Translations under genes and position numbers: made by a program
Notes under the pieces: generated by a model
What the model was told of the DNA's origin: nothing
What the model saw: the letters and a program-made list of their open reading frames with translations, nothing else
The model's database searches: none
Assembly: GCA_937951625.1 (NCBI GenBank)
Contig: CALFBP010000054.1
Location: 1 to 53,507, forward strand
Reading direction: 5' to 3'
From: an uncultured Thermoguttaceae bacterium
GTDB lineage: Bacteria; Planctomycetota; Planctomycetia; Pirellulales; Thermoguttaceae
Length of the DNA stretch: 53,507 nt
Shown: one piece after another, positions 1 through 53,507 of the stretch
Numbering within the stretch: the stretch's first letter is position 1
How the letters are laid out: every line of letters begins with the position of its first letter

Positions 1-51
1 ACGCCGGACGTGGCTGAGGTAAAGTGAATAGCTGCGAGGCGATCCCAACCA

Positions 52-135
<84 letters not shown>

Positions 136-362
136 TCTTAAAGTACTGCCAGGCGGAGAGTTACGATTTGCTGCGAGCCGAATCTGGCCTCGCTTGAGCG
201 TGCGGTGCTGGCCACTGGAGGGATCTGCTGATGCTCCACGTAGGGGTGGAGCGCAAGGCCGGGATAGGGACCGCTTGATGTTCGAGGGGCCTGGCGCGTG
301 TGGGGCTCGTCGATGTGGTCGTGGCAACGCCCCCTTGTGAGAGGGTGACTCAAAAGGGAGCG

Positions 363-704
363 TCACGAAGATTCCGCCCGGGCCGCCCACTGCGCCGCAA
401 GTTGCTCGGCCTTTTCCAGATCTTCAGCAGAACATTCCTTGTTGCCGAGCTGTTCGTAAACGTAGCTGCGGGTCCGATAGTATTCGGGCTCCCAGGGGTC
501 AAGACGCAAGGCCTCTGAGGCATCGGCGAGTGCCTTTTCAAACTCCCCTTTTAGTCCCCACACGACGGCCCGACCGTTAAAAGCCTGAGCCATCTTGGGC
601 TCTAAACGGATCGCTTCTCCAAAGGCGATCAAAGCCATTTCCAGTTCCTGGCTTTCCAGGTAACTAACTCCAAGCTCGAAAGCCTTCTCGGCGTGCAAAG
701 ACAT
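363..704 (-). CDS. Small TPR-repeat protein
   Basis: A 113-residue protein made almost entirely of tetratricopeptide repeats. Repeat 1 is at about residues 7-36 (ends AIRLEP), repeat 2 at about 39-70 (ALRLDP), and a partial third at about 71-103. The spacing of the conserved small residues and the terminal Pro in each helix pair fits TPRs, which are protein-interaction scaffolds. There is no signal peptide or membrane segment, so it should be cytoplasmic. The start ATG has only a weak Shine-Dalgarno sequence. It lies alone on the minus strand between the tRNA and bioF, so its partner cannot be told from context. Confidence 0.8.
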   Translation of the reverse strand: MSLHAEKAFELGVSYLESQELEMALIAFGEAIRLEPKMAQAFNGRAVVWGLKGEFEKALADASEALRLDPWEPEYYRTRSYVYEQLGNKECSAEDLEKAEQLAAQWAARAESS

Positions 705-1293
705 GACTGAACCGCAGATCGCAAGTCACCAACAACCCACTAAACTACGTTCCAACACCGGGAATCGTCAACATGCCGAATCCGATTCGCATTAAAATCG
801 GCCACCGATGCCCCAAAAAGTAAAACACCCTGATTCTCCAAAAAGCCCGTGTGAGTTCCTGCCAGGTAGCAAACGCACGTCCGTCCAACTCTTGCCTATC
901 CCCTCGGATAAAAAAAGCAAAAAACACTAATAGGGTTATTTAAATACAACTTATGGACCATTTAATTGTACCCGGAGGAATTGATCCCGGTATCCATGAT
1001 CTGAAAATACACCTCATTATGTAGGATAATGTGCAACTTTAGATGGGATAATAGGCCACTTTTGACCATGTGGTGAACACCTTTTTATATCATAATTTCG
1101 GTGATCATGAGTATGTTTCAGCTTCGGTAATTTCCTTTTGAACGCTGGGGCTGAAGCCAAGGCCCGTTCTTTGCAATGCCTACGTTACGAGGCGTCTTCT
1201 TCCTGGAAAACGCCCTGTCTGCGCGGCCGAGAGATAACGGGCCAACGGGACTCGATTTCACCTTTAATCGATTCTCGTCTGTCCGAATGAGGG
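705..1293. other. Gap between bioF and the TPR gene, AT-rich core
   Basis: I find no convincing gene here. About 900-1130 is clearly richer in A and T than its surroundings, with several A or T runs, and contains GGTGAACACC followed by five T (about 1070-1085). The 705-750 end must hold the promoter of the minus-strand TPR gene. The AT-rich part could be regulatory or a decayed foreign insertion. Confidence 0.4.
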
Positions 1294-2478
1294 TCAGAAC
1301 GTTTCTTTTTGCGGTGTTCCGAGAGTTTGGAGGAGTTGTTCGATCTCTTCCTCGGTGTGTGTGTATGTGAGGCTGACGCGGAGGCACGCTTTGCCTTCGG
1401 GAACGGTAGGTGGCCGGATGGCAGGGACGAAGATGCCTTGTTCGCGGAGTCGGGCCGCGAGGACCAACGCACGGGAGGGTTCTCCTACGATGATAGGAAT
1501 GATTTGGCTTTCCGAACGACCGATATTCCACCCTAGCTCGGCCAGTCGTTGGCGGAGGCAGGCGGCTCGCTCAAGCAGGGTGGTTCGGCGGTTGGGCTCT
1601 TGTTCGACGATGTCGATGGCGGCCATCGCAGCGGCGGCCACGGCGGCGGGAGCGGCGGTAGAGTAGATGTACGGTCGCGCGCGGTTGACGAGCCACTCGA
1701 TCAAGGCCCGACTTCCAACAACGAATCCGCCGAGTCCCCCGAGGGCCTTGCTAAGTGTCCCGACACGCACAGGCACACGGTCTTCCAGACCAAAGTGCTC
1801 CACCAAGCCTCGGCCGCAACGACCGAAAACGCCGGTGGCATGGGCCTCGTCCACGAGGAGCATCGCCTCATAGCGGCAGGCGAGGTCCGCTAGTTCGGCC
1901 AGCGGGGCGAAATCGCCGTCCATGCTGAACAAGCTGTCGGTGACGATCAATCGACGCCGATACTCGGTGCGGCGTTCCAAGAGCCGCTCCAACCCTTTCC
2001 AATCACCGTGACCGTAGCTCCGCACATCTGCCCGGCAGAGGCGGCATCCGTCCAGGAGGCTGGCGTGATTGTTTCGGTCGGTGAACACCACATCGCCTGG
2101 CCCAACCAAGGCGGCCACAGTGCCCGCGTTCGCGGCGAATCCCGAGGTAAACACCAAGGCAGCCTCTGTATTTTCGAAGCGTGCAAGCCGCTCGGCGAGT
2201 CGCTGGTGGAGCGTCGTGTAGCCAAGGATCAAAGGGCTGGCCCCCGCCCCCCAACCGAACTGGTCCATGGCTTGGCGGACAGCGATTCTCAGTCGCTCAT
2301 CTGAGGCCAATCCGAGGTAGTCATTCGATCCGAAGTGAAGTAGCCTTTGGCCGTTGAGTTCGATTCTTGTAGACAGAGCCCCCTCGCGGGTAGCGAGGCG
2401 GCGATGGCTCCCCCCCTCGTGAAGGCGGAGCAATGCTTCGTCGATCCACGCGAGTGAGTGGTGCGTAGAATGCGTCAT
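1294..2478 (-). CDS. bioF: 8-amino-7-oxononanoate synthase (BioF) or close AKB-type synthase
   Basis: A 394-residue PLP enzyme of the alpha-oxoamine synthase family. BioF condenses pimeloyl-ACP or pimeloyl-CoA with L-alanine to 8-amino-7-oxononanoate, the first committed step of biotin synthesis, in the cytoplasm. Visible landmarks are the N-terminal HFGSNDYLGLA (48-58), the glycine-rich GWGAGASPLILGY (75-87), DSLFSMDGD (181-189), the cofactor-contacting DEAHATGVFG (210-219), and TLSKALGG with the Schiff-base lysine at K244. Length is typical. No other bio genes are adjacent, so the related 2-amino-3-ketobutyrate CoA ligase (Kbl) is possible, but the N-terminal layout favours BioF. It is divergent from the sigma-factor unit, 54 nt apart. 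Confidence 0.88.
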   Translation of the reverse strand: MTHSTHHSLAWIDEALLRLHEGGSHRRLATREGALSTRIELNGQRLLHFGSNDYLGLASDERLRIAVRQAMDQFGWGAGASPLILGYTTLHQRLAERLARFENTEAALVFTSGFAANAGTVAALVGPGDVVFTDRNNHASLLDGCRLCRADVRSYGHGDWKGLERLLERRTEYRRRLIVTDSLFSMDGDFAPLAELADLACRYEAMLLVDEAHATGVFGRCGRGLVEHFGLEDRVPVRVGTLSKALGGLGGFVVGSRALIEWLVNRARPYIYSTAAPAAVAAAAMAAIDIVEQEPNRRTTLLERAACLRQRLAELGWNIGRSESQIIPIIVGEPSRALVLAARLREQGIFVPAIRPPTVPEGKACLRVSLTYTHTEEEIEQLLQTLGTPQKETF

Positions 2479-2532
2479 TGGAAATTATTGTGCAACAATC
2501 GCAAGGCCGCGGCAACGTTCGATAGGGCGAAA

Positions 2533-3108
2533 ATGGACATTCCCTCCCCGATCCGGGACAAGCGTGCGAGTACAGCGCCGCAAATCGACTGGCAAGCTGC
2601 GTTGGACGAGCACGGGCGGTGGCTTCGCACGGTGGTTTTCGCGCGGTTGGGGGAGCCCCAGGCAGTGGAGGACGTAATGCAGGAAATTTCGCTGGCGGCA
2701 GTGCGTCAACGCGCTCCGCTGGTGGATGCCAGCAAGATAGCGCCATGGCTCTATCGGCTGGCGGTGACTCAGTCGCTCCTTTACCGCCGCAAGCAAGGCC
2801 GCCGGCGGAAGTTGACAGCCAACTACGCCCGCCAAGCGAGGTCCGAAGAGGAGACCGGCCGCGCGGCCGACCCCCTCCAGTGGCTTTTGGCCGACGAGCG
2901 GCGGGAGTTGGTCCGGCAGGCCCTGGCCAGGCTGCCGCCACGCGATGCCGAAATCCTCTCGCTGAAGTATAGCGAGAATTGGAGCTATAAGGAGCTGGCG
3001 GAGCGTTTGGGAATTTCCCCTGCGGCGATGCAGGCGCGACTCCACCGCGCGAGGCAACGGTTGCGGAGTGAACTTGCCGCGTTGGAGGTGACCGAAAGCG
3101 ACTTATGA
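2533..3108 (+). CDS. ECF-type RNA polymerase sigma factor
   Basis: Starting at the ATG at 2533 (preceded by AGGGCG) this gives 191 residues. An earlier in-frame start at 2458 would overlap bioF and adds no conserved sequence. Sigma region 2 covers about residues 15-80, including an EDVMQEI segment and the APWLYRLAV core helix. Region 4 is at about 130-185, with ALARLPPRDAEILSLKY, then the helix-turn-helix YKELAERLGISPAAMQARLHRAR. This organisation is that of extracytoplasmic-function sigma factors that redirect RNA polymerase to stress promoters. Its stop codon overlaps the start of the next gene (ATGA), so it is translationally coupled to the presumed anti-sigma factor. Confidence 0.92.
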   Translation: MDIPSPIRDKRASTAPQIDWQAALDEHGRWLRTVVFARLGEPQAVEDVMQEISLAAVRQRAPLVDASKIAPWLYRLAVTQSLLYRRKQGRRRKLTANYARQARSEEETGRAADPLQWLLADERRELVRQALARLPPRDAEILSLKYSENWSYKELAERLGISPAAMQARLHRARQRLRSELAALEVTESDL

Positions 3109-3842
3109 ATCCCAATCAGTGTCCCTTGTCAACGTCGGAGCAGGAAATGCTCGACAGCCTGGTCGAGGGCGAACTCTCCGAGGCCGAGCGTCGGGCCTTG
3201 CTAAGCCGATTGGACCAGATTCCCGGTGGTTGGCGGGCCTGCGCCTTGGCGTTCCTCGAGGCCCAGTGCTTTCGCGAAGCGCTGGGTAAGGAAGTCGTGA
3301 GCGGCAGGGTGGTGTCGGTCACTTCGACCGGCAAGACCCCGACGGTGCAAACCGTTGGGCGGCATTCTTGGCCCGTGCCTCGGGCGAGCCGACATTGGGC
3401 CTTGGCGGCGGCGATTATCGCCGCCTTGGGCTTGGGGTGGTGGGCGGGTGGGATGCTCCGGCCCGATTCGACTGAGGGGACTCCGACCGCAGCTACGAAC
3501 CTCGCTTCGAACCAGGAGTCCGACGCGAGGACCGAATCCCGCCAGCCGCTTCAGCCGGTGCTCGCGTCCGACGTTCCGGCAACGATGACCCTGGCGCTCC
3601 CGGGTTGGTCGGGGGATGGCCCAATCCAACTTCCCGTCGTGGAACGCGAGGAGCCGGATCCCGCGCTGTTGTATCCCGACGGTCAAACGTTCCCGGCCGC
3701 GATTCGGGAGGCTTTGCGGGCCGCTGGCTACCAAGTGCGTCAATCGCGGAACCTGGTGCCGGTGCGGGTGGAAGACGGCCGTCACGCGATCTTGCCGGTC
3801 GATCAAGTGGACATCCATTACGTCGGTAATCATGTTGAGTGA
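3105..3842 (+). CDS. Probable membrane-anchored anti-sigma factor
   Basis: A 245-residue protein whose ATG overlaps the sigma-factor stop by 4 nt. The cytoplasmic N-terminus (1-95) includes EQEMLDSLVEGELSEAERRALLSRL, the acidic helix pair typical of anti-sigma N-terminal domains. There is a single transmembrane helix at about 97-118 (HWALAAAIIAALGLGWWAGG). A linker follows, then a periplasmic C-terminus (about 160-245) with no recognised fold. A zinc-binding HxxxCxxC is not present, so it would be a non-ZAS type. The function is inferred mainly from coupling to the ECF gene and from topology. Confidence 0.72.
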   Translation: MNPNQCPLSTSEQEMLDSLVEGELSEAERRALLSRLDQIPGGWRACALAFLEAQCFREALGKEVVSGRVVSVTSTGKTPTVQTVGRHSWPVPRASRHWALAAAIIAALGLGWWAGGMLRPDSTEGTPTAATNLASNQESDARTESRQPLQPVLASDVPATMTLALPGWSGDGPIQLPVVEREEPDPALLYPDGQTFPAAIREALRAAGYQVRQSRNLVPVRVEDGRHAILPVDQVDIHYVGNHVE

Positions 3843-3866
3843 ACCAAGCGAGAAAGGGAGAAGAGC

Positions 3867-4820
3867 ATGTCGAAACAACGTCTTGTCCTTTTGGTTCTCG
3901 CGGCGGCTTTGGCCGCCATGCCGGCAACCTTGACCTTCGCGCAGGCGAAGGCGGATGATGCATTGCCGATTGGCGGAGCCGCTTTCAAGCCCAGCGAATA
4001 TTGGTTGGGGATCGTCACCGAGCCGGCGCCGGAAGCCCTGCGGTCGCATCTCCATCTTTCCGAAAACGAGGGGCTTCTCGTCGAGCAAGTTGCTCCGGAG
4101 AGTCCGGCGGCCGCGGCGGGAATGCAGCGGCATGACCTTCTCTTGAAGGCGGGTGGTAAACCGCTTTCGCAGGTCGGAGACCTGATCGCGGCGGTCGAGG
4201 CCTCGAAAGGCGAAAAATTGGAATTGGAGTTGCTCCGCGCCGGGAAAAAGCTGAAGCTCACGGTTACCCCAGCGAAGCGTCCCGAAGGCCCGATTCCTGG
4301 GCTCCGCGTGCCAACGCCCGCCGAGGCATTCGGCAAATGGATCGAGCAGTTTCGGGCGGGTGATCCCCGCCACCGCGACTACAGTTTGTTCTTCTTGCGG
4401 CCTGGCGTGGTCGTGACCCGGCCCGGCAAGCTGCCCGACCTGCCTGCGAACGTGACCATCGCCATTACCAAGCAAGGCGACCAGCCGGCCAAGGTCGTCG
4501 TGACCCGCGGCAAAGAGAAGTGGGAAGCAACCGAAAACAACCTCGACGCCATCCCGGCCGAGCTTCGGCCGCATGTCGAGGCCATGCTCCGCAATCCCAC
4601 GTGGCATGGCGCCTTGATGGCTAGTCCTGAGGCGTTCAGTCCGCCGTCTTCAGTCCCGGCGACGCCCGGGCAACGATTGCTCAAGCCCGACGCCCGAAAG
4701 TCGGTCGAAAAACAACTTGCGGAAATGAGTCGCCAACTGGAGGAAATGCGCAAGGCCGTCGAGGACTTGAAGAAGCAGTGGGCCATCCCTAAAACGGAAG
4801 TCGACGGCGAAAAAAAATAA
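3867..4820 (+). CDS. Secreted PDZ-domain protein
   Basis: A 317-residue exported protein. Residues 1-26 form a Sec signal peptide with an alanine-rich core ending near FAQA. A PDZ domain spans about 44-140: the carboxylate loop region YWLGIV, then GLLVEQVAPESPAAAAGMQRHDLLLKAGG (split as seen) and the C-terminal strand LKLTVTPAKRP. No protease domain accompanies it, so it is not a DegP-type protease. The C-terminus (about 275-310) is a charged coiled coil (KQLAEMSRQLEEMRKAVEDL). It is 24 nt downstream of the anti-sigma gene with a GGGAGA ribosome site, so it is probably the third gene of an envelope-stress operon, possibly as a sensor or effector for the sigma/anti-sigma pair. Confidence 0.82.
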   Translation: MSKQRLVLLVLAAALAAMPATLTFAQAKADDALPIGGAAFKPSEYWLGIVTEPAPEALRSHLHLSENEGLLVEQVAPESPAAAAGMQRHDLLLKAGGKPLSQVGDLIAAVEASKGEKLELELLRAGKKLKLTVTPAKRPEGPIPGLRVPTPAEAFGKWIEQFRAGDPRHRDYSLFFLRPGVVVTRPGKLPDLPANVTIAITKQGDQPAKVVVTRGKEKWEATENNLDAIPAELRPHVEAMLRNPTWHGALMASPEAFSPPSSVPATPGQRLLKPDARKSVEKQLAEMSRQLEEMRKAVEDLKKQWAIPKTEVDGEKK

Positions 4821-5309
4821 TGGCCTACTCGAAAACCAGCGGCGCGGTCGTCTGATTTGTTGGTTTGTCAGGCCACCCGGCCACGCCGCGAGCGGTTTTT
4901 CACATGCCCGCGGAACTTCCCCACCGCTCTGCCTGCATCTTCGCGCTTTGTCGCTTTTAGCTGGTTCGCTCACCGCTCAGGGGGCGGCGCCCGATTTTCG
5001 CAATGACTGCCAGGGGAATGGGACTATTCGCTGTCCCAGCGGCGCCAAGCAGCCCTGAAGGGATCGCTCGTTTCGGTGCCCGCGACTCTATGCTGGCTCG
5101 CGGGTGTTGAGAGACGGACGCTCCGCCGCGCGAAGGCCATGCGGAACAACGCACGAGCGGCGAACGCGCGGAAAACTCATTTGTTCCGTCGCTAGTCTGC
5201 GGCTATCAGCGGGCTACTTGACGCCACATTGGGGACCTCTTAGACTGCACGAGTCGCGAATTCCCGCGACCAAGTTGAATCGCTCGGAGCACCTTAAGGA
5301 GCAGAACTA
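4821..5309. other. Gap upstream of the aldehyde oxidoreductase gene
   Basis: No gene is supported here. A weak sigma-70-like pair, TTGTTC (5181-5186) and TATCAG (5204-5209) with 17-nt spacing, could drive the downstream gene. A 6-bp inverted repeat GTCGCG/CGCGAC (5253-5270) follows. AAGGAG just before 5310 is the ribosome site of the next gene. Confidence 0.35.
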
Positions 5310-7172
5310 ATGGCCGTCCCGGGAACGATGGGAAAAATCCTTTTCGTGGATTTGACCAACCAGACGATCTCCGTCGAGACCCCAAGCGACGATGTTTATT
5401 TAAAGTATTTCGGCGGCTACGGTTTGGGGGCGTACTACCTTTATAACCTCCAAAAGCCGGGCGTGGATCCGCTTGGCCCAGAGGCCCATCTCGGTTTTTT
5501 CGCGGGTTTACTGACGGGCACGCCGGCCTTGAGTGGCAACCGGTATTTCGTGGTGGGCAAAAGTCCCAAAACCGGCGGCTGGGGCGACGCGAACTCGGGC
5601 GGCACCTTCGGGCCGATCATGAAACAGGCCGGATTCGACGGCGTGATTTTCCGCGGTATCAGCGCGAAGCCAGTGTATCTGCTCCTCGATCACGGCGACG
5701 CGAAGCTGCTTTCGGCCGAGACGTGGTGGGGACTCGACACGAACGAACTCGAAGACAAGGTCAAGGAGCAATACGGGAAGCAAGCCGGCTTGGCTTGCAT
5801 TGGTCCGGCGGGCGAGCGGATGAGCCTGCTGGCGGCGGTGATCAACGACAAGGGCCGGGCCGCGGCGCGAAGCGGACTGGGAGCGGTGATGGGCTCGAAA
5901 CGCCTCAAGGCTATCGTGGCCGTCGGCGATGCCCCCATCCCGCTTGCTGATCCCGAGGGCATGAAACGCTGCATCGCCGAATACCGCGAGGGAATGAAAC
6001 AACAAGGCATGTATCAGGTGCTCAACCAATACGGCACGGCCGGAATCACGGCCGCCGCCTGCACCAGCGGCGATACGCCAATCAAGAACTGGGCAGGTTC
6101 GCCCGACGACTTCCCCGGCGTCAAAAAGATCAGCGATGACGAAGTGCTCGCCATCCAGGAGAAAAAGTACGCCTGTTGGCGATGCTCGATCGCCTGCGGC
6201 GGGGAGACGAAAATCGAACACGGCCCTTACAAGTCCCACAACCACAAGCCGGAGTATGAGACCCTCGGGGCCTTTGGCACCTTGTGCTTGAACGACAATT
6301 TGGCCTCGATCAACGCCTGCAACGAAATCTGCAACCGTCAAGGGCTGGACACTATCGGCACCGGCTGCACGGTGGCCTTTGCCATCGAGTGTTATGAGAA
6401 TGGTGTCCTCACCGACAAAGATACCGGCGGGCTGAAACTGACGTGGGGCAACGCCGAAGCGATTGTCGAATTGACACGGCAGATTGCGTACGGCGAGGGG
6501 TTTGGCAAGATTTTCGCCGATGGGGCAAAACTGGCAGCGGAAAGGATTGGCCGCGGGGCCGAGCAATATGCGATGCACATCGGCGGAGAGGAAGTGCCTA
6601 TGCATGACCCGCGTCTCAATCCGGGGTTAGCCACCAGTTACAAGATGGACGCGACTCCTGCTCGGCACACTCAGCTCAGCGCTTGGACCGCCGAGGCCGA
6701 ATTCGCCCCGCCCGGATTGATCACTGAACCCTTCCAACGCTATCAAGTCGAAGGCAAGGGCCGGATGTATCAAAAGATCAGCGCCCACCACCACTCGGCC
6801 ACGTCGGCGGGTATGTGTATGTTCGCTTGGGTCTGCTTGCCGCCGACCTCCCTGCCCGATATGCTCACCTACGTCACCGGCCACAAGTTCACCGTCGACG
6901 ACGTGGAAAGGGCTGGGAACCGCATTGCCGCCATCCGCATGGCTTTTAATATTCGCGAGGGGGTGCGGAACGTGGATTTCAAGGTTCCCGACAGGATCTT
7001 AGGCCGGCCACCGCTGGAAAAAGGTCCGTTGGCCGGGGTCACCATCGATCTCGATCGCCAAGTCCACGATTATTTGGAGGCCATGGGCTGGGATACGCAG
7101 ACCGGGATTCCGAAGCGCGAGACGCTCGAGGCCTTGGAACTCGATTTCGTCGCCGCCGAGTTGTACGGCTAA
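5310..7172 (+). CDS. Tungsten-type aldehyde:ferredoxin oxidoreductase (AOR family)
   Basis: A 620-residue enzyme of the AOR family, which oxidises aldehydes to carboxylates at a tungsten (or molybdenum) bis-pyranopterin centre and passes electrons to ferredoxin. The N-terminal pterin-binding domain begins MGKILFVDLTNQTI and includes the family's YFGGYGLGAYYLY and GNRYFVVGKSP segments. Cluster ligands C289, C292 and C296 (CWRCSIAC) are followed by a likely fourth cysteine C503 (SAGMC). This matches the CxxCxxxC plus distal Cys arrangement of the Pyrococcus enzyme. The start has a good AAGGAG. No ferredoxin, moaD or cofactor gene is nearby. The aldehyde substrate is unknown. Sugar-degrading neighbours suggest a role in carbohydrate or sugar-acid breakdown. 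Confidence 0.93.
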   Translation: MAVPGTMGKILFVDLTNQTISVETPSDDVYLKYFGGYGLGAYYLYNLQKPGVDPLGPEAHLGFFAGLLTGTPALSGNRYFVVGKSPKTGGWGDANSGGTFGPIMKQAGFDGVIFRGISAKPVYLLLDHGDAKLLSAETWWGLDTNELEDKVKEQYGKQAGLACIGPAGERMSLLAAVINDKGRAAARSGLGAVMGSKRLKAIVAVGDAPIPLADPEGMKRCIAEYREGMKQQGMYQVLNQYGTAGITAAACTSGDTPIKNWAGSPDDFPGVKKISDDEVLAIQEKKYACWRCSIACGGETKIEHGPYKSHNHKPEYETLGAFGTLCLNDNLASINACNEICNRQGLDTIGTGCTVAFAIECYENGVLTDKDTGGLKLTWGNAEAIVELTRQIAYGEGFGKIFADGAKLAAERIGRGAEQYAMHIGGEEVPMHDPRLNPGLATSYKMDATPARHTQLSAWTAEAEFAPPGLITEPFQRYQVEGKGRMYQKISAHHHSATSAGMCMFAWVCLPPTSLPDMLTYVTGHKFTVDDVERAGNRIAAIRMAFNIREGVRNVDFKVPDRILGRPPLEKGPLAGVTIDLDRQVHDYLEAMGWDTQTGIPKRETLEALELDFVAAELYG

Positions 7173-7217
7173 TCGCCGCGCCGCAGACCCGTCTGGCAAG
7201 CGTCGTGTCCCCACACG

Positions 7218-7277
7218 GCGCCCTCCCACGACCTGCCGCGTCGTAGACAAGCAAAGACGCGCAACCGTGGGAGGCGC
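7218..7277. repeat. Long imperfect stem-loop after the AOR gene
   Basis: The outer stem is GCGC plus CTCCCACG (7218-7221, 7223-7230) against CGTGGGAG plus GCGC (7266-7277), 12 pairs with one bulged C. Inside it CGCGTC (7237-7242) pairs with GACGCG (7256-7261). There is no T-run, so it is not a standard intrinsic terminator. It could stabilise the mRNA end or be a dispersed palindromic repeat. Confidence 0.6.
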
Positions 7278-7400
7278 GACGCACGGAGGCGCCAGGGACC
7301 AAAGGTCTGTCGCACTGATTTTCCGGGTTGTGACAGGGCAGAAGTTTCCGTGGTGATCCGTGCTACGGAGACGAATGAATGCACCGCTAAGGGCTATTTT

Positions 7401-8513
7401 ATGAAGATCGAACGTATCGAGTTGTTTCCGCTCTGCTATCCCTGTGTGCGGCAGTGGAAGTTTATAGAAGGGGCGCCGGGCCATACGGTGATTCTGGTGA
7501 AGATCACGGCCGACAACGGGACGGTCGGTTGGGGACAAAGCGTACCTATTCCTACGTGGAGTTACGAGACCCTTGAAAGCGCCTTGGCCGTCTTGCGATG
7601 GCCTTTCATTCCGGCCCTTATTGGACGCGATCCGTTGGATTTGGAAGGCGCGGTGAAGGCCTTGGATGCGGCCCTGGCGCCGTCGTTTTCCGTCGGGATG
7701 CCCTTGGCTCGAGCCGGGCTCGACATCGCTTTGCACGACTTGGCGGGAAAATTGACCGGCCAATCCATTGCCGAGATGTGGGGGCGTCCGAAAGGCGGGA
7801 CACTCCAGTTGGGTTGGACGATCAGTGTGAAAAGTCTCGACGATCTGGACCCGGAGATCGAAACCGCACGCCAGCGTGGCTATCGCAGTTTCAATGTGAA
7901 AATCGCCCCCGATCCGCGCTTCGACCTCGAAGTCGTCCGCCGGGTCCGCAAGGCTGCGCCGGAGAGTTTCCTCTGGGTGGACGCCAATGGCGGCTACGAT
8001 CTCCCTACCGCGCTGGAAGTCGCTCCAAAGCTGGCCGACGAGGGCGTGGACGTGATGGAAGCCCCCCTGCGCCCGAATCGCATCACCGGCTACCAAGCCC
8101 TCAAGCGCCAAGGCGCCCTGCCGATCACCATGGATGAAGGACTCGTCTCCCCGGTGGAGGTCGAGGAGTTCATCAAGCTGGGCATGATCGACGGCTTGAC
8201 GGCCAAGGTTTCGCGCTCTGGCGGGCTCACCTCAGCCCGGCGGCAGATCGAAATCGCTTTGGACGCCGGATTGTTTTGGTTGGGCAGTGGTCTGACCGAT
8301 CCGGACGTTTCCCTCGCCGCCTCGCTTGTGCTCTACGGGGCTTATGGTCTCTCGAAGCCCGCCGCCTTGAATGGCCCACAATTCCTCGACGCCGACATTC
8401 TCCACAACCCATTGACCATCCAAGGCGATATGGTCGAAGTGCCGAGCGGTCCGGGCCTGGGTATCGACATCGATGAACGGAAGGTCGCGGCACTTGCATA
8501 CAAGTCCCCATGA
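7401..8513 (+). CDS. Mandelate racemase/muconate lactonizing enzyme-type enolase-superfamily protein
   Basis: 370 residues from the ATG at 7401; an upstream in-frame start at 7350 adds no family sequence. It has an N-terminal capping domain (about 1-125) and a C-terminal barrel. Candidate active-site residues are K167 (NVK), the metal ligands D194 (VDANG), E220 (MEAPL) and D245/E246 (MDEGL), and K269 (AKVSRSGG) on the opposite face. This pattern is that of the MLE subgroup: racemases, dipeptide epimerases, sugar-acid dehydratases and lactonizing enzymes. Substrate cannot be assigned. The second-strand lysine pair is N-x-K here instead of K-x-K, which may matter for specificity. It lies between AOR and a glycosidase on the same strand, consistent with carbohydrate catabolism. 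Confidence 0.85.
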   Translation: MKIERIELFPLCYPCVRQWKFIEGAPGHTVILVKITADNGTVGWGQSVPIPTWSYETLESALAVLRWPFIPALIGRDPLDLEGAVKALDAALAPSFSVGMPLARAGLDIALHDLAGKLTGQSIAEMWGRPKGGTLQLGWTISVKSLDDLDPEIETARQRGYRSFNVKIAPDPRFDLEVVRRVRKAAPESFLWVDANGGYDLPTALEVAPKLADEGVDVMEAPLRPNRITGYQALKRQGALPITMDEGLVSPVEVEEFIKLGMIDGLTAKVSRSGGLTSARRQIEIALDAGLFWLGSGLTDPDVSLAASLVLYGAYGLSKPAALNGPQFLDADILHNPLTIQGDMVEVPSGPGLGIDIDERKVAALAYKSP

Positions 8514-8538
8514 TCCCTGAGTAACAAGGGGCGAACAG

Positions 8539-10584
8539 ATGATCGGTCCTTGGTTTCGATCCTGTTTGCGGTCCGCGGTGGCTGCGGTCGGCGTGGGCTT
8601 GTGGCTGTGTGCGGCGGCGCGACTGGCCCAGGCGATCGATTTCCCTGGCCCCCAGCCAGGCCCAGCCACAGCGAACATCGAGGGTTCTCGCTTGCGTTTG
8701 GAAAACAACGTTCTCGCGGCGACGTTCGACCTCGGCGAGGCGGGAATCGTTCTCGTGGAATTCGTGGACAAGCTTTCCCGAACGCCACGGCTTGGCCCCG
8801 TCGCCCCAATCACACTTTCCCTCGACGGCTCCACGGGAAAACAAGCAACGCCGCTGCGCCCCGACGGCAAACCAACGTTGGAACGCTTGGAAGCGAACGC
8901 CAAAGCCATTTGTCGGGCCGAGCGTTCCTCCGGATGGCGGTTGGTGCTGCCGTGGACCGTCGTCGAGGCTTCGCTGCGGGGCCTTTATTCCGTCACGCTC
9001 CGCGACGAGGCGAATTACCTCCGCCAGGAAGTTGTCGTCACTGCGGGCGCGGAGCCGCTCGAGCCGGCGACCGTGACCTTTCTGCGTCTGCCCGCTGCTG
9101 GGGCGGAAAAATGCGGTGAAGTAGATGGATCGCCTGTGGTCCGCGACGGCGTTTTTGCTGGCTGTGAGCATCCCATGGCGACGAATCAGGTGGCCGAAGG
9201 TGAAATCCTGTGTGGGGTTAGCACGTTCCGCCGTCTGACGCCAGGTGAATCCTGCACGCGGAGCTGCGTGCTCGGCGTGGTCCCCGCGGGACAGCGGCGA
9301 CGCGGGTTTCTCTACTACTTGGAGCGCGAGCGTCCCCGCCCCTACCAGCCGTTCTTGCACTACAACTCTTGGTACGACATCGCCTGGGGCGACCGGAAGA
9401 TGAACGAGGCTCAGTGCTTGGCGGTGATCGAGCTGTTTGGCCGCGAGTTGATCCAGAAGCGGGGCGTGAAACTCGACTCGGTGGTCTTCGACGACGGCTG
9501 GGACGACAACCAATCGTTGTGGCGGTTTCATCCAGGGTTTCCACGCGGCTTCGCGCCGCTGGCCGAGGCCGCGACCCGCTTCGGCACGTCGATCGGCGTC
9601 TGGCTTTCTCCTTGGGGGGGCTACGGCGTTGCCAAGCAAGAGCGGATGCGCTATGGGAAAACCCAAGGTTTCGAGACGAATGCGAATGGTTTTTCGCTTG
9701 CGGGCCCCAAATATTACGGGCGATTCCGCGAGGTCTGCGCCGAGATGGTGAAGCAATACGGCGTCAATTACTTCAAGTACGATGGCATCGCGCAAGGCCT
9801 GATGAAACCTGGGGCTGGGCCAGAGTACGCCGCGGATGTCGATAGCTTGCTCCGCCTGATCGCCGATCTCCGCGCCTTGCGGCCCGACCTGTTTGTCAAC
9901 GTGACCACCGGTACCTGGCCCTCGCCCTTCTGGCTGCTTTGGGGCGACTCGATCTGGCGCAACGGGGATGACATGGGGTTCCACGGGCCGGGCTCGAAAC
10001 GTCAGCAGTGGATCACGTATCGTGACATGTTTACTTATCGGGGCGTAGTCCGCCGCGGGCCGTTGTATCCCATCAGCTCCCTGATGAACCAGGGAATCTG
10101 CCACGCGAGTCTGGGCAACGCCAATCTCCCGCCGGACCTCGACGACATGGCCGACGAGATTTACTCGTTTTTCGGCACGGGCACCCAGCTCCAAGAACTC
10201 TATATCACCCCCCAACGGCTCACCGCGCCCATGTGGGACATGCTGGCACAAGGTGCCCTTTGGTCGCGCCAGAACGCCGACGTGTTGGCCGACGTCCATT
10301 GGATCGGCGGCGATCCCGGCGAAGGTCACGTGTACGGATACGCCGCTTGGTCGCCCCGTCTGGCAATTCTGACGCTCCGCAATCCTTCAGAAGCGACCGC
10401 CTCATTCACGTTGGAGATCGAGCAGGCTTTCGAGCTGCCGCCGTACGCCCCGCGGCAATACATCTTTCAACGCATCTGGAAGAAAGATCCCCCTCCACCA
10501 CTTCAGGTTCATGCGGGCCAGCCAGTGCCGATCTCTCTAGGCCCGCTTGAAGTCGCGGTGTTCGAAGCCACGCCTGTAAAATAA
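8539..10584 (+). CDS. Exported alpha-galactosidase-like glycoside hydrolase (clan GH-D type)
   Basis: 681 residues with a Sec signal peptide (1-32, ending near AQA). An N-terminal beta-sandwich region (about 45-260) precedes a (beta/alpha)8 domain, HYNSWYD (274-280) to about 590, and a C-terminal beta domain. Features of clan GH-D (families 27/31/36) are VVFDDGWDD (315-323), a KYD motif with D415 as candidate nucleophile (VNYFKYDG), and NGDDMG (475-480) with D477 or D478 as candidate acid/base. It should release alpha-galactosyl or related residues outside the cytoplasm. It follows the enolase-superfamily gene by 25 nt and is probably co-transcribed. The exact CAZy family and sugar are uncertain. 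Confidence 0.82.
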   Translation: MIGPWFRSCLRSAVAAVGVGLWLCAAARLAQAIDFPGPQPGPATANIEGSRLRLENNVLAATFDLGEAGIVLVEFVDKLSRTPRLGPVAPITLSLDGSTGKQATPLRPDGKPTLERLEANAKAICRAERSSGWRLVLPWTVVEASLRGLYSVTLRDEANYLRQEVVVTAGAEPLEPATVTFLRLPAAGAEKCGEVDGSPVVRDGVFAGCEHPMATNQVAEGEILCGVSTFRRLTPGESCTRSCVLGVVPAGQRRRGFLYYLERERPRPYQPFLHYNSWYDIAWGDRKMNEAQCLAVIELFGRELIQKRGVKLDSVVFDDGWDDNQSLWRFHPGFPRGFAPLAEAATRFGTSIGVWLSPWGGYGVAKQERMRYGKTQGFETNANGFSLAGPKYYGRFREVCAEMVKQYGVNYFKYDGIAQGLMKPGAGPEYAADVDSLLRLIADLRALRPDLFVNVTTGTWPSPFWLLWGDSIWRNGDDMGFHGPGSKRQQWITYRDMFTYRGVVRRGPLYPISSLMNQGICHASLGNANLPPDLDDMADEIYSFFGTGTQLQELYITPQRLTAPMWDMLAQGALWSRQNADVLADVHWIGGDPGEGHVYGYAAWSPRLAILTLRNPSEATASFTLEIEQAFELPPYAPRQYIFQRIWKKDPPPPLQVHAGQPVPISLGPLEVAVFEATPVK

Positions 10585-10613
10585 GTGTCCGGTAACCTGA
10601 AGGAATTGGTGCG

Positions 10614-10671
10614 CGGTATCGCCGCTCGTCCCGAACTCAGCACGCTCGGCGATTTCGGTACTGCGATACCG
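10614..10671. repeat. 9-bp inverted repeat between convergent genes
   Basis: CGGTATCGC (10614-10622) and GCGATACCG (10663-10671) are perfect inverted copies 40 nt apart, lying between the convergent glycosidase and SDR genes. It may act in 3'-end formation for either transcript, but no T-run follows. A short GTG-started frame of about 51 codons also begins at 10585; I do not call it. Confidence 0.45.
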
Positions 10672-10772
10672 GGGGGCACGGCACTCGTGGGCATCAATCG
10701 ACAAGGTGGGCAAAGATTCGCGTCATCCTCATCCCGGATCCCCTGACCCTCAGCGGGCAACGGGATTTGTGT

Positions 10773-11558
10773 TCATGCGTAGCGTGCCAGATAGCGATCG
10801 AGCAACGACGGCGCGAGGCGGTTGAGCCAAACCATCACCTTGCCCCAGGCGAAGGGCATGATCTCGCGGCGGCCGGCCTGCATCGCTTGCACGGTCTTTC
10901 GCGCGACGTATTCGGCGGTCACCGCGAAATGCTGCGGCCAATCCGGCTTGTTTTCCGCATCGAGGGATTGAGTAAAGAACTCGGTCTGTGTCGTGCCGGG
11001 ACACACGACCAGCACGTCGATTCCCAGCGGCCTCAGTTCGACGCGGAGCGATTCGCTCAGTCCCTGAACGGCGAATTTGCTGGCGCAATACTCCAGGCAT
11101 TGGGGCAGGGCGCGATGCCCCAACACCGAGCTGATGTTGACGATCAGGGGTTGGTTTCCCTGTTTCAACAGTGGCAGCGCCAGTCGAGTCATTTCGGCGA
11201 GGGCGAAGAAGTTCACTTCCATCACGCGGCGAAGGCGTTGCGCATCGGCCTGTTCGAAACGCCCGAAGGCCCCCATGCCGGCGTTGTTGACCAACACGTC
11301 CAGCCCGCCGTAGGCCGAGTGGGCCGTGTCGACGATTTGCTCCCGCGTTGCCGGCTCGGTCACGTCGCCCACCACGCTGCGAACCTCGCCGCCGTGGGCG
11401 GTGATCGCCTGGGCCAAGTGCGCAAGACGGTCGGCGCGGCGCGCGGAGACTACCAGACGGGCCCCTGCTCGAGCCAACTCCAACGCTAGCGCGTGTCCGA
11501 TCCCGCTCGAGGCTCCGGTGACGATCGCTCGGGAGTTTTGCAGCGTGCGTCGACTCAT
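10773..11558 (-). CDS. Short-chain dehydrogenase/reductase
   Basis: A 261-residue classical SDR. The nucleotide-binding TGASSGIG is at 14-21, NNAG at 91-94, the catalytic tetrad is N116, S143/S144 (NISSVLG), Y157 and K161 (YCASK), and PG follows the sixth strand (VVCPGTTQTEFF). The S-A-R-R sequence after strand 2 (SARRADRL) suggests NADP(H) preference. It resembles the DltE/YqjQ-like group of uncharacterised oxidoreductases. The final 30 residues (PFAWGKVMVWLNRLAPSLL) look amphipathic and may touch the membrane. It starts 37 nt after the end of the kinase gene on the same strand and may share its transcript. Confidence 0.9.
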   Translation of the reverse strand: MSRRTLQNSRAIVTGASSGIGHALALELARAGARLVVSARRADRLAHLAQAITAHGGEVRSVVGDVTEPATREQIVDTAHSAYGGLDVLVNNAGMGAFGRFEQADAQRLRRVMEVNFFALAEMTRLALPLLKQGNQPLIVNISSVLGHRALPQCLEYCASKFAVQGLSESLRVELRPLGIDVLVVCPGTTQTEFFTQSLDAENKPDWPQHFAVTAEYVARKTVQAMQAGRREIMPFAWGKVMVWLNRLAPSLLDRYLARYA

Positions 11559-11595
11559 CGGCTCTTCCCCGGAAACATTCCATCTGCTGTCGCGA

Positions 11596-14427
11596 TCACG
11601 GCGTTGCGGACGCAGACGGCGTCCCGGACGTGATGCCCTTGGACTCAGCCTGCCGCGATTCTACGGTGGCGGCTCGGGCCGCGTCCACCTCGGGAAGGCG
11701 ATCGAACAAACAACCCACGTCGCGCCCATCGTTGGCGGCGCCGATAGCGGGATTGTTCGTCGCGTCTGAAGGGCTGAGGGCATAATCGGCGGGGAGGTGT
11801 GACGAGACGGGGCGTTCGCTGGGTGGAAACCGTTTCCACTGGACGCGGCCCGAGTGTGGCGCATTCTCGCGTTGAGGCCCCCAAAACTCCCGCCAGGCGT
11901 CGAGCGACATCGTCTCGGCCGGCTTGCCCGGCGCACGAATCGTCCAGAAACTGACAAATCCCTCGTAGAAATTGCGCTCACCATTCCAAGCAAACCCTTG
12001 GCGCACGCCGTCGATATCGCCCACCTCAACGTGCTCGATGAGCGCCGCCGAAGGATCGCCGATGACAATGCTGTTGCGGCAGTCGATTTGCACGGGCAGG
12101 AGCTTGGCGCCGGCGGCACTCGGCGCAAAACGGCACAATCCCCCGCGGACCAACGCCGTCACGTGCCCAAGGCTCAGTTGCATCCCTTCGCCCGGGGAGG
12201 CGGTACGATCGCCTCCCAAGGCGACGAACAGGCGATCGGTGGTCGCCAACAAGCCGTTGTCCCAGGAAAATCGAACCGGCGTCTGCTCGTGGACGACTAA
12301 GGCCGTCGCTTCGCCTCGCAGGACGCAATCCACAAGTTCGAGAGTCAATCGCTGCGGCGCCGCGGGAGGATCGCGGGGCAGCACGCCGCCGCCGGGCCCT
12401 GCCAGCACGCGGAAAAAAGCGGCGTCGAGATGGTAAGGTCCCAACTGCGCTGAGGCGTTTTGGATCGAGAGCCAGCACTTTTCCAAGCGAATCATCTCGG
12501 CCGACCGACTTTCGATCAGCGACCATCGATCCGCGGCGGCCTCGCGAGGAACCTCCAAAACCAGCCCCACGCGAATCATCGTCAATTGGCTACCCAACAC
12601 GCTCAACATCGAGTTGGTCCGCTGAAGCGGTTCCCAATCGGCTGGGCGAAAGACGATCACGGGTTGGAAACCATCCGCCGCGCGGATCGTCAGTTTGAGA
12701 TTGCGCAAGACTAACGGGCCCTCACGCTGCGGTCCGTTGTAGCGCAAGGCCACGACATCGCCCGTGCTTGCCGACTCGCAGGCGGCAGCTAACGTGGGAT
12801 AGATGTCAGGCCCCGTTGCCGCGGGATCGACGATCTTCACCCCCACCCCGTTTGCAGCCTTGGACGCCAGCGGGGCGAAAACCGATGGGCTGGGCGGAGC
12901 CGTCGCTGAAGCGCTGGCCTCCGGCTTCGCGACGCCAGACGCGTTGCTCCCTGAGTTCGCCGCAGAAACCGAGGGCGAAACCTCCCGCGGATCCTTGGGG
13001 CCTGCCTTGCCCCGGCTCATCGGCTCGTTGCGGCTCGAGGCCCCCTCTGCTGGGACCGAGCTTTTTGTCTGCGGGCCACTTTCTGGCAGGTCGACCCCGG
13101 GGACCTCAGCCGCATCACCCGCGGTCGCCCCTCCCGCTTTTTCGAAGGGCGCCGACGAAGGGTCTAGCCGCAGCGGAGGCGGAGCCGCTGATTGTTCCAG
13201 GTCGGCGGCCAAGTCTGGCATGGGTTCCAGGGGTATCGGCGGCGGGGACCAGAGGAAGTGGAGCGCCAAGGCCGCCAGCGCGAGCACCAGGGTCGGGATG
13301 ATCCACGGCAGGTGGCGATGCCACGAGAAAACTTCGGCAGCCCCGCCGGAAGTCCATCGCCGCGATCCCGGCGCGCTGGACGCCACCCCCACGATGTCAG
13401 CCAGTCGCGCCAGTGCGTCCAGCAATTGGCTGGGATCCTGGAATCGCCGCCGGGGATCCTTGGCCATCATCTTTCGCAGCAGTCGAGAGACCTCGGGGGG
13501 CAACTCGGGACGGAACTGCCGCACGTCCGGCGGTTCTTCGCTGTGGTGTTGCAAGAGCTTCTGAAGCACCGTCCCTTCCACGAAGGGCGGCCGACCCGTC
13601 AGCATGAAAAAGAGCGTGCAACCCAACGAATAAATGTCGCTCCGCACGTCGGCGGTACGGGGATCGCGAGCTTGCTCCGGCGAGATATAGTCGAACGTCC
13701 CCAGCGTCACGCCGCTGGCGGTCAGATCGTCGGCATCCTCCCCGCTCTTGTAGAGTCGCGCCAGTCCCAAGTCGATTAGCTTGGCTTGCCCTTCGGCGGT
13801 GATCAGGATGTTCGAGGGTTTGATGTCGCGATGCACCACGTGGTGGGCAGCGGCATGAGCGAGGGCCTCGGCCACCTGGTACGTGTAATGAATGGCCTCG
13901 TGCGGCGGCAAGACCCCGCGCTTCTCCACCAGCGTCCGAACGTTCATCCCTTCGATAAACTCGAAGGCGATGTACGCAACGCCGCCGTCCTCTCCCGCAT
14001 GGTACACTTGGACCACGCCTTCATGGTTCAATCGCGCCGCGGTTTGAGCCTCGTTCCGGAAGCGGAGCAAAACCTCGCCGTCGGCGGTTTGCTCTGGCGT
14101 GAGAACCTTGAGGGCGACGATCCGGGCAAGGGTCGTGTCGCGAGCGCGAAACACTAGACCCATGCCTCCCCCGCCCACGCACTCCAAAAGCTCGTAATTC
14201 GCAATCCGGGTACCCGGTCCAAGCCGCTCTAGTTTGGGTGCCGTGGGCGGCGCCGTGGTGGCGGCCATCTCCATGGGGGCCCGCGTTGAAATCACCGTGG
14301 GCTCGTCGTCTGCCGAGGACGGCGGACCCTCGCCTTTGAAACTGGCCGTACTGGCCGTGGAGCCGCCGCCCGACTCAGGCGAACCGGGAGGAAGTTTCGC
14401 ACGGAAACTGGAGGTTGTGCCGCTCAT
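11596..14427 (-). CDS. Membrane Ser/Thr protein kinase with large extracytoplasmic domain
   Basis: A 943-residue Hanks-type kinase. Residues 1-65 are a Ser/Thr/Pro-rich leader. The kinase domain runs about 77-345: glycine loop VGGGGMGLVF (84-93), ATP lysine K107 (VALKV), catalytic HRDIKPSN (199-206), IDLGLA (218-223) with DLG in place of DFG, and SPEQ (249-252). A transmembrane helix at 374-393 leads to a low-complexity Pro/Ser/Ala linker (about 400-530). An external C-terminal region (about 535-900) starts with PTLAAACESASTGDVVALRYNG, which is reminiscent of right-handed beta-helix or polysaccharide-lyase-type repeats. It probably phosphorylates cytoplasmic proteins in response to an envelope signal. 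No phosphatase is adjacent. Confidence 0.93.
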   Translation of the reverse strand: MSGTTSSFRAKLPPGSPESGGGSTASTASFKGEGPPSSADDEPTVISTRAPMEMAATTAPPTAPKLERLGPGTRIANYELLECVGGGGMGLVFRARDTTLARIVALKVLTPEQTADGEVLLRFRNEAQTAARLNHEGVVQVYHAGEDGGVAYIAFEFIEGMNVRTLVEKRGVLPPHEAIHYTYQVAEALAHAAAHHVVHRDIKPSNILITAEGQAKLIDLGLARLYKSGEDADDLTASGVTLGTFDYISPEQARDPRTADVRSDIYSLGCTLFFMLTGRPPFVEGTVLQKLLQHHSEEPPDVRQFRPELPPEVSRLLRKMMAKDPRRRFQDPSQLLDALARLADIVGVASSAPGSRRWTSGGAAEVFSWHRHLPWIIPTLVLALAALALHFLWSPPPIPLEPMPDLAADLEQSAAPPPLRLDPSSAPFEKAGGATAGDAAEVPGVDLPESGPQTKSSVPAEGASSRNEPMSRGKAGPKDPREVSPSVSAANSGSNASGVAKPEASASATAPPSPSVFAPLASKAANGVGVKIVDPAATGPDIYPTLAAACESASTGDVVALRYNGPQREGPLVLRNLKLTIRAADGFQPVIVFRPADWEPLQRTNSMLSVLGSQLTMIRVGLVLEVPREAAADRWSLIESRSAEMIRLEKCWLSIQNASAQLGPYHLDAAFFRVLAGPGGGVLPRDPPAAPQRLTLELVDCVLRGEATALVVHEQTPVRFSWDNGLLATTDRLFVALGGDRTASPGEGMQLSLGHVTALVRGGLCRFAPSAAGAKLLPVQIDCRNSIVIGDPSAALIEHVEVGDIDGVRQGFAWNGERNFYEGFVSFWTIRAPGKPAETMSLDAWREFWGPQRENAPHSGRVQWKRFPPSERPVSSHLPADYALSPSDATNNPAIGAANDGRDVGCLFDRLPEVDAARAATVESRQAESKGITSGTPSASATP

Positions 14428-14760
14428 CCTTTTATTTTAGTCGCCCCCGCCGCTTCATTAAACCCCCAATCCCCACCGAAGAGCAAGTGCAATCTCCCCA
14501 TCAGGATCAGCTAGAAAAGCATATCGGGAACCAATCCCCCCAATCCTGTGTGGTTCCTCCAAAGATTACACTGGGAAACAGCGACAAAACATCGTGCGAC
14601 GAAAGCTGCCGAGATTCGGATCACGGCATCACGGCAGCAGCCCCATTTCGGAGGTCCGGCGTCTGGCCATATAATGCCAGCCGAGCGGGAGCCGATCGCC
14701 GCACTCCCGACGGCGTGCTCCGGCAACGTGAATCCCCAATATCCAAGGAGTAAGAAAGCG
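14428..14760. other. Divergent intergenic region between kinase and TIM-barrel genes
   Basis: There is no gene. It contains the plus-strand promoter described at 14647-14675 and, near 14428-14440, a T-rich segment just before the kinase start on the opposite strand. The rest shows no repeat I can support. Confidence 0.5.
14647..14675 (+). promoter_or_regulatory. Predicted sigma-70-type promoter
   Basis: A perfect -10 hexamer TATAAT (14670-14675) lies 17 nt after TTCGGA (14647-14652), a weak -35. It is placed about 90 nt upstream of the GTG start of the TIM-barrel gene. Planctomycete housekeeping promoters are poorly defined, so this rests on the generic consensus. Confidence 0.45.
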
Positions 14761-15660
14761 GTGAACCACAGCATTGAGCGACGAACTTTCTTGAAGGCCG
14801 CCAGCGCGGCCTCGGCGGCGTTGGTTTCTTCTGGGCTGGGGGCAAGACTCGTGGCGGCCGAGGCGGGCGGCGGGACGCCACATGCCGAAAAGCTGGGATG
14901 GCGGGTAGGCTGTCAAGCCTACAGTTTCAACCGCTTTACCTTTTATGAGGCGATCGACAAGGTGGCGTCGTTGGGTTTGGGCTACATCGAGGCCTACCCC
15001 GGCCAAAAACTCAGCGCCGAAAAACCGGATTTGAAAGTCGGCGACGGCCTAAGCGCTGAGGTTCGCGCCGAGGTCAAGAAAAAGCTCGCCGACTCCAAGG
15101 TGAAACTGGTTTGTTTCGGGGTGGTGGGACTGTCGAAGGACGAAGGCGATTCCCGGAAGGTCTTCGACTTCGCCAAGGATATGGGAATTGAAACGATTGT
15201 TTCTGAACCGAGCCCCGATGCCCTGGACACCATCTCCAAGCTTTGCGACGAATATCAAATCAACGTCGCGATCCACAACCACCCGAAGCCCTCGCGCTAC
15301 TGGAACCCTGACACGGTCTTGGAAGCCTGCCGCGGACGGACGAGACGCCTCGGGGCCTGTGCGGACACGGGCCATTGGATGCGGTCAGACATTAACCCTC
15401 TCGAAGCTATCAAAAAGCTAGAGGGCAAGATCATTTCGTTCCACTTCAAGGACCTCAATCGATACGGCCAGGGGGCCCACGACGTACCTTGGGGAACGGG
15501 CAAAGCGGACGTACGGGCTATTCTGCAAGAACTCAAACGCCAAGGATTCCGCGGCGTGTTTTCGGCCGAGTACGAACACAACTGGCTCAATTCCTTGCCA
15601 GAAATCGCCCAATCCGTCGCATTTTTCGACCGAGTCGCGGCGGAACTTCAAAAGAGCTAG
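14761..15660 (+). CDS. Tat-exported sugar isomerase/epimerase-like TIM-barrel protein
   Basis: 299 residues from a GTG start at 14761, which has AAGGAG 10 nt upstream. Upstream in-frame starts have no such site and would bury the signal. The N-terminus NHSIERRTFLKAASAASAAL is a twin-arginine signal, so the protein is folded before export. The mature part is a xylose-isomerase-like TIM barrel: GYIEAYPG near 80, a conserved glutamate in IVSEPS, NVAIHNHPK, CADTGHW (about 200-206), ISFHFKD and FSAEYEHNW as putative metal ligands. Family members isomerise or epimerise sugars or dehydrate keto-sugars. A strong terminator 25 nt after the stop ends a monocistronic unit. Confidence 0.87.
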   Translation: MNHSIERRTFLKAASAASAALVSSGLGARLVAAEAGGGTPHAEKLGWRVGCQAYSFNRFTFYEAIDKVASLGLGYIEAYPGQKLSAEKPDLKVGDGLSAEVRAEVKKKLADSKVKLVCFGVVGLSKDEGDSRKVFDFAKDMGIETIVSEPSPDALDTISKLCDEYQINVAIHNHPKPSRYWNPDTVLEACRGRTRRLGACADTGHWMRSDINPLEAIKKLEGKIISFHFKDLNRYGQGAHDVPWGTGKADVRAILQELKRQGFRGVFSAEYEHNWLNSLPEIAQSVAFFDRVAAELQKS

Positions 15661-15684
15661 TTTTCGCAAAGCAGCCCCCAACCG

Positions 15685-15714
15685 ACCCCGCCCATTGCTG
15701 GCGGGGTTTTTTTT
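15685..15714 (+). terminator. Rho-independent terminator
   Basis: The stem CCCCGCC (15686-15692) pairs with GGCGGGG (15700-15706), with a 7-nt loop. Eight T residues (15707-15714) follow directly, and A15685 can extend the stem. It ends the TIM-barrel gene transcript. Confidence 0.92.
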
Positions 15715-16235
15715 GCGCGCCACGACACGCCGCGGGCAGGTGGGGAATAAGGCAACTCGCTCTCACTGGCTCCTGCGCCGCCCTGCTGGCAATAACGTGC
15801 GTTGCTTTTAGGGGTTGGGAAATTGGTAACGCAATTTTCTTTTTTTTGGATTTTGTACGTCCTGGACACTTGGGAAATGAGACTGACGGCAATGATAGCA
15901 CTGATGTCATTGCTATCAAACATGTTACGTCAATCTCTGGAAAGTACTTGAGGACTTGTTCACGCATGAGTGTCGGGCTGATGTCGAATCGCCTTACACA
16001 CAGGCAAAATGCCCAATGAATGCGCAAAAGCACCTCTCCAATTTTTGTACACTACCACCACTGGGTGGTTTATTTATCTACCAGCCCAAATTTTTGGCAC
16101 ACTCCCGATTAAACCGGCGAGCCACCGCGTGAAAATACCCTCCAAGTTAGGGGTCGCTCAGCTAAGCGTACACTTTCGGCGAATACCGGTGCGTGATGGT
16201 AATCGAAGCCACCGGCACACGTGAGGGAACAATTA
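15715..16235. other. AT-rich gap with inverted repeats upstream of the RHH gene
   Basis: No gene is supported here. The stretch 15800-16110 is AT-rich compared with neighbours. Two palindromes stand out: TGATAGCA/TGCTATCA (15893-15918, listed separately) and ACCACC-ACTG-GGTGGT (16054-16069), which is followed by a T/A-rich run and could be a weak terminator. The promoter of the RHH gene should lie near 16100-16220. Confidence 0.4.
15893..15918. promoter_or_regulatory. Operator-like inverted repeat
   Basis: Perfect 8-bp arms TGATAGCA (15893-15900) and TGCTATCA (15911-15918) are separated by 10 nt. An overlapping alternative pairing, GCAATGA (15889-15895) with TCATTGC (15907-15913), also exists. 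The arm spacing of 18 bp suits a dimeric DNA-binding protein. It lies about 320 nt before the RHH gene, so the link is weak. Confidence 0.35.
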
Positions 16236-16730
16236 ATGACGCGGACGGAGGAGCTGATGGAGATGACGGGAGAAGTGGTGCAGGGAACGGAGGTTTTCGC
16301 CGATTTCGAGCAACGTTGTCAAAAAGTCCTCGAACAAGCGAATGCTTTGATTCAATCAGCTCCGGATTGGGTCACGTTCTACCAAGAGGTTCTTGGTGTC
16401 AAGGGCGTTGTGCGGAGGAGCTTTCCGAGCAAAGAGCAACTCGCGGCCTTTAAGAAAACGGAAGCCTACGACAAGATTCAGTGGATGCTTTGCCAACTTC
16501 GCATTCGATCGAATTACGCTCATCTCCGAAAAGAGTCCACCAAGGTGATCACGGTTCGGCTACCGAAAACTCTTCACGCTGCCCTTTTAACAGAGGCCCG
16601 CGAGAAAGCCACCAGCGTCAACAAACTTTGCATCTCGAAATTGCTTCAATTCATTGATGAGGATCTGGTGCCTCCGAGTCACCCAGAAGAAGAGGAATAC
16701 GAGAAGACGGATCACGAAGCCGGCCTATAA
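16236..16730 (+). CDS. Ribbon-helix-helix (CopG/HicB-like) domain protein
   Basis: 164 residues from the ATG at 16236, with GAGGGA 9 nt upstream; a GTG at 16221 is the alternative. The N-terminal part (to about 100) is alpha-helical with no fold I recognise; it contains FYQEVLGVKGVVRRSFPS and KTEAYDKIQWMLCQL. Residues about 103-140 (KVITVRLPKTLHAALLTEA then KATSVNKLCISKLLQFI) form a typical strand-helix-helix DNA-binding motif like the HicB C-terminus. The tail is acidic. It may be an autoregulator or antitoxin, but no toxin partner is adjacent. Its stop codon lies inside the 3' end of the oppositely oriented rnpB gene. Confidence 0.75.
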   Translation: MTRTEELMEMTGEVVQGTEVFADFEQRCQKVLEQANALIQSAPDWVTFYQEVLGVKGVVRRSFPSKEQLAAFKKTEAYDKIQWMLCQLRIRSNYAHLRKESTKVITVRLPKTLHAALLTEAREKATSVNKLCISKLLQFIDEDLVPPSHPEEEEYEKTDHEAGL

Positions 16731-17177
16731 GCCGGGTTCTGTCCCCGCTACTTGAGCGGGCGATGGCCATTTATCTAGGACGCCGATTGCTCGGCGACTC
16801 GAGCGGTCTACCCGGAAGTCGAAAACGGACCGGGCCAGTCCGCGGAACCCGACGTGCGAACCCGTCGCCCGTCGGTTCCCTCCCTCCTATTTGACCTTGC
16901 TCCGGGTGGGGTTTGCCTAGCCAGGCCGGTCACCCGACCTGCTGGTGAGCTCTTACCTCACCGTTTCACCCTTACCGCGCCGACGGCCACCAGGGTTTCC
17001 CCCGGTGCACCATCTGGCGAGGCGGTTTGCTTTCTGTTGCACTTTCCCTAGCCTTGCGGCCGGTGGGCGTTACCCACCACCCTGCCCTACGGAGCCCGGA
17101 CTTTCCTCTCGCCCCAAGGCCTTACAGCCGGTGTGGCGGCCCTTGCCTTCGGAGCCAGCGGCCATCTGGCCGGCTTC
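16716..17177 (-). ncRNA. rnpB: RNase P RNA, bacterial type A
   Basis: The catalytic RNA of RNase P, which trims 5' leaders from tRNA precursors. The ends are set by the P1 helix: GAAGCCGGCC at the 5' end pairs with GGCCGGCTTC at the 3' end (about 462 nt). Read on the minus strand, conserved regions appear in order: GAGGAAAGTCCGGGCTCC, GGGCAGGGTGGTGGGTAACG, AGGGAAAGTGCAACAGAAAG followed by CAAACCGCC, GGTAAGGGTGAAACGGTGAG, and near the 3' end TAGATAAATGGCC and GACAGAACCCGGCTTAT. A TACTAT hexamer 7 nt before the 5' end may be its -10 box. Protein frames intrude at both ends (see findings). Confidence 0.97.
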
Positions 17178-18215
17178 GCAATCCATAGTAACCTTACGTT
17201 CAACGTCGCCTGTTGAAAAGGGAGACGAGTCATAGCCCCCGGACGGCGAAGCAGTCGCGGGTTCTGCATCGAAAACGGTCGCTGCCGAAAGCATTTTGCC
17301 TTGCCACGAATCGCGTCGAATCAACTCAGCCTCGACAGCCACGCGCAACGCCGACTTGTCTTGGCACCAAGCCGGACCGACAAGGTAGGATGGCGGCGCC
17401 GTGCCGCCCAGGCGATCGACGACGCACTCCGGCGGCGTTACTTCCAGGAAGTCCACCACCAGGGCCGCACACTCGTCAAGGTCGAGCAGTCGCACCTCAC
17501 CGCGACGCACGAGGTCGGCAAGAGGCGTATCGTGGACCGCATACAAATTATGGATTTTGATGGAATGCGCGTTCACCGCGGCGATCGCTTTAGCCGTCGC
17601 CAGCATGTCGTTGCGCGTTTCTCCGGGGATACCTAAAATGAGGTGAACGCCAAAGGCCAGGCCACGGGCATGGGTTCTGGCGACTGCGTCGAGAAAACTT
17701 TCAAACGTGTGTCCTCGTCGCAACCACTCCAGCGAACGAGCGTGAATCGTTTGCAGGCCATACTCGATCAGCACCCAAGTGCGGCGACTGAAATCGGCCA
17801 GCAGGTCCAGCGTTTCGTCGGGGGCACAATCGGGCCGGGTGCCGATCACCAAGCCCACGATGTCGGGATGGTCGGCCGCCTCGGCGTAAACCGTTTTCAA
17901 GCGTTCGAGTGGGGCATAAGTGTTCGTCGCAGGTTGAAAATAGGCGAGAAATTTCTGCGGACCGCGGGGGCGACGAAGCCGTGCCACCGCGGCGTCAATT
18001 TGTTCGGTGATCGAACCACCGGTCAAACGACGGCTGGGGCTGAAACTGAGGATGTTGCAAAACACGCATCCCCCCATGCCCGCCGTCCCATCCACGTTGG
18101 GGCAGGTGAACCCCGCGTCCACGCTCACCTTGGCCACGCGGCAGCCAAACGTTTGCCGTAAAAACCAGTTCAGGGTGTGATATCGTAGTCCCGCTTCGCG
18201 CCAACCACTGGACAT
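17070..18215 (-). CDS. Radical SAM protein, TIGR01212/YhcC family, frame running into rnpB
   Basis: 381 residues from the ATG at 18215; an earlier in-frame start at 18260 adds 15 residues. It begins RYHTLNWFLRQTFGCRVAKV, typical of the YhcC group. The radical SAM cluster cysteines are C38, C50 and C53 (CPNVDGTAGMGGCVFC). Later segments ATNTYAPLERLKTVYAEA, GTRPDCAPDETLDLL and LEYGLQT-like WVLIEYGLQTIHARSLEWL match the family. The biochemical role is not established. Conserved sequence ends near residue 310 (SWQGKMLS). The remaining ~70 residues are low-complexity and the last ~36 codons overlap the 5' part of rnpB on the same strand, so the natural protein may be shorter or the overlap real. 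Confidence 0.85.
   Translation of the reverse strand: MSSGWREAGLRYHTLNWFLRQTFGCRVAKVSVDAGFTCPNVDGTAGMGGCVFCNILSFSPSRRLTGGSITEQIDAAVARLRRPRGPQKFLAYFQPATNTYAPLERLKTVYAEAADHPDIVGLVIGTRPDCAPDETLDLLADFSRRTWVLIEYGLQTIHARSLEWLRRGHTFESFLDAVARTHARGLAFGVHLILGIPGETRNDMLATAKAIAAVNAHSIKIHNLYAVHDTPLADLVRRGEVRLLDLDECAALVVDFLEVTPPECVVDRLGGTAPPSYLVGPAWCQDKSALRVAVEAELIRRDSWQGKMLSAATVFDAEPATASPSGGYDSSPFSTGDVERKVTMDCEAGQMAAGSEGKGRHTGCKALGREESPGSVGQGGG
17199..17217. promoter_or_regulatory. Inverted repeat at the rnpB promoter position
   Basis: TTCAAC (17199-17204) and GTTGAA (17212-17217) with a 7-nt spacer lie 22-40 nt upstream of the rnpB 5' end, inside the 3' part of the radical SAM frame. The -35 region of rnpB should fall here. 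It may be part of the promoter or a binding site. Confidence 0.3.
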
Positions 18216-18463
18216 ACCGGAACCCCGCAAACGGGGGCCGATTGACGGAAATCGAACCAAGGTTTAGACTTGAACGTGACCCAATTATCTTACGAAGTCT
18301 GCCGCTTTTGTCATAGGGTTCGGAATTGGCGACATCTGCCCGGGAGGGATGGCTTTCAGGCGAGAGCTGTGGCTTTCGAGGCGCGGAAGGGTGGCCGACT
18401 GGGCCGTGAGGGAATCGATCGCACAAAATAAAAACCCATCGACACGGGCCTGATTGCGTTGGC

Positions 18464-19615
18464 ATGGGCAAGCCAAAGAAGAAGATCCGAGCCGAATTTC
18501 GCAAAAACCGGACGTACCGAACCCGTCGCACCGATCTTACCCGCGAGTTTCATCGTAGCTCGCTCGACGCCGTTGAAGAGGCCCCCATCGTCGAGCGGAT
18601 TGGCGGGAAAAGCGACTTGAGCCGCCGCCGCACCGTGGTCGCTGCCGACGACGTGGAGCCTGACTCTACCGTCAGTCCCACGGTCCCACTGGAGATCGAC
18701 GAGAGTGTCTGTCGGCCTGGTCGGGTGCTCTCCGTCATGGGCTTGGTGTGCCTCGTGCAAGATGAGTCAGGGCGGACCTATCGCTGCGCCGTTCGCCGGG
18801 TGTTGAAGACCCTGAGCACGGATCACCGGCACGTCGTGGCCGCTGGCGACCGCGTCCAGTTTCGTCCAGTCGTTTCGAGCGGCGGCGTGGAGGGGTTCAT
18901 CGAGCGGATCGAACCGCGGCAGGCCTGCATCGCACGTGACGTGAAGGGTCGGCAGCACGTCATCGTGGCGAATGTGGATCAGGCCCTGATCGTCGCCAGC
19001 GCCGCCCAGCCGGAGCTGAAGCCGAATCTTATCGACCGGGTGATCGTGGCGGCGGAGAAAAGCGGCATTCGGCCGATAATCTGCATCAACAAAATCGACC
19101 TCGTAGATCCCATCACACTGATGCCTCTGGTGGGCGTGTACCGCCGGATGGGGTACCGAGTCTTGCTGCTGAGCGCGGCGACCGGCTTCGGCGTCGATCG
19201 CTTGCGGCGTCAGGTCAGGGACCGCGCTAGCGTGGTGATCGGACAGAGCGGCGTCGGCAAGTCGTCGTTGTTGAACGCCCTCGATCCCACGCTGTCTTTG
19301 CCCGTTGCGCCGGTAAGCGACGAGAATGAAAAAGGACGTCATACGACGACCAATGCCAGGCTCGTGCCTTTAGCCGTGGGCGGATACGTGGTCGACACGC
19401 CCGGCATGAGGCAGTTTCAGCCTTGGGACGTGGTTCCCGAGGAGGTGATCAACTACTATCGCGACCTCCGGCCTTACGTCAGTCTTTGCAAGTTTCCCAA
19501 CTGCACGCACACGCACGAGGCCGACTGTGCCATCAAGAGCGCGGTGGCCGACGGTCGGCTCGATGAACGGCGATATGAGAGCTACTGTTACTTGCGAGCA
19601 GGGGACCTGGAGTAG
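18464..19615 (+). CDS. rsgA: Ribosome small subunit-dependent GTPase RsgA
   Basis: A 383-residue circularly permuted GTPase that acts in late 30S maturation. The basic N-terminus (MGKPKKKIRAEFRKNR) is as in other RsgA proteins. An OB fold (about 84-155) comes first. Then, in permuted order, come NKID (209-212), SA-loop LLSAATGFG, P-loop GQSGVGKSS (260-268), GRHTTT (291-296) and DTPG (311-314). The C-terminal zinc site is C342, C347, H349 and C355. There is about 30 residues of extra linker (40-80) before the OB fold. It is divergent from the radical SAM gene with a 248-nt gap. Cytoplasmic. Confidence 0.97.
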   Translation: MGKPKKKIRAEFRKNRTYRTRRTDLTREFHRSSLDAVEEAPIVERIGGKSDLSRRRTVVAADDVEPDSTVSPTVPLEIDESVCRPGRVLSVMGLVCLVQDESGRTYRCAVRRVLKTLSTDHRHVVAAGDRVQFRPVVSSGGVEGFIERIEPRQACIARDVKGRQHVIVANVDQALIVASAAQPELKPNLIDRVIVAAEKSGIRPIICINKIDLVDPITLMPLVGVYRRMGYRVLLLSAATGFGVDRLRRQVRDRASVVIGQSGVGKSSLLNALDPTLSLPVAPVSDENEKGRHTTTNARLVPLAVGGYVVDTPGMRQFQPWDVVPEEVINYYRDLRPYVSLCKFPNCTHTHEADCAIKSAVADGRLDERRYESYCYLRAGDLE

Positions 19616-19816
19616 CATGGCGGGCGAGAACCTTGGGCCGACTACGGCCTGGGGAGCCCCGCTGGGTTGTCGCGCCGACGAACTCCGCCGAGTACCGCGT
19701 CGAATTCTTCGATCGCCGTGGCGGCTCCTGCCACTGAACTTTTCGCGCGGCGTTGATGTCATTCCAGAGTAGCAATTTTTCCGTTCTACCTTTTAGATAG
19801 GAGGCAAGATTGAGAC

Positions 19817-21145
19817 GTGACTGAGATGAACCGCGTGGGGAGCGTGGCCAGCGAGGCCGCGGTGCTGGTAGGGGTGCTGCTTGATGGACGTGTGGGGCCT
19901 GGCGAGGCCCTGGAAGAGCTGGCTGGCCTGGCGGAGGCGGCCGGGGCGAGGGTCGTGGGACAACTGACCCAGCGCCGCGCAGCCCCCGACGCCGCGACTT
20001 ACTTGGGCAAAGGAAAGGTGGAGGAACTTAAGAACATGGTGCGCGCGGTCCAGGCCGACTGCATCATTTTCGACAACGACCTCACGCCAGGCCAGACGCG
20101 AAATCTGGAACGCGAACTGAAGCTCAAAGTGCTCGACCGGACCGAGCTGATCCTGGACATCTTCGCCAACCGCGCGCGGACGTACGAAGCGCGTCTGGCC
20201 GTGGAACTCGCCCAGTTGGAGTACTCGTTGCCCCGATTGAAACGCATGTGGACGCACCTCTCGCGGCAGAAGAAGGGCATTGGCCTCCGTGGCCCGGGCG
20301 AAAAACAGTTGGAGACCGACCGCCGCCTCGTCGAGAAGCGGATCAACGACCTGCGCGAGGAACTGCGAACGGTGTTGCGCCGGCGTGAGCGGGAAGTGGC
20401 CACGCGCAGGGATTTCATGACGGTTTCGCTGGTGGGCTATACGAACGCCGGCAAAAGCACGCTGTTGAATCTCCTCACCGGCGCGGACGTCTTGACGCAG
20501 GATGCCCTTTTTTCCACGCTTGACACCCGCACACGCCGCTGGCAATTGCCCGGTTGGGGTCCTGTCCTTTTGAGCGACACGGTCGGGTTCATCCACGGCC
20601 TGCCGCACCACTTGATCGCCAGTTTCAAAGCAACGCTCGAGGAAGCCCGCCAAGCCGACCTTTTGCTTCATGTGGCCGATGCCAGCAACCCGGCGGTGCT
20701 GGAACAAATAAGCGCCGCATACAAGGTGTTGGCCGAGATCGGACTGGAGCAAAAGGACTCGATCTTGGTGGTCAACAAGATCGACCGCCTGCCTGATCGC
20801 GTCCGCGTCGAATGGCTGCTCGGCCGTTATCCGAACGCGGTGCCGATCAGCGCGCGGACCGGCGAGGGACTATACGAGTTGTCGCTTGCGGTGAGCGAGA
20901 CTCTCAGCCGCTCGTTCCGCGACGTGGACGTCGAGTTCGGCATCGACAATGGCCGCTTGATGGCTTACCTCGCGGCCCATGCGGAAGTGCTCTCCAAGCA
21001 GTTTCACGCCGAGCGGGTAATCGTGCATTGCCGCATTCCACAAAAATACCTCGGACGCATCGACGCCAACGAAGCGATCGTGCGTCCGCACCGCAATGGA
21101 GCCGCGGACTGCTTGGACAGCAGCTTGGAACATGCTGCGCGGTAG
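19817..21145 (+). CDS. hflX: Ribosome-associated GTPase HflX
   Basis: 442 residues from a GTG at 19817, chosen because AGGAGG lies 12 nt upstream; ATG at 19826 is possible but too far from it. The N-terminal HflX domain (about 17-195) includes TYLGKGKVEEL (61-71), DRTELILDIFA and RGPGEKQLE (158-166), followed by the coiled helices. The G domain has GYTNAGKST (207-215), DTVGFI (254-259) and NKID (320-323). A C-terminal domain follows. HflX binds the 50S subunit and splits stalled or heat-damaged 70S ribosomes, so its neighbourhood with rsgA and, further on, dnaK/clpB is sensible. Confidence 0.97.
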   Translation: MTEMNRVGSVASEAAVLVGVLLDGRVGPGEALEELAGLAEAAGARVVGQLTQRRAAPDAATYLGKGKVEELKNMVRAVQADCIIFDNDLTPGQTRNLERELKLKVLDRTELILDIFANRARTYEARLAVELAQLEYSLPRLKRMWTHLSRQKKGIGLRGPGEKQLETDRRLVEKRINDLREELRTVLRRREREVATRRDFMTVSLVGYTNAGKSTLLNLLTGADVLTQDALFSTLDTRTRRWQLPGWGPVLLSDTVGFIHGLPHHLIASFKATLEEARQADLLLHVADASNPAVLEQISAAYKVLAEIGLEQKDSILVVNKIDRLPDRVRVEWLLGRYPNAVPISARTGEGLYELSLAVSETLSRSFRDVDVEFGIDNGRLMAYLAAHAEVLSKQFHAERVIVHCRIPQKYLGRIDANEAIVRPHRNGAADCLDSSLEHAAR

Positions 21146-21312
21146 GCGCGTCGAGCCGCTTCGGGACCAACCGCTTTCGAGCCAACGCTCTGCCTGAAGC
21201 GCGTGAGAAATCGCGGGAGTCAACGCTGGTTCGTTGCGGGGAGGACACTCAACGGAAGGCCGAGGCACCTTGAAGCGTTCCCGCGTGCTCCGACACCTTG
21301 GCGAATCGCTGC

Positions 21313-22467
21313 CTAGGATTTAGGTTCCTCGCCCGTTTTCTTCGGCTCGTAGGGATGATTCCGTTTGCGAAGCACCTTGGCCTCGATGATTTTGTCGGGT
21401 TCAGGGCCCTCGGGATTATCGGGGTCGCGGCGTTGGATTTTGGCTAGGACCTCGATGCCCTTGACGACGCGGCCGAAGACCGTGTGCTGGCCGTCGAGGT
21501 GCCGCGTGGGCCGAAAGGTGAGGAAGAACTGGGATCCGCCCGTGTCCCGGCCGGCGTGCGCCATGCTCAGACTGCCGCGGAAATGGACGCGGAAATCGGG
21601 TCGATAGCATTCGCAGGGGATGGAGTAGCCGGGGCCGCCCCGGCCCGTGCCCGTCGGATCGCCCCCCTGGGCCATGAACATGGGCAGCACGCGATGGAAG
21701 GGGGTGCCATTGTAGAACCCCTTCTCGACCAGCGAGATGAAATTGGCGACCGTGTTGGGGGCCTCGTTTTCGAACAATTCGATTTCGATGTCGCCTTTGC
21801 TGGTCTTCAACAGCACACGGGGCAAGTCATCGGCCTTGGCTTCGGCGGCGCGGAGCTGCTGTTCTTTTTCCCAAGCCTTCTTGTAATAGGGGATTTGATC
21901 AAGCATCATCGGTCCGAGTTTGACGAAATCTCCGCCCATTTTCACGAAGAGGTTCTGGTCCCGGGCCAGTTTGAGTTCGCGTTCCGCCACGTCGAACTCG
22001 CCGACGCAAAAGGCCGCCAAACCCGCCCAACCGTGGACGATCGGCGCTTCGAATTGGTGATCGAGCAACAGTTTTGCGGTGTGAAACGCCGGCTCGTAGT
22101 CGTCGGCCTGGCAATAAGAAAAGAGCACACCCAGGAGGTATTCGCCTGCGTCTTTGGCCCCTTTCGGATCCGCCAGGAACGCGGCCTCGGCGGCGGCCGT
22201 CAGTCGCGGTTGAAGTTCCAGACCCTGCCGGACCAGGGCGTTGTATTGCTCCTCCATAGCCGGGCGTTTCTCCACGGGCGTCTTGCGGTACTCGGTCCGC
22301 ATGTCGCGGAGTTTGCCCAAGAGTGATTTCCATTCGGCGTACAGCTTGTCGAACTCCGCCTGGGCCGCGTCATTTTTCTGGGCAGGCGGCGGCTCGGCCG
22401 CTTGGGCCGAGACCGACGCGAGAAGCAAAGTCAACGCGACGATAAACGCTCTATGCAAAGCATTCAT
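21313..22467 (-). CDS. Exported cyclophilin-type peptidyl-prolyl cis-trans isomerase
   Basis: 384 residues from the ATG at 22467, with GGAGA upstream; a longer frame to 22512 puts a basic stretch before the signal and is less likely. A Sec signal peptide (MNALHRAFIVALTLLLASVSAQA) is followed by a helical region (about 25-200) that resembles TPR-like repeats. The cyclophilin domain (about 210-365) shows VLLKTSKGDIEIELFENEAP, the active-site FHRVLPMFMAQGGDPTG, SMAHAGRDTGGSQFF and HLDGQHTVFGRVVKG. It should assist folding of exported proteins in the periplasm. Convergent with hflX and divergent from rsmD. Confidence 0.92.
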   Translation of the reverse strand: MNALHRAFIVALTLLLASVSAQAAEPPPAQKNDAAQAEFDKLYAEWKSLLGKLRDMRTEYRKTPVEKRPAMEEQYNALVRQGLELQPRLTAAAEAAFLADPKGAKDAGEYLLGVLFSYCQADDYEPAFHTAKLLLDHQFEAPIVHGWAGLAAFCVGEFDVAERELKLARDQNLFVKMGGDFVKLGPMMLDQIPYYKKAWEKEQQLRAAEAKADDLPRVLLKTSKGDIEIELFENEAPNTVANFISLVEKGFYNGTPFHRVLPMFMAQGGDPTGTGRGGPGYSIPCECYRPDFRVHFRGSLSMAHAGRDTGGSQFFLTFRPTRHLDGQHTVFGRVVKGIEVLAKIQRRDPDNPEGPEPDKIIEAKVLRKRNHPYEPKKTGEEPKS

Positions 22468-22565
22468 GCGTCGATTCTCCATTCTCTTTGGGCGAATACA
22501 GGTCTTTTTCAAGGTGTGTGGTTACGATACCATATCGGCGAGAGTGGGAGAAGGAGACCACCCCG

Positions 22566-23192
22566 ATGCCCCGCCGCGCGCAACAACGATCGAACCGGGC
22601 TTCCCGGGCGCCGTCCCGACGCGCGGCCCCGGTGGGCTTGCGGATCATCGGCGGCGTGTTTCGGGGCCGTAAACTCCGCTACAGCGGTGATCCCGCCGTT
22701 CGCCCGATGAAGGACCGCGTCCGCGAGGCCGTGTTCAACCTTCTCGGCCCTTCGGTGCGAGGCAAGCACGCCGTGGACTTGTTCGCTGGCACCGGCGCGC
22801 TGGGGCTTGAAGCAATTAGTCGCGGGGCGGCCAAGGCCACGCTGATCGAACACCACGTCCCCACGGCGCGGGTCGTGGCCGAGAATATCGCCTCGCTGGG
22901 CCTCAAGGATCAAGCCGAACTGGTGGTGGCCAATGTGTTCTTGAGATCGCTCTGGCAGGACCGGCTGGGAACCGTGCCGTGGTTGGTGTTTTGCTCGCCG
23001 CCTTATGCCTACTACGTCGACCGTCGGCAACAGATGCTCGATCTCGTCTGCGGATTGATCCAGGACGCACCCCGGGAAAGTATCTTTGTCGTAGAAGCGG
23101 ATGAACGATGCGACTTTGAAACGCTTTGCCAGCCGGAGGCGTGGTCGATCCGCAAGTATCCGCCAGCCGTGATTGGAATTTTCAGGAAGTAG
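22566..23192 (+). CDS. rsmD: 16S rRNA (guanine966-N2)-methyltransferase RsmD
   Basis: 208 residues from the ATG at 22566, preceded by AAGGAGA; an upstream in-frame ATG at 22488 would add a non-conserved leader. The basic N-terminus leads to LRIIGGVFRGRKL, RPMKDRVREAVFNLLG, and the SAM-binding DLFAGTGALGLEAISRGA. The catalytic tetrapeptide, usually DPPY, is SPPY here (LVFCSPPYAYY). It methylates G966 of 16S rRNA in the cytoplasm. The DPPY to SPPY change is at the base-binding position and should be checked. The next gene starts 3 nt after its stop. Confidence 0.92.
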   Translation: MPRRAQQRSNRASRAPSRRAAPVGLRIIGGVFRGRKLRYSGDPAVRPMKDRVREAVFNLLGPSVRGKHAVDLFAGTGALGLEAISRGAAKATLIEHHVPTARVVAENIASLGLKDQAELVVANVFLRSLWQDRLGTVPWLVFCSPPYAYYVDRRQQMLDLVCGLIQDAPRESIFVVEADERCDFETLCQPEAWSIRKYPPAVIGIFRK

Positions 23193-23195
23193 TAC

Positions 23196-23558
23196 GTGGA
23201 CGTTCGCAATATCGACTCGGTGCCCGCCTTTATCACGAAAGACGGTTCGGAAATCCGCGAACTGTTGGCTTACCGCAATTCTGCGATTCGCCGCCAGTCG
23301 CTGGCCGAGGCCCGCCTGGCGCCCGGTCGCTCGACGCAGGCCCACCGGCATCTGGTCACCGAAGAAATCTATTACATCCTCGAAGGTCGCGGCGAAATGA
23401 GGCTCGACGGCGAAACGCGGCTCGTCGGACCAGGCGACGCAATCGCCATTCCCCCCGGTTCGATCCACCAAATCGCCAATGTCGGCACGACCATGTTAAA
23501 GTTCCTTTGCTGCTGCGCACCTGCCTACGAGCACGAAGACACCATCATGAGCGAGTAA
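23196..23558 (+). CDS. Small cupin-domain protein
   Basis: 120 residues from a GTG 3 nt after the rsmD stop, so it is almost surely co-translated with rsmD. It is a single cupin barrel. Cupin motif 1 is HRHLVTEEIYYILEGRGEM (H, H, E ligands then G) and motif 2 is PGDAIAIPPGSIHQIANVG. The His/Glu/His set suggests a bound divalent metal. Similar small cupins occur as sugar-phosphate isomerase-like or regulatory modules. No substrate can be named. Cytoplasmic. Confidence 0.88.
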   Translation: MDVRNIDSVPAFITKDGSEIRELLAYRNSAIRRQSLAEARLAPGRSTQAHRHLVTEEIYYILEGRGEMRLDGETRLVGPGDAIAIPPGSIHQIANVGTTMLKFLCCCAPAYEHEDTIMSE

Positions 23559-23574
23559 CATGAGCGCGGCACTC

Positions 23575-23621
23575 GCCAACGGCTTCGGTCAACCGTTGGC
23601 ACCGAAGTGCTCGACTTCGGT
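23575..23621. repeat. Two adjacent perfect hairpins after the cupin gene
   Basis: Hairpin 1 is GCCAACGG (23575-23582) with CCGTTGGC (23593-23600). Hairpin 2 is ACCGAAGT (23601-23608) with ACTTCGGT (23614-23621). They abut exactly. The loop of hairpin 1 carries CTTCGGTC, the same sequence as the 3' arm of hairpin 2, so alternative pairing is possible. They lie between the convergent cupin and pheA genes, probably in transcript 3' ends, but lack a T-run. Confidence 0.6.
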
Positions 23622-23704
23622 CGCGGCGATTCTCGGGCACGAGCCGAGGGCCAGAAAAACGACCATCACGCCAGAATCGCGAAGCCACGCCAAGCGCGGC
23701 TGCC

Positions 23705-24862
23705 TCACGGTTTAGGCGAGGGTGGGGTTTCGTCGATTGGTTCGGCGGCGGGGAAGGAGCCGAGAACTTCCAGGCGAAGCGTTTTGTTTTTCAAGGCGGC
23801 GAGGGTTCGCCTCAAGCGGACGTCCGTCTCATGGCCCTCCATTTCCACGAAGAACAAATAGCCGCCCTTTTCGCCTGGAACAGGGAATGACTCGATCCAA
23901 GTCAGGTTGAGCCGATTGCGTTTAAAGATGTTCAGGGCATCGGCCAGTCCGCCCGGCCGGTGCGCCACTTGGAACATCATGGCGGTCTTGTCCCGGCCGG
24001 TGCGCGGGTGCTTATGACTGCCGATCACCGCGAATCGGGTCGTATTCGATGGGTTGTCCTCGATCTGTTCGGCAAGAACGTTCAAACCGTAATGGATTCC
24101 GGCCTGAAGGCTAGCGATGGCGGCTGCGCCGGGCTTCTCCTGGGCCAATTGGGCGGCGGTGGAAGTGCTCGTCACCTCGATGGGTCGCGCTTGGGGCAAA
24201 TGCTTCGCCAACCAGTTGCGGCATTGGGAGAGGGCCTGCGGTCGGCTATAGACTTCCTTGACCTCCGCCCGAGGGCACTTGGCCAGCAAGGCATGGTGAA
24301 TCTCCAATTCCACTTCACCGCAGATTCGCACCGGCAGGCGAGTAAACATGTCGATGGTGTCCGCCACCCGTCCGTCGGTGGAGTTCTCGATCGGAACGAT
24401 GCCGAACTTGCAGTGGCCCCGATAGACCTCCTCGAAGACCGCGGCAATGCTGCCGACGGGCAGGAACTCCACGCTCTGCCCAAAACGGTGGATCGCCGCC
24501 AGGTGGCTGTAACTGTACAGGGGACCGAGGAAAGCCACGCGAAGTTCCTCGACCAACGAGCGAGCGCCCGAGATCAATTCGCGGAGCACCGCCCGCAATG
24601 CTTTCGCCGGAAGCGGCCCTTTACTCGACTCGACCGCGCGCGTGATCGCCTCTTCCTCTAGTCCAAGCAGAAAGGCTGGCTCGCCTGCCGCCTGTCGCGC
24701 CTGGGCCTGCTTGACCGCCCATTCCGTCCGCTCGTTCAACAGCTTGACAATCTGCCGGTCCAGCTGTTCGATTCGTCCTTGGTAACCCGACGAGGATGCC
24801 GGGCGAAAACCTGCGGGTCGAGCTTTGTCCGAAGCTCGATTGTCCGTGGATGTTCTGGCCAT
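23705..24862 (-). CDS. pheA: Bifunctional chorismate mutase/prephenate dehydratase (P-protein)
   Basis: 385 residues from the ATG at 24862 (GAGGGA upstream); a longer frame to 24919 is unlikely. An AroQ-type chorismate mutase domain (about 28-110: GRIEQLDRQIVKLLNERTEWA) precedes the prephenate dehydratase domain (about 110-290: VAFLGPLYSYSHLAA, GIVPIENSTDGRVADTID, and the catalytic NTTRFAVIG). A C-terminal ACT regulatory domain follows (about 300-375). The enzyme makes phenylpyruvate from chorismate. The ACT motif usually read as ESRP, which binds phenylalanine, is ESFP here (WIESFPVPGEKGGYLFF), so feedback control may differ. Convergent with the cupin gene. Confidence 0.94.
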   Translation of the reverse strand: MARTSTDNRASDKARPAGFRPASSSGYQGRIEQLDRQIVKLLNERTEWAVKQAQARQAAGEPAFLLGLEEEAITRAVESSKGPLPAKALRAVLRELISGARSLVEELRVAFLGPLYSYSHLAAIHRFGQSVEFLPVGSIAAVFEEVYRGHCKFGIVPIENSTDGRVADTIDMFTRLPVRICGEVELEIHHALLAKCPRAEVKEVYSRPQALSQCRNWLAKHLPQARPIEVTSTSTAAQLAQEKPGAAAIASLQAGIHYGLNVLAEQIEDNPSNTTRFAVIGSHKHPRTGRDKTAMMFQVAHRPGGLADALNIFKRNRLNLTWIESFPVPGEKGGYLFFVEMEGHETDVRLRRTLAALKNKTLRLEVLGSFPAAEPIDETPPSPKP

Positions 24863-25233
24863 GGCGTTTCGTCCCTCTGAGGGCAGTATACGATGAGGGG
24901 GCCGACTTCGCCACTGCACTCTCTTCGTGTCGCGTGATGGCCGTCAGGGTGTGCCAAAACGGCAGCCACGGCTTGCAAAAGTGACTCCTATGGTTCTCGA
25001 ACATTGGATGCAACATCTGAAACTGTAGAGACTTAGATACAAAGCTCAGCCAATTTTATCAGCGGCACGGGCTTTGCTTCAAAAAAGTTTTCCAAGCATG
25101 AAGTGCCAGACGAGGGGCACACGTCGAACCCCACAAAGTTGACTGAGGATTTGAAGTTTTGCTTATGGTGGGGTTTGATTACCACACATCGTCGGGGTGG
25201 TGGTGTGGGGACTAAACAACGAAGGAGCAGGCA
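24863..25233. other. Divergent region between pheA and dnaK
   Basis: There is no gene. It carries the dnaK promoter candidate listed separately. No CIRCE element (TTAGCACTC-N9-GAGTGCTAA) is visible, so HrcA control of dnaK is not supported by sequence. Confidence 0.5.
25139..25168 (+). promoter_or_regulatory. Predicted dnaK promoter
   Basis: TTGACT (25139-25144) and TTATGG (25163-25168) with an 18-nt spacer lie about 65 nt before the dnaK ATG. It reads as a sigma-70-type promoter with a good -35 and a weak -10. Confidence 0.4.
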
Positions 25234-27159
<1,926 letters not shown>

Positions 27160-27189
27160 GCGCCGTTCATCGGGCCTGTCCCGTTCCGC

Positions 27190-27239
27190 GCCGACCTCGC
27201 GCTGAAGGAGGGGCTTGCCCGAGGAGCGGCTATTTTTTT
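27190..27239 (+). terminator. Hairpin with U-tract between dnaK and clpB
   Basis: GCCG (27190-27193) and CCTCG (27195-27199) pair with CGAGG (27220-27224) and CGGC (27227-27230) across a small internal loop. TATTTTTTT (27231-27239) follows. It resembles an intrinsic terminator of dnaK but ends only 8 nt before the clpB ATG, so partial read-through or attenuation is more likely. AAGGAGG (27205-27211) lies in the apical loop. Confidence 0.6.
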
Positions 27240-27247
27240 GCACTCAC

Positions 27248-29871
<2,624 letters not shown>

Positions 29872-29875
<4 letters not shown>

Positions 29876-31167
29876 CTCGGACGGTTTCGCGTCAGCGACT
29901 GCAAGTCGTCGAAGAATCGAGGATAGGTTTTCGCCGTACAGCCAGGGTTGCGGATCACCACGCCCGGCACGACCAGGCCCGCGATTGCCAGGCTCATGGC
30001 CATGCGGTGGTCGTCGTAGGTTTCGATCTCGGCGCCATGAAGCGGCCCCGGCACGATGCGAAGTCCGTCCTCCCGCTCTTCCACCGCGGCCCCCAGCTTG
30101 CGGAGTTCCGTGGCCAAGGCGGCAATGCGGTCGGTTTCCTTGTGGCGGATGTGGGCCACGCCGGTGATCGTCGTCGGGCCGTGAGCGAACAAGGCGACCA
30201 CACCCAGCGTCTGCACCGTGTCGCTGATCGCGTTCATATCGACCTCGATGCCTTGAAGCGGCCGTCCCGGTTCCCGGCCCACGACGGTGCGGTCGGACTC
30301 GTACCGGACATCGCAGCCCATGCGGGTCAGACAATCACAGAAGCGGATGTCGCCTTGCAGGCTGTCGCGGGAAAGCCCTTGAACCTCCACCCGACCACCG
30401 GCGACCGCCGCCGCGGCGAAGAAATAGCTCGCCGCCGAGGCGTCAGGCTCGATGGGGTATTCTCGCCCTGTGTAACGTTGTGGTGAAACGCGAAATCGTT
30501 TCAGCTCGTGGCTTTCCACCGTCGCCCCAAAGGCTCGCATCACCGCCAAGGTCATCTCGACATACGGCTTGGAGACCAGGTCGCCGACCACGACCAGTTC
30601 GACGGGCTGTTGGGCATAAGGCGCGGCCATCAACAGGCCGCTGAGGAACTGGCTGGAGATGTCCCCGGCAATCGTTGCCGTGCCTCCCCGCAGCCCACGG
30701 CCATGCACGATCACCGGAGGGCATCCGCCTGCGGATTCCGCGACCGCCTCGACGCCCAATTGGGTCAGCGCATCGAGAAGGTCTTGAATTGGACGTTGGC
30801 GCATGCGGGCGACGCCATCGATGCGAAACGTGCCCTGGCCGAGTCCCACCAGGGCCGTGAGGAATCGCATCGACGTGCCGCTATTGGCCACATAGAGTTC
30901 CGCACCTGGCGACGGAATGCGGCCACCGCAACCCGACACGTTCAGCGTGCAGGCCGCCCGGTCGTGTTCCACCGCGATGCCCAGGCGGCGGAGCGATTCG
31001 ATCATCACCCGGGTATCTTCGCTATCCAACGCGCCGGTGAGCAGCGAAGGCCCCTCGGCCAAGGCCGCGCAAACCAAGGCCCGATTCGTGATGCTTTTCG
31101 AGCCCGGCGGCCGGATCGAGCCGAAGATCGGGCCGCACGGGGCGATTGCAAGGGAATCGGCGGTCAT
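29872..31167 (-). CDS. aroA: 3-phosphoshikimate 1-carboxyvinyltransferase (EPSP synthase)
   Basis: 431 residues from the ATG at 31167, which overlaps the upstream gene's stop codon as ATGA. The enzyme joins shikimate-3-phosphate and PEP to give EPSP, the sixth shikimate step. Visible motifs: [20 protein letters not shown] at the N-terminus (S3P binding), [16 protein letters not shown], the central [14 protein letters not shown], and [12 protein letters not shown] near the C-terminus. Length is typical. Its 3' end overlaps the clpB 3' end by 4 nt. With pheA nearby it covers part of aromatic amino acid synthesis, though not as an operon. Class I versus II glyphosate sensitivity was not assessed. 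Confidence 0.97.
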
Positions 31168-32369
31168 GGGGCGGCGATTTTCCAAAGATGTTGGTTGCTG
31201 CGAAAGTAGATCGCCCGATCCGCTACGGCCGGCGTGGCCAGAATGCCTTGATCGATCTTTCCTGTGCTTACCAAGGCGCCTTGGCCGTCGATTCGCACGA
31301 TTTGCACCAGCCCGTCATGGTTCACCACGTAGAGGTGCCCGGCCGCCAAAATCGGCGTGGCCCAGATCGGACCTTGCAGGCGCAACTGCCAGAGCAATTT
31401 TCCGCTGGCAGCGTCGGCGCATCCGAGCACCCCGCCCGGCTTGACCACATAGATCCGGCCTTCATGGACCACCGGGCTGGCGTTCTGCGGCTGGAGGCGT
31501 TGTTCCCGCCAAAGCTCGTCCAAGGCTCTCTTGGCGGCGTCGTAGCGGAGCGCGCACAGCCCGGCCGCCGGAAGGTAGATCACCTCGCCAAGCACGGTGT
31601 TTGAGGAAATCGTAGAGCAGCCGGCCTCGTAGCGGAAGACCTCGCGGCCGTCGCGGGGATCGTGGGCCGAGAGCTTCGACCTCGATTGGAAGAGCACCAG
31701 TTGACCCGGCGGCTCGGCGATCCGCATGAGCGTGGGCGAAGTCCAGGAGGCCGCTGGCTCGCGGTCGATCGCCCAACGGGTCTCACCTGTGGCCGCGTCG
31801 ATCGCGGCGGCCCAGGACGCCCCTTGGTTTTCCATCTGCACCACCACGAGATCGTCGACTACCAGCGGCGAAGAGGCCATTCCCACATCGTTCCGCGTCA
31901 AGGGCCGCTCGTAAGCCAGTCCGCGGAACCAGAGCAGGTTGCCATCCAAATCCAGGCAAGCCAGATCGTTCGAGGAAAAGAAGGCGAACACGCGGCGGCC
32001 ATCGCTGGCGGGCGTGGGAATGGCCACGCCGCCAAAGGGATGGACCACCGTGTGACCGGTGGCCCAAAACTGCCGCTCCCACAGCCGTTGCCCGGTTCGG
32101 GCGTCAAAAGCCAAGACGTGGAGCCTTTCCCGGTGTGGCCCCGAGGCCGCCGTCACAAAGACCCGATCCCCCACCACGATCGGCCCCGACGGTCCCGCGC
32201 CCGGCAACGGCGCTTTCCAAGCTACATTTTCCTTTTCACTGAATTTCGTGGGCAGACCAGTCTCCGGTGAGACCCCGAGACTATCGTTGCCGCGAAATCG
32301 CCGCCAATCGGCGCCCGCCAAAACAACAATCCCCATCGCCAGGACTAGCGGTCGGATCACACGATGCAT
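31164..32369 (-). CDS. Exported PQQ-like beta-propeller protein
   Basis: 401 residues. A short signal peptide ([20 protein letters not shown]) is followed by [22 protein letters not shown], the usual N-terminal block of planctomycete PQQ-like (outer membrane assembly BamB-like) proteins. Repeated blades such as [32 protein letters not shown] and [14 protein letters not shown] carry the A/G-x-x-x-x-G-x-x-x-W signature. This is an eight-bladed propeller scaffold, not proof of PQQ binding or enzyme activity. Its stop overlaps the aroA start by 4 nt on the same strand, an unexpected coupling of a secreted protein to a shikimate enzyme. Confidence 0.9.
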
Positions 32370-32744
32370 CGTTTCCTCGCCTTTTCTCTTGGATCGCAGC
32401 CAACCCTCTTTGCCGTTTTTCGTGGAGAGCCTGGAAGCTACGCATCCTCCCGTGAGATCCGTGTTGGCTGAACCACCGACCTAAGGCCCTCATTATCCTC
32501 CCGCGGCGGCCACGGTCAAGCGCTGGCCAAAGCCCATGCCGAAGCCCGCTAGGGACGGTCCCGCTAACTGGTTTTTCAAGCAAGCGCAACGTAATAACTT
32601 TATCATTTCTTTCGCCTGGCATGTTGCCCAAAGGCAAGCGAGCAACGCCATCGTTCCCCAAGTCCGCGACAGTGAGGGAAGCGGCGCGTCCCTTGACAGT
32701 TTGACCGAGCAGGGTGCATACTCTCCGCACGACACATCCAAACG
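32370..32744. other. Divergent region between the propeller and RlmM-like genes
   Basis: No protein or RNA gene is supported. The plus-strand promoter at 32693-32722 is the only clear signal. The minus-strand promoter for the propeller gene must also be here but is not obvious. Confidence 0.45.
32693..32722 (+). promoter_or_regulatory. Predicted sigma-70-type promoter
   Basis: A perfect -35 TTGACA (32693-32698), an 18-nt spacer and -10 CATACT (32717-32722) lie about 22 nt before the ATG of the RlmM-like gene. The leader would be very short. Confidence 0.55.
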
Positions 32745-33860
32745 ATGCCCAAACCAGCCGAGTTCCTGTTCCTCACGTGCCAGGTAGGGGCCGAGCCGAC
32801 CGTCAAAAGGGAGTTGGCGAGGCTTTGGCCGGATTTTCGGATTGCCTATTCCCGGCCGGGGTTCCTGACGTTCAAGCTCCCGGCGGGACATGCTTTGGCG
32901 GACGATTTCGATCTAGGCTCCGTGTTTGCTCGAGCCTACGGTTTTTCCGTGGGCAAGGTCTCAGGCGAGAATCCCGCCGCGATGGCGGAACAGGTCTGGC
33001 AGACCTGGGGCGATCGAGCGGTGGATCGGATTCACGTCTGGCAACGCGATACGGCCGCGGCAGGCGAGCATGGGTTCGAGCCTTCGATCACACCCCTGGC
33101 GTTGGAAGCAGCAGCGGCGCTGGCCGAGGCGTGTCCGTATAAGGAACGACTGGAGGCGGCGGCCTTTGACCCGCACCAGCCCGCGAACATCGGCGACGCG
33201 GTGCTCGACTGTGTGATCGTGAATCCCGGCGAATGGTGGGTGGGGCGTCATCGCGCCCGCTCGGTCCTATCGCGCTGGGCCGGGGGGATCATGCCGTTGG
33301 AGTTGCCGCCTGAGGCGGTGAGTCGGGCATGGTTGAAAATGGAAGAGGCCCTACGCTGGTCGCAGTTGCCCATCCCTGCCGGAGCGAAGTGCGCGGAGAT
33401 TGGCAGCGCGCCGGGCGGGGCAAGCCAGGCCCTGCTCGCCCGCGGCTTTCGCGTCTTGGGCATCGACCCGGCCGAAATGGCCCCCGAGGTGCTCAGCAAT
33501 CCACGCTTCACGCACATCCGCCGCCGGGTATCTCAGGTCCGCCGCCGGGAATTCCGTTCCGTCCGATGGCTCATGGCCGACATGAACGTCGCGCCCAACT
33601 ACACGTTGGACGCCGTGGAAGCCATCGTCACGCATCGCGAGGTGAGCATTCGGGGAATGCTCCTGACGCTCAAACTCTTCGAGTGGAAGTTGGCCGAGCA
33701 GCTTCCCGAGTGTGTCGAACGAGTGCGCGGTTGGGGATTCAACCACATCCAAGTGAAGCAGTTGGCCCGCCATCGTCAAGAAGTCTGTCTGGCCGCTCTG
33801 CAAAAGCCCTTCCTCCGAAAATCGCCGTTCAAATGCCTGCCACGGAAGAAAAAGCGGTGA
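32745..33860 (+). CDS. RlmM-like rRNA 2'-O-methyltransferase
   Basis: 371 residues, close to the length of E. coli RlmM. An N-terminal THUMP-like region (about 1-160) is followed by a FtsJ-type Rossmann methyltransferase. SAM binding is marked by AEIGSAPGGASQALLARGF, then VLGIDPAEM. Putative K-D-K-E catalytic residues fall near the start of the domain (WLKMEEAL), LMADMN, and TLKL, with a final Glu/His-containing strand. RlmM methylates the ribose of C2498 in 23S rRNA. The family is sound; the exact site is inferred. The C-terminus is basic (KCLPRKKKR). Convergent with the vWA gene, 13 nt apart. Confidence 0.85.
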   Translation: MPKPAEFLFLTCQVGAEPTVKRELARLWPDFRIAYSRPGFLTFKLPAGHALADDFDLGSVFARAYGFSVGKVSGENPAAMAEQVWQTWGDRAVDRIHVWQRDTAAAGEHGFEPSITPLALEAAAALAEACPYKERLEAAAFDPHQPANIGDAVLDCVIVNPGEWWVGRHRARSVLSRWAGGIMPLELPPEAVSRAWLKMEEALRWSQLPIPAGAKCAEIGSAPGGASQALLARGFRVLGIDPAEMAPEVLSNPRFTHIRRRVSQVRRREFRSVRWLMADMNVAPNYTLDAVEAIVTHREVSIRGMLLTLKLFEWKLAEQLPECVERVRGWGFNHIQVKQLARHRQEVCLAALQKPFLRKSPFKCLPRKKKR

Positions 33861-33873
33861 TCCATAAGGCCGT

Positions 33874-34641
33874 TTAGCGATTCGCCGTGACAGGGGCAGG
33901 AAAGGGCCGAGAAAGATCGACGTACACGTATTTGCCGCCGTTCTCGGCGGCCAGCGTCGCCAGGAAGCTCGGCTCGGCCGGCGGGTCGCCCATACCGAAC
34001 TCGATCGCATGGATCGTGATCCCGCCGGCCATGCGCTGGATGGCGTCCAGCTCGCGGCGGGTCAGTTTAGGATCGTCGCCATCGGTGAGAAGGAAGATCA
34101 CGTCAGGCCGAAGTTTGATGGCCATTTTGAGGGCGTCGTCATGGCGGGTGTTGCCGTCGGCCGTGAGCGACTCGATGAATCGCGCCGCGCGATCCTTGTT
34201 CATCCGAGTGGCGAACGCCAATCGCCCTGGAACGCCGCTGGGATTGAAGATCAGCGGTTTGTCGTTATAGACGATGATCTGAAACTGATGGACCGTGTCG
34301 AGCAGTTCAAGACTCTTTCGGAGCTCGCTCTTCACCGCCCGCAGGGCAACTTCCCCCGACCCGCCCATGCTCGCAGAGCGGTCAATCACATAGACGAACT
34401 TGTAGCCCACGCCGGTCAGGCCAAACATCGTGATTCGAGCCCGGCCCTCGGGGTCCGGATAGAGCGACGGATCCTCGCTAGCCGTGTTGGCGGCCGGGGC
34501 GGGTTCCAAGCCGGGGATAATCGAGGCTGGCGGGTCGGCGTGGAGCGTGCCCAGACCAATCCAAACCGCCGCCATGAGCACTGGCATAACGCCCCAGCCC
34601 GCTAGACTTCGCTGCCGCACGCCCCGCCAGTCCCCTCGCAT
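33874..34641 (-). CDS. Exported von Willebrand factor A domain protein
   Basis: 255 residues from the ATG at 34641 (AAGGAG 7 nt upstream; a GTG one codon earlier is the alternative). A signal peptide or N-terminal anchor (about 12-36) is followed by a proline-rich linker and a vWA domain (about 75-245). The MIDAS metal site is intact: DRSAS (DxSxS), a threonine in GNTRHDDAL, and LLTDGDD. Such proteins bind ligands through a metal-bridged carboxylate. The partner is unknown. It lies 87 nt downstream of msrA on the same strand and may be co-transcribed. Confidence 0.86.
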   Translation of the reverse strand: MRGDWRGVRQRSLAGWGVMPVLMAAVWIGLGTLHADPPASIIPGLEPAPAANTASEDPSLYPDPEGRARITMFGLTGVGYKFVYVIDRSASMGGSGEVALRAVKSELRKSLELLDTVHQFQIIVYNDKPLIFNPSGVPGRLAFATRMNKDRAARFIESLTADGNTRHDDALKMAIKLRPDVIFLLTDGDDPKLTRRELDAIQRMAGGITIHAIEFGMGDPPAEPSFLATLAAENGGKYVYVDLSRPFPAPVTANR

Positions 34642-34728
34642 CACCGCGCTCCTTCTGGAATCTTCGCCAGCCTTGCCAAATACCCGGCTCTGTCCTGAGG
34701 TTCTCGGAAGCTTGGCCGAGGATTATCA

Positions 34729-35457
34729 TCACTTTGGCTGAGCGGTTTCGGGGCCAGGCGAAGTGTCCTTCAACTTGTGCCCGAAGACTTTCTTAAATTT
34801 GTCCAGCTTGGGTTGGATAACGAACTGGCAGTAGGGTTGGTTCGGATTGAGATTGAAGTAATTCTGATGATAATCCTCCGCCGGGAAGAATTCGCGGAAA
34901 GCGGTTATTTCGGTGACGATGGGGGCGCGGAAGGCGCCCGACTCATCGAGCTTTTGCTTATAGTGTTCGGCCAGCCGCTTTTGCTCATCGTTGTGGTAAA
35001 AGATGACCGAGCGATACTGGGGGCCTACGTCGTTGCCCTGGCGGTTCCGCGTGGTAGGGTCGTGAGTGGCCCAAAACACTTCGAGCAGCTCGGCGAAAGA
35101 AATCTGTTTCGGGTCATAAGTGATCTGCACGACCTCGGCGTGGCCTGTCCTACCCGTGCAAACCTGCTTATACGTGGGGTTCTTCACTCGGCCCCCGCTG
35201 TACCCCGAAACCACGGATTGGACACCCTTGAGCCGCTGAAAGACGGCCTCGACGCACCAGAAACACCCTGCGCCAAAGGTGGCCTTTTCCAGGCCGTCGC
35301 CCGATTCGACCCGCCCTTGTCCCGCAGGCTCCGCGCCCGTCGCGGGAGCGCTTCCCGTCAAATGGTTCATCAACACAACCCCCGCCAGTACACCGAACAA
35401 CCAGCGCCCGACTCTCCTTCGCGCCAGCCACACCGGCGCTCGCTTCGCGCGATGCAT
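34729..35457 (-). CDS. msrA: Peptide methionine (S)-S-oxide reductase, membrane-anchored or exported
   Basis: 242 residues from the ATG at 35457 (GAGGTG upstream). An N-terminal hydrophobic segment (about 19-33, [11 protein letters not shown]) acts as signal or anchor, so the enzyme probably repairs oxidised methionine outside the cytoplasm. The MsrA domain (about 58-215) starts [13 protein letters not shown] with the catalytic cysteine in GCFWC. It also has [35 protein letters not shown], and NQPYCQFVI with a candidate resolving cysteine. No MsrB is present nearby. The promoter candidate is at 35525-35530 on the minus strand. Confidence 0.95.
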
Positions 35458-35824
35458 GTCAGCACCTCGGACCGAATTTTTCACTCCCCAGCGACTACTC
35501 CGTAAACCTCAACTTGTTCGTGAAATTATACGCTCGGGGTGAAAAAACGCGAAAACTTTGCCGGGGTTCTTGTGCAAGGACAGCCCCCGGCGCCGCTCGC
35601 CGCCAAGCCTTGGCGACGGGGCAAGGCAATGCTTGGAACAAACCTTCGAACGAATCGGAGAGGACAGCGCCTGTTCGCTGTGTCCTGGCCGGGGGCATCG
35701 CCGCGCTGATGACGCTCCGGGAGACGGAGGCAAGATTCGCTGTCGCGGTTGGACGGAGGGCCGGTCTTGCCACCGCCCTCCGATCCAACCCACGCCTGGT
35801 CGCTCGACCCCGTCGCCACGATGG
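35458..35824. other. Gap between the Gfo/Idh and msrA genes
   Basis: No gene is supported; long open frames crossing it are shadows with no conserved sequence. It contains the msrA promoter candidate near 35525. Confidence 0.45.
35525..35530 (-). promoter_or_regulatory. Candidate -10 element for msrA
   Basis: TATAAT reads on the minus strand about 70 nt before the msrA start. The -35 region (TTCGCG at 17 nt) is poor, so the element is suggested by the -10 alone. Confidence 0.4.
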
Positions 35825-36997
35825 CTAGGGATTGGCGGGAATCTCCACCCATTGGCGTTTTTTCGCACTCTCCAGCACGGCGTCGCAGACAGCTTGGGTG
35901 CGCATGGCGGAGCGGAAGTCGGGCTGGAACTTGGGCCCGCCCTCGAGGCTGGCCAGAAAATCGGCCAAGCCGTTGATGAACGTGTGCTCGTAGCCGATCG
36001 TGCAGCCGGGCACCCACCAGTTCTTCATGTAGGGGTGCTCGAAGTTGGTGACGTGGATCGTCTGCCATCCGGTCAGGTGATCTTCGATCTTCTGCCCGGT
36101 CTTCGGGTCGGCGTAGCGGAAGAACTCCAGCAGGTGCGGATTTTCGAGGTTGAAATGCACCGCACCCAACTCGCCGTTCAGCTCGAAGGTGTTGTAGTTT
36201 TTCCGCCCTCGGGCATAGCGCGTGCTGACGAAGGTGCCCATCGAGCCGTTGGCGAACACGGCCAGGAATAAGCAGGCGTCGTCGATCCCGACCGGCTCCA
36301 CCTTGCCGGTTTCGGCGTGTTTTCGTTCCTTGACAAAGGTCTCGGTGACGGCGGTCACGCGGGCAATGGGGCCATTGATCCACTCGGCGGTGTCGATCGA
36401 GTGGGCCAGCAAGTCGCCGGTCACGCCGGAGCCAGCCACCTTTACGTCCAGGCGCCAGAGGGCCATGCCCCCTTGGGGCACATCGGCCGAAATGGTGTAA
36501 TCCTGGTTGTATGTGGCCCAGTAGTGGAACGGCCGGCCGATCCGCCCTTCATCGACAAGCTGCTTGGCCAGGGCGATGGCGGGCACGCGTCGATAGTTGA
36601 ACGACACCATGTTGGGCACACCGGCCTTTTCGACCGCGGCGACCATAGCCTTGGCCTCGGCCAGATTCATGGCCAGCGGCTTCTCGCAGACGATCATCTT
36701 GCCCGCTTCCGCCGCCGCGATCACCACGTCATGATGCATGTTGTTCGGCACGCAGACATCGACCAGGTCGACATCGGACCGCGTCACGGCCTTGCGCCAA
36801 TCCAGTTCGATGGATTCATAGCCCCAGGCAGCGGCGAATTTTTCAAGCTTATCCTTCTCCTCCGGCCTGGCCACCGCGACCTTCAGCACCGGCTTGTGCT
36901 CTCGCTGAAAGAAGTGGTTTACCTGACAGTAGGCGTTCGAATGGGCCCGGCCCATGAAACCGCATCCAATCATCGCGACGCGAAGTGGCTTTGACAT
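35825..36997 (-). CDS. Gfo/Idh/MocA-family oxidoreductase
   Basis: 390 residues from the ATG at 36997 (AAGGAGA upstream); a start at 37024 is less likely. The N-terminal Rossmann fold has [19 protein letters not shown] and the family's [11 protein letters not shown] (CEKP motif, lysine for catalysis). The C-terminal alpha/beta domain contains [16 protein letters not shown] with the DxxxH pair used as catalytic residues. There is no signal peptide, so it is a cytoplasmic NAD(P)-dependent sugar dehydrogenase or isomerase. Downstream of a TIM-barrel isomerase and a cupin enzyme on the same strand, it is likely part of a sugar or inositol-type catabolic pathway. Substrate unknown. Confidence 0.9.
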
Positions 36998-37509
36998 ACG
37001 TGAACTCTCCTTGGGGTGCGACAATGTCGAATCTGGAAAGTCAAATGGCGAAGGAATGGCAACGCACGAAGGCCGCGCCGTGCGCCCTCCAGCACGAACG
37101 TTCGCTGCTGCCTCGGTAAATCGCTGAGAAGATCAAATTACGTTCTTTCGCCTCTTGCTACAAGCTGCGGGCGTCGGCTTCCAGTTCGGGAAAAGCGGCG
37201 GTGACCAAACGGAACCCTGGTTTCGACTCTCGCGATTCCCGTTTGCACATGCTGACGCGATAGCAAAACTCCCTCTTCGAGCCCGCGTCGTCGGCCTCGC
37301 AGGAATTCGCTACGACGCTCCTGCCCGACTCGGTGAGTTGCACAGTAGCCAAGGCTAGTATTACTGCGCAAGTTGGAAAACTGGGTAAGGTGTGGATGGC
37401 GAAAGTCCTTTGTCGTCACGCTTGCCATCCGGCATTCGTGCTGGGGCCCTTCGTCATTCATTGGTCATTTGAGCAATGATCACCCATTATTCGTCGTTCG
37501 TCATTTCCC
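36998..37509. other. Gap with a GTCATT-rich repetitive tract
   Basis: No gene is supported. It separates the TIM-barrel gene from the Gfo/Idh gene on the same strand, so the latter probably has its own promoter here. At about 37447-37515 short TCGTCATT/GGTCATTT units recur, a low-complexity tract of the kind seen between genes in planctomycete and related genomes. Confidence 0.45.
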
Positions 37510-38565
37510 TCATTCTCTCCACCCGTGCGCGTCGCGCACGGCGATCATTGCCCGAAGAATGTCGTTCCACGTCTTCGGGTCCATCATCACGGCATTGGGG
37601 AACATGCAGCCGTCCCAACAGACGTGGCGGAACTTTCGGGTCACCTGGCCGTTGGCGTCGCGCATCCAGTAACCTGCGCAACGGGTGATGTCGAGTTTGC
37701 CGTTGGGATCCGTTGCCAGGCAGTGCCGTCCGGTCTTGTCGTGCGAACCGGAGCCGTGGACCGTGGCGTCGTTCTGAGCGATGTGGAGGTCGATGGTCCA
37801 AGGGCGGAGGGCGTCAGTCAGTTTTTTATAAGCGTCGTAGAACGCGGCCTGGTCGGAGAAATCGAAATTCTGCGGCAAGATCGCGTCTTCCGGGGCATTG
37901 TAACCGAGCAGGTAGAGCAGCGTGTGGGCCATGTCGGCCTGGAATCCCAGGGTTTGCGGCCGATCGACCATCTCCAGAAGCTGGATCATCCGCTTCCAAC
38001 TGTGCATGCCGCCCCAGCAGATCTCGCCCTCGGCGGCGAGCCGCTCGCCATGATCCTCAGCAATCGAGCAGGCCTCGCGGAACGTCTCGGCGATCTTCTT
38101 CTGATTGCCCTCGGGATCGGCCAGCCAAGGCTCGACCCCGCAGGCCGAGTCGATGCGGACCACGCCGTGGGGCCGCGCGCCCAACTCGCGAAGCCGCTTA
38201 GCGAAATGGCAGCCTTTGCGCACCTGCCCGAGAAACTTCTTGCGTTCCGCCGCGTCACCCATGGCCGAGCCGCCGCCGGTCGGCGGCCAGATCGGGGCCA
38301 CCACGGTGCCGATGTCCAGGTTCCGCGACCGGGCCTTGTCGGCCAATTGCTTGATGTCGTCGTCGCTGCCGTCGATGTTGATGTGCGGCAAGTAAAGGAA
38401 CAGGTCGAAGCCGTCGAACTTTACACCATCCACCTCGGCCGCGGCGGTTAGATCGAGCATCGTATCCAGGCCGATCGGCGGTTCGCCGCCGTCGCCCTTG
38501 CCGACCACGCCGGGCCAAGCCGCGTTGTGAAGCTTGGGGTAATTGTTGGGGTGCTGGGCGTTCAT
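37510..38565 (-). CDS. Sugar isomerase/epimerase-like TIM-barrel protein
   Basis: 351 residues; GAGG lies 5 nt before the ATG. It belongs to the AP endonuclease 2/xylose isomerase-like barrel group. Segments such as [54 protein letters not shown] and [26 protein letters not shown] carry candidate metal ligands (Glu, Asp, His, Asp, His). No signal peptide. The gene starts 12 nt after hepT, so it can be transcribed from the toxin-antitoxin promoter. Together with the downstream Gfo/Idh and upstream cupin enzyme it suggests processing of an unusual sugar. The reaction is not known. Confidence 0.82.
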
Positions 38566-38577
38566 AAAAACCTCAGG

Positions 38578-38967
38578 CTAAAGATGCGGAGATCGAAAGT
38601 CAGGTTGCGAAGCCGAGTCGTCCGAAGACGGGTCCGGCGGGACGATTTTTTCAAGCTCGCTGAGCAACGGCTGCACGTCGAGTCTCGCGGTTTCCCAGAC
38701 AAGATCATAATCCACGTGGATATAATCGTGTACCACCCGATGACGCATGCCAAAGATTCTTTTCCAGGGAATCTGGGGGTGGGATTGCTGAAAGGCGGGT
38801 GAAATGGGTCTAGCCGCCTCGCCGATGGTCTGGAGTCGGTGCGCAAGGGCCAATCGTAGATCCTCGTCGGCATCGAAGTCGGCACGAGTCGTGCTTTCCA
38901 TCCGCTGGGTGATCGACCGGGCTATGTCGAGCATATGACCGACATCCACCAGATCATCCTTCTTCAT
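38578..38967 (-). CDS. hepT: HEPN toxin, HepT family
   Basis: 129 residues from the ATG at 38967, which overlaps the end of mntA by 14 nt. An all-helical HEPN domain carries the RX4HXY active site: R75, H80 and Y82 (RHRVVHDY). In characterised MntA-HepT pairs the HepT ribonuclease cleaves RNA through R and H and is inactivated when MntA AMPylates the tyrosine. All three residues are present, so this copy looks functional. The C-terminus (about 105-129) is a non-conserved acidic and Ser-rich tail. The pair sits inside a series of sugar-metabolism genes. Confidence 0.92.
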   Translation of the reverse strand: MKKDDLVDVGHMLDIARSITQRMESTTRADFDADEDLRLALAHRLQTIGEAARPISPAFQQSHPQIPWKRIFGMRHRVVHDYIHVDYDLVWETARLDVQPLLSELEKIVPPDPSSDDSASQPDFRSPHL

Positions 38968-39295
38968 ACTGCACCTCGGCACTGGCAAAAATTCGGCCGC
39001 GGAGACGCCGGTTGAGGTACTTCTCCCGTACCATATCGACTTCGTGTCCCCCGAACAATCGCGCCAACTCCTCCTCAATGTCGAGGATGCCCCACCCCAC
39101 CTCGTGTCCCGGCTCGAACTCGACTAGCACGTCGATATCGCTGTCGGGCCGGAAATCGTCGCGCAGCACAGAGCCGAACAACGACAGTTTACGGATGTGA
39201 TGCCGCCGGCAAAACGCGGCGATGTCGTCCTTCGAAACCTTGGGTCGGATGGCCGCACCCGAAGTCGGAGTGCCTTCGCCTTGCGGATGGGACAA
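38954..39295 (-). CDS. mntA: MNT-type nucleotidyltransferase antitoxin, MntA family
   Basis: 113 residues if the TTG at 39295 is used; a GTG at 39325 is an alternative, and no ATG is close enough to the domain, so the start is uncertain. The minimal nucleotidyltransferase fold shows LFGSVLRDDFRPDSDIDVLV: GS at 41-42 and the metal-binding D53 and D55. It should AMPylate the tyrosine of the HepT RX4HXY motif. The upstream part of the frame (to 39556) reads through the non-coding region after the cupin gene and is not expected to be protein. It is read together with hepT through a 14-nt overlap. Confidence 0.85.
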   Translation of the reverse strand: MSHPQGEGTPTSGAAIRPKVSKDDIAAFCRRHHIRKLSLFGSVLRDDFRPDSDIDVLVEFEPGHEVGWGILDIEEELARLFGGHEVDMVREKYLNRRLRGRIFASAEVQYEEG

Positions 39296-39438
39296 AAGTT
39301 TTGCACCGCCGAGAAAAAGTGACACCCTTGGCACACCACGCCGCAGGTCAACGGCAAACCGACGGCGACCCCTGTTCCCCGCGCCGAACGTTTGCACCTC
39401 ATTCACGGATTTTGCAGGGGAAACTGGACCGCGCTTTC

Positions 39439-39473
39439 CACCCGTCTCCCGCGCTCGGCGGCAGACGGGTGGT
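39439..39473. repeat. Perfect 10-bp stem-loop between the cupin and mntA genes
   Basis: CCACCCGTCT (39439-39448) and AGACGGGTGG (39464-39473) with a 15-nt GC-rich loop lie 28-62 nt after the cupin-enzyme stop on the minus strand. It may slow or end the cupin transcript or act as an operator for the toxin-antitoxin pair. No T-run follows it on either strand. Confidence 0.55.
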
Positions 39474-39500
39474 GGTTTGCCGTTACGTTTTGCTCGGTGG

Positions 39501-40748
39501 TTATTTCTTCCGGTGGTCGCCGATGGCCGGCATATTCTTGTGGACATTGGGGCCAAAGTACCGGAGGCTTACCAGCGGTTCGCAGCCGGTGTTCTCCACC
39601 TCGACCCCTTCGGCCGCTGCCTCGGCGGTGATGAACACCTCATCCCACGGCTCTTCGCCGTAGTGGATCATGACTGGGGTTTGGATTTGCAACGGCCCGA
39701 TGCGGCCGCAGCCCTGGACGGTGATCCAGCCGCTGGCACCCGGATCGCGGAGCACGCACTTCGCGCCCGGCATGACCGTGAGCTCTTTGGCCGAGGTCAA
39801 CTGTTCGCCGTCGAAGTGGCCGTAATCGATCCAGCGGTCCGTGTAGCCCGGACCCGAGGCCGATTCATCCACGATCGGTTCAATGTAGTTGTGCAGGGCG
39901 AAGTACGGATCGACGTTCTTTTCCCAATCCAGTTGGTCGATGATGAAGTCGAGGTCTTGGTGTTTGTCGGGCGGGACATCCTTGACCAGCAAGCTCCACG
40001 GTACTTCGCGGCCCTCGACCAACGATTGGAACATGGCGAACACATCGCTACCCCACTGGGGTTCGTAGGTACACATCGAGCCCGGGGCGTGAAGGACTCC
40101 GGCCGGGATCATCCAACCCGTGCCCGGCTTCAACCGGTACGCGCGGCTCAGATATAAAATCCCGTTGTCGCCCTTGTTCCAATTCTCTAGGCAGCGCCGC
40201 ACGTCGTCTTTGGTCGTGCCGGGTTCCAGGCCCATGAACGTGTAGTCGAAATGGTTCTCGGCGGCGTTCAATTGCGGAGGGAAGTAGTAGCACTCGGGTT
40301 TGCCTTGCTGACCCGTCAACGCGGCGTGCTTTTGTTGCTGATGCATGTGATGGGGGATCGGGCCCATGTTGTCGAAAAACTTGGAATAGACGGGCCAGCG
40401 ACGATATTTTTCCCAAATTTCTTTGCCGATGATCCGCGGGCCGGCCTCTTCTACCGCGTCACGAAGAAGGAAACGTTCTCCCTCGAACATGACGTAGCTG
40501 AGGCCCTCGTCCCACGCCCGGCCTTCATTCGCGGCCTCGGTGGTGCTCGCAAACCAGCGTTCATCGATCCCGCCGCGGTGTGTACCCAAGGCATACCAAT
40601 CGGTTGGTGCCAGTTTGATCCGCTTTCCGGGGTGGAGGAAGCTGCGGGGCACCCAAGTTGGAGTCAATCGCAAGATTCCTTGGCCGGCGTCCATAGCCCG
40701 ATTGAGGATCGCCCCCACGTTGTCCCGCTTCACAATTTTTGACGGCAT
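39501..40748 (-). CDS. Cupin-fold protein resembling phosphomannose isomerase
   Basis: 415 residues from the ATG at 40748 (GGAG about 12 nt upstream). A bicupin type enzyme: the first cupin region includes GPIPHHMHQQQ and AENHFDYTFMG, then GTGWMIPAGVLHAPGSMCTYEPQ with the metal-binding His near the barrel centre. The second region ends near VSLRYFGPNVHKNMP. This resembles type I phosphomannose isomerase and related metal-dependent sugar isomerases, but the family is distant and the substrate is open. It heads the minus-strand series that continues with mntA-hepT, the TIM barrel and the Gfo/Idh gene. No signal peptide. Confidence 0.75.
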   Translation of the reverse strand: MPSKIVKRDNVGAILNRAMDAGQGILRLTPTWVPRSFLHPGKRIKLAPTDWYALGTHRGGIDERWFASTTEAANEGRAWDEGLSYVMFEGERFLLRDAVEEAGPRIIGKEIWEKYRRWPVYSKFFDNMGPIPHHMHQQQKHAALTGQQGKPECYYFPPQLNAAENHFDYTFMGLEPGTTKDDVRRCLENWNKGDNGILYLSRAYRLKPGTGWMIPAGVLHAPGSMCTYEPQWGSDVFAMFQSLVEGREVPWSLLVKDVPPDKHQDLDFIIDQLDWEKNVDPYFALHNYIEPIVDESASGPGYTDRWIDYGHFDGEQLTSAKELTVMPGAKCVLRDPGASGWITVQGCGRIGPLQIQTPVMIHYGEEPWDEVFITAEAAAEGVEVENTGCEPLVSLRYFGPNVHKNMPAIGDHRKK

Positions 40749-40804
40749 GGCAGTACTTCGCTCCGAAATCAACGAGATTACCCAATGGCCACAGCACCTC
40801 TAGG

Positions 40805-40821
40805 TCTCACGATGAGTGAGA
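40805..40821. promoter_or_regulatory. Operator-like inverted repeat before the cupin gene
   Basis: TCTCAC (40805-40810) and GTGAGA (40816-40821) with a 5-nt spacer lie about 57-73 nt upstream of the cupin-enzyme start, in a suitable place for a repressor or activator site. Confidence 0.35.
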
Positions 40822-40947
40822 AACCTTGTTGTATTCCTTGAATGCATCGCTGGCAAGAGTGTAGGCCAGCCCACCGACACCTCGGCTGTCCTCAAGGCCC
40901 CAATAACCTCGAAAGCCAGCCGGATACGCAAAGGACATCGCCTCCAT
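40807..40947 (-). CDS. Possible 46-residue small protein
   Basis: An ATG frame of 46 codons reading MEAMSFAYPAGFRGYWGLED and on to a TGA at 40807. Composition is protein-like, with aromatic and small residues and no long low-complexity run, but the ribosome site is weak (GAGG 13 nt upstream) and I recognise no family. It may be a real small gene, the end of a decayed gene, or chance. It lies on the same strand as the cupin gene and just upstream of it. Confidence 0.25.
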   Translation of the reverse strand: MEAMSFAYPAGFRGYWGLEDSRGVGGLAYTLASDAFKEYNKVSHSS

Positions 40948-41068
40948 TAGCTTTGGTCAAGCCTCGATTCGGTTCGCGCCGTGAATCATGGACGTGAGCC
41001 CGACCGTCCGGCAGGCGCCCTTTTTCGGCTGAGCTTGAACGCGATTGGCAGGGCCTCTACTGGTCAAA

Positions 41069-41860
41069 CTAACGGTGCGGAGGGTTTTTCCACTTGCGAA
41101 CGAAGGCCTCGTAATCTGCTGGGGTATCGATTCCAAAGGTCGGTTCGTCCACGACCCCTACCAGGATCGGGAATCCGGCGTGCAATACTCGAAGTTGCTC
41201 CAAACTCTCGATCCGCTCCATCGCTGGTCGGGGGAGCTGGGAAAGCTGGATCAAGAACTCGCGGCGGTAAGCGTACAGGCCAACATGTTGAAAAAAGTGC
41301 GGTGGGTCCGCGTGGAGCAAGGCATCGTCCCATTCGCGCGGACGGGGAATCGGACTTCGACTGAAGTACATCGCCCGGTTGTTGGCGTCGAAGACGACTT
41401 TGACGCAAGCGGGGTCTTCCAACTGCTGCCGCGAACGAATGGGCGTGGCCAACGTGGACATGACTGCCGTCGGGTTTTTCTCGATCAGCTCGATTGCCAA
41501 ATCGATGGCTTGGCCCGAGATCTCCGGCTCATCGCCTTGCACGTTGACGAAGACCTCGATTTCCGGCATCCCGTGAGCCACTTCAGCGACCCGATCGGTG
41601 CCCGAGGCCGCGTTGGGATCGGTCATCACCGCGTGGCCACCGAAAGACACGACCTCGTCGTAAAGCTCCGGATCGTCGCAGGCCACGCAAATCCCAAGCG
41701 GTTTCGTCGCCCGTTGGGCCGCCTCGAAGGTGTGTTGGATCAGCGATTTGCCGGTCTCCCGAAGTAACAGCTTCCGCGGAAGTCGCGTCGATCGCAACCG
41801 GGCGGGAATGACAATATAGCTTGCGCATCGGCCAGCGGTGGGGGATAAGGGCGACTCCAT
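41069..41860 (-). CDS. kdsB: 3-deoxy-manno-octulosonate cytidylyltransferase (CMP-KDO synthetase)
   Basis: 263 residues, slightly longer than usual because of a 10-residue leader. The nucleotidyltransferase fold shows YIVIPARLRSTRLPRKLLL at the start, CVACDDPELYDEVVSFGGHAVMTD, FVNVQGDEPEI with the metal-binding Asp, MSTLATPI and HVGLYAYRREFL. It activates KDO as CMP-KDO for lipopolysaccharide core synthesis, implying a lipid A/KDO-type outer membrane. No other KDO or lipid A genes are adjacent. It is divergent from glmS, whose product also feeds envelope amino sugars. Confidence 0.96.
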   Translation of the reverse strand: MESPLSPTAGRCASYIVIPARLRSTRLPRKLLLRETGKSLIQHTFEAAQRATKPLGICVACDDPELYDEVVSFGGHAVMTDPNAASGTDRVAEVAHGMPEIEVFVNVQGDEPEISGQAIDLAIELIEKNPTAVMSTLATPIRSRQQLEDPACVKVVFDANNRAMYFSRSPIPRPREWDDALLHADPPHFFQHVGLYAYRREFLIQLSQLPRPAMERIESLEQLRVLHAGFPILVGVVDEPTFGIDTPADYEAFVRKWKNPPHR

Positions 41861-42163
41861 CTTGCGGTGATTTTAGCTTGCTGGGCTGTGCTAGCTCTGG
41901 CCAGAGAGACAAATGCGCCTTCACGATTTTATGACGGGGTTGATTTACCTAGTTTCGCAATTCAAGCCATCTCTCCACGTGAGGGCGGAGTCCAAGTTTC
42001 CTGGCTACAAAACAGGACTCTCGTCACTAATCGACCTAAGTTTACCGCTTCCCGTAATTTATTGGATAGTTTTTCCCTCCCTAAATTGACCATTCCCCAC
42101 GCAGGCCGTTGTGCTAAACTACAGCCAATCCAAACGGGCCGGGTTTGACGGAGGATCCGTCTC
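41861..42163. other. Divergent region between kdsB and glmS
   Basis: No gene is seen. A glmS ribozyme, found upstream of glmS in many Firmicutes, is not recognisable here. The extended -10 listed at 42112-42120 may be the glmS promoter. The middle part (about 42000-42090) is AT-rich. Confidence 0.45.
42112..42120 (+). promoter_or_regulatory. Candidate extended -10 promoter of glmS
   Basis: TGC followed by TAAACT (42115-42120) forms an extended -10. A TTGACC lies further upstream (42086-42091), with a spacer too long for a normal -35. It sits about 44 nt before the glmS ATG. Confidence 0.35.
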
Positions 42164-44029
42164 ATGTGTGGAATTGTCGGTTGCGTGGGCGCCTCGTCCG
42201 TGGTGGATTTCCTATTAACGGGACTCCATCGTTTGGAGTATCGGGGATACGATAGTTCGGGAATCGCGGTTCTCGGCGGGGCGGAGGAGATTCAAGTCGT
42301 CAAGTCGGCTGGCCGTATCAGCCGTCTCGAAGCCTTGTTGAACGAACGACCGATCACAGGGCGGATCGGGATCGGCCATACCCGTTGGGCTACGCACGGT
42401 GCCGCCACGGACATCAACGCCCATCCCCACTTGGGCGGTGATGGCGAAGTGGCTGTAGTCCACAACGGGGTGATCGAGAACTACCAGCCGCTCAAAACCC
42501 GGCTCGAAGCGCAAGGCTACGTTTTCCGCTCGGCGACGGATAGCGAAGTCATCGCCCATCTTATTGCGGAGGCGTTGCGGCGAACTGCGTTCCGCGGGTC
42601 GAGGGACCACGATCATCATGCCTTAATTGGGGCGGTCCAAGAGGCCTTGTTGCAACTGCACGGAACCTACGGTCTGGCCGTGTTGTTCCGGCATCATCCC
42701 GACGTGATTGTCGCGGCGCGACTGGGAAGCCCCCTGGTGGTCGGGGTTGGCGATGGCAAGCACTTCGTGGCCAGCGATGTCTCTCCCTTGGCCGGACACA
42801 CGGACAAAATCGTCTATCTCGCCGACCACGAGCTTGCGTTGGTAACGGCGGATTCGCTTCGGGTGGTGCATCGTGACCGGGGCGCGGTGACTCACAACAT
42901 CCACGTCCTCGACTTGGCGTCTGACGATGTGGAATTGGGGGGCTATCCCCATTACATGCTCAAGGAAATCTTTGAGCAGCCCGATTCGATTCGCAACGCC
43001 CTTCGCGGCCGCTTGGACCACGAGGCGGCCACGGCGAAATTGGGCGGCTTGAATCTCTCACCCCAGCAGCTCCGCCAAGTAAGCCGCATGGTAATCACCG
43101 GCTGCGGGACGAGCTGGCACGCCGGTTTGGTCGGCGAGCATCAGATCGAGTCGCTCGCACGGATTCCCGTGGAAGTGGAATACGCCAGCGAACTCCGCTA
43201 TCGTAATCCGCCCATGGATCCCAACACGCTGGTATTCGCTATCACCCAAAGCGGTGAAACGGCCGACACGCTGGCGGCGCTCCGGGAGATGCGGCGCAAG
43301 GGCTTTCCGACATTGGCGATCTGCAACGTCGTCGGCAGCACTATCGCCCAAGAGGCCGACGGCGGCGTTTATCTGCACGCTGGGCCTGAAATCGGCGTGG
43401 CGTCGACCAAGGCCTTTACCTCGCAATGCGTCGTCTTGGCCCTGGTGGCGCTCTATTTTGGCCGCTTGCGGCACCTGAGTTTCGAGGTCGGGCTTCGCAT
43501 CCTGCGAGAGTTGGAAGACCTCCCCGAGCAGGTGGCCCGCGCCTTGACCACTGACGCTCAAGTTCGCCAAATCGCCCTGAAATACGCAGAGTGTAAAAAC
43601 TTCCTCTACTTGGGCCGTCAGTTCAATTTCCCCACGGCCCTGGAGGGGGCATTGAAGCTCAAGGAGATCAGTTACATTCATGCCGAGGGTTATCCAGCCG
43701 CGGAAATGAAACACGGCCCGATCGCCTTGGTCGATTCCCAAACGCCCAGCGTGTTTCTCATGCCCCGGGACACGGTATATGACAAGGTGATGTCCAACTT
43801 GCAGGAAATCAAGGCCCGCGGCGGACCTGTTATTGCCGTGGTTTGCGAAGGCGATCGCCAAGCGGCAGCAGCGGCCGACGATGTAATCGAGGTACCGGCG
43901 GTGGCCGAGTACCTTCAGCCGATCGTGTCGATCATTCCTTTGCAGCTTCTGGCTTATCACATCGCCGTCGCCCGGGGTTGCGACGTCGACAAGCCTCGCA
44001 ACCTCGCCAAGAGCGTGACCGTCGAGTAG
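42164..44029 (+). CDS. glmS: Glutamine:fructose-6-phosphate aminotransferase (isomerizing)
   Basis: 621 residues; GGAGG precedes the ATG. It makes glucosamine-6-phosphate, the entry point for peptidoglycan and lipopolysaccharide amino sugars. The N-terminal class II glutaminase domain begins MCGIVGCVG with nucleophile C2 after Met removal, and has GIGHTRWATHGAATD and VVHNGVIENY. Two SIS sugar-isomerase domains follow (about 300-435, 470-610), with ITGCGTSWHAG, FAITQSGETADTLAAL, and the conserved end RNLAKSVTVE. The cytoplasmic enzyme is often controlled at mRNA level: by a ribozyme in Firmicutes or by GlmY/GlmZ small RNAs in enterobacteria. The predicted small RNA gene 280 nt downstream is therefore of interest. 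Confidence 0.98.
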   Translation: MCGIVGCVGASSVVDFLLTGLHRLEYRGYDSSGIAVLGGAEEIQVVKSAGRISRLEALLNERPITGRIGIGHTRWATHGAATDINAHPHLGGDGEVAVVHNGVIENYQPLKTRLEAQGYVFRSATDSEVIAHLIAEALRRTAFRGSRDHDHHALIGAVQEALLQLHGTYGLAVLFRHHPDVIVAARLGSPLVVGVGDGKHFVASDVSPLAGHTDKIVYLADHELALVTADSLRVVHRDRGAVTHNIHVLDLASDDVELGGYPHYMLKEIFEQPDSIRNALRGRLDHEAATAKLGGLNLSPQQLRQVSRMVITGCGTSWHAGLVGEHQIESLARIPVEVEYASELRYRNPPMDPNTLVFAITQSGETADTLAALREMRRKGFPTLAICNVVGSTIAQEADGGVYLHAGPEIGVASTKAFTSQCVVLALVALYFGRLRHLSFEVGLRILRELEDLPEQVARALTTDAQVRQIALKYAECKNFLYLGRQFNFPTALEGALKLKEISYIHAEGYPAAEMKHGPIALVDSQTPSVFLMPRDTVYDKVMSNLQEIKARGGPVIAVVCEGDRQAAAAADDVIEVPAVAEYLQPIVSIIPLQLLAYHIAVARGCDVDKPRNLAKSVTVE

Positions 44030-44125
44030 GTCTGGTGGGGTAGATGCCCCGACCGGATGGCGGTTCAAGGCAACTTTTCTTTCACCTAGGCGACTTTCGC
44101 CGCCCGGCCAGTCTTTGCCGCGCTG

Positions 44126-44147
44126 TTCTGCTTCAGTTGAAGCAGAA
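44126..44147. promoter_or_regulatory. Perfect 22-nt palindrome, candidate enhancer-binding-protein site
   Basis: Arms TTCTGCTTCA (44126-44135) and TGAAGCAGAA (44138-44147) flank GT. Centred about 170 nt before the predicted start of the sigma-54 transcript, it is where upstream activator sites for sigma-54 enhancer-binding proteins usually lie. It could instead be a hairpin in the glmS 3' region, but no T-run follows. Confidence 0.6.
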
Positions 44148-44225
44148 TGCTACATCGGCTCGATTGCCGGAGTCCTCCGCCAGAATGGAATTCTTTTCGC
44201 CGAAAGTGTGCTGTAAGTCTTTATT

Positions 44226-44238
44226 TATCAATAACTTG
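44226..44238 (+). promoter_or_regulatory. IHF-consensus site
   Basis: TATCAA-TAAC-TTG matches the IHF consensus WATCAANNNNTTR at every defined position, in an A/T-rich context. It lies between the palindrome and the -24/-12 promoter, as in many sigma-54 promoters where DNA bending brings the activator to the polymerase. Confidence 0.5.
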
Positions 44239-44279
44239 TAGGGAATCCAGGTAGGCTCATGCGTTTCGTGGGGTCGCGT

Positions 44280-44296
44280 TTGGCACGCAGTATGCA
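44280..44296 (+). promoter_or_regulatory. Sigma-54 (-24/-12) promoter
   Basis: T-TGGCACG-CAGT-ATGCA matches the consensus YTGGCACGNNNNTTGCW with one mismatch (ATGCA for TTGCA). The invariant GG and GC are exactly 10 nt apart (44282-44283 and 44294-44295). Transcription would start near 44306-44307. Confidence 0.65.
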
Positions 44297-44306
44297 TTTC
44301 AATAAC

Positions 44307-44447
44307 ATCGTAAGCGACCCAACAAGGTCGTGTGAGTAAGGCTGGCCCGTGGGGCCTCTGACGTTTGTTTGCCGAATGGGTACCTTGCCCTTACCATTCG
44401 GTTTAGCCATCGCGGGAGATGGCTCGTCAAAGGCCCCCACTTTTTTT
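44307..44447 (+). ncRNA. Predicted structured small RNA downstream of glmS
   Basis: From the predicted start the RNA has a 5' hairpin, GCGACC (44314-44319) with GGTCGT (44326-44331). A three-way junction follows. The closing stem is GTGGGGCCT (44349-44357) plus TGACG (44359-44363) with CGTCA (44425-44429) plus AGGCCCC-C-CAC (44431-44440). Arm 2 is CCGAATGG (44372-44379) with CCATTCGG (44394-44401). Arm 3 is AGCCATC (44405-44411) with GATGGCT (44418-44424). Seven T residues (44441-44447) follow the closing stem, so it is also the terminator. The arm-2 loop holds CCC and the arm-3 loop GGG, which could kiss. I recognise no known RNA family. Confidence 0.55.
44349..44447 (+). terminator. Intrinsic terminator formed by the closing stem of the small RNA
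   Basis: The outer stem GTGGGGCCT/AGGCCCC(C)CAC has 9 pairs with one bulged C. TTTTTTT follows at once. The loop is unusually large because it holds the two internal hairpins. Confidence 0.65.
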
Positions 44448-44561
44448 CTTGGCCACCGTTGCCCGCCGGTTCCCACTGAGACCAATATTGAAACGCTACC
44501 GAGCCACCCGTCTTCCCAAATTTCTGTACGAGTTATTGCTCTCTTAGGAGATGAGGGGACT

Positions 44562-46988
44562 TCACACGGGCTCCAAACCCTCGGCCGCGTCGGCCTCGGC
44601 CTCTTCTAAGATGCGTTGCGTGCTGGTGGGGTCTACTTTGCGGCAACACTCGGTTAGTCGGGCCGAGATGTCTTCCAAATCGCTTCGCCAGAGGTCCTCG
44701 GTCGTGTCTGGCGGACAGAACTGGAGGAACTCCCCGATAAGGAGGATCATGCGAAGCAAGTGACGAAAAATGATCCCCTCTTGCTTTTGCAGACTCTTAC
44801 TTGTGACGTATTTGTTGAAATCGCCGCCGAACTCTAAAACCTCGCCGGCTGCCCAGACGGGTTGAATACGGATACCTCGGGCCCCAGGAAATTCGTATTC
44901 GAACAACAAACGGAGCTTCTCGGCCAGCGTGAGCACGCGTTTCGGTGGTTCGTCGAACGTGCTGCGGCGGCGATCGTCGTCTTCCTCCGGTAGGTACGTC
45001 AACTCCTCCGCCACAGCCAGACCCAGTCGAAGGAGTAACTCGTCTAATCGTTGAGTAGCCAGCGGGCCCGGGGGCAGCCGATCCTGTCGGGGCACGCGGA
45101 CAAAGTGCCCCACCGAGCTTGGCAGCTCCAAGACGCTTTCCATGGCTTGGATCCGCTCTTCGCGATTGGCGATGCCCAACTGGTTTACCAGAAACATCCC
45201 GTAAAGAGGGTTCACCCCGCGAAACAGCACTAAGCGAGCTAATTCGGGAGTAGGATACGCCATGACCGGCTTATAGGGGGGCGGTTGTTCGACGCTGAAA
45301 TCCGTTGGCACATCATGCGGCGTGGACGTTGCTTGGCTCCCCTGATCGCGACCTCCGAAAAGCCCGGGCGAAGCGGCTTCTCGGAACGAAGACTTCGCCT
45401 GGCGACGAGGATCTGATGGCGCATCAGGCACCGGGCTGTCGAGCCCCTCGCTGAGGTCCGTTGCTGGCGGTTTTGGCTCCAACGTCACATAGCCTGCCCG
45501 CCATAACGTCAACAGCATCCGGTCCAGCTCCCTTTGACCGGCCTCGAGTCGGGCACCATCCATGAGCCGCTTGCTGACCAGCTTGCGAATGCGGTCGACC
45601 TCTGGGGAGGCGTCGAGCATGTAGGCCAGGAGTCGCCAAGGCAATGGCCCTCGGCTAAAGAGCTTGCCGGGCGGAGCGGTGCGGAGCTTGTCGAATTGGG
45701 CCTCGGTCCAGTACTGTTCATTTTCCCGACGCTTCGGCATCTTCCGCTTCAGGTCCTTTTTCACCTTCAGCAGGGCGGGATCCTTGGTGTTTTCTGGGAT
45801 TTGGTCGAATTTTTCTTTCCAACGCAGGATTCGCACGTCGTCTTCGTGGGCCAGAACGAAAACGTAGCCCTGGGTGTCGAATTGCGGACGGCCGGCCCGG
45901 CCAAACATCTGGTGGGCCGCGCTGGGGTCCAAAAGGCGTTTTTTGCCAGGCGGGCCTTTCATCAGGCTGGGCAGCACCACCGATCGCGCCGGAAGATTGA
46001 TCCCCGCCGAAAGCGTCTCCGTACACACGCACACCGAGAGGAGCTTCTGCTGAAACAAGTCCTCGACGATCCGTCGGTATTTCGGAAGCACCCCGGCGTG
46101 ATGCACGCCCACGCCACGAAGGAGCAGTTGCCGCAGCTTCGGGCCGGCGCCTTGGGACCAATCGTGGCGTTTCAGCTCTTCGGCCAGGCGGGCCTGCTGA
46201 CCGGCGGCCAAAAGACCCTTGCCCTTGAGCTGCTCGGCCACGTTCCAGCATTCCTCGCGGTTGAAGCAAAAGATCAGAGCTGGGGTCAGGCGCGAGGCAT
46301 CGTCCCCTTCGGCCATGGCCTCGATCTGCTCGTTCAGCAAGCGATCAGGGACCCATTGGAAGACCAGAGGAACGCGACGCTCCGCCCCCTGGACCAATTC
46401 CAAGTTCCGTTGATGGCTGATCCGCGCCCATTGAGTGAACTCGGCCGGGTTGCCTACCGTGGCCGAGAGCAGCAAGGTGCGAACGTGCGGCGGCAACAGG
46501 CCGAGCGTCAGCTCCCAGACCACGCCCCGTTCGGGATCGTTGAAGCTGTGGAACTCATCCATCACCACCGCGCTGACCTTGGAAAAGTCGAAAGCCTCGC
46601 GATGTAAGAGGCGGTTGAACAACACCTCCGCCACGACCACCAGGATGCGGGCGTCGGGATTCTCGCGGCGGTTGCCGGTCACCAAGCCCACGTCGTTTGG
46701 ATGAAAGCCCCACCGCGCGGCCAGCGACTGCATCTCGCGGAACTTTTGCTCCGTTAGAGCGATCAGCGGGGTGGTGTAATAGGCCGTGCTTCCGGTGTGC
46801 AGGGCCTCGAACATGGCTGCCTCGGCGATGAGCGTTTTGCCCGTTCCCGTGGGCGCGCAGACCATCACCCCCTGCTCCGCCGAAAACCAAGCCAACAGGG
46901 CCTCCTCTTGGTAGGGATAGAGCGGAAACGGCACTTGGTCCAGGAACCGTTCCGCGATTTCGTCGCGCGATAAAGGGCTAGAAGCCAT
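44562..46988 (-). CDS. Ski2-like DEAD/DEAH-box RNA helicase
   Basis: 808 residues from the ATG at 46988; a frame up to 47093 lacks conserved sequence. Superfamily 2 motifs in order: Walker A APTGTGKT (45-52), TTPLIAL (Ia), DEFH (144-147) as the motif II of the Ski2-like group (usually DEVH), LLLSATVGN (III), and GVGVHHAGVLPKYRRIVEDLF, CTETLSAGINLPAR (V) and QMFGRAGRPQFD (VI) in the second RecA domain. A long C-terminal region (about 480-808) has a charged Pro/Ser linker and a helical end. It probably unwinds structured or damaged RNA. It is convergent with the predicted small RNA. Confidence 0.92.
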   Translation of the reverse strand: MASSPLSRDEIAERFLDQVPFPLYPYQEEALLAWFSAEQGVMVCAPTGTGKTLIAEAAMFEALHTGSTAYYTTPLIALTEQKFREMQSLAARWGFHPNDVGLVTGNRRENPDARILVVVAEVLFNRLLHREAFDFSKVSAVVMDEFHSFNDPERGVVWELTLGLLPPHVRTLLLSATVGNPAEFTQWARISHQRNLELVQGAERRVPLVFQWVPDRLLNEQIEAMAEGDDASRLTPALIFCFNREECWNVAEQLKGKGLLAAGQQARLAEELKRHDWSQGAGPKLRQLLLRGVGVHHAGVLPKYRRIVEDLFQQKLLSVCVCTETLSAGINLPARSVVLPSLMKGPPGKKRLLDPSAAHQMFGRAGRPQFDTQGYVFVLAHEDDVRILRWKEKFDQIPENTKDPALLKVKKDLKRKMPKRRENEQYWTEAQFDKLRTAPPGKLFSRGPLPWRLLAYMLDASPEVDRIRKLVSKRLMDGARLEAGQRELDRMLLTLWRAGYVTLEPKPPATDLSEGLDSPVPDAPSDPRRQAKSSFREAASPGLFGGRDQGSQATSTPHDVPTDFSVEQPPPYKPVMAYPTPELARLVLFRGVNPLYGMFLVNQLGIANREERIQAMESVLELPSSVGHFVRVPRQDRLPPGPLATQRLDELLLRLGLAVAEELTYLPEEDDDRRRSTFDEPPKRVLTLAEKLRLLFEYEFPGARGIRIQPVWAAGEVLEFGGDFNKYVTSKSLQKQEGIIFRHLLRMILLIGEFLQFCPPDTTEDLWRSDLEDISARLTECCRKVDPTSTQRILEEAEADAAEGLEPV

Positions 46989-47207
46989 GAACGTGCGGGC
47001 GCCTTTGCTGATTGTCGATAACGCGCGGCACGGTGGATCGCCGCCCCCTGCTCGAAACCGGCTCGTCGAGCTGTCTTCTGGACCATGGCTCAAAGCGGTC
47101 CAACGTTCCCCACCGTCTTCCCGCCTTGTGTTTTATAGAGTGAATTCGGAGGGGCCCCATGCCGCGCTCGGTTAGTGGGACCGCTGCCGGCAGGTGAGGG
47201 TCCGGTG

Positions 47208-48428
47208 TCAAGATTCCCATGTGAACTGGGGAATCTTCATCAGCATTCCGTCCTTGAGTGCCGACTGATGCGAAACGATGCCTGCCACCGTCATGTTCAG
47301 CGCCCAAGCAATATTGATCAACGGCGTCCGGTTCTCGAGGATCGCCGTGATGAACTCGTTCATCAAATGACCGTGAGAGCCGCCATGACCACCGGGAGCG
47401 ACTGTCGGCGGCAAGGGCGGGCATTCCAAGTCCGGCAAGTTTTTCTCCTCGCCAACATAGTTCATGCCGATCATCGACCCTCGCTGGCCCCGCACCCGAC
47501 CCATCTCGCCCTCGTGGCCGGGCGTATCCCAACTGACGGCCATGCGGGCCATGCCGCCCTCGCTCGTCCGCAGGAAGGCGATCTCCGTGCCGAACGCGTT
47601 CTTGTAACGGTTGTTCTCAGGACGGAGGTGCGGTATGCGGCTAGGCATGCCCATGCACGAGACCTCGGTGAAACTACCGCCGGTCACACATACATAGTAG
47701 GCATTGGAGTGCGTGGGATACCATTGAGGCGGCAGTCCCACGCGCCAATCGCGAAACGAGGGGATCGGTTCCGGACAATAATGGTAATACTCGCCCTCGG
47801 AGTAGACCAGTTTTCCGAATCCGCCTGAGCGATATATCTGCCGCATCGCATGGCAGTCGGCGTGGAAGGCCGAGGTCTCGAACAGCATGTATTTGAGGCC
47901 GCTTGATTTGACCGCCTCGTACAGGCGATGGGCGTCTTCGATCGAGCCGAACGTTGCCGGAACGGCGCAGGCCACGTGCTTGCCATGTTTTAGCGCGTCG
48001 ATGCAATGCTGGGCATGACTTGGGGCGTCGGTCGCGACGAAGATGGCCTCGATCGTGTCGTCCTTGACCATTTCCTCCAAGGCGGGATAGGTCTTTTCGC
48101 AGCGACACGCCTTGGCCAGTTCCGAACATCGTTCTGGGATCAAATCGCTTACCGCGACCACGGTCACATTGGGGTGATCTTGGAAGCCGAACGCCGCGCC
48201 AAACCGGCACACCCCGTACCCGACGATCCCCACCCGAATTTTGCGATCGGAGACTGGCTGCCACGCCTTCTTCGGTCGTTCGGCCGTCTTCACGCCCGAC
48301 TCGCCCAGGATTTTCGCGTCTGGGGCCGCCGCGGGAAGTCGACCGGCCGTTTGGCCAGCCGCCGCCACCGCCAAAACTCCGCCGCTCAACTTACCAAGAA
48401 ATTGACGCCGCGAGGTCAACGAATCCAT
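47208..48428 (-). CDS. Tat-exported Gfo/Idh/MocA-family oxidoreductase
   Basis: 406 residues with a twin-arginine signal (SRRQFLGKL at 6-14, then a hydrophobic alanine-rich segment). The Rossmann domain begins KIRVGIVGYGVCRFGAAFGF; the family's EKP loop reads CAVPATFGS here, so the usual catalytic lysine of EKP is missing (VP in place of KP). The C-terminal domain has GGSFTEVSCMGMPS and GGHGGSHGHLMNEF. Tat-exported Gfo/Idh proteins with altered catalytic residues are common in Planctomycetes and may act on sugars with a pre-bound NAD(P). The enzyme may be a non-classical hydrolase/epimerase or binding protein. It has its own promoter region downstream of gltA. Confidence 0.88.
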   Translation of the reverse strand: MDSLTSRRQFLGKLSGGVLAVAAAGQTAGRLPAAAPDAKILGESGVKTAERPKKAWQPVSDRKIRVGIVGYGVCRFGAAFGFQDHPNVTVVAVSDLIPERCSELAKACRCEKTYPALEEMVKDDTIEAIFVATDAPSHAQHCIDALKHGKHVACAVPATFGSIEDAHRLYEAVKSSGLKYMLFETSAFHADCHAMRQIYRSGGFGKLVYSEGEYYHYCPEPIPSFRDWRVGLPPQWYPTHSNAYYVCVTGGSFTEVSCMGMPSRIPHLRPENNRYKNAFGTEIAFLRTSEGGMARMAVSWDTPGHEGEMGRVRGQRGSMIGMNYVGEEKNLPDLECPPLPPTVAPGGHGGSHGHLMNEFITAILENRTPLINIAWALNMTVAGIVSHQSALKDGMLMKIPQFTWES

Positions 48429-48582
48429 GATTCCAGTTCTCCTTGGTCAAATCACCGCTCGGCGAGTTGCGGTTACGCGGGCCATTCTAGGGACTGCGCG
48501 GTAAACCTACAAGCAGTTGACTGCCAAGAGGCAACAAACGTGAGAATCGCTCACTGGCAGGTGGCAAGGACCAGGCACGTCG

Positions 48583-48600
48583 CGTTTTTCATGAAAAACG
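48583..48600. promoter_or_regulatory. Perfect 18-nt palindrome upstream of the Tat Gfo/Idh gene
   Basis: CGTTTTTCA is followed directly by TGAAAAACG. It lies 155-172 nt before the Gfo/Idh start and about 50 nt after the gltA stop (both minus strand). It may be an operator or a weak terminator of gltA. Confidence 0.4.
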
Positions 48601-48650
48601 ACGGCCGATAGCCTCGCGTCCGGCTGGCTACTAAATGGCCGCGGTCCAGG

Positions 48651-49937
48651 TCACCGCTCATCGAGAGGGACGTAGTGCTTTTTGACGGGGCCCACGTAAA
48701 GCTGCCGGGGACGCACGATGCGGCCCGCCGGGTCCTCGTGCTGCTCCTTCCATTGGGCGATCCAACCGGGCAGACGCCCAATGGCGAAGCACACCGTGAA
48801 CATGTTCGTGGGAATGCCCATCGCGCGGAGCAGGATGCCGCTGTAGAAATCGACATTCGGATACAATCGGCGTTCGACAAAATAGGGATCGGCCAGCGCA
48901 AGCTCTTCGAGCTTTCGCGCGATGTCCAAGAGCGGGTCATGCCGCTTGACCTGGGCGAAGACTTTCTCGCACATCTGCTTGAGGATCTTCGCCCGAGGAT
49001 CGTAATTCTTGTAGATGCGATGGCCGAAACCGTACAGCCGGAAGGGATTGGTCTTGTCCTTGGCATCGCGAAGGCATTGTTCGGGCGAGAGGCCGCCCTG
49101 ATGAATCCGTTCGAGCATCTGCATGACCTCCACGTTGGCCCCGCCGTGGAGCGGGCCCCAGAGGGCGGACACGCCGGCGGCGCACGAGGCAAACAAGTTG
49201 GCCCGGGCCGATCCCACCGCCCGAACCACCGAGGAGCTGCAATTCTGCTCGTGATCCGCGTGGAGGATGAAAACCAGGTTCAGCGCGTCTTCGATCTCCG
49301 GCGTGACGACGTACTGCCGATAGGGAATGGAAAACATCATGTGCAGGAAGTTCGCGCAGTAACGGAGCTTGGGATCCGGATAGATGAACGGCATGCCTTG
49401 CGACCGCCGGTACGCGAACGCGGCGATTGTGCGGACCTTGCTGATCAGACGCGCGGCGGCCTCAGCTAGCGATTCTGTGTCCTCCACGGAAAGGAATTGG
49501 TGGTGGTAATAAGCCAAACTACTGACGGTGGCCGAGAGGATAGCCATCGGCGGGGCGTCGACGGGAATGTGCTGGAACTGGTGCTTGATCCCCTCGTGAA
49601 GCAGCTCGTGTTCGGTCAGCTTCTCGCTGAAAGCGGTCAATTCGTCCCGGGTGGGGAGACGGCCGAAGATCAGCAACCACGCCACTTCAATAAAGTTCGG
49701 CCGCTCGGTGAACTCCTCGATGGGAATGCCCCGGTAACGTAAAATGCCATTTTCTCCATCGACAAAAGTAATTTCACTGCGGCACACGCCCGTGTTGGCC
49801 ATGGAGGGGTCGAACGTGATCAGGCCCGTCTCCTCTCGCAGACGCGAGATGTCGATCGCGCGTTCACCCTCGGTTCCCTCGAGGATCGATAGTTCGAACT
49901 GCTTGCCGTCTACGATCAGTGTTGCTTTTTGCGCCAT
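48651..49937 (-). CDS. gltA: Citrate synthase
   Basis: 428 residues from the ATG at 49937 (MAQKATLIVDGKQF, with AAGGGAT upstream); the frame continues to 50153 without conserved sequence. It condenses acetyl-CoA and oxaloacetate in the TCA cycle. Type II hexameric features: the N-terminal beta-domain, GILRYRGIPIEEF, FLHMMF, and catalytic His in LWGPLHGGANVEV and GFGHRIYKNYDPRA, with Asp in PNVDFYSGI. The C-terminal RPRQLYVGP is usual. Weak promoter elements lie upstream (TTGCCT at 50074-50079 and TAAGAT at 50152-50157 are not in register; TAAGAT with TTGCCT at 50174-50179 is the better pair, 16-nt spacing, minus strand). Confidence 0.97.
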   Translation of the reverse strand: MAQKATLIVDGKQFELSILEGTEGERAIDISRLREETGLITFDPSMANTGVCRSEITFVDGENGILRYRGIPIEEFTERPNFIEVAWLLIFGRLPTRDELTAFSEKLTEHELLHEGIKHQFQHIPVDAPPMAILSATVSSLAYYHHQFLSVEDTESLAEAAARLISKVRTIAAFAYRRSQGMPFIYPDPKLRYCANFLHMMFSIPYRQYVVTPEIEDALNLVFILHADHEQNCSSSVVRAVGSARANLFASCAAGVSALWGPLHGGANVEVMQMLERIHQGGLSPEQCLRDAKDKTNPFRLYGFGHRIYKNYDPRAKILKQMCEKVFAQVKRHDPLLDIARKLEELALADPYFVERRLYPNVDFYSGILLRAMGIPTNMFTVCFAIGRLPGWIAQWKEQHEDPAGRIVRPRQLYVGPVKKHYVPLDER

Positions 49938-50437
49938 GGCGATCCCTTTTTTCTCAGCAAAGGCCTTTGCCAGAACCTTAATCTCGTTGAAGTACCTTTC
50001 TGCGATGCCGTGGAGGAACCGTCGCCCTAACTTGCCGTCTTGGCTGTTTCGCGAACCATGCCGGATTGCGTTTCGTTCGCCGCACGTGGAACGAGCATGA
50101 GATGAACGCGGGAAACGCTCGGCGGAGGTGTCATGCTTGTTCCACCCAACCATCTTAACGCTATGTAACGCAAAGGCAATCCGCGATCCCAGAACTTACC
50201 TGCAATACCGCCCTTGAAGCGGCTTCAGAGCAATGGCTGATTTCATGAGACGGGAAATCGATCGGTCCTTGCGGCATCAAGAAGGTGAGGGGTCAATTTC
50301 CGCTAATTAAACAAGGAATAGCCGAAAGTCCATGGCTTTGACCCCAGCACCACAGCCTCAGTCGTGAAGGCCGAGTGCTAACAACGCCTGCGATGGTCGG
50401 CTTATAACGCGTACGGGGCGAGCGATCGGTGGCAAGG
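49938..50437. other. Gap between gltA and the cation exchanger
   Basis: No gene is supported. It contains a weak gltA promoter pair on the minus strand (-35 at 50174-50179, -10 at 50152-50157) and a widely spaced inverted repeat GGGGTCAA (50289-50296)/TTGACCCC (50338-50345). Confidence 0.4.
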
Positions 50438-51385
50438 CTAAAAGGCTTGCACGCCCAAAAACAGGACGTAACCGGCAAGCAACACCCCCCCTTCCCAGCG
50501 GGTTATGGACTTGGCGGTGAACATGATGGGCACCAGTCCAACAGCGAAGACCATCATGATGGGCAATTCCATCTTCAAGGTGCGGATCGCCACCGGAAGG
50601 GGATGGATCAAAGCCACCAAGGCCATGATTAAGAGGATATTGAAAATGTTCGATCCGAGGACGTTGCCTACCGTGATGTCATCCTCGCCTCGATAGGACG
50701 CCACGATCGACGTGGCCAATTCCGGTAACGACGTCCCCACGGCGACGATGGTCAACCCGATGACAAGTTCGCTGACGCCGAGCGTTCGGGCGAGGGACAC
50801 CGCCGAAAACACCATGAGCTGGGCCCCACTCACCAGTCCAACCAGCCCGCCGAACACCATCATCGCCGATTTGCCGCGCTTGCTTGGCACGTCCGCCAAC
50901 TTTGAGATTTCCTCCTGGACGCTGGGCTCTGCACGCAGACCCGAGCGAACCAGATAGGCCATGAAGGCGACAAACCCCGCAAGAAGGACGCAGGCGTCGC
51001 CTCGGCTGATCTCGCCGTCCGCCGCCATGGCCCAAAGCCCCAGGGAAACGGCGATGACCATCGGCACTTCGGTCCGCAACAACCGCATTTGCACGCGGAT
51101 CGGCCGCACCAACGCGCCGGCCCCAAGAACCAGGCCGATGTTGGCAATGTTGCTGCCGACAAGATCGCCGAAAGCGAGATCCACCGCCCCGCGAAACGCC
51201 GCGGTAACGTCAAGTGATAACTCAGGGGCCGAAGTGCCGAAAGCCACAAGGGTCAGACCCACAAGCAATTTGCTCGCACCAAGCGAGGTCGCCAGCCGAA
51301 CCGCGCCTTTGACGAGCGTCTCGGCCCCTAAATACAGCAGAACGAGCCCCAAAACGAATAGTACAAGGTACAGAAGTACACTCAT
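50438..51385 (-). CDS. Na+/Ca2+ (K+-dependent type) antiporter, CaCA family
   Basis: 315 residues from the ATG at 51385; the open frame reaches 51655 but the extra 90 residues show no conserved sequence, so they are not expected to be translated. A membrane protein of about 10 helices made of two inverted repeats. The alpha-1 repeat has LTLVAFGTSAPELSLDVTAA and GSNIANIGLVLG; the alpha-2 repeat has TIVAVGTSLPELATSIVA and GSNIFNILLIMA. The conserved Glu (APEL and LPEL) bind Ca2+. It should export Ca2+ in exchange for Na+ or H+. Length matches YrbG-type exchangers. The next gene upstream is uspA-like on the same strand with a 372-nt gap. Confidence 0.94.
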   Translation of the reverse strand: MSVLLYLVLFVLGLVLLYLGAETLVKGAVRLATSLGASKLLVGLTLVAFGTSAPELSLDVTAAFRGAVDLAFGDLVGSNIANIGLVLGAGALVRPIRVQMRLLRTEVPMVIAVSLGLWAMAADGEISRGDACVLLAGFVAFMAYLVRSGLRAEPSVQEEISKLADVPSKRGKSAMMVFGGLVGLVSGAQLMVFSAVSLARTLGVSELVIGLTIVAVGTSLPELATSIVASYRGEDDITVGNVLGSNIFNILLIMALVALIHPLPVAIRTLKMELPIMMVFAVGLVPIMFTAKSITRWEGGVLLAGYVLFLGVQAF

Positions 51386-51757
51386 CGTGGATGTTCCCGG
51401 ACGCCGCGAAGGCATCTCCCCAAGCCCGCCGAACCAAGGCCGCCCCGGTTGCAAAACAGCGGACAACTTCCCGGAAATCAAGGCCTGGGATCGACTCTTC
51501 CCTTGAAGTTTTTTCAGAAGAGACGTTCCGCCATCATCGAGGAGGGATGGCCGAGCGTCAAGGCCGAGCTGCTCGAATTCCGCACGGTTTCCCGTCCGTT
51601 CGCCAACGGTCTGCTTCACGTTGGTGGGCTGGCGGTAGGGAGCGGCTAGCGACAAGGTGGACCTGCCCTCACCATGCCATCGCAGACCGCACCGCCACCC
51701 TCCACAAACCGATCGCTAGGAAAAGCCGGGTTTACGCTCGTTTCCGGCCGCTCGGCG
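51386..51757. other. Gap between the exchanger and UspA genes
   Basis: No gene, RNA or clear repeat is seen. The promoter of the exchanger is expected within about 100 nt of 51385, but I cannot pick it out. Confidence 0.4.
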
Positions 51758-52588
51758 CTACTGCGAGAGGAACAAAGGCCGGTCTGCAAGCTGAATGATT
51801 TGCTTGGCCGTGTCGCCGAACACTTTTTTCAAAAAAACGCTCCGCGCACTATTCCCAATGACGATCAGATCAGCTCCCCAATTGGCGGCGTATCCGAGGA
51901 TGTCTGGCTTGGCCGAACCCTCGACGAAATCCTCGTCCACATTCAACCCGTGTGCTCGGCAGTATGCCGCCGCGTCCCGAGGCAAGGCGGGGCCTTCCGC
52001 CGTGGCGCCACATTGAAAAGTCACCACCCGATATTGCATGGCTGGCCATAGGCCGAGTTGCACGAAGCGTCGCATCGCCTTTGCCGACTCCATCGAGCCG
52101 CTATAGGCGAACAGGACGCGGCGAACCTCGCGATATTGTGACGCCACAGCAAGGATGGGGCGCACACCGTGCGAAATGAGCCGCACCAGCGTCTCGGTCG
52201 GATCCGCCAGGAAATCGTACTCGAAAAGACTCCTCAGCCCGAAGATCACCAAATCGTAATAACGCGCCTGGGAAATCATGGTATCGAACGCGCGGCCCTG
52301 CTCTTGCTGGATCGCAAAGCGGACGCCGGCGGCTTCGCAGGCTTGGACGAAGGCATCGCAGGCCGCCACGACATTTTTTTTCGCTACCTTCAAGCGGTGC
52401 TCCCGAAGATCACTCGCCCAATGCGCTGCGCCCGCCGGCACAGGTCCCACGTCTTCGAGCCTCTCGACGTCGATCACCGTGATCGCCGTCAAGCACGCCT
52501 GATGGCGCTCGGCGAGCTCAACGGCATGGCGGATGGCGGAGGCCGTGAACTCGGTCCCGCCCAGCCCTAGGAGAATGCGTTTTACCAT
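51758..52588 (-). CDS. Tandem universal stress protein (UspA)
   Basis: 276 residues from the ATG at 52588, with GAGGAGG upstream; a longer frame starts at 52645. Two UspA domains in tandem: VKRILLGLGGTEFTASAIRHA with VIFGLRSLFEYDFLADPTETLVRLI, and VRRVLFAYSGSMESAKAMRRFV with GADLIVIGNSARSVFLKKVF. The second lacks a clear G-x2-G-x9-GS nucleotide motif, so it may not bind ATP in the classic way. Tandem Usp proteins are stress or growth-arrest regulators. Role unknown; cytoplasmic. Confidence 0.9.
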   Translation of the reverse strand: MVKRILLGLGGTEFTASAIRHAVELAERHQACLTAITVIDVERLEDVGPVPAGAAHWASDLREHRLKVAKKNVVAACDAFVQACEAAGVRFAIQQEQGRAFDTMISQARYYDLVIFGLRSLFEYDFLADPTETLVRLISHGVRPILAVASQYREVRRVLFAYSGSMESAKAMRRFVQLGLWPAMQYRVVTFQCGATAEGPALPRDAAAYCRAHGLNVDEDFVEGSAKPDILGYAANWGADLIVIGNSARSVFLKKVFGDTAKQIIQLADRPLFLSQ

Positions 52589-52909
52589 GGAAAGTTCCTC
52601 CTCGTCGGCGGATGGCCATTTCGTAAGATCAACGGAGTCTAACAATCTTCGAAATCCCAGAATCCCTCGCCCTTCGTTCCCGACTGCTCCAGCGATCGCT
52701 CCACGTGCTCCAGCTATCGCACAGCTCTCGCACGCGTCGCTTCAGGGCGATGTGGCAAAACCTCGACATTTCAACCAATATGTATGCTAGTTTTGCTATT
52801 TCGGTTCCACCCCTTCGTCAGTTTGGTGCGGGTCGCGAAGTGCCTGTCTCTCAGCTTTTACCTATTTTGACAGGGGAGCCAGAAAGGCTGGGTGATTTGG
52901 GACGACGGA
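52589..52909. other. Gap between UspA and the transposase remnant
   Basis: No gene is supported. Part of it, 52800-52909, may still be eroded transposase sequence, since protein-like fragments continue in shifted frames. Confidence 0.4.
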
Positions 52910-53507
52910 TAATCCACGCGCTAGCGATTGTTCTCCAATTATCTCACCGTCGCTGCCACGATCTTCCGCAGGTCCGTCTCCAACGTCTCCTTGGGCGGAT
53001 CCCCCGGCTGGTTATGCTAGACGCGCAACTCCTCCAGCACTCTCTTCCCCGCCCCAAGCCAGCAGCCACGCATCCACACCAAGTACTGGTGCCAAGCGTC
53101 TGCGGCCGCATTCGGATACACGTTCCTGGCCGTCAGGAACAGGTAGCTCAGCGGGCGAATGAAATCCAACACCGGCTTGAAGCTCGGAAAGTGTTGCTTC
53201 CAGATCGTCCAGTTCCAGCCCAAGCCGTCCCCAAGGAAGACCCTCGCCGAGGCCTCGAAAAATCCCCGTCGCTTGGCCTCTCGGGCCATCTGCCTCCCGA
53301 AATACCGCGCACTCTGGGGGCTAAAGACCTCGAGGAATCCGGGCATTGACCCTCGACCTCCCAACCTCGCTTGGCCATCCACCGTGGTCACCTCCCGCGA
53401 CCGAACCTCCAACACCACCAGCTTCCCACATTCGGGACACCGGGCCTTGTCCGCCTGCGTGGCGGCCAATTCCCTCATCTGTCGCTGCTGCACCTCGCGG
53501 CTGAGAC
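52910..53507 (-). pseudogene. Decayed ISKra4-like transposase, truncated by the window end
   Basis: On the minus strand a frame open to the right edge reads REVQQRQMRELAATQADKA then CPECGKLVVLEVRSREVTTVDG, a zinc-ribbon-like start. It then jumps to RYFGRQMAREAKRR and LGDGLGWNWTIWKQHFPSFK, typical of the later catalytic part, so roughly 200 residues seem to be deleted. A TAG stop (53017) interrupts it, and the same frame continues as PPKETLETDLRKIVAATVR to a TAA and then LENNR with another stop. It is a dead copy of an ISKra4/UPF0236-type element. Family assignment is by memory of the motif style. No terminal inverted repeats are in view. Confidence 0.7.

Follow-up and report, generated by a model that had tools for sequence, protein, structure and literature searches.

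CrcZ and NrsZ of Pseudomonas are small RNAs of the sigma-54 promoter class, the class predicted for the RNA described here, from which they differ in sequence and structure, and the Qrr RNAs use Hfq. In Escherichia coli, GlmY, which is associated with QseE/QseF, is described as having a sigma-54 promoter that requires an enhancer-binding protein (PMC7073468), and Qrr1 of Vibrio is described with upstream sites for SypG (TTCTCANNNTGMDWN) and LuxO (TTGCAWWWTGCAA) that share a CANNNTG or CAWWWTG core (PMC10162802). The Rhodopirellula-1 motif is listed in a table as a candidate RNA of Planctomycetes and Proteobacteria, marked 'y' in a column that we read as cis-regulatory (PMC2864571). A survey of sigma-54 regulons that includes Planctomycetia does not use the words 'small RNA', 'sRNA' or 'non-coding' in its main text (PMC12316311), and in an sRNA table the PVC group has the figure 8 (PMC9029176). 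Among the matches listed in the open-access literature, we found no description of an RNA like the present one, nor of an sRNA of Pirellulales or an sRNA regulon of Planctomycetota.

The window, that is, the whole stretch of 53,507 nucleotides of an uncultured Thermoguttaceae bacterium that was analysed, had been suggested in a preliminary description to contain a structured small RNA, possibly novel, whose terminator stem also closes the fold. Our findings sustain this suggestion, since an Rfam match is absent, covariation is strong and the RNA has its own predicted promoter. Judged from sequence comparison, the RNA family is genuine and new; it belongs to a known mechanistic kind, is unusually built and bears a clear regulatory signature. 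The novelty was borne out by Rfam, which gave no match over the RNA at the gathering score; with a permissive threshold, applied to the window and ten relatives, nothing noteworthy appeared over it either. The only Rfam 15 matches in the window were RNase P and a tRNA, namely a bacterial class A RNase P RNA at 16712-17177 on the - strand (288 bits) and a tRNA-Leu (gag) at 52-135 on the + strand. The library, which we take to include the GlmY/GlmZ and Qrr families, offers no family for this RNA among the systems closest to it, and the same absence of a match applies to the CrcZ and NrsZ type.

The RNA resembles GlmY as an sRNA with a putative sigma-54 promoter and with envelope genes nearby (kdsA here), but it differs in its fold, in its phylum, in the missing Rfam match, in having no convincing complementarity to glmS and in not lying beside glmS in relatives; pairing with the glmS leader, the GlmZ mode, was likewise not supported. 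It shares with Qrr1 the predicted sigma-54 promoter and CANNNTG-type upstream sites, here GTCTCANNNTGAGAC and TGTAKCANNNTGMTACA. It differs from Qrr1 in its fold and sequence, in the missing Rfam match and with respect to Hfq, for which all 60 genomes searched were negative and 5 of 14 control genomes positive. With the Rhodopirellula-1 motif it could be compared by the table row alone, where the likeness is that this motif bears the name of a Pirellulales genus. The features of the locus, in window coordinates, are the following:

44126..44147, no strand assigned: perfect 22-bp inverted repeat, TTCTGCTTCA gt TGAAGCAGAA, overlapping the dyad and adding a half-site
44138..44154, no strand assigned: enhancer-like dyad TGAAGCAGAATGCTACA, consensus TGTMKCANNNTGMKACA, 13/14 positions, 143 bp before the -24 element
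44281..44296, + strand: predicted sigma-54 -24/-12 promoter TGGCACGCAGTATGCA, 11/12 matches, predicting +1 at 44307
44307..44447, + strand: small RNA gene, predicted transcript of 141 nt from the predicted +1 through the end of the U-tract
44314-44319/44326-44331, + strand: 5' hairpin, 6 pairs, one of them G.U
44342..44349, + strand: conserved 5' segment CUGGCCCG, preceding the closing stem
44349-44363/44425-44440, + strand: P1, closing stem and terminator stem in one, 14 pairs with one C.A mismatch and one bulged C
44372-44379/44394-44401, + strand: P2 hairpin, 8 pairs, with a constant loop that is the likely seed
44380-44393, + strand: P2 loop GUACCUUGCCCUUA, constant
44405-44411/44418-44424, + strand: P3 hairpin, 7 pairs
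44441-44447, + strand: terminator U-tract, seven T, with a T-run also in relatives

All four helices of the preliminary description were recovered, and minimum-free-energy folding returned the same architecture; the seven U reported right after the closing stem are the seven T at 44441-44447, and the proposed start at 44307 coincides with the +1 predicted from the sigma-54 element. The window RNA folds with a z of -2.9 against dinucleotide shuffles, 3 of 200 of which were equally good, and full-length RNAs of the family reach a mean z of -4.6 (n=79, after exclusion of one RNA sized 462 nt without a near T-run), with 77 of the 79 below -2. The leaders of relatives vary in sequence and length, yet a hairpin is usually formed; compared with shuffles, their mean z is -2.2 (77 leaders), and that of the window leader is -1.5.

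The helices are supported by covariation in two alignments. In the first (A1), 28 copies were aligned without structure guidance, and 14 of the 24 consensus pairs had changes on both sides; it holds 28 of 30 copies, leaving out L010, in which the contig ends within the RNA, and L024, in which the start motif was missed. The second (A2), of 85 distinct members, showed compensatory changes in 22 of the 24 pairs, with 96.3% of the cells paired and a covariation score of 0.514, against 0.191 for shuffled alignments; none of 500 shuffles reached the observed score, and slid controls gave at most 0.113. Fitting A2 to the model biases it toward the structure, and its members are related; the unfitted A1 shows the same helices. 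Within A2, P1 has 97.7% of its cells paired and 10 of its 12 pairs changed on both sides, and in P3 this holds for all 5 modelled pairs.

As regards transcription, a TGGCAC-N5-TGC element lies 5' of the RNA in the oriented loci. When the 95 nt next to the core were scored against TGGCACGNNNNTTGCA (12 positions), with dinucleotide shuffles as control, a score of at least 9/12 was obtained in 73 of 85 loci (5.1 expected) and of at least 10/12 in 48 of the 85 (0.65 expected); the remaining 12 loci had no sigma-54 site scoring at least 9 within that distance. Five loci scored below 8 near the core. In a 400-nt scan of seven loci, run without control, L081, L092 and L107 had a site scoring 10 at 148-286 nt, L024 one scoring 9, which is weak in such a scan, at 99 nt, and L111 none above 8; in the same uncontrolled scan L149, with 8 near the core, had 11 at 105 nt. 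The distant element of L081, L092 and L107, if real, implies a much longer 5' leader, which in L107 contains a tandem TAGACAGCTAATTAAG repeat. An RpoN gene is present in 233 of the 246 Pirellulales genomes, that of the window among them, and because it is nearly universal its co-occurrence with the RNA is uninformative. The properties expected of a sigma-54-dependent sRNA can be recognized in the sequence, namely a predicted -24/-12 promoter at the 5' end, RpoN in the genome, upstream enhancer sites as judged by motif, and what appears to be a free-standing non-coding gene with its own terminator. The gene and its promoter are strongly supported by these comparisons.

The dyad at 44138..44154 is predicted to be the site of an enhancer-binding protein. 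Counts of upstream words yielded two dyads, both containing TGTMKCANNNTGMKACA; the shuffles used for these were of single letters, while dinucleotides were kept for the count by locus. Among the 79 loci with a promoter site of at least 8 and 260 nt of upstream sequence, 60 had a dyad scoring at least 11/14, against 4.65 expected from shuffles, an excess that arises partly by construction, since the motif was derived from the scored loci and shuffles ignore kinship. The placement of the dyads gives added support, as the distance to the -24 element is 124-160 or 196-244 bp for 53 of the 60, and 134-150 bp for 21 of these. A regular-expression motif scan of the 85 loci, a weak method, detected no enhancer-binding-protein gene adjoining the RNA. 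Each of the exact dyad patterns occurred in 4 of 60 genomes, at the RNA gene in one and two of these, respectively. Away from the RNA, perfect TGTAKCANNNTGMTACA dyads were seen at L182 and L183 (genome G020), L180 (G029) and L179 (G007); in G020 and G007 the perfect dyad is accompanied by a second, imperfect one. Of the five genomes with a match to either pattern elsewhere than at the RNA gene, three had the reading frames there inspected, which showed no common function. G020 and G029 have the dyad without an RNA match, which suggests that the regulator may have other duties.

Searches with blastn showed that relatives share the part of the RNA 3' of the 5' hairpin (best E 9e-20). A covariance model built from A1 found the RNA in 177 of the 246 genomes of the order Pirellulales; a second one, built from A2 (90 matches from 90 sources chosen among the collected loci, 85 distinct, with L024 restored), found it in 182, or 88 of 113 by genus, leaving 64 of the 246 without a match. 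The scans of order and phylum used stricter filters that miss weak matches. Nineteen of 20 sampled families carry the RNA, the exception being f6, with one genome. With the second model, three genomes have two matches each and every other positive genome has a single one. G062 has two copies (L139 and L140), L140 being lower-scoring and having a shortened P2 loop, and G092 and G219 have two matches each with the second model. In the window's own family (f1), the genus groups g9, g18, g20, g21, g22, g26 and g30 have no convincing copy, an apparent loss; marginal matches were seen in G190 (g18) and G219 (g26), and nearly all members of these groups have RpoN (none found in G179).

The family appears confined to the order in our samples. 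In a sample of 294 genomes of the phylum, strong matches were obtained in 4 of the 5 Pirellulales, and the covariance models gave no convincing copy in the other 289. Outside the order, the second model returned seven weak matches (E 2.9e-6 to 0.009) and the first model six, at eleven distinct places over both. These were attributed to chance, being bare stems with a T-run or, in f36, a stem and T-run around an unrelated insert; L192 and L193 lack the T-run, and L192 has an isolated CTTGCCCC. A scan of a sequence collection with the core motif placed 34 of 35 named contigs in Planctomycetota by title, with Pirellulales, Thermoguttaceae, Pirellulaceae and Blastopirellula marina among the titles; the sole match outside the phylum, on a Rothia plasmid, was also attributed to chance, as the rest of the RNA is missing there.

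The part of the RNA that is the likely seed is the loop of P2. It reads UUGCCC in 79 of the 85 members, with GCCC in the loop region of all 85, and UUGCCC has a mean probability of being unpaired of 0.95 (n=75), whole RNAs averaging 0.38. Within the 5' segment, GGCCC is kept in 74 of the 85 members; UGGCCCG has a mean probability of being unpaired of 0.60 (n=63), and GGCCC can also pair locally with GGGCC. In family f8 (ten copies, L126-L135), the CUGGCCCG segment is lost in most, the closing stem looks longer and the P2 loop is kept. A kissing contact between CCC of the P2 loop and GGG of the P3 loop had been suggested, but just 13 of the 85 members have GGG in the region of the P3 loop, whereas all have GCCC in that of P2, and this part of the suggestion was rejected. 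A constant, open loop on covarying stems has, from the sequence, the look of a base-pairing seed or of a protein-binding loop. Short constant C-rich loops are the usual appearance of base-pairing seeds, and known sRNAs with such loops pair with G-rich stretches of mRNAs. We consider it probable that the RNA is an Hfq-independent trans-acting sRNA, under control of sigma-54 and an enhancer-binding protein, with the C-rich P2 loop as its seed.

Several findings count against this explanation. One is the outcome of the target tests, which covered kdsA, nine window genes and perfect complements of the loop. For the f1 loop, the 12-nt complement AAGGGCAAGGTA was found 26 times, in 20 of the 36 genomes searched, against 43 times for a control pattern, and so is not enriched; 10 of the 26 are the RNA gene on the other strand and 16 lie elsewhere. 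At 57 loci kdsA showed no complementarity, the mean z being 0.23 with P2 and -0.02 with the 5' segment, and it was rejected as a target. The glmS mRNA, earlier put forward as a possible target, did not stand out either, as the complementarity of its start region (z -2.48) is matched by that of an unrelated window gene (-2.47). Another is that 64 genomes have no match though RpoN is nearly universal, and a further one that 12 of the 85 loci have no sigma-54 site scoring at least 9 near the core.

The alternative that survives best is that the RNA, under sigma-54 control, holds an RNA-binding protein rather than pairing with mRNAs, as GlmY holds RapZ (PMC7073468). The strong conservation of the three-way junction together with the constant loop agrees with such a protein decoy, as do the failure to find Hfq and the lack of enrichment of the loop complement, and binding of a protein or a ligand would also fit the constancy of the P2 loop. 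The decoy lacks a candidate protein, however, and the loop has the form usual for a pairing seed. Weighing these points, we favour Hfq-independent base-pairing, to which we give about half of our confidence, over the decoy, which is unlikely in our opinion and receives about a quarter.

Another possibility is that the element acts in cis on a gene next to it, as a terminator, attenuator or riboswitch, either at the 3' end of glmS or ahead of a downstream gene. In the window the RNA begins 277 nt past the stop codon of glmS (TIGR01135, ending at 44029) and has a terminator at its end; kdsB (TIGR00466) lies beyond glmS, upstream, and a gene read as a helicase, running from 47093 to 44562, converges on the RNA. 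In relatives, by contrast, glmS was absent by tblastn from the loci of 29, each extending at most ~1.5 kb to either side, and the RNA has a predicted promoter of its own. What recurs upstream is a divergent KdsA frame, present in 57 of 85 loci and starting 213 to 4917 nt away from the core (frames recognised by a sequence motif, with the family verified on one copy). A lipid kinase-like gene comes first among the upstream frames in 16 of 44 loci; the single-linkage cluster that contains it spans 36 of the 85 loci, and the one copy checked matches lipid kinase models below their cut-offs. On the downstream side, the nearest blast-supported frame runs opposite to the RNA in 33 of the 53 loci, and the genes vary, no single one recurring in most loci; a riboswitch or attenuator would be followed by the same gene on the same strand, and this arrangement was not found. 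Since the nearest downstream frames are mostly opposite and no one gene recurs in most loci, a ligand-sensing role in cis, also raised in the preliminary description, is unlikely. Pairing of GGCCC with GGGCC could compete with the terminator stem, as an antiterminator would, but the covariation of this hairpin was reached by 187 of 500 shuffles, and the candidate was discarded. Taken together, a cis-acting role is very unlikely.

Sequestration of CsrA/RsmA, in the manner of CsrB or RsmZ, is still less credible, given that the repeated loop GGA of those RNAs is missing: only 31 of 85 members have GGA in the region of the P3 loop, and the aligned copies contain no array of GGA hairpins. A diverged housekeeping RNA such as 6S, which the mostly single-copy, structured and nearly order-wide RNA might call to mind, is the least probable, because a 6S-like match lies elsewhere in the genome (C36:50183-50394, with 36.3 bits against a cut-off of 46.4, which is exceeded in 4 of 40 genomes), RF00013 does not match over the RNA, the fold is a three-way junction and not a long bulged hairpin, the predicted promoter is of the sigma-54 type and the 64 genomes mentioned above have no match.

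Returning to the Hfq-independent, base-pairing sRNA, the gene, its structure, its promoter, the upstream dyad and the failure to find Hfq have the support of sequence comparison; we infer transcription, activation, the loop as seed and base-pairing as the mode of action. An enhancer-binding protein would occupy the dyad ~140 bp upstream and activate sigma-54 RNA polymerase at 44281-44296. Transcription would start at ~44307 and stop at 44447, with the 14-pair closing stem and the U-tract serving as terminator. The product, of ~140 nt, would consist of the 5' hairpin and a three-way junction presenting the P2 loop UACCUUGCCCUU. This RNA would act in trans without Hfq, its C-rich loop most likely pairing with G-rich stretches of several mRNAs. 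A more far-reaching reading, which we offer tentatively, is that it may be a founding, order-wide Hfq-independent sRNA of Planctomycetota, a master sRNA controlled by sigma-54 and an enhancer-binding protein, which offers its constant C-rich loop as a seed for mRNAs in general. Its location would link it to Kdo/lipid envelope genes, and it would be to this phylum what GlmY and Qrr are elsewhere, by convergence.

Post-transcriptional control is little explored in Planctomycetota, and an RNA kept in 19 of 20 sampled families, with a readable promoter, a dyad and a constant loop, is a concrete and cheap entry point to it. The RNA would extend sigma-54-controlled sRNAs far beyond Proteobacteria, apparently without Hfq, and would show a terminator stem that also closes the three-way junction of a branched RNA.
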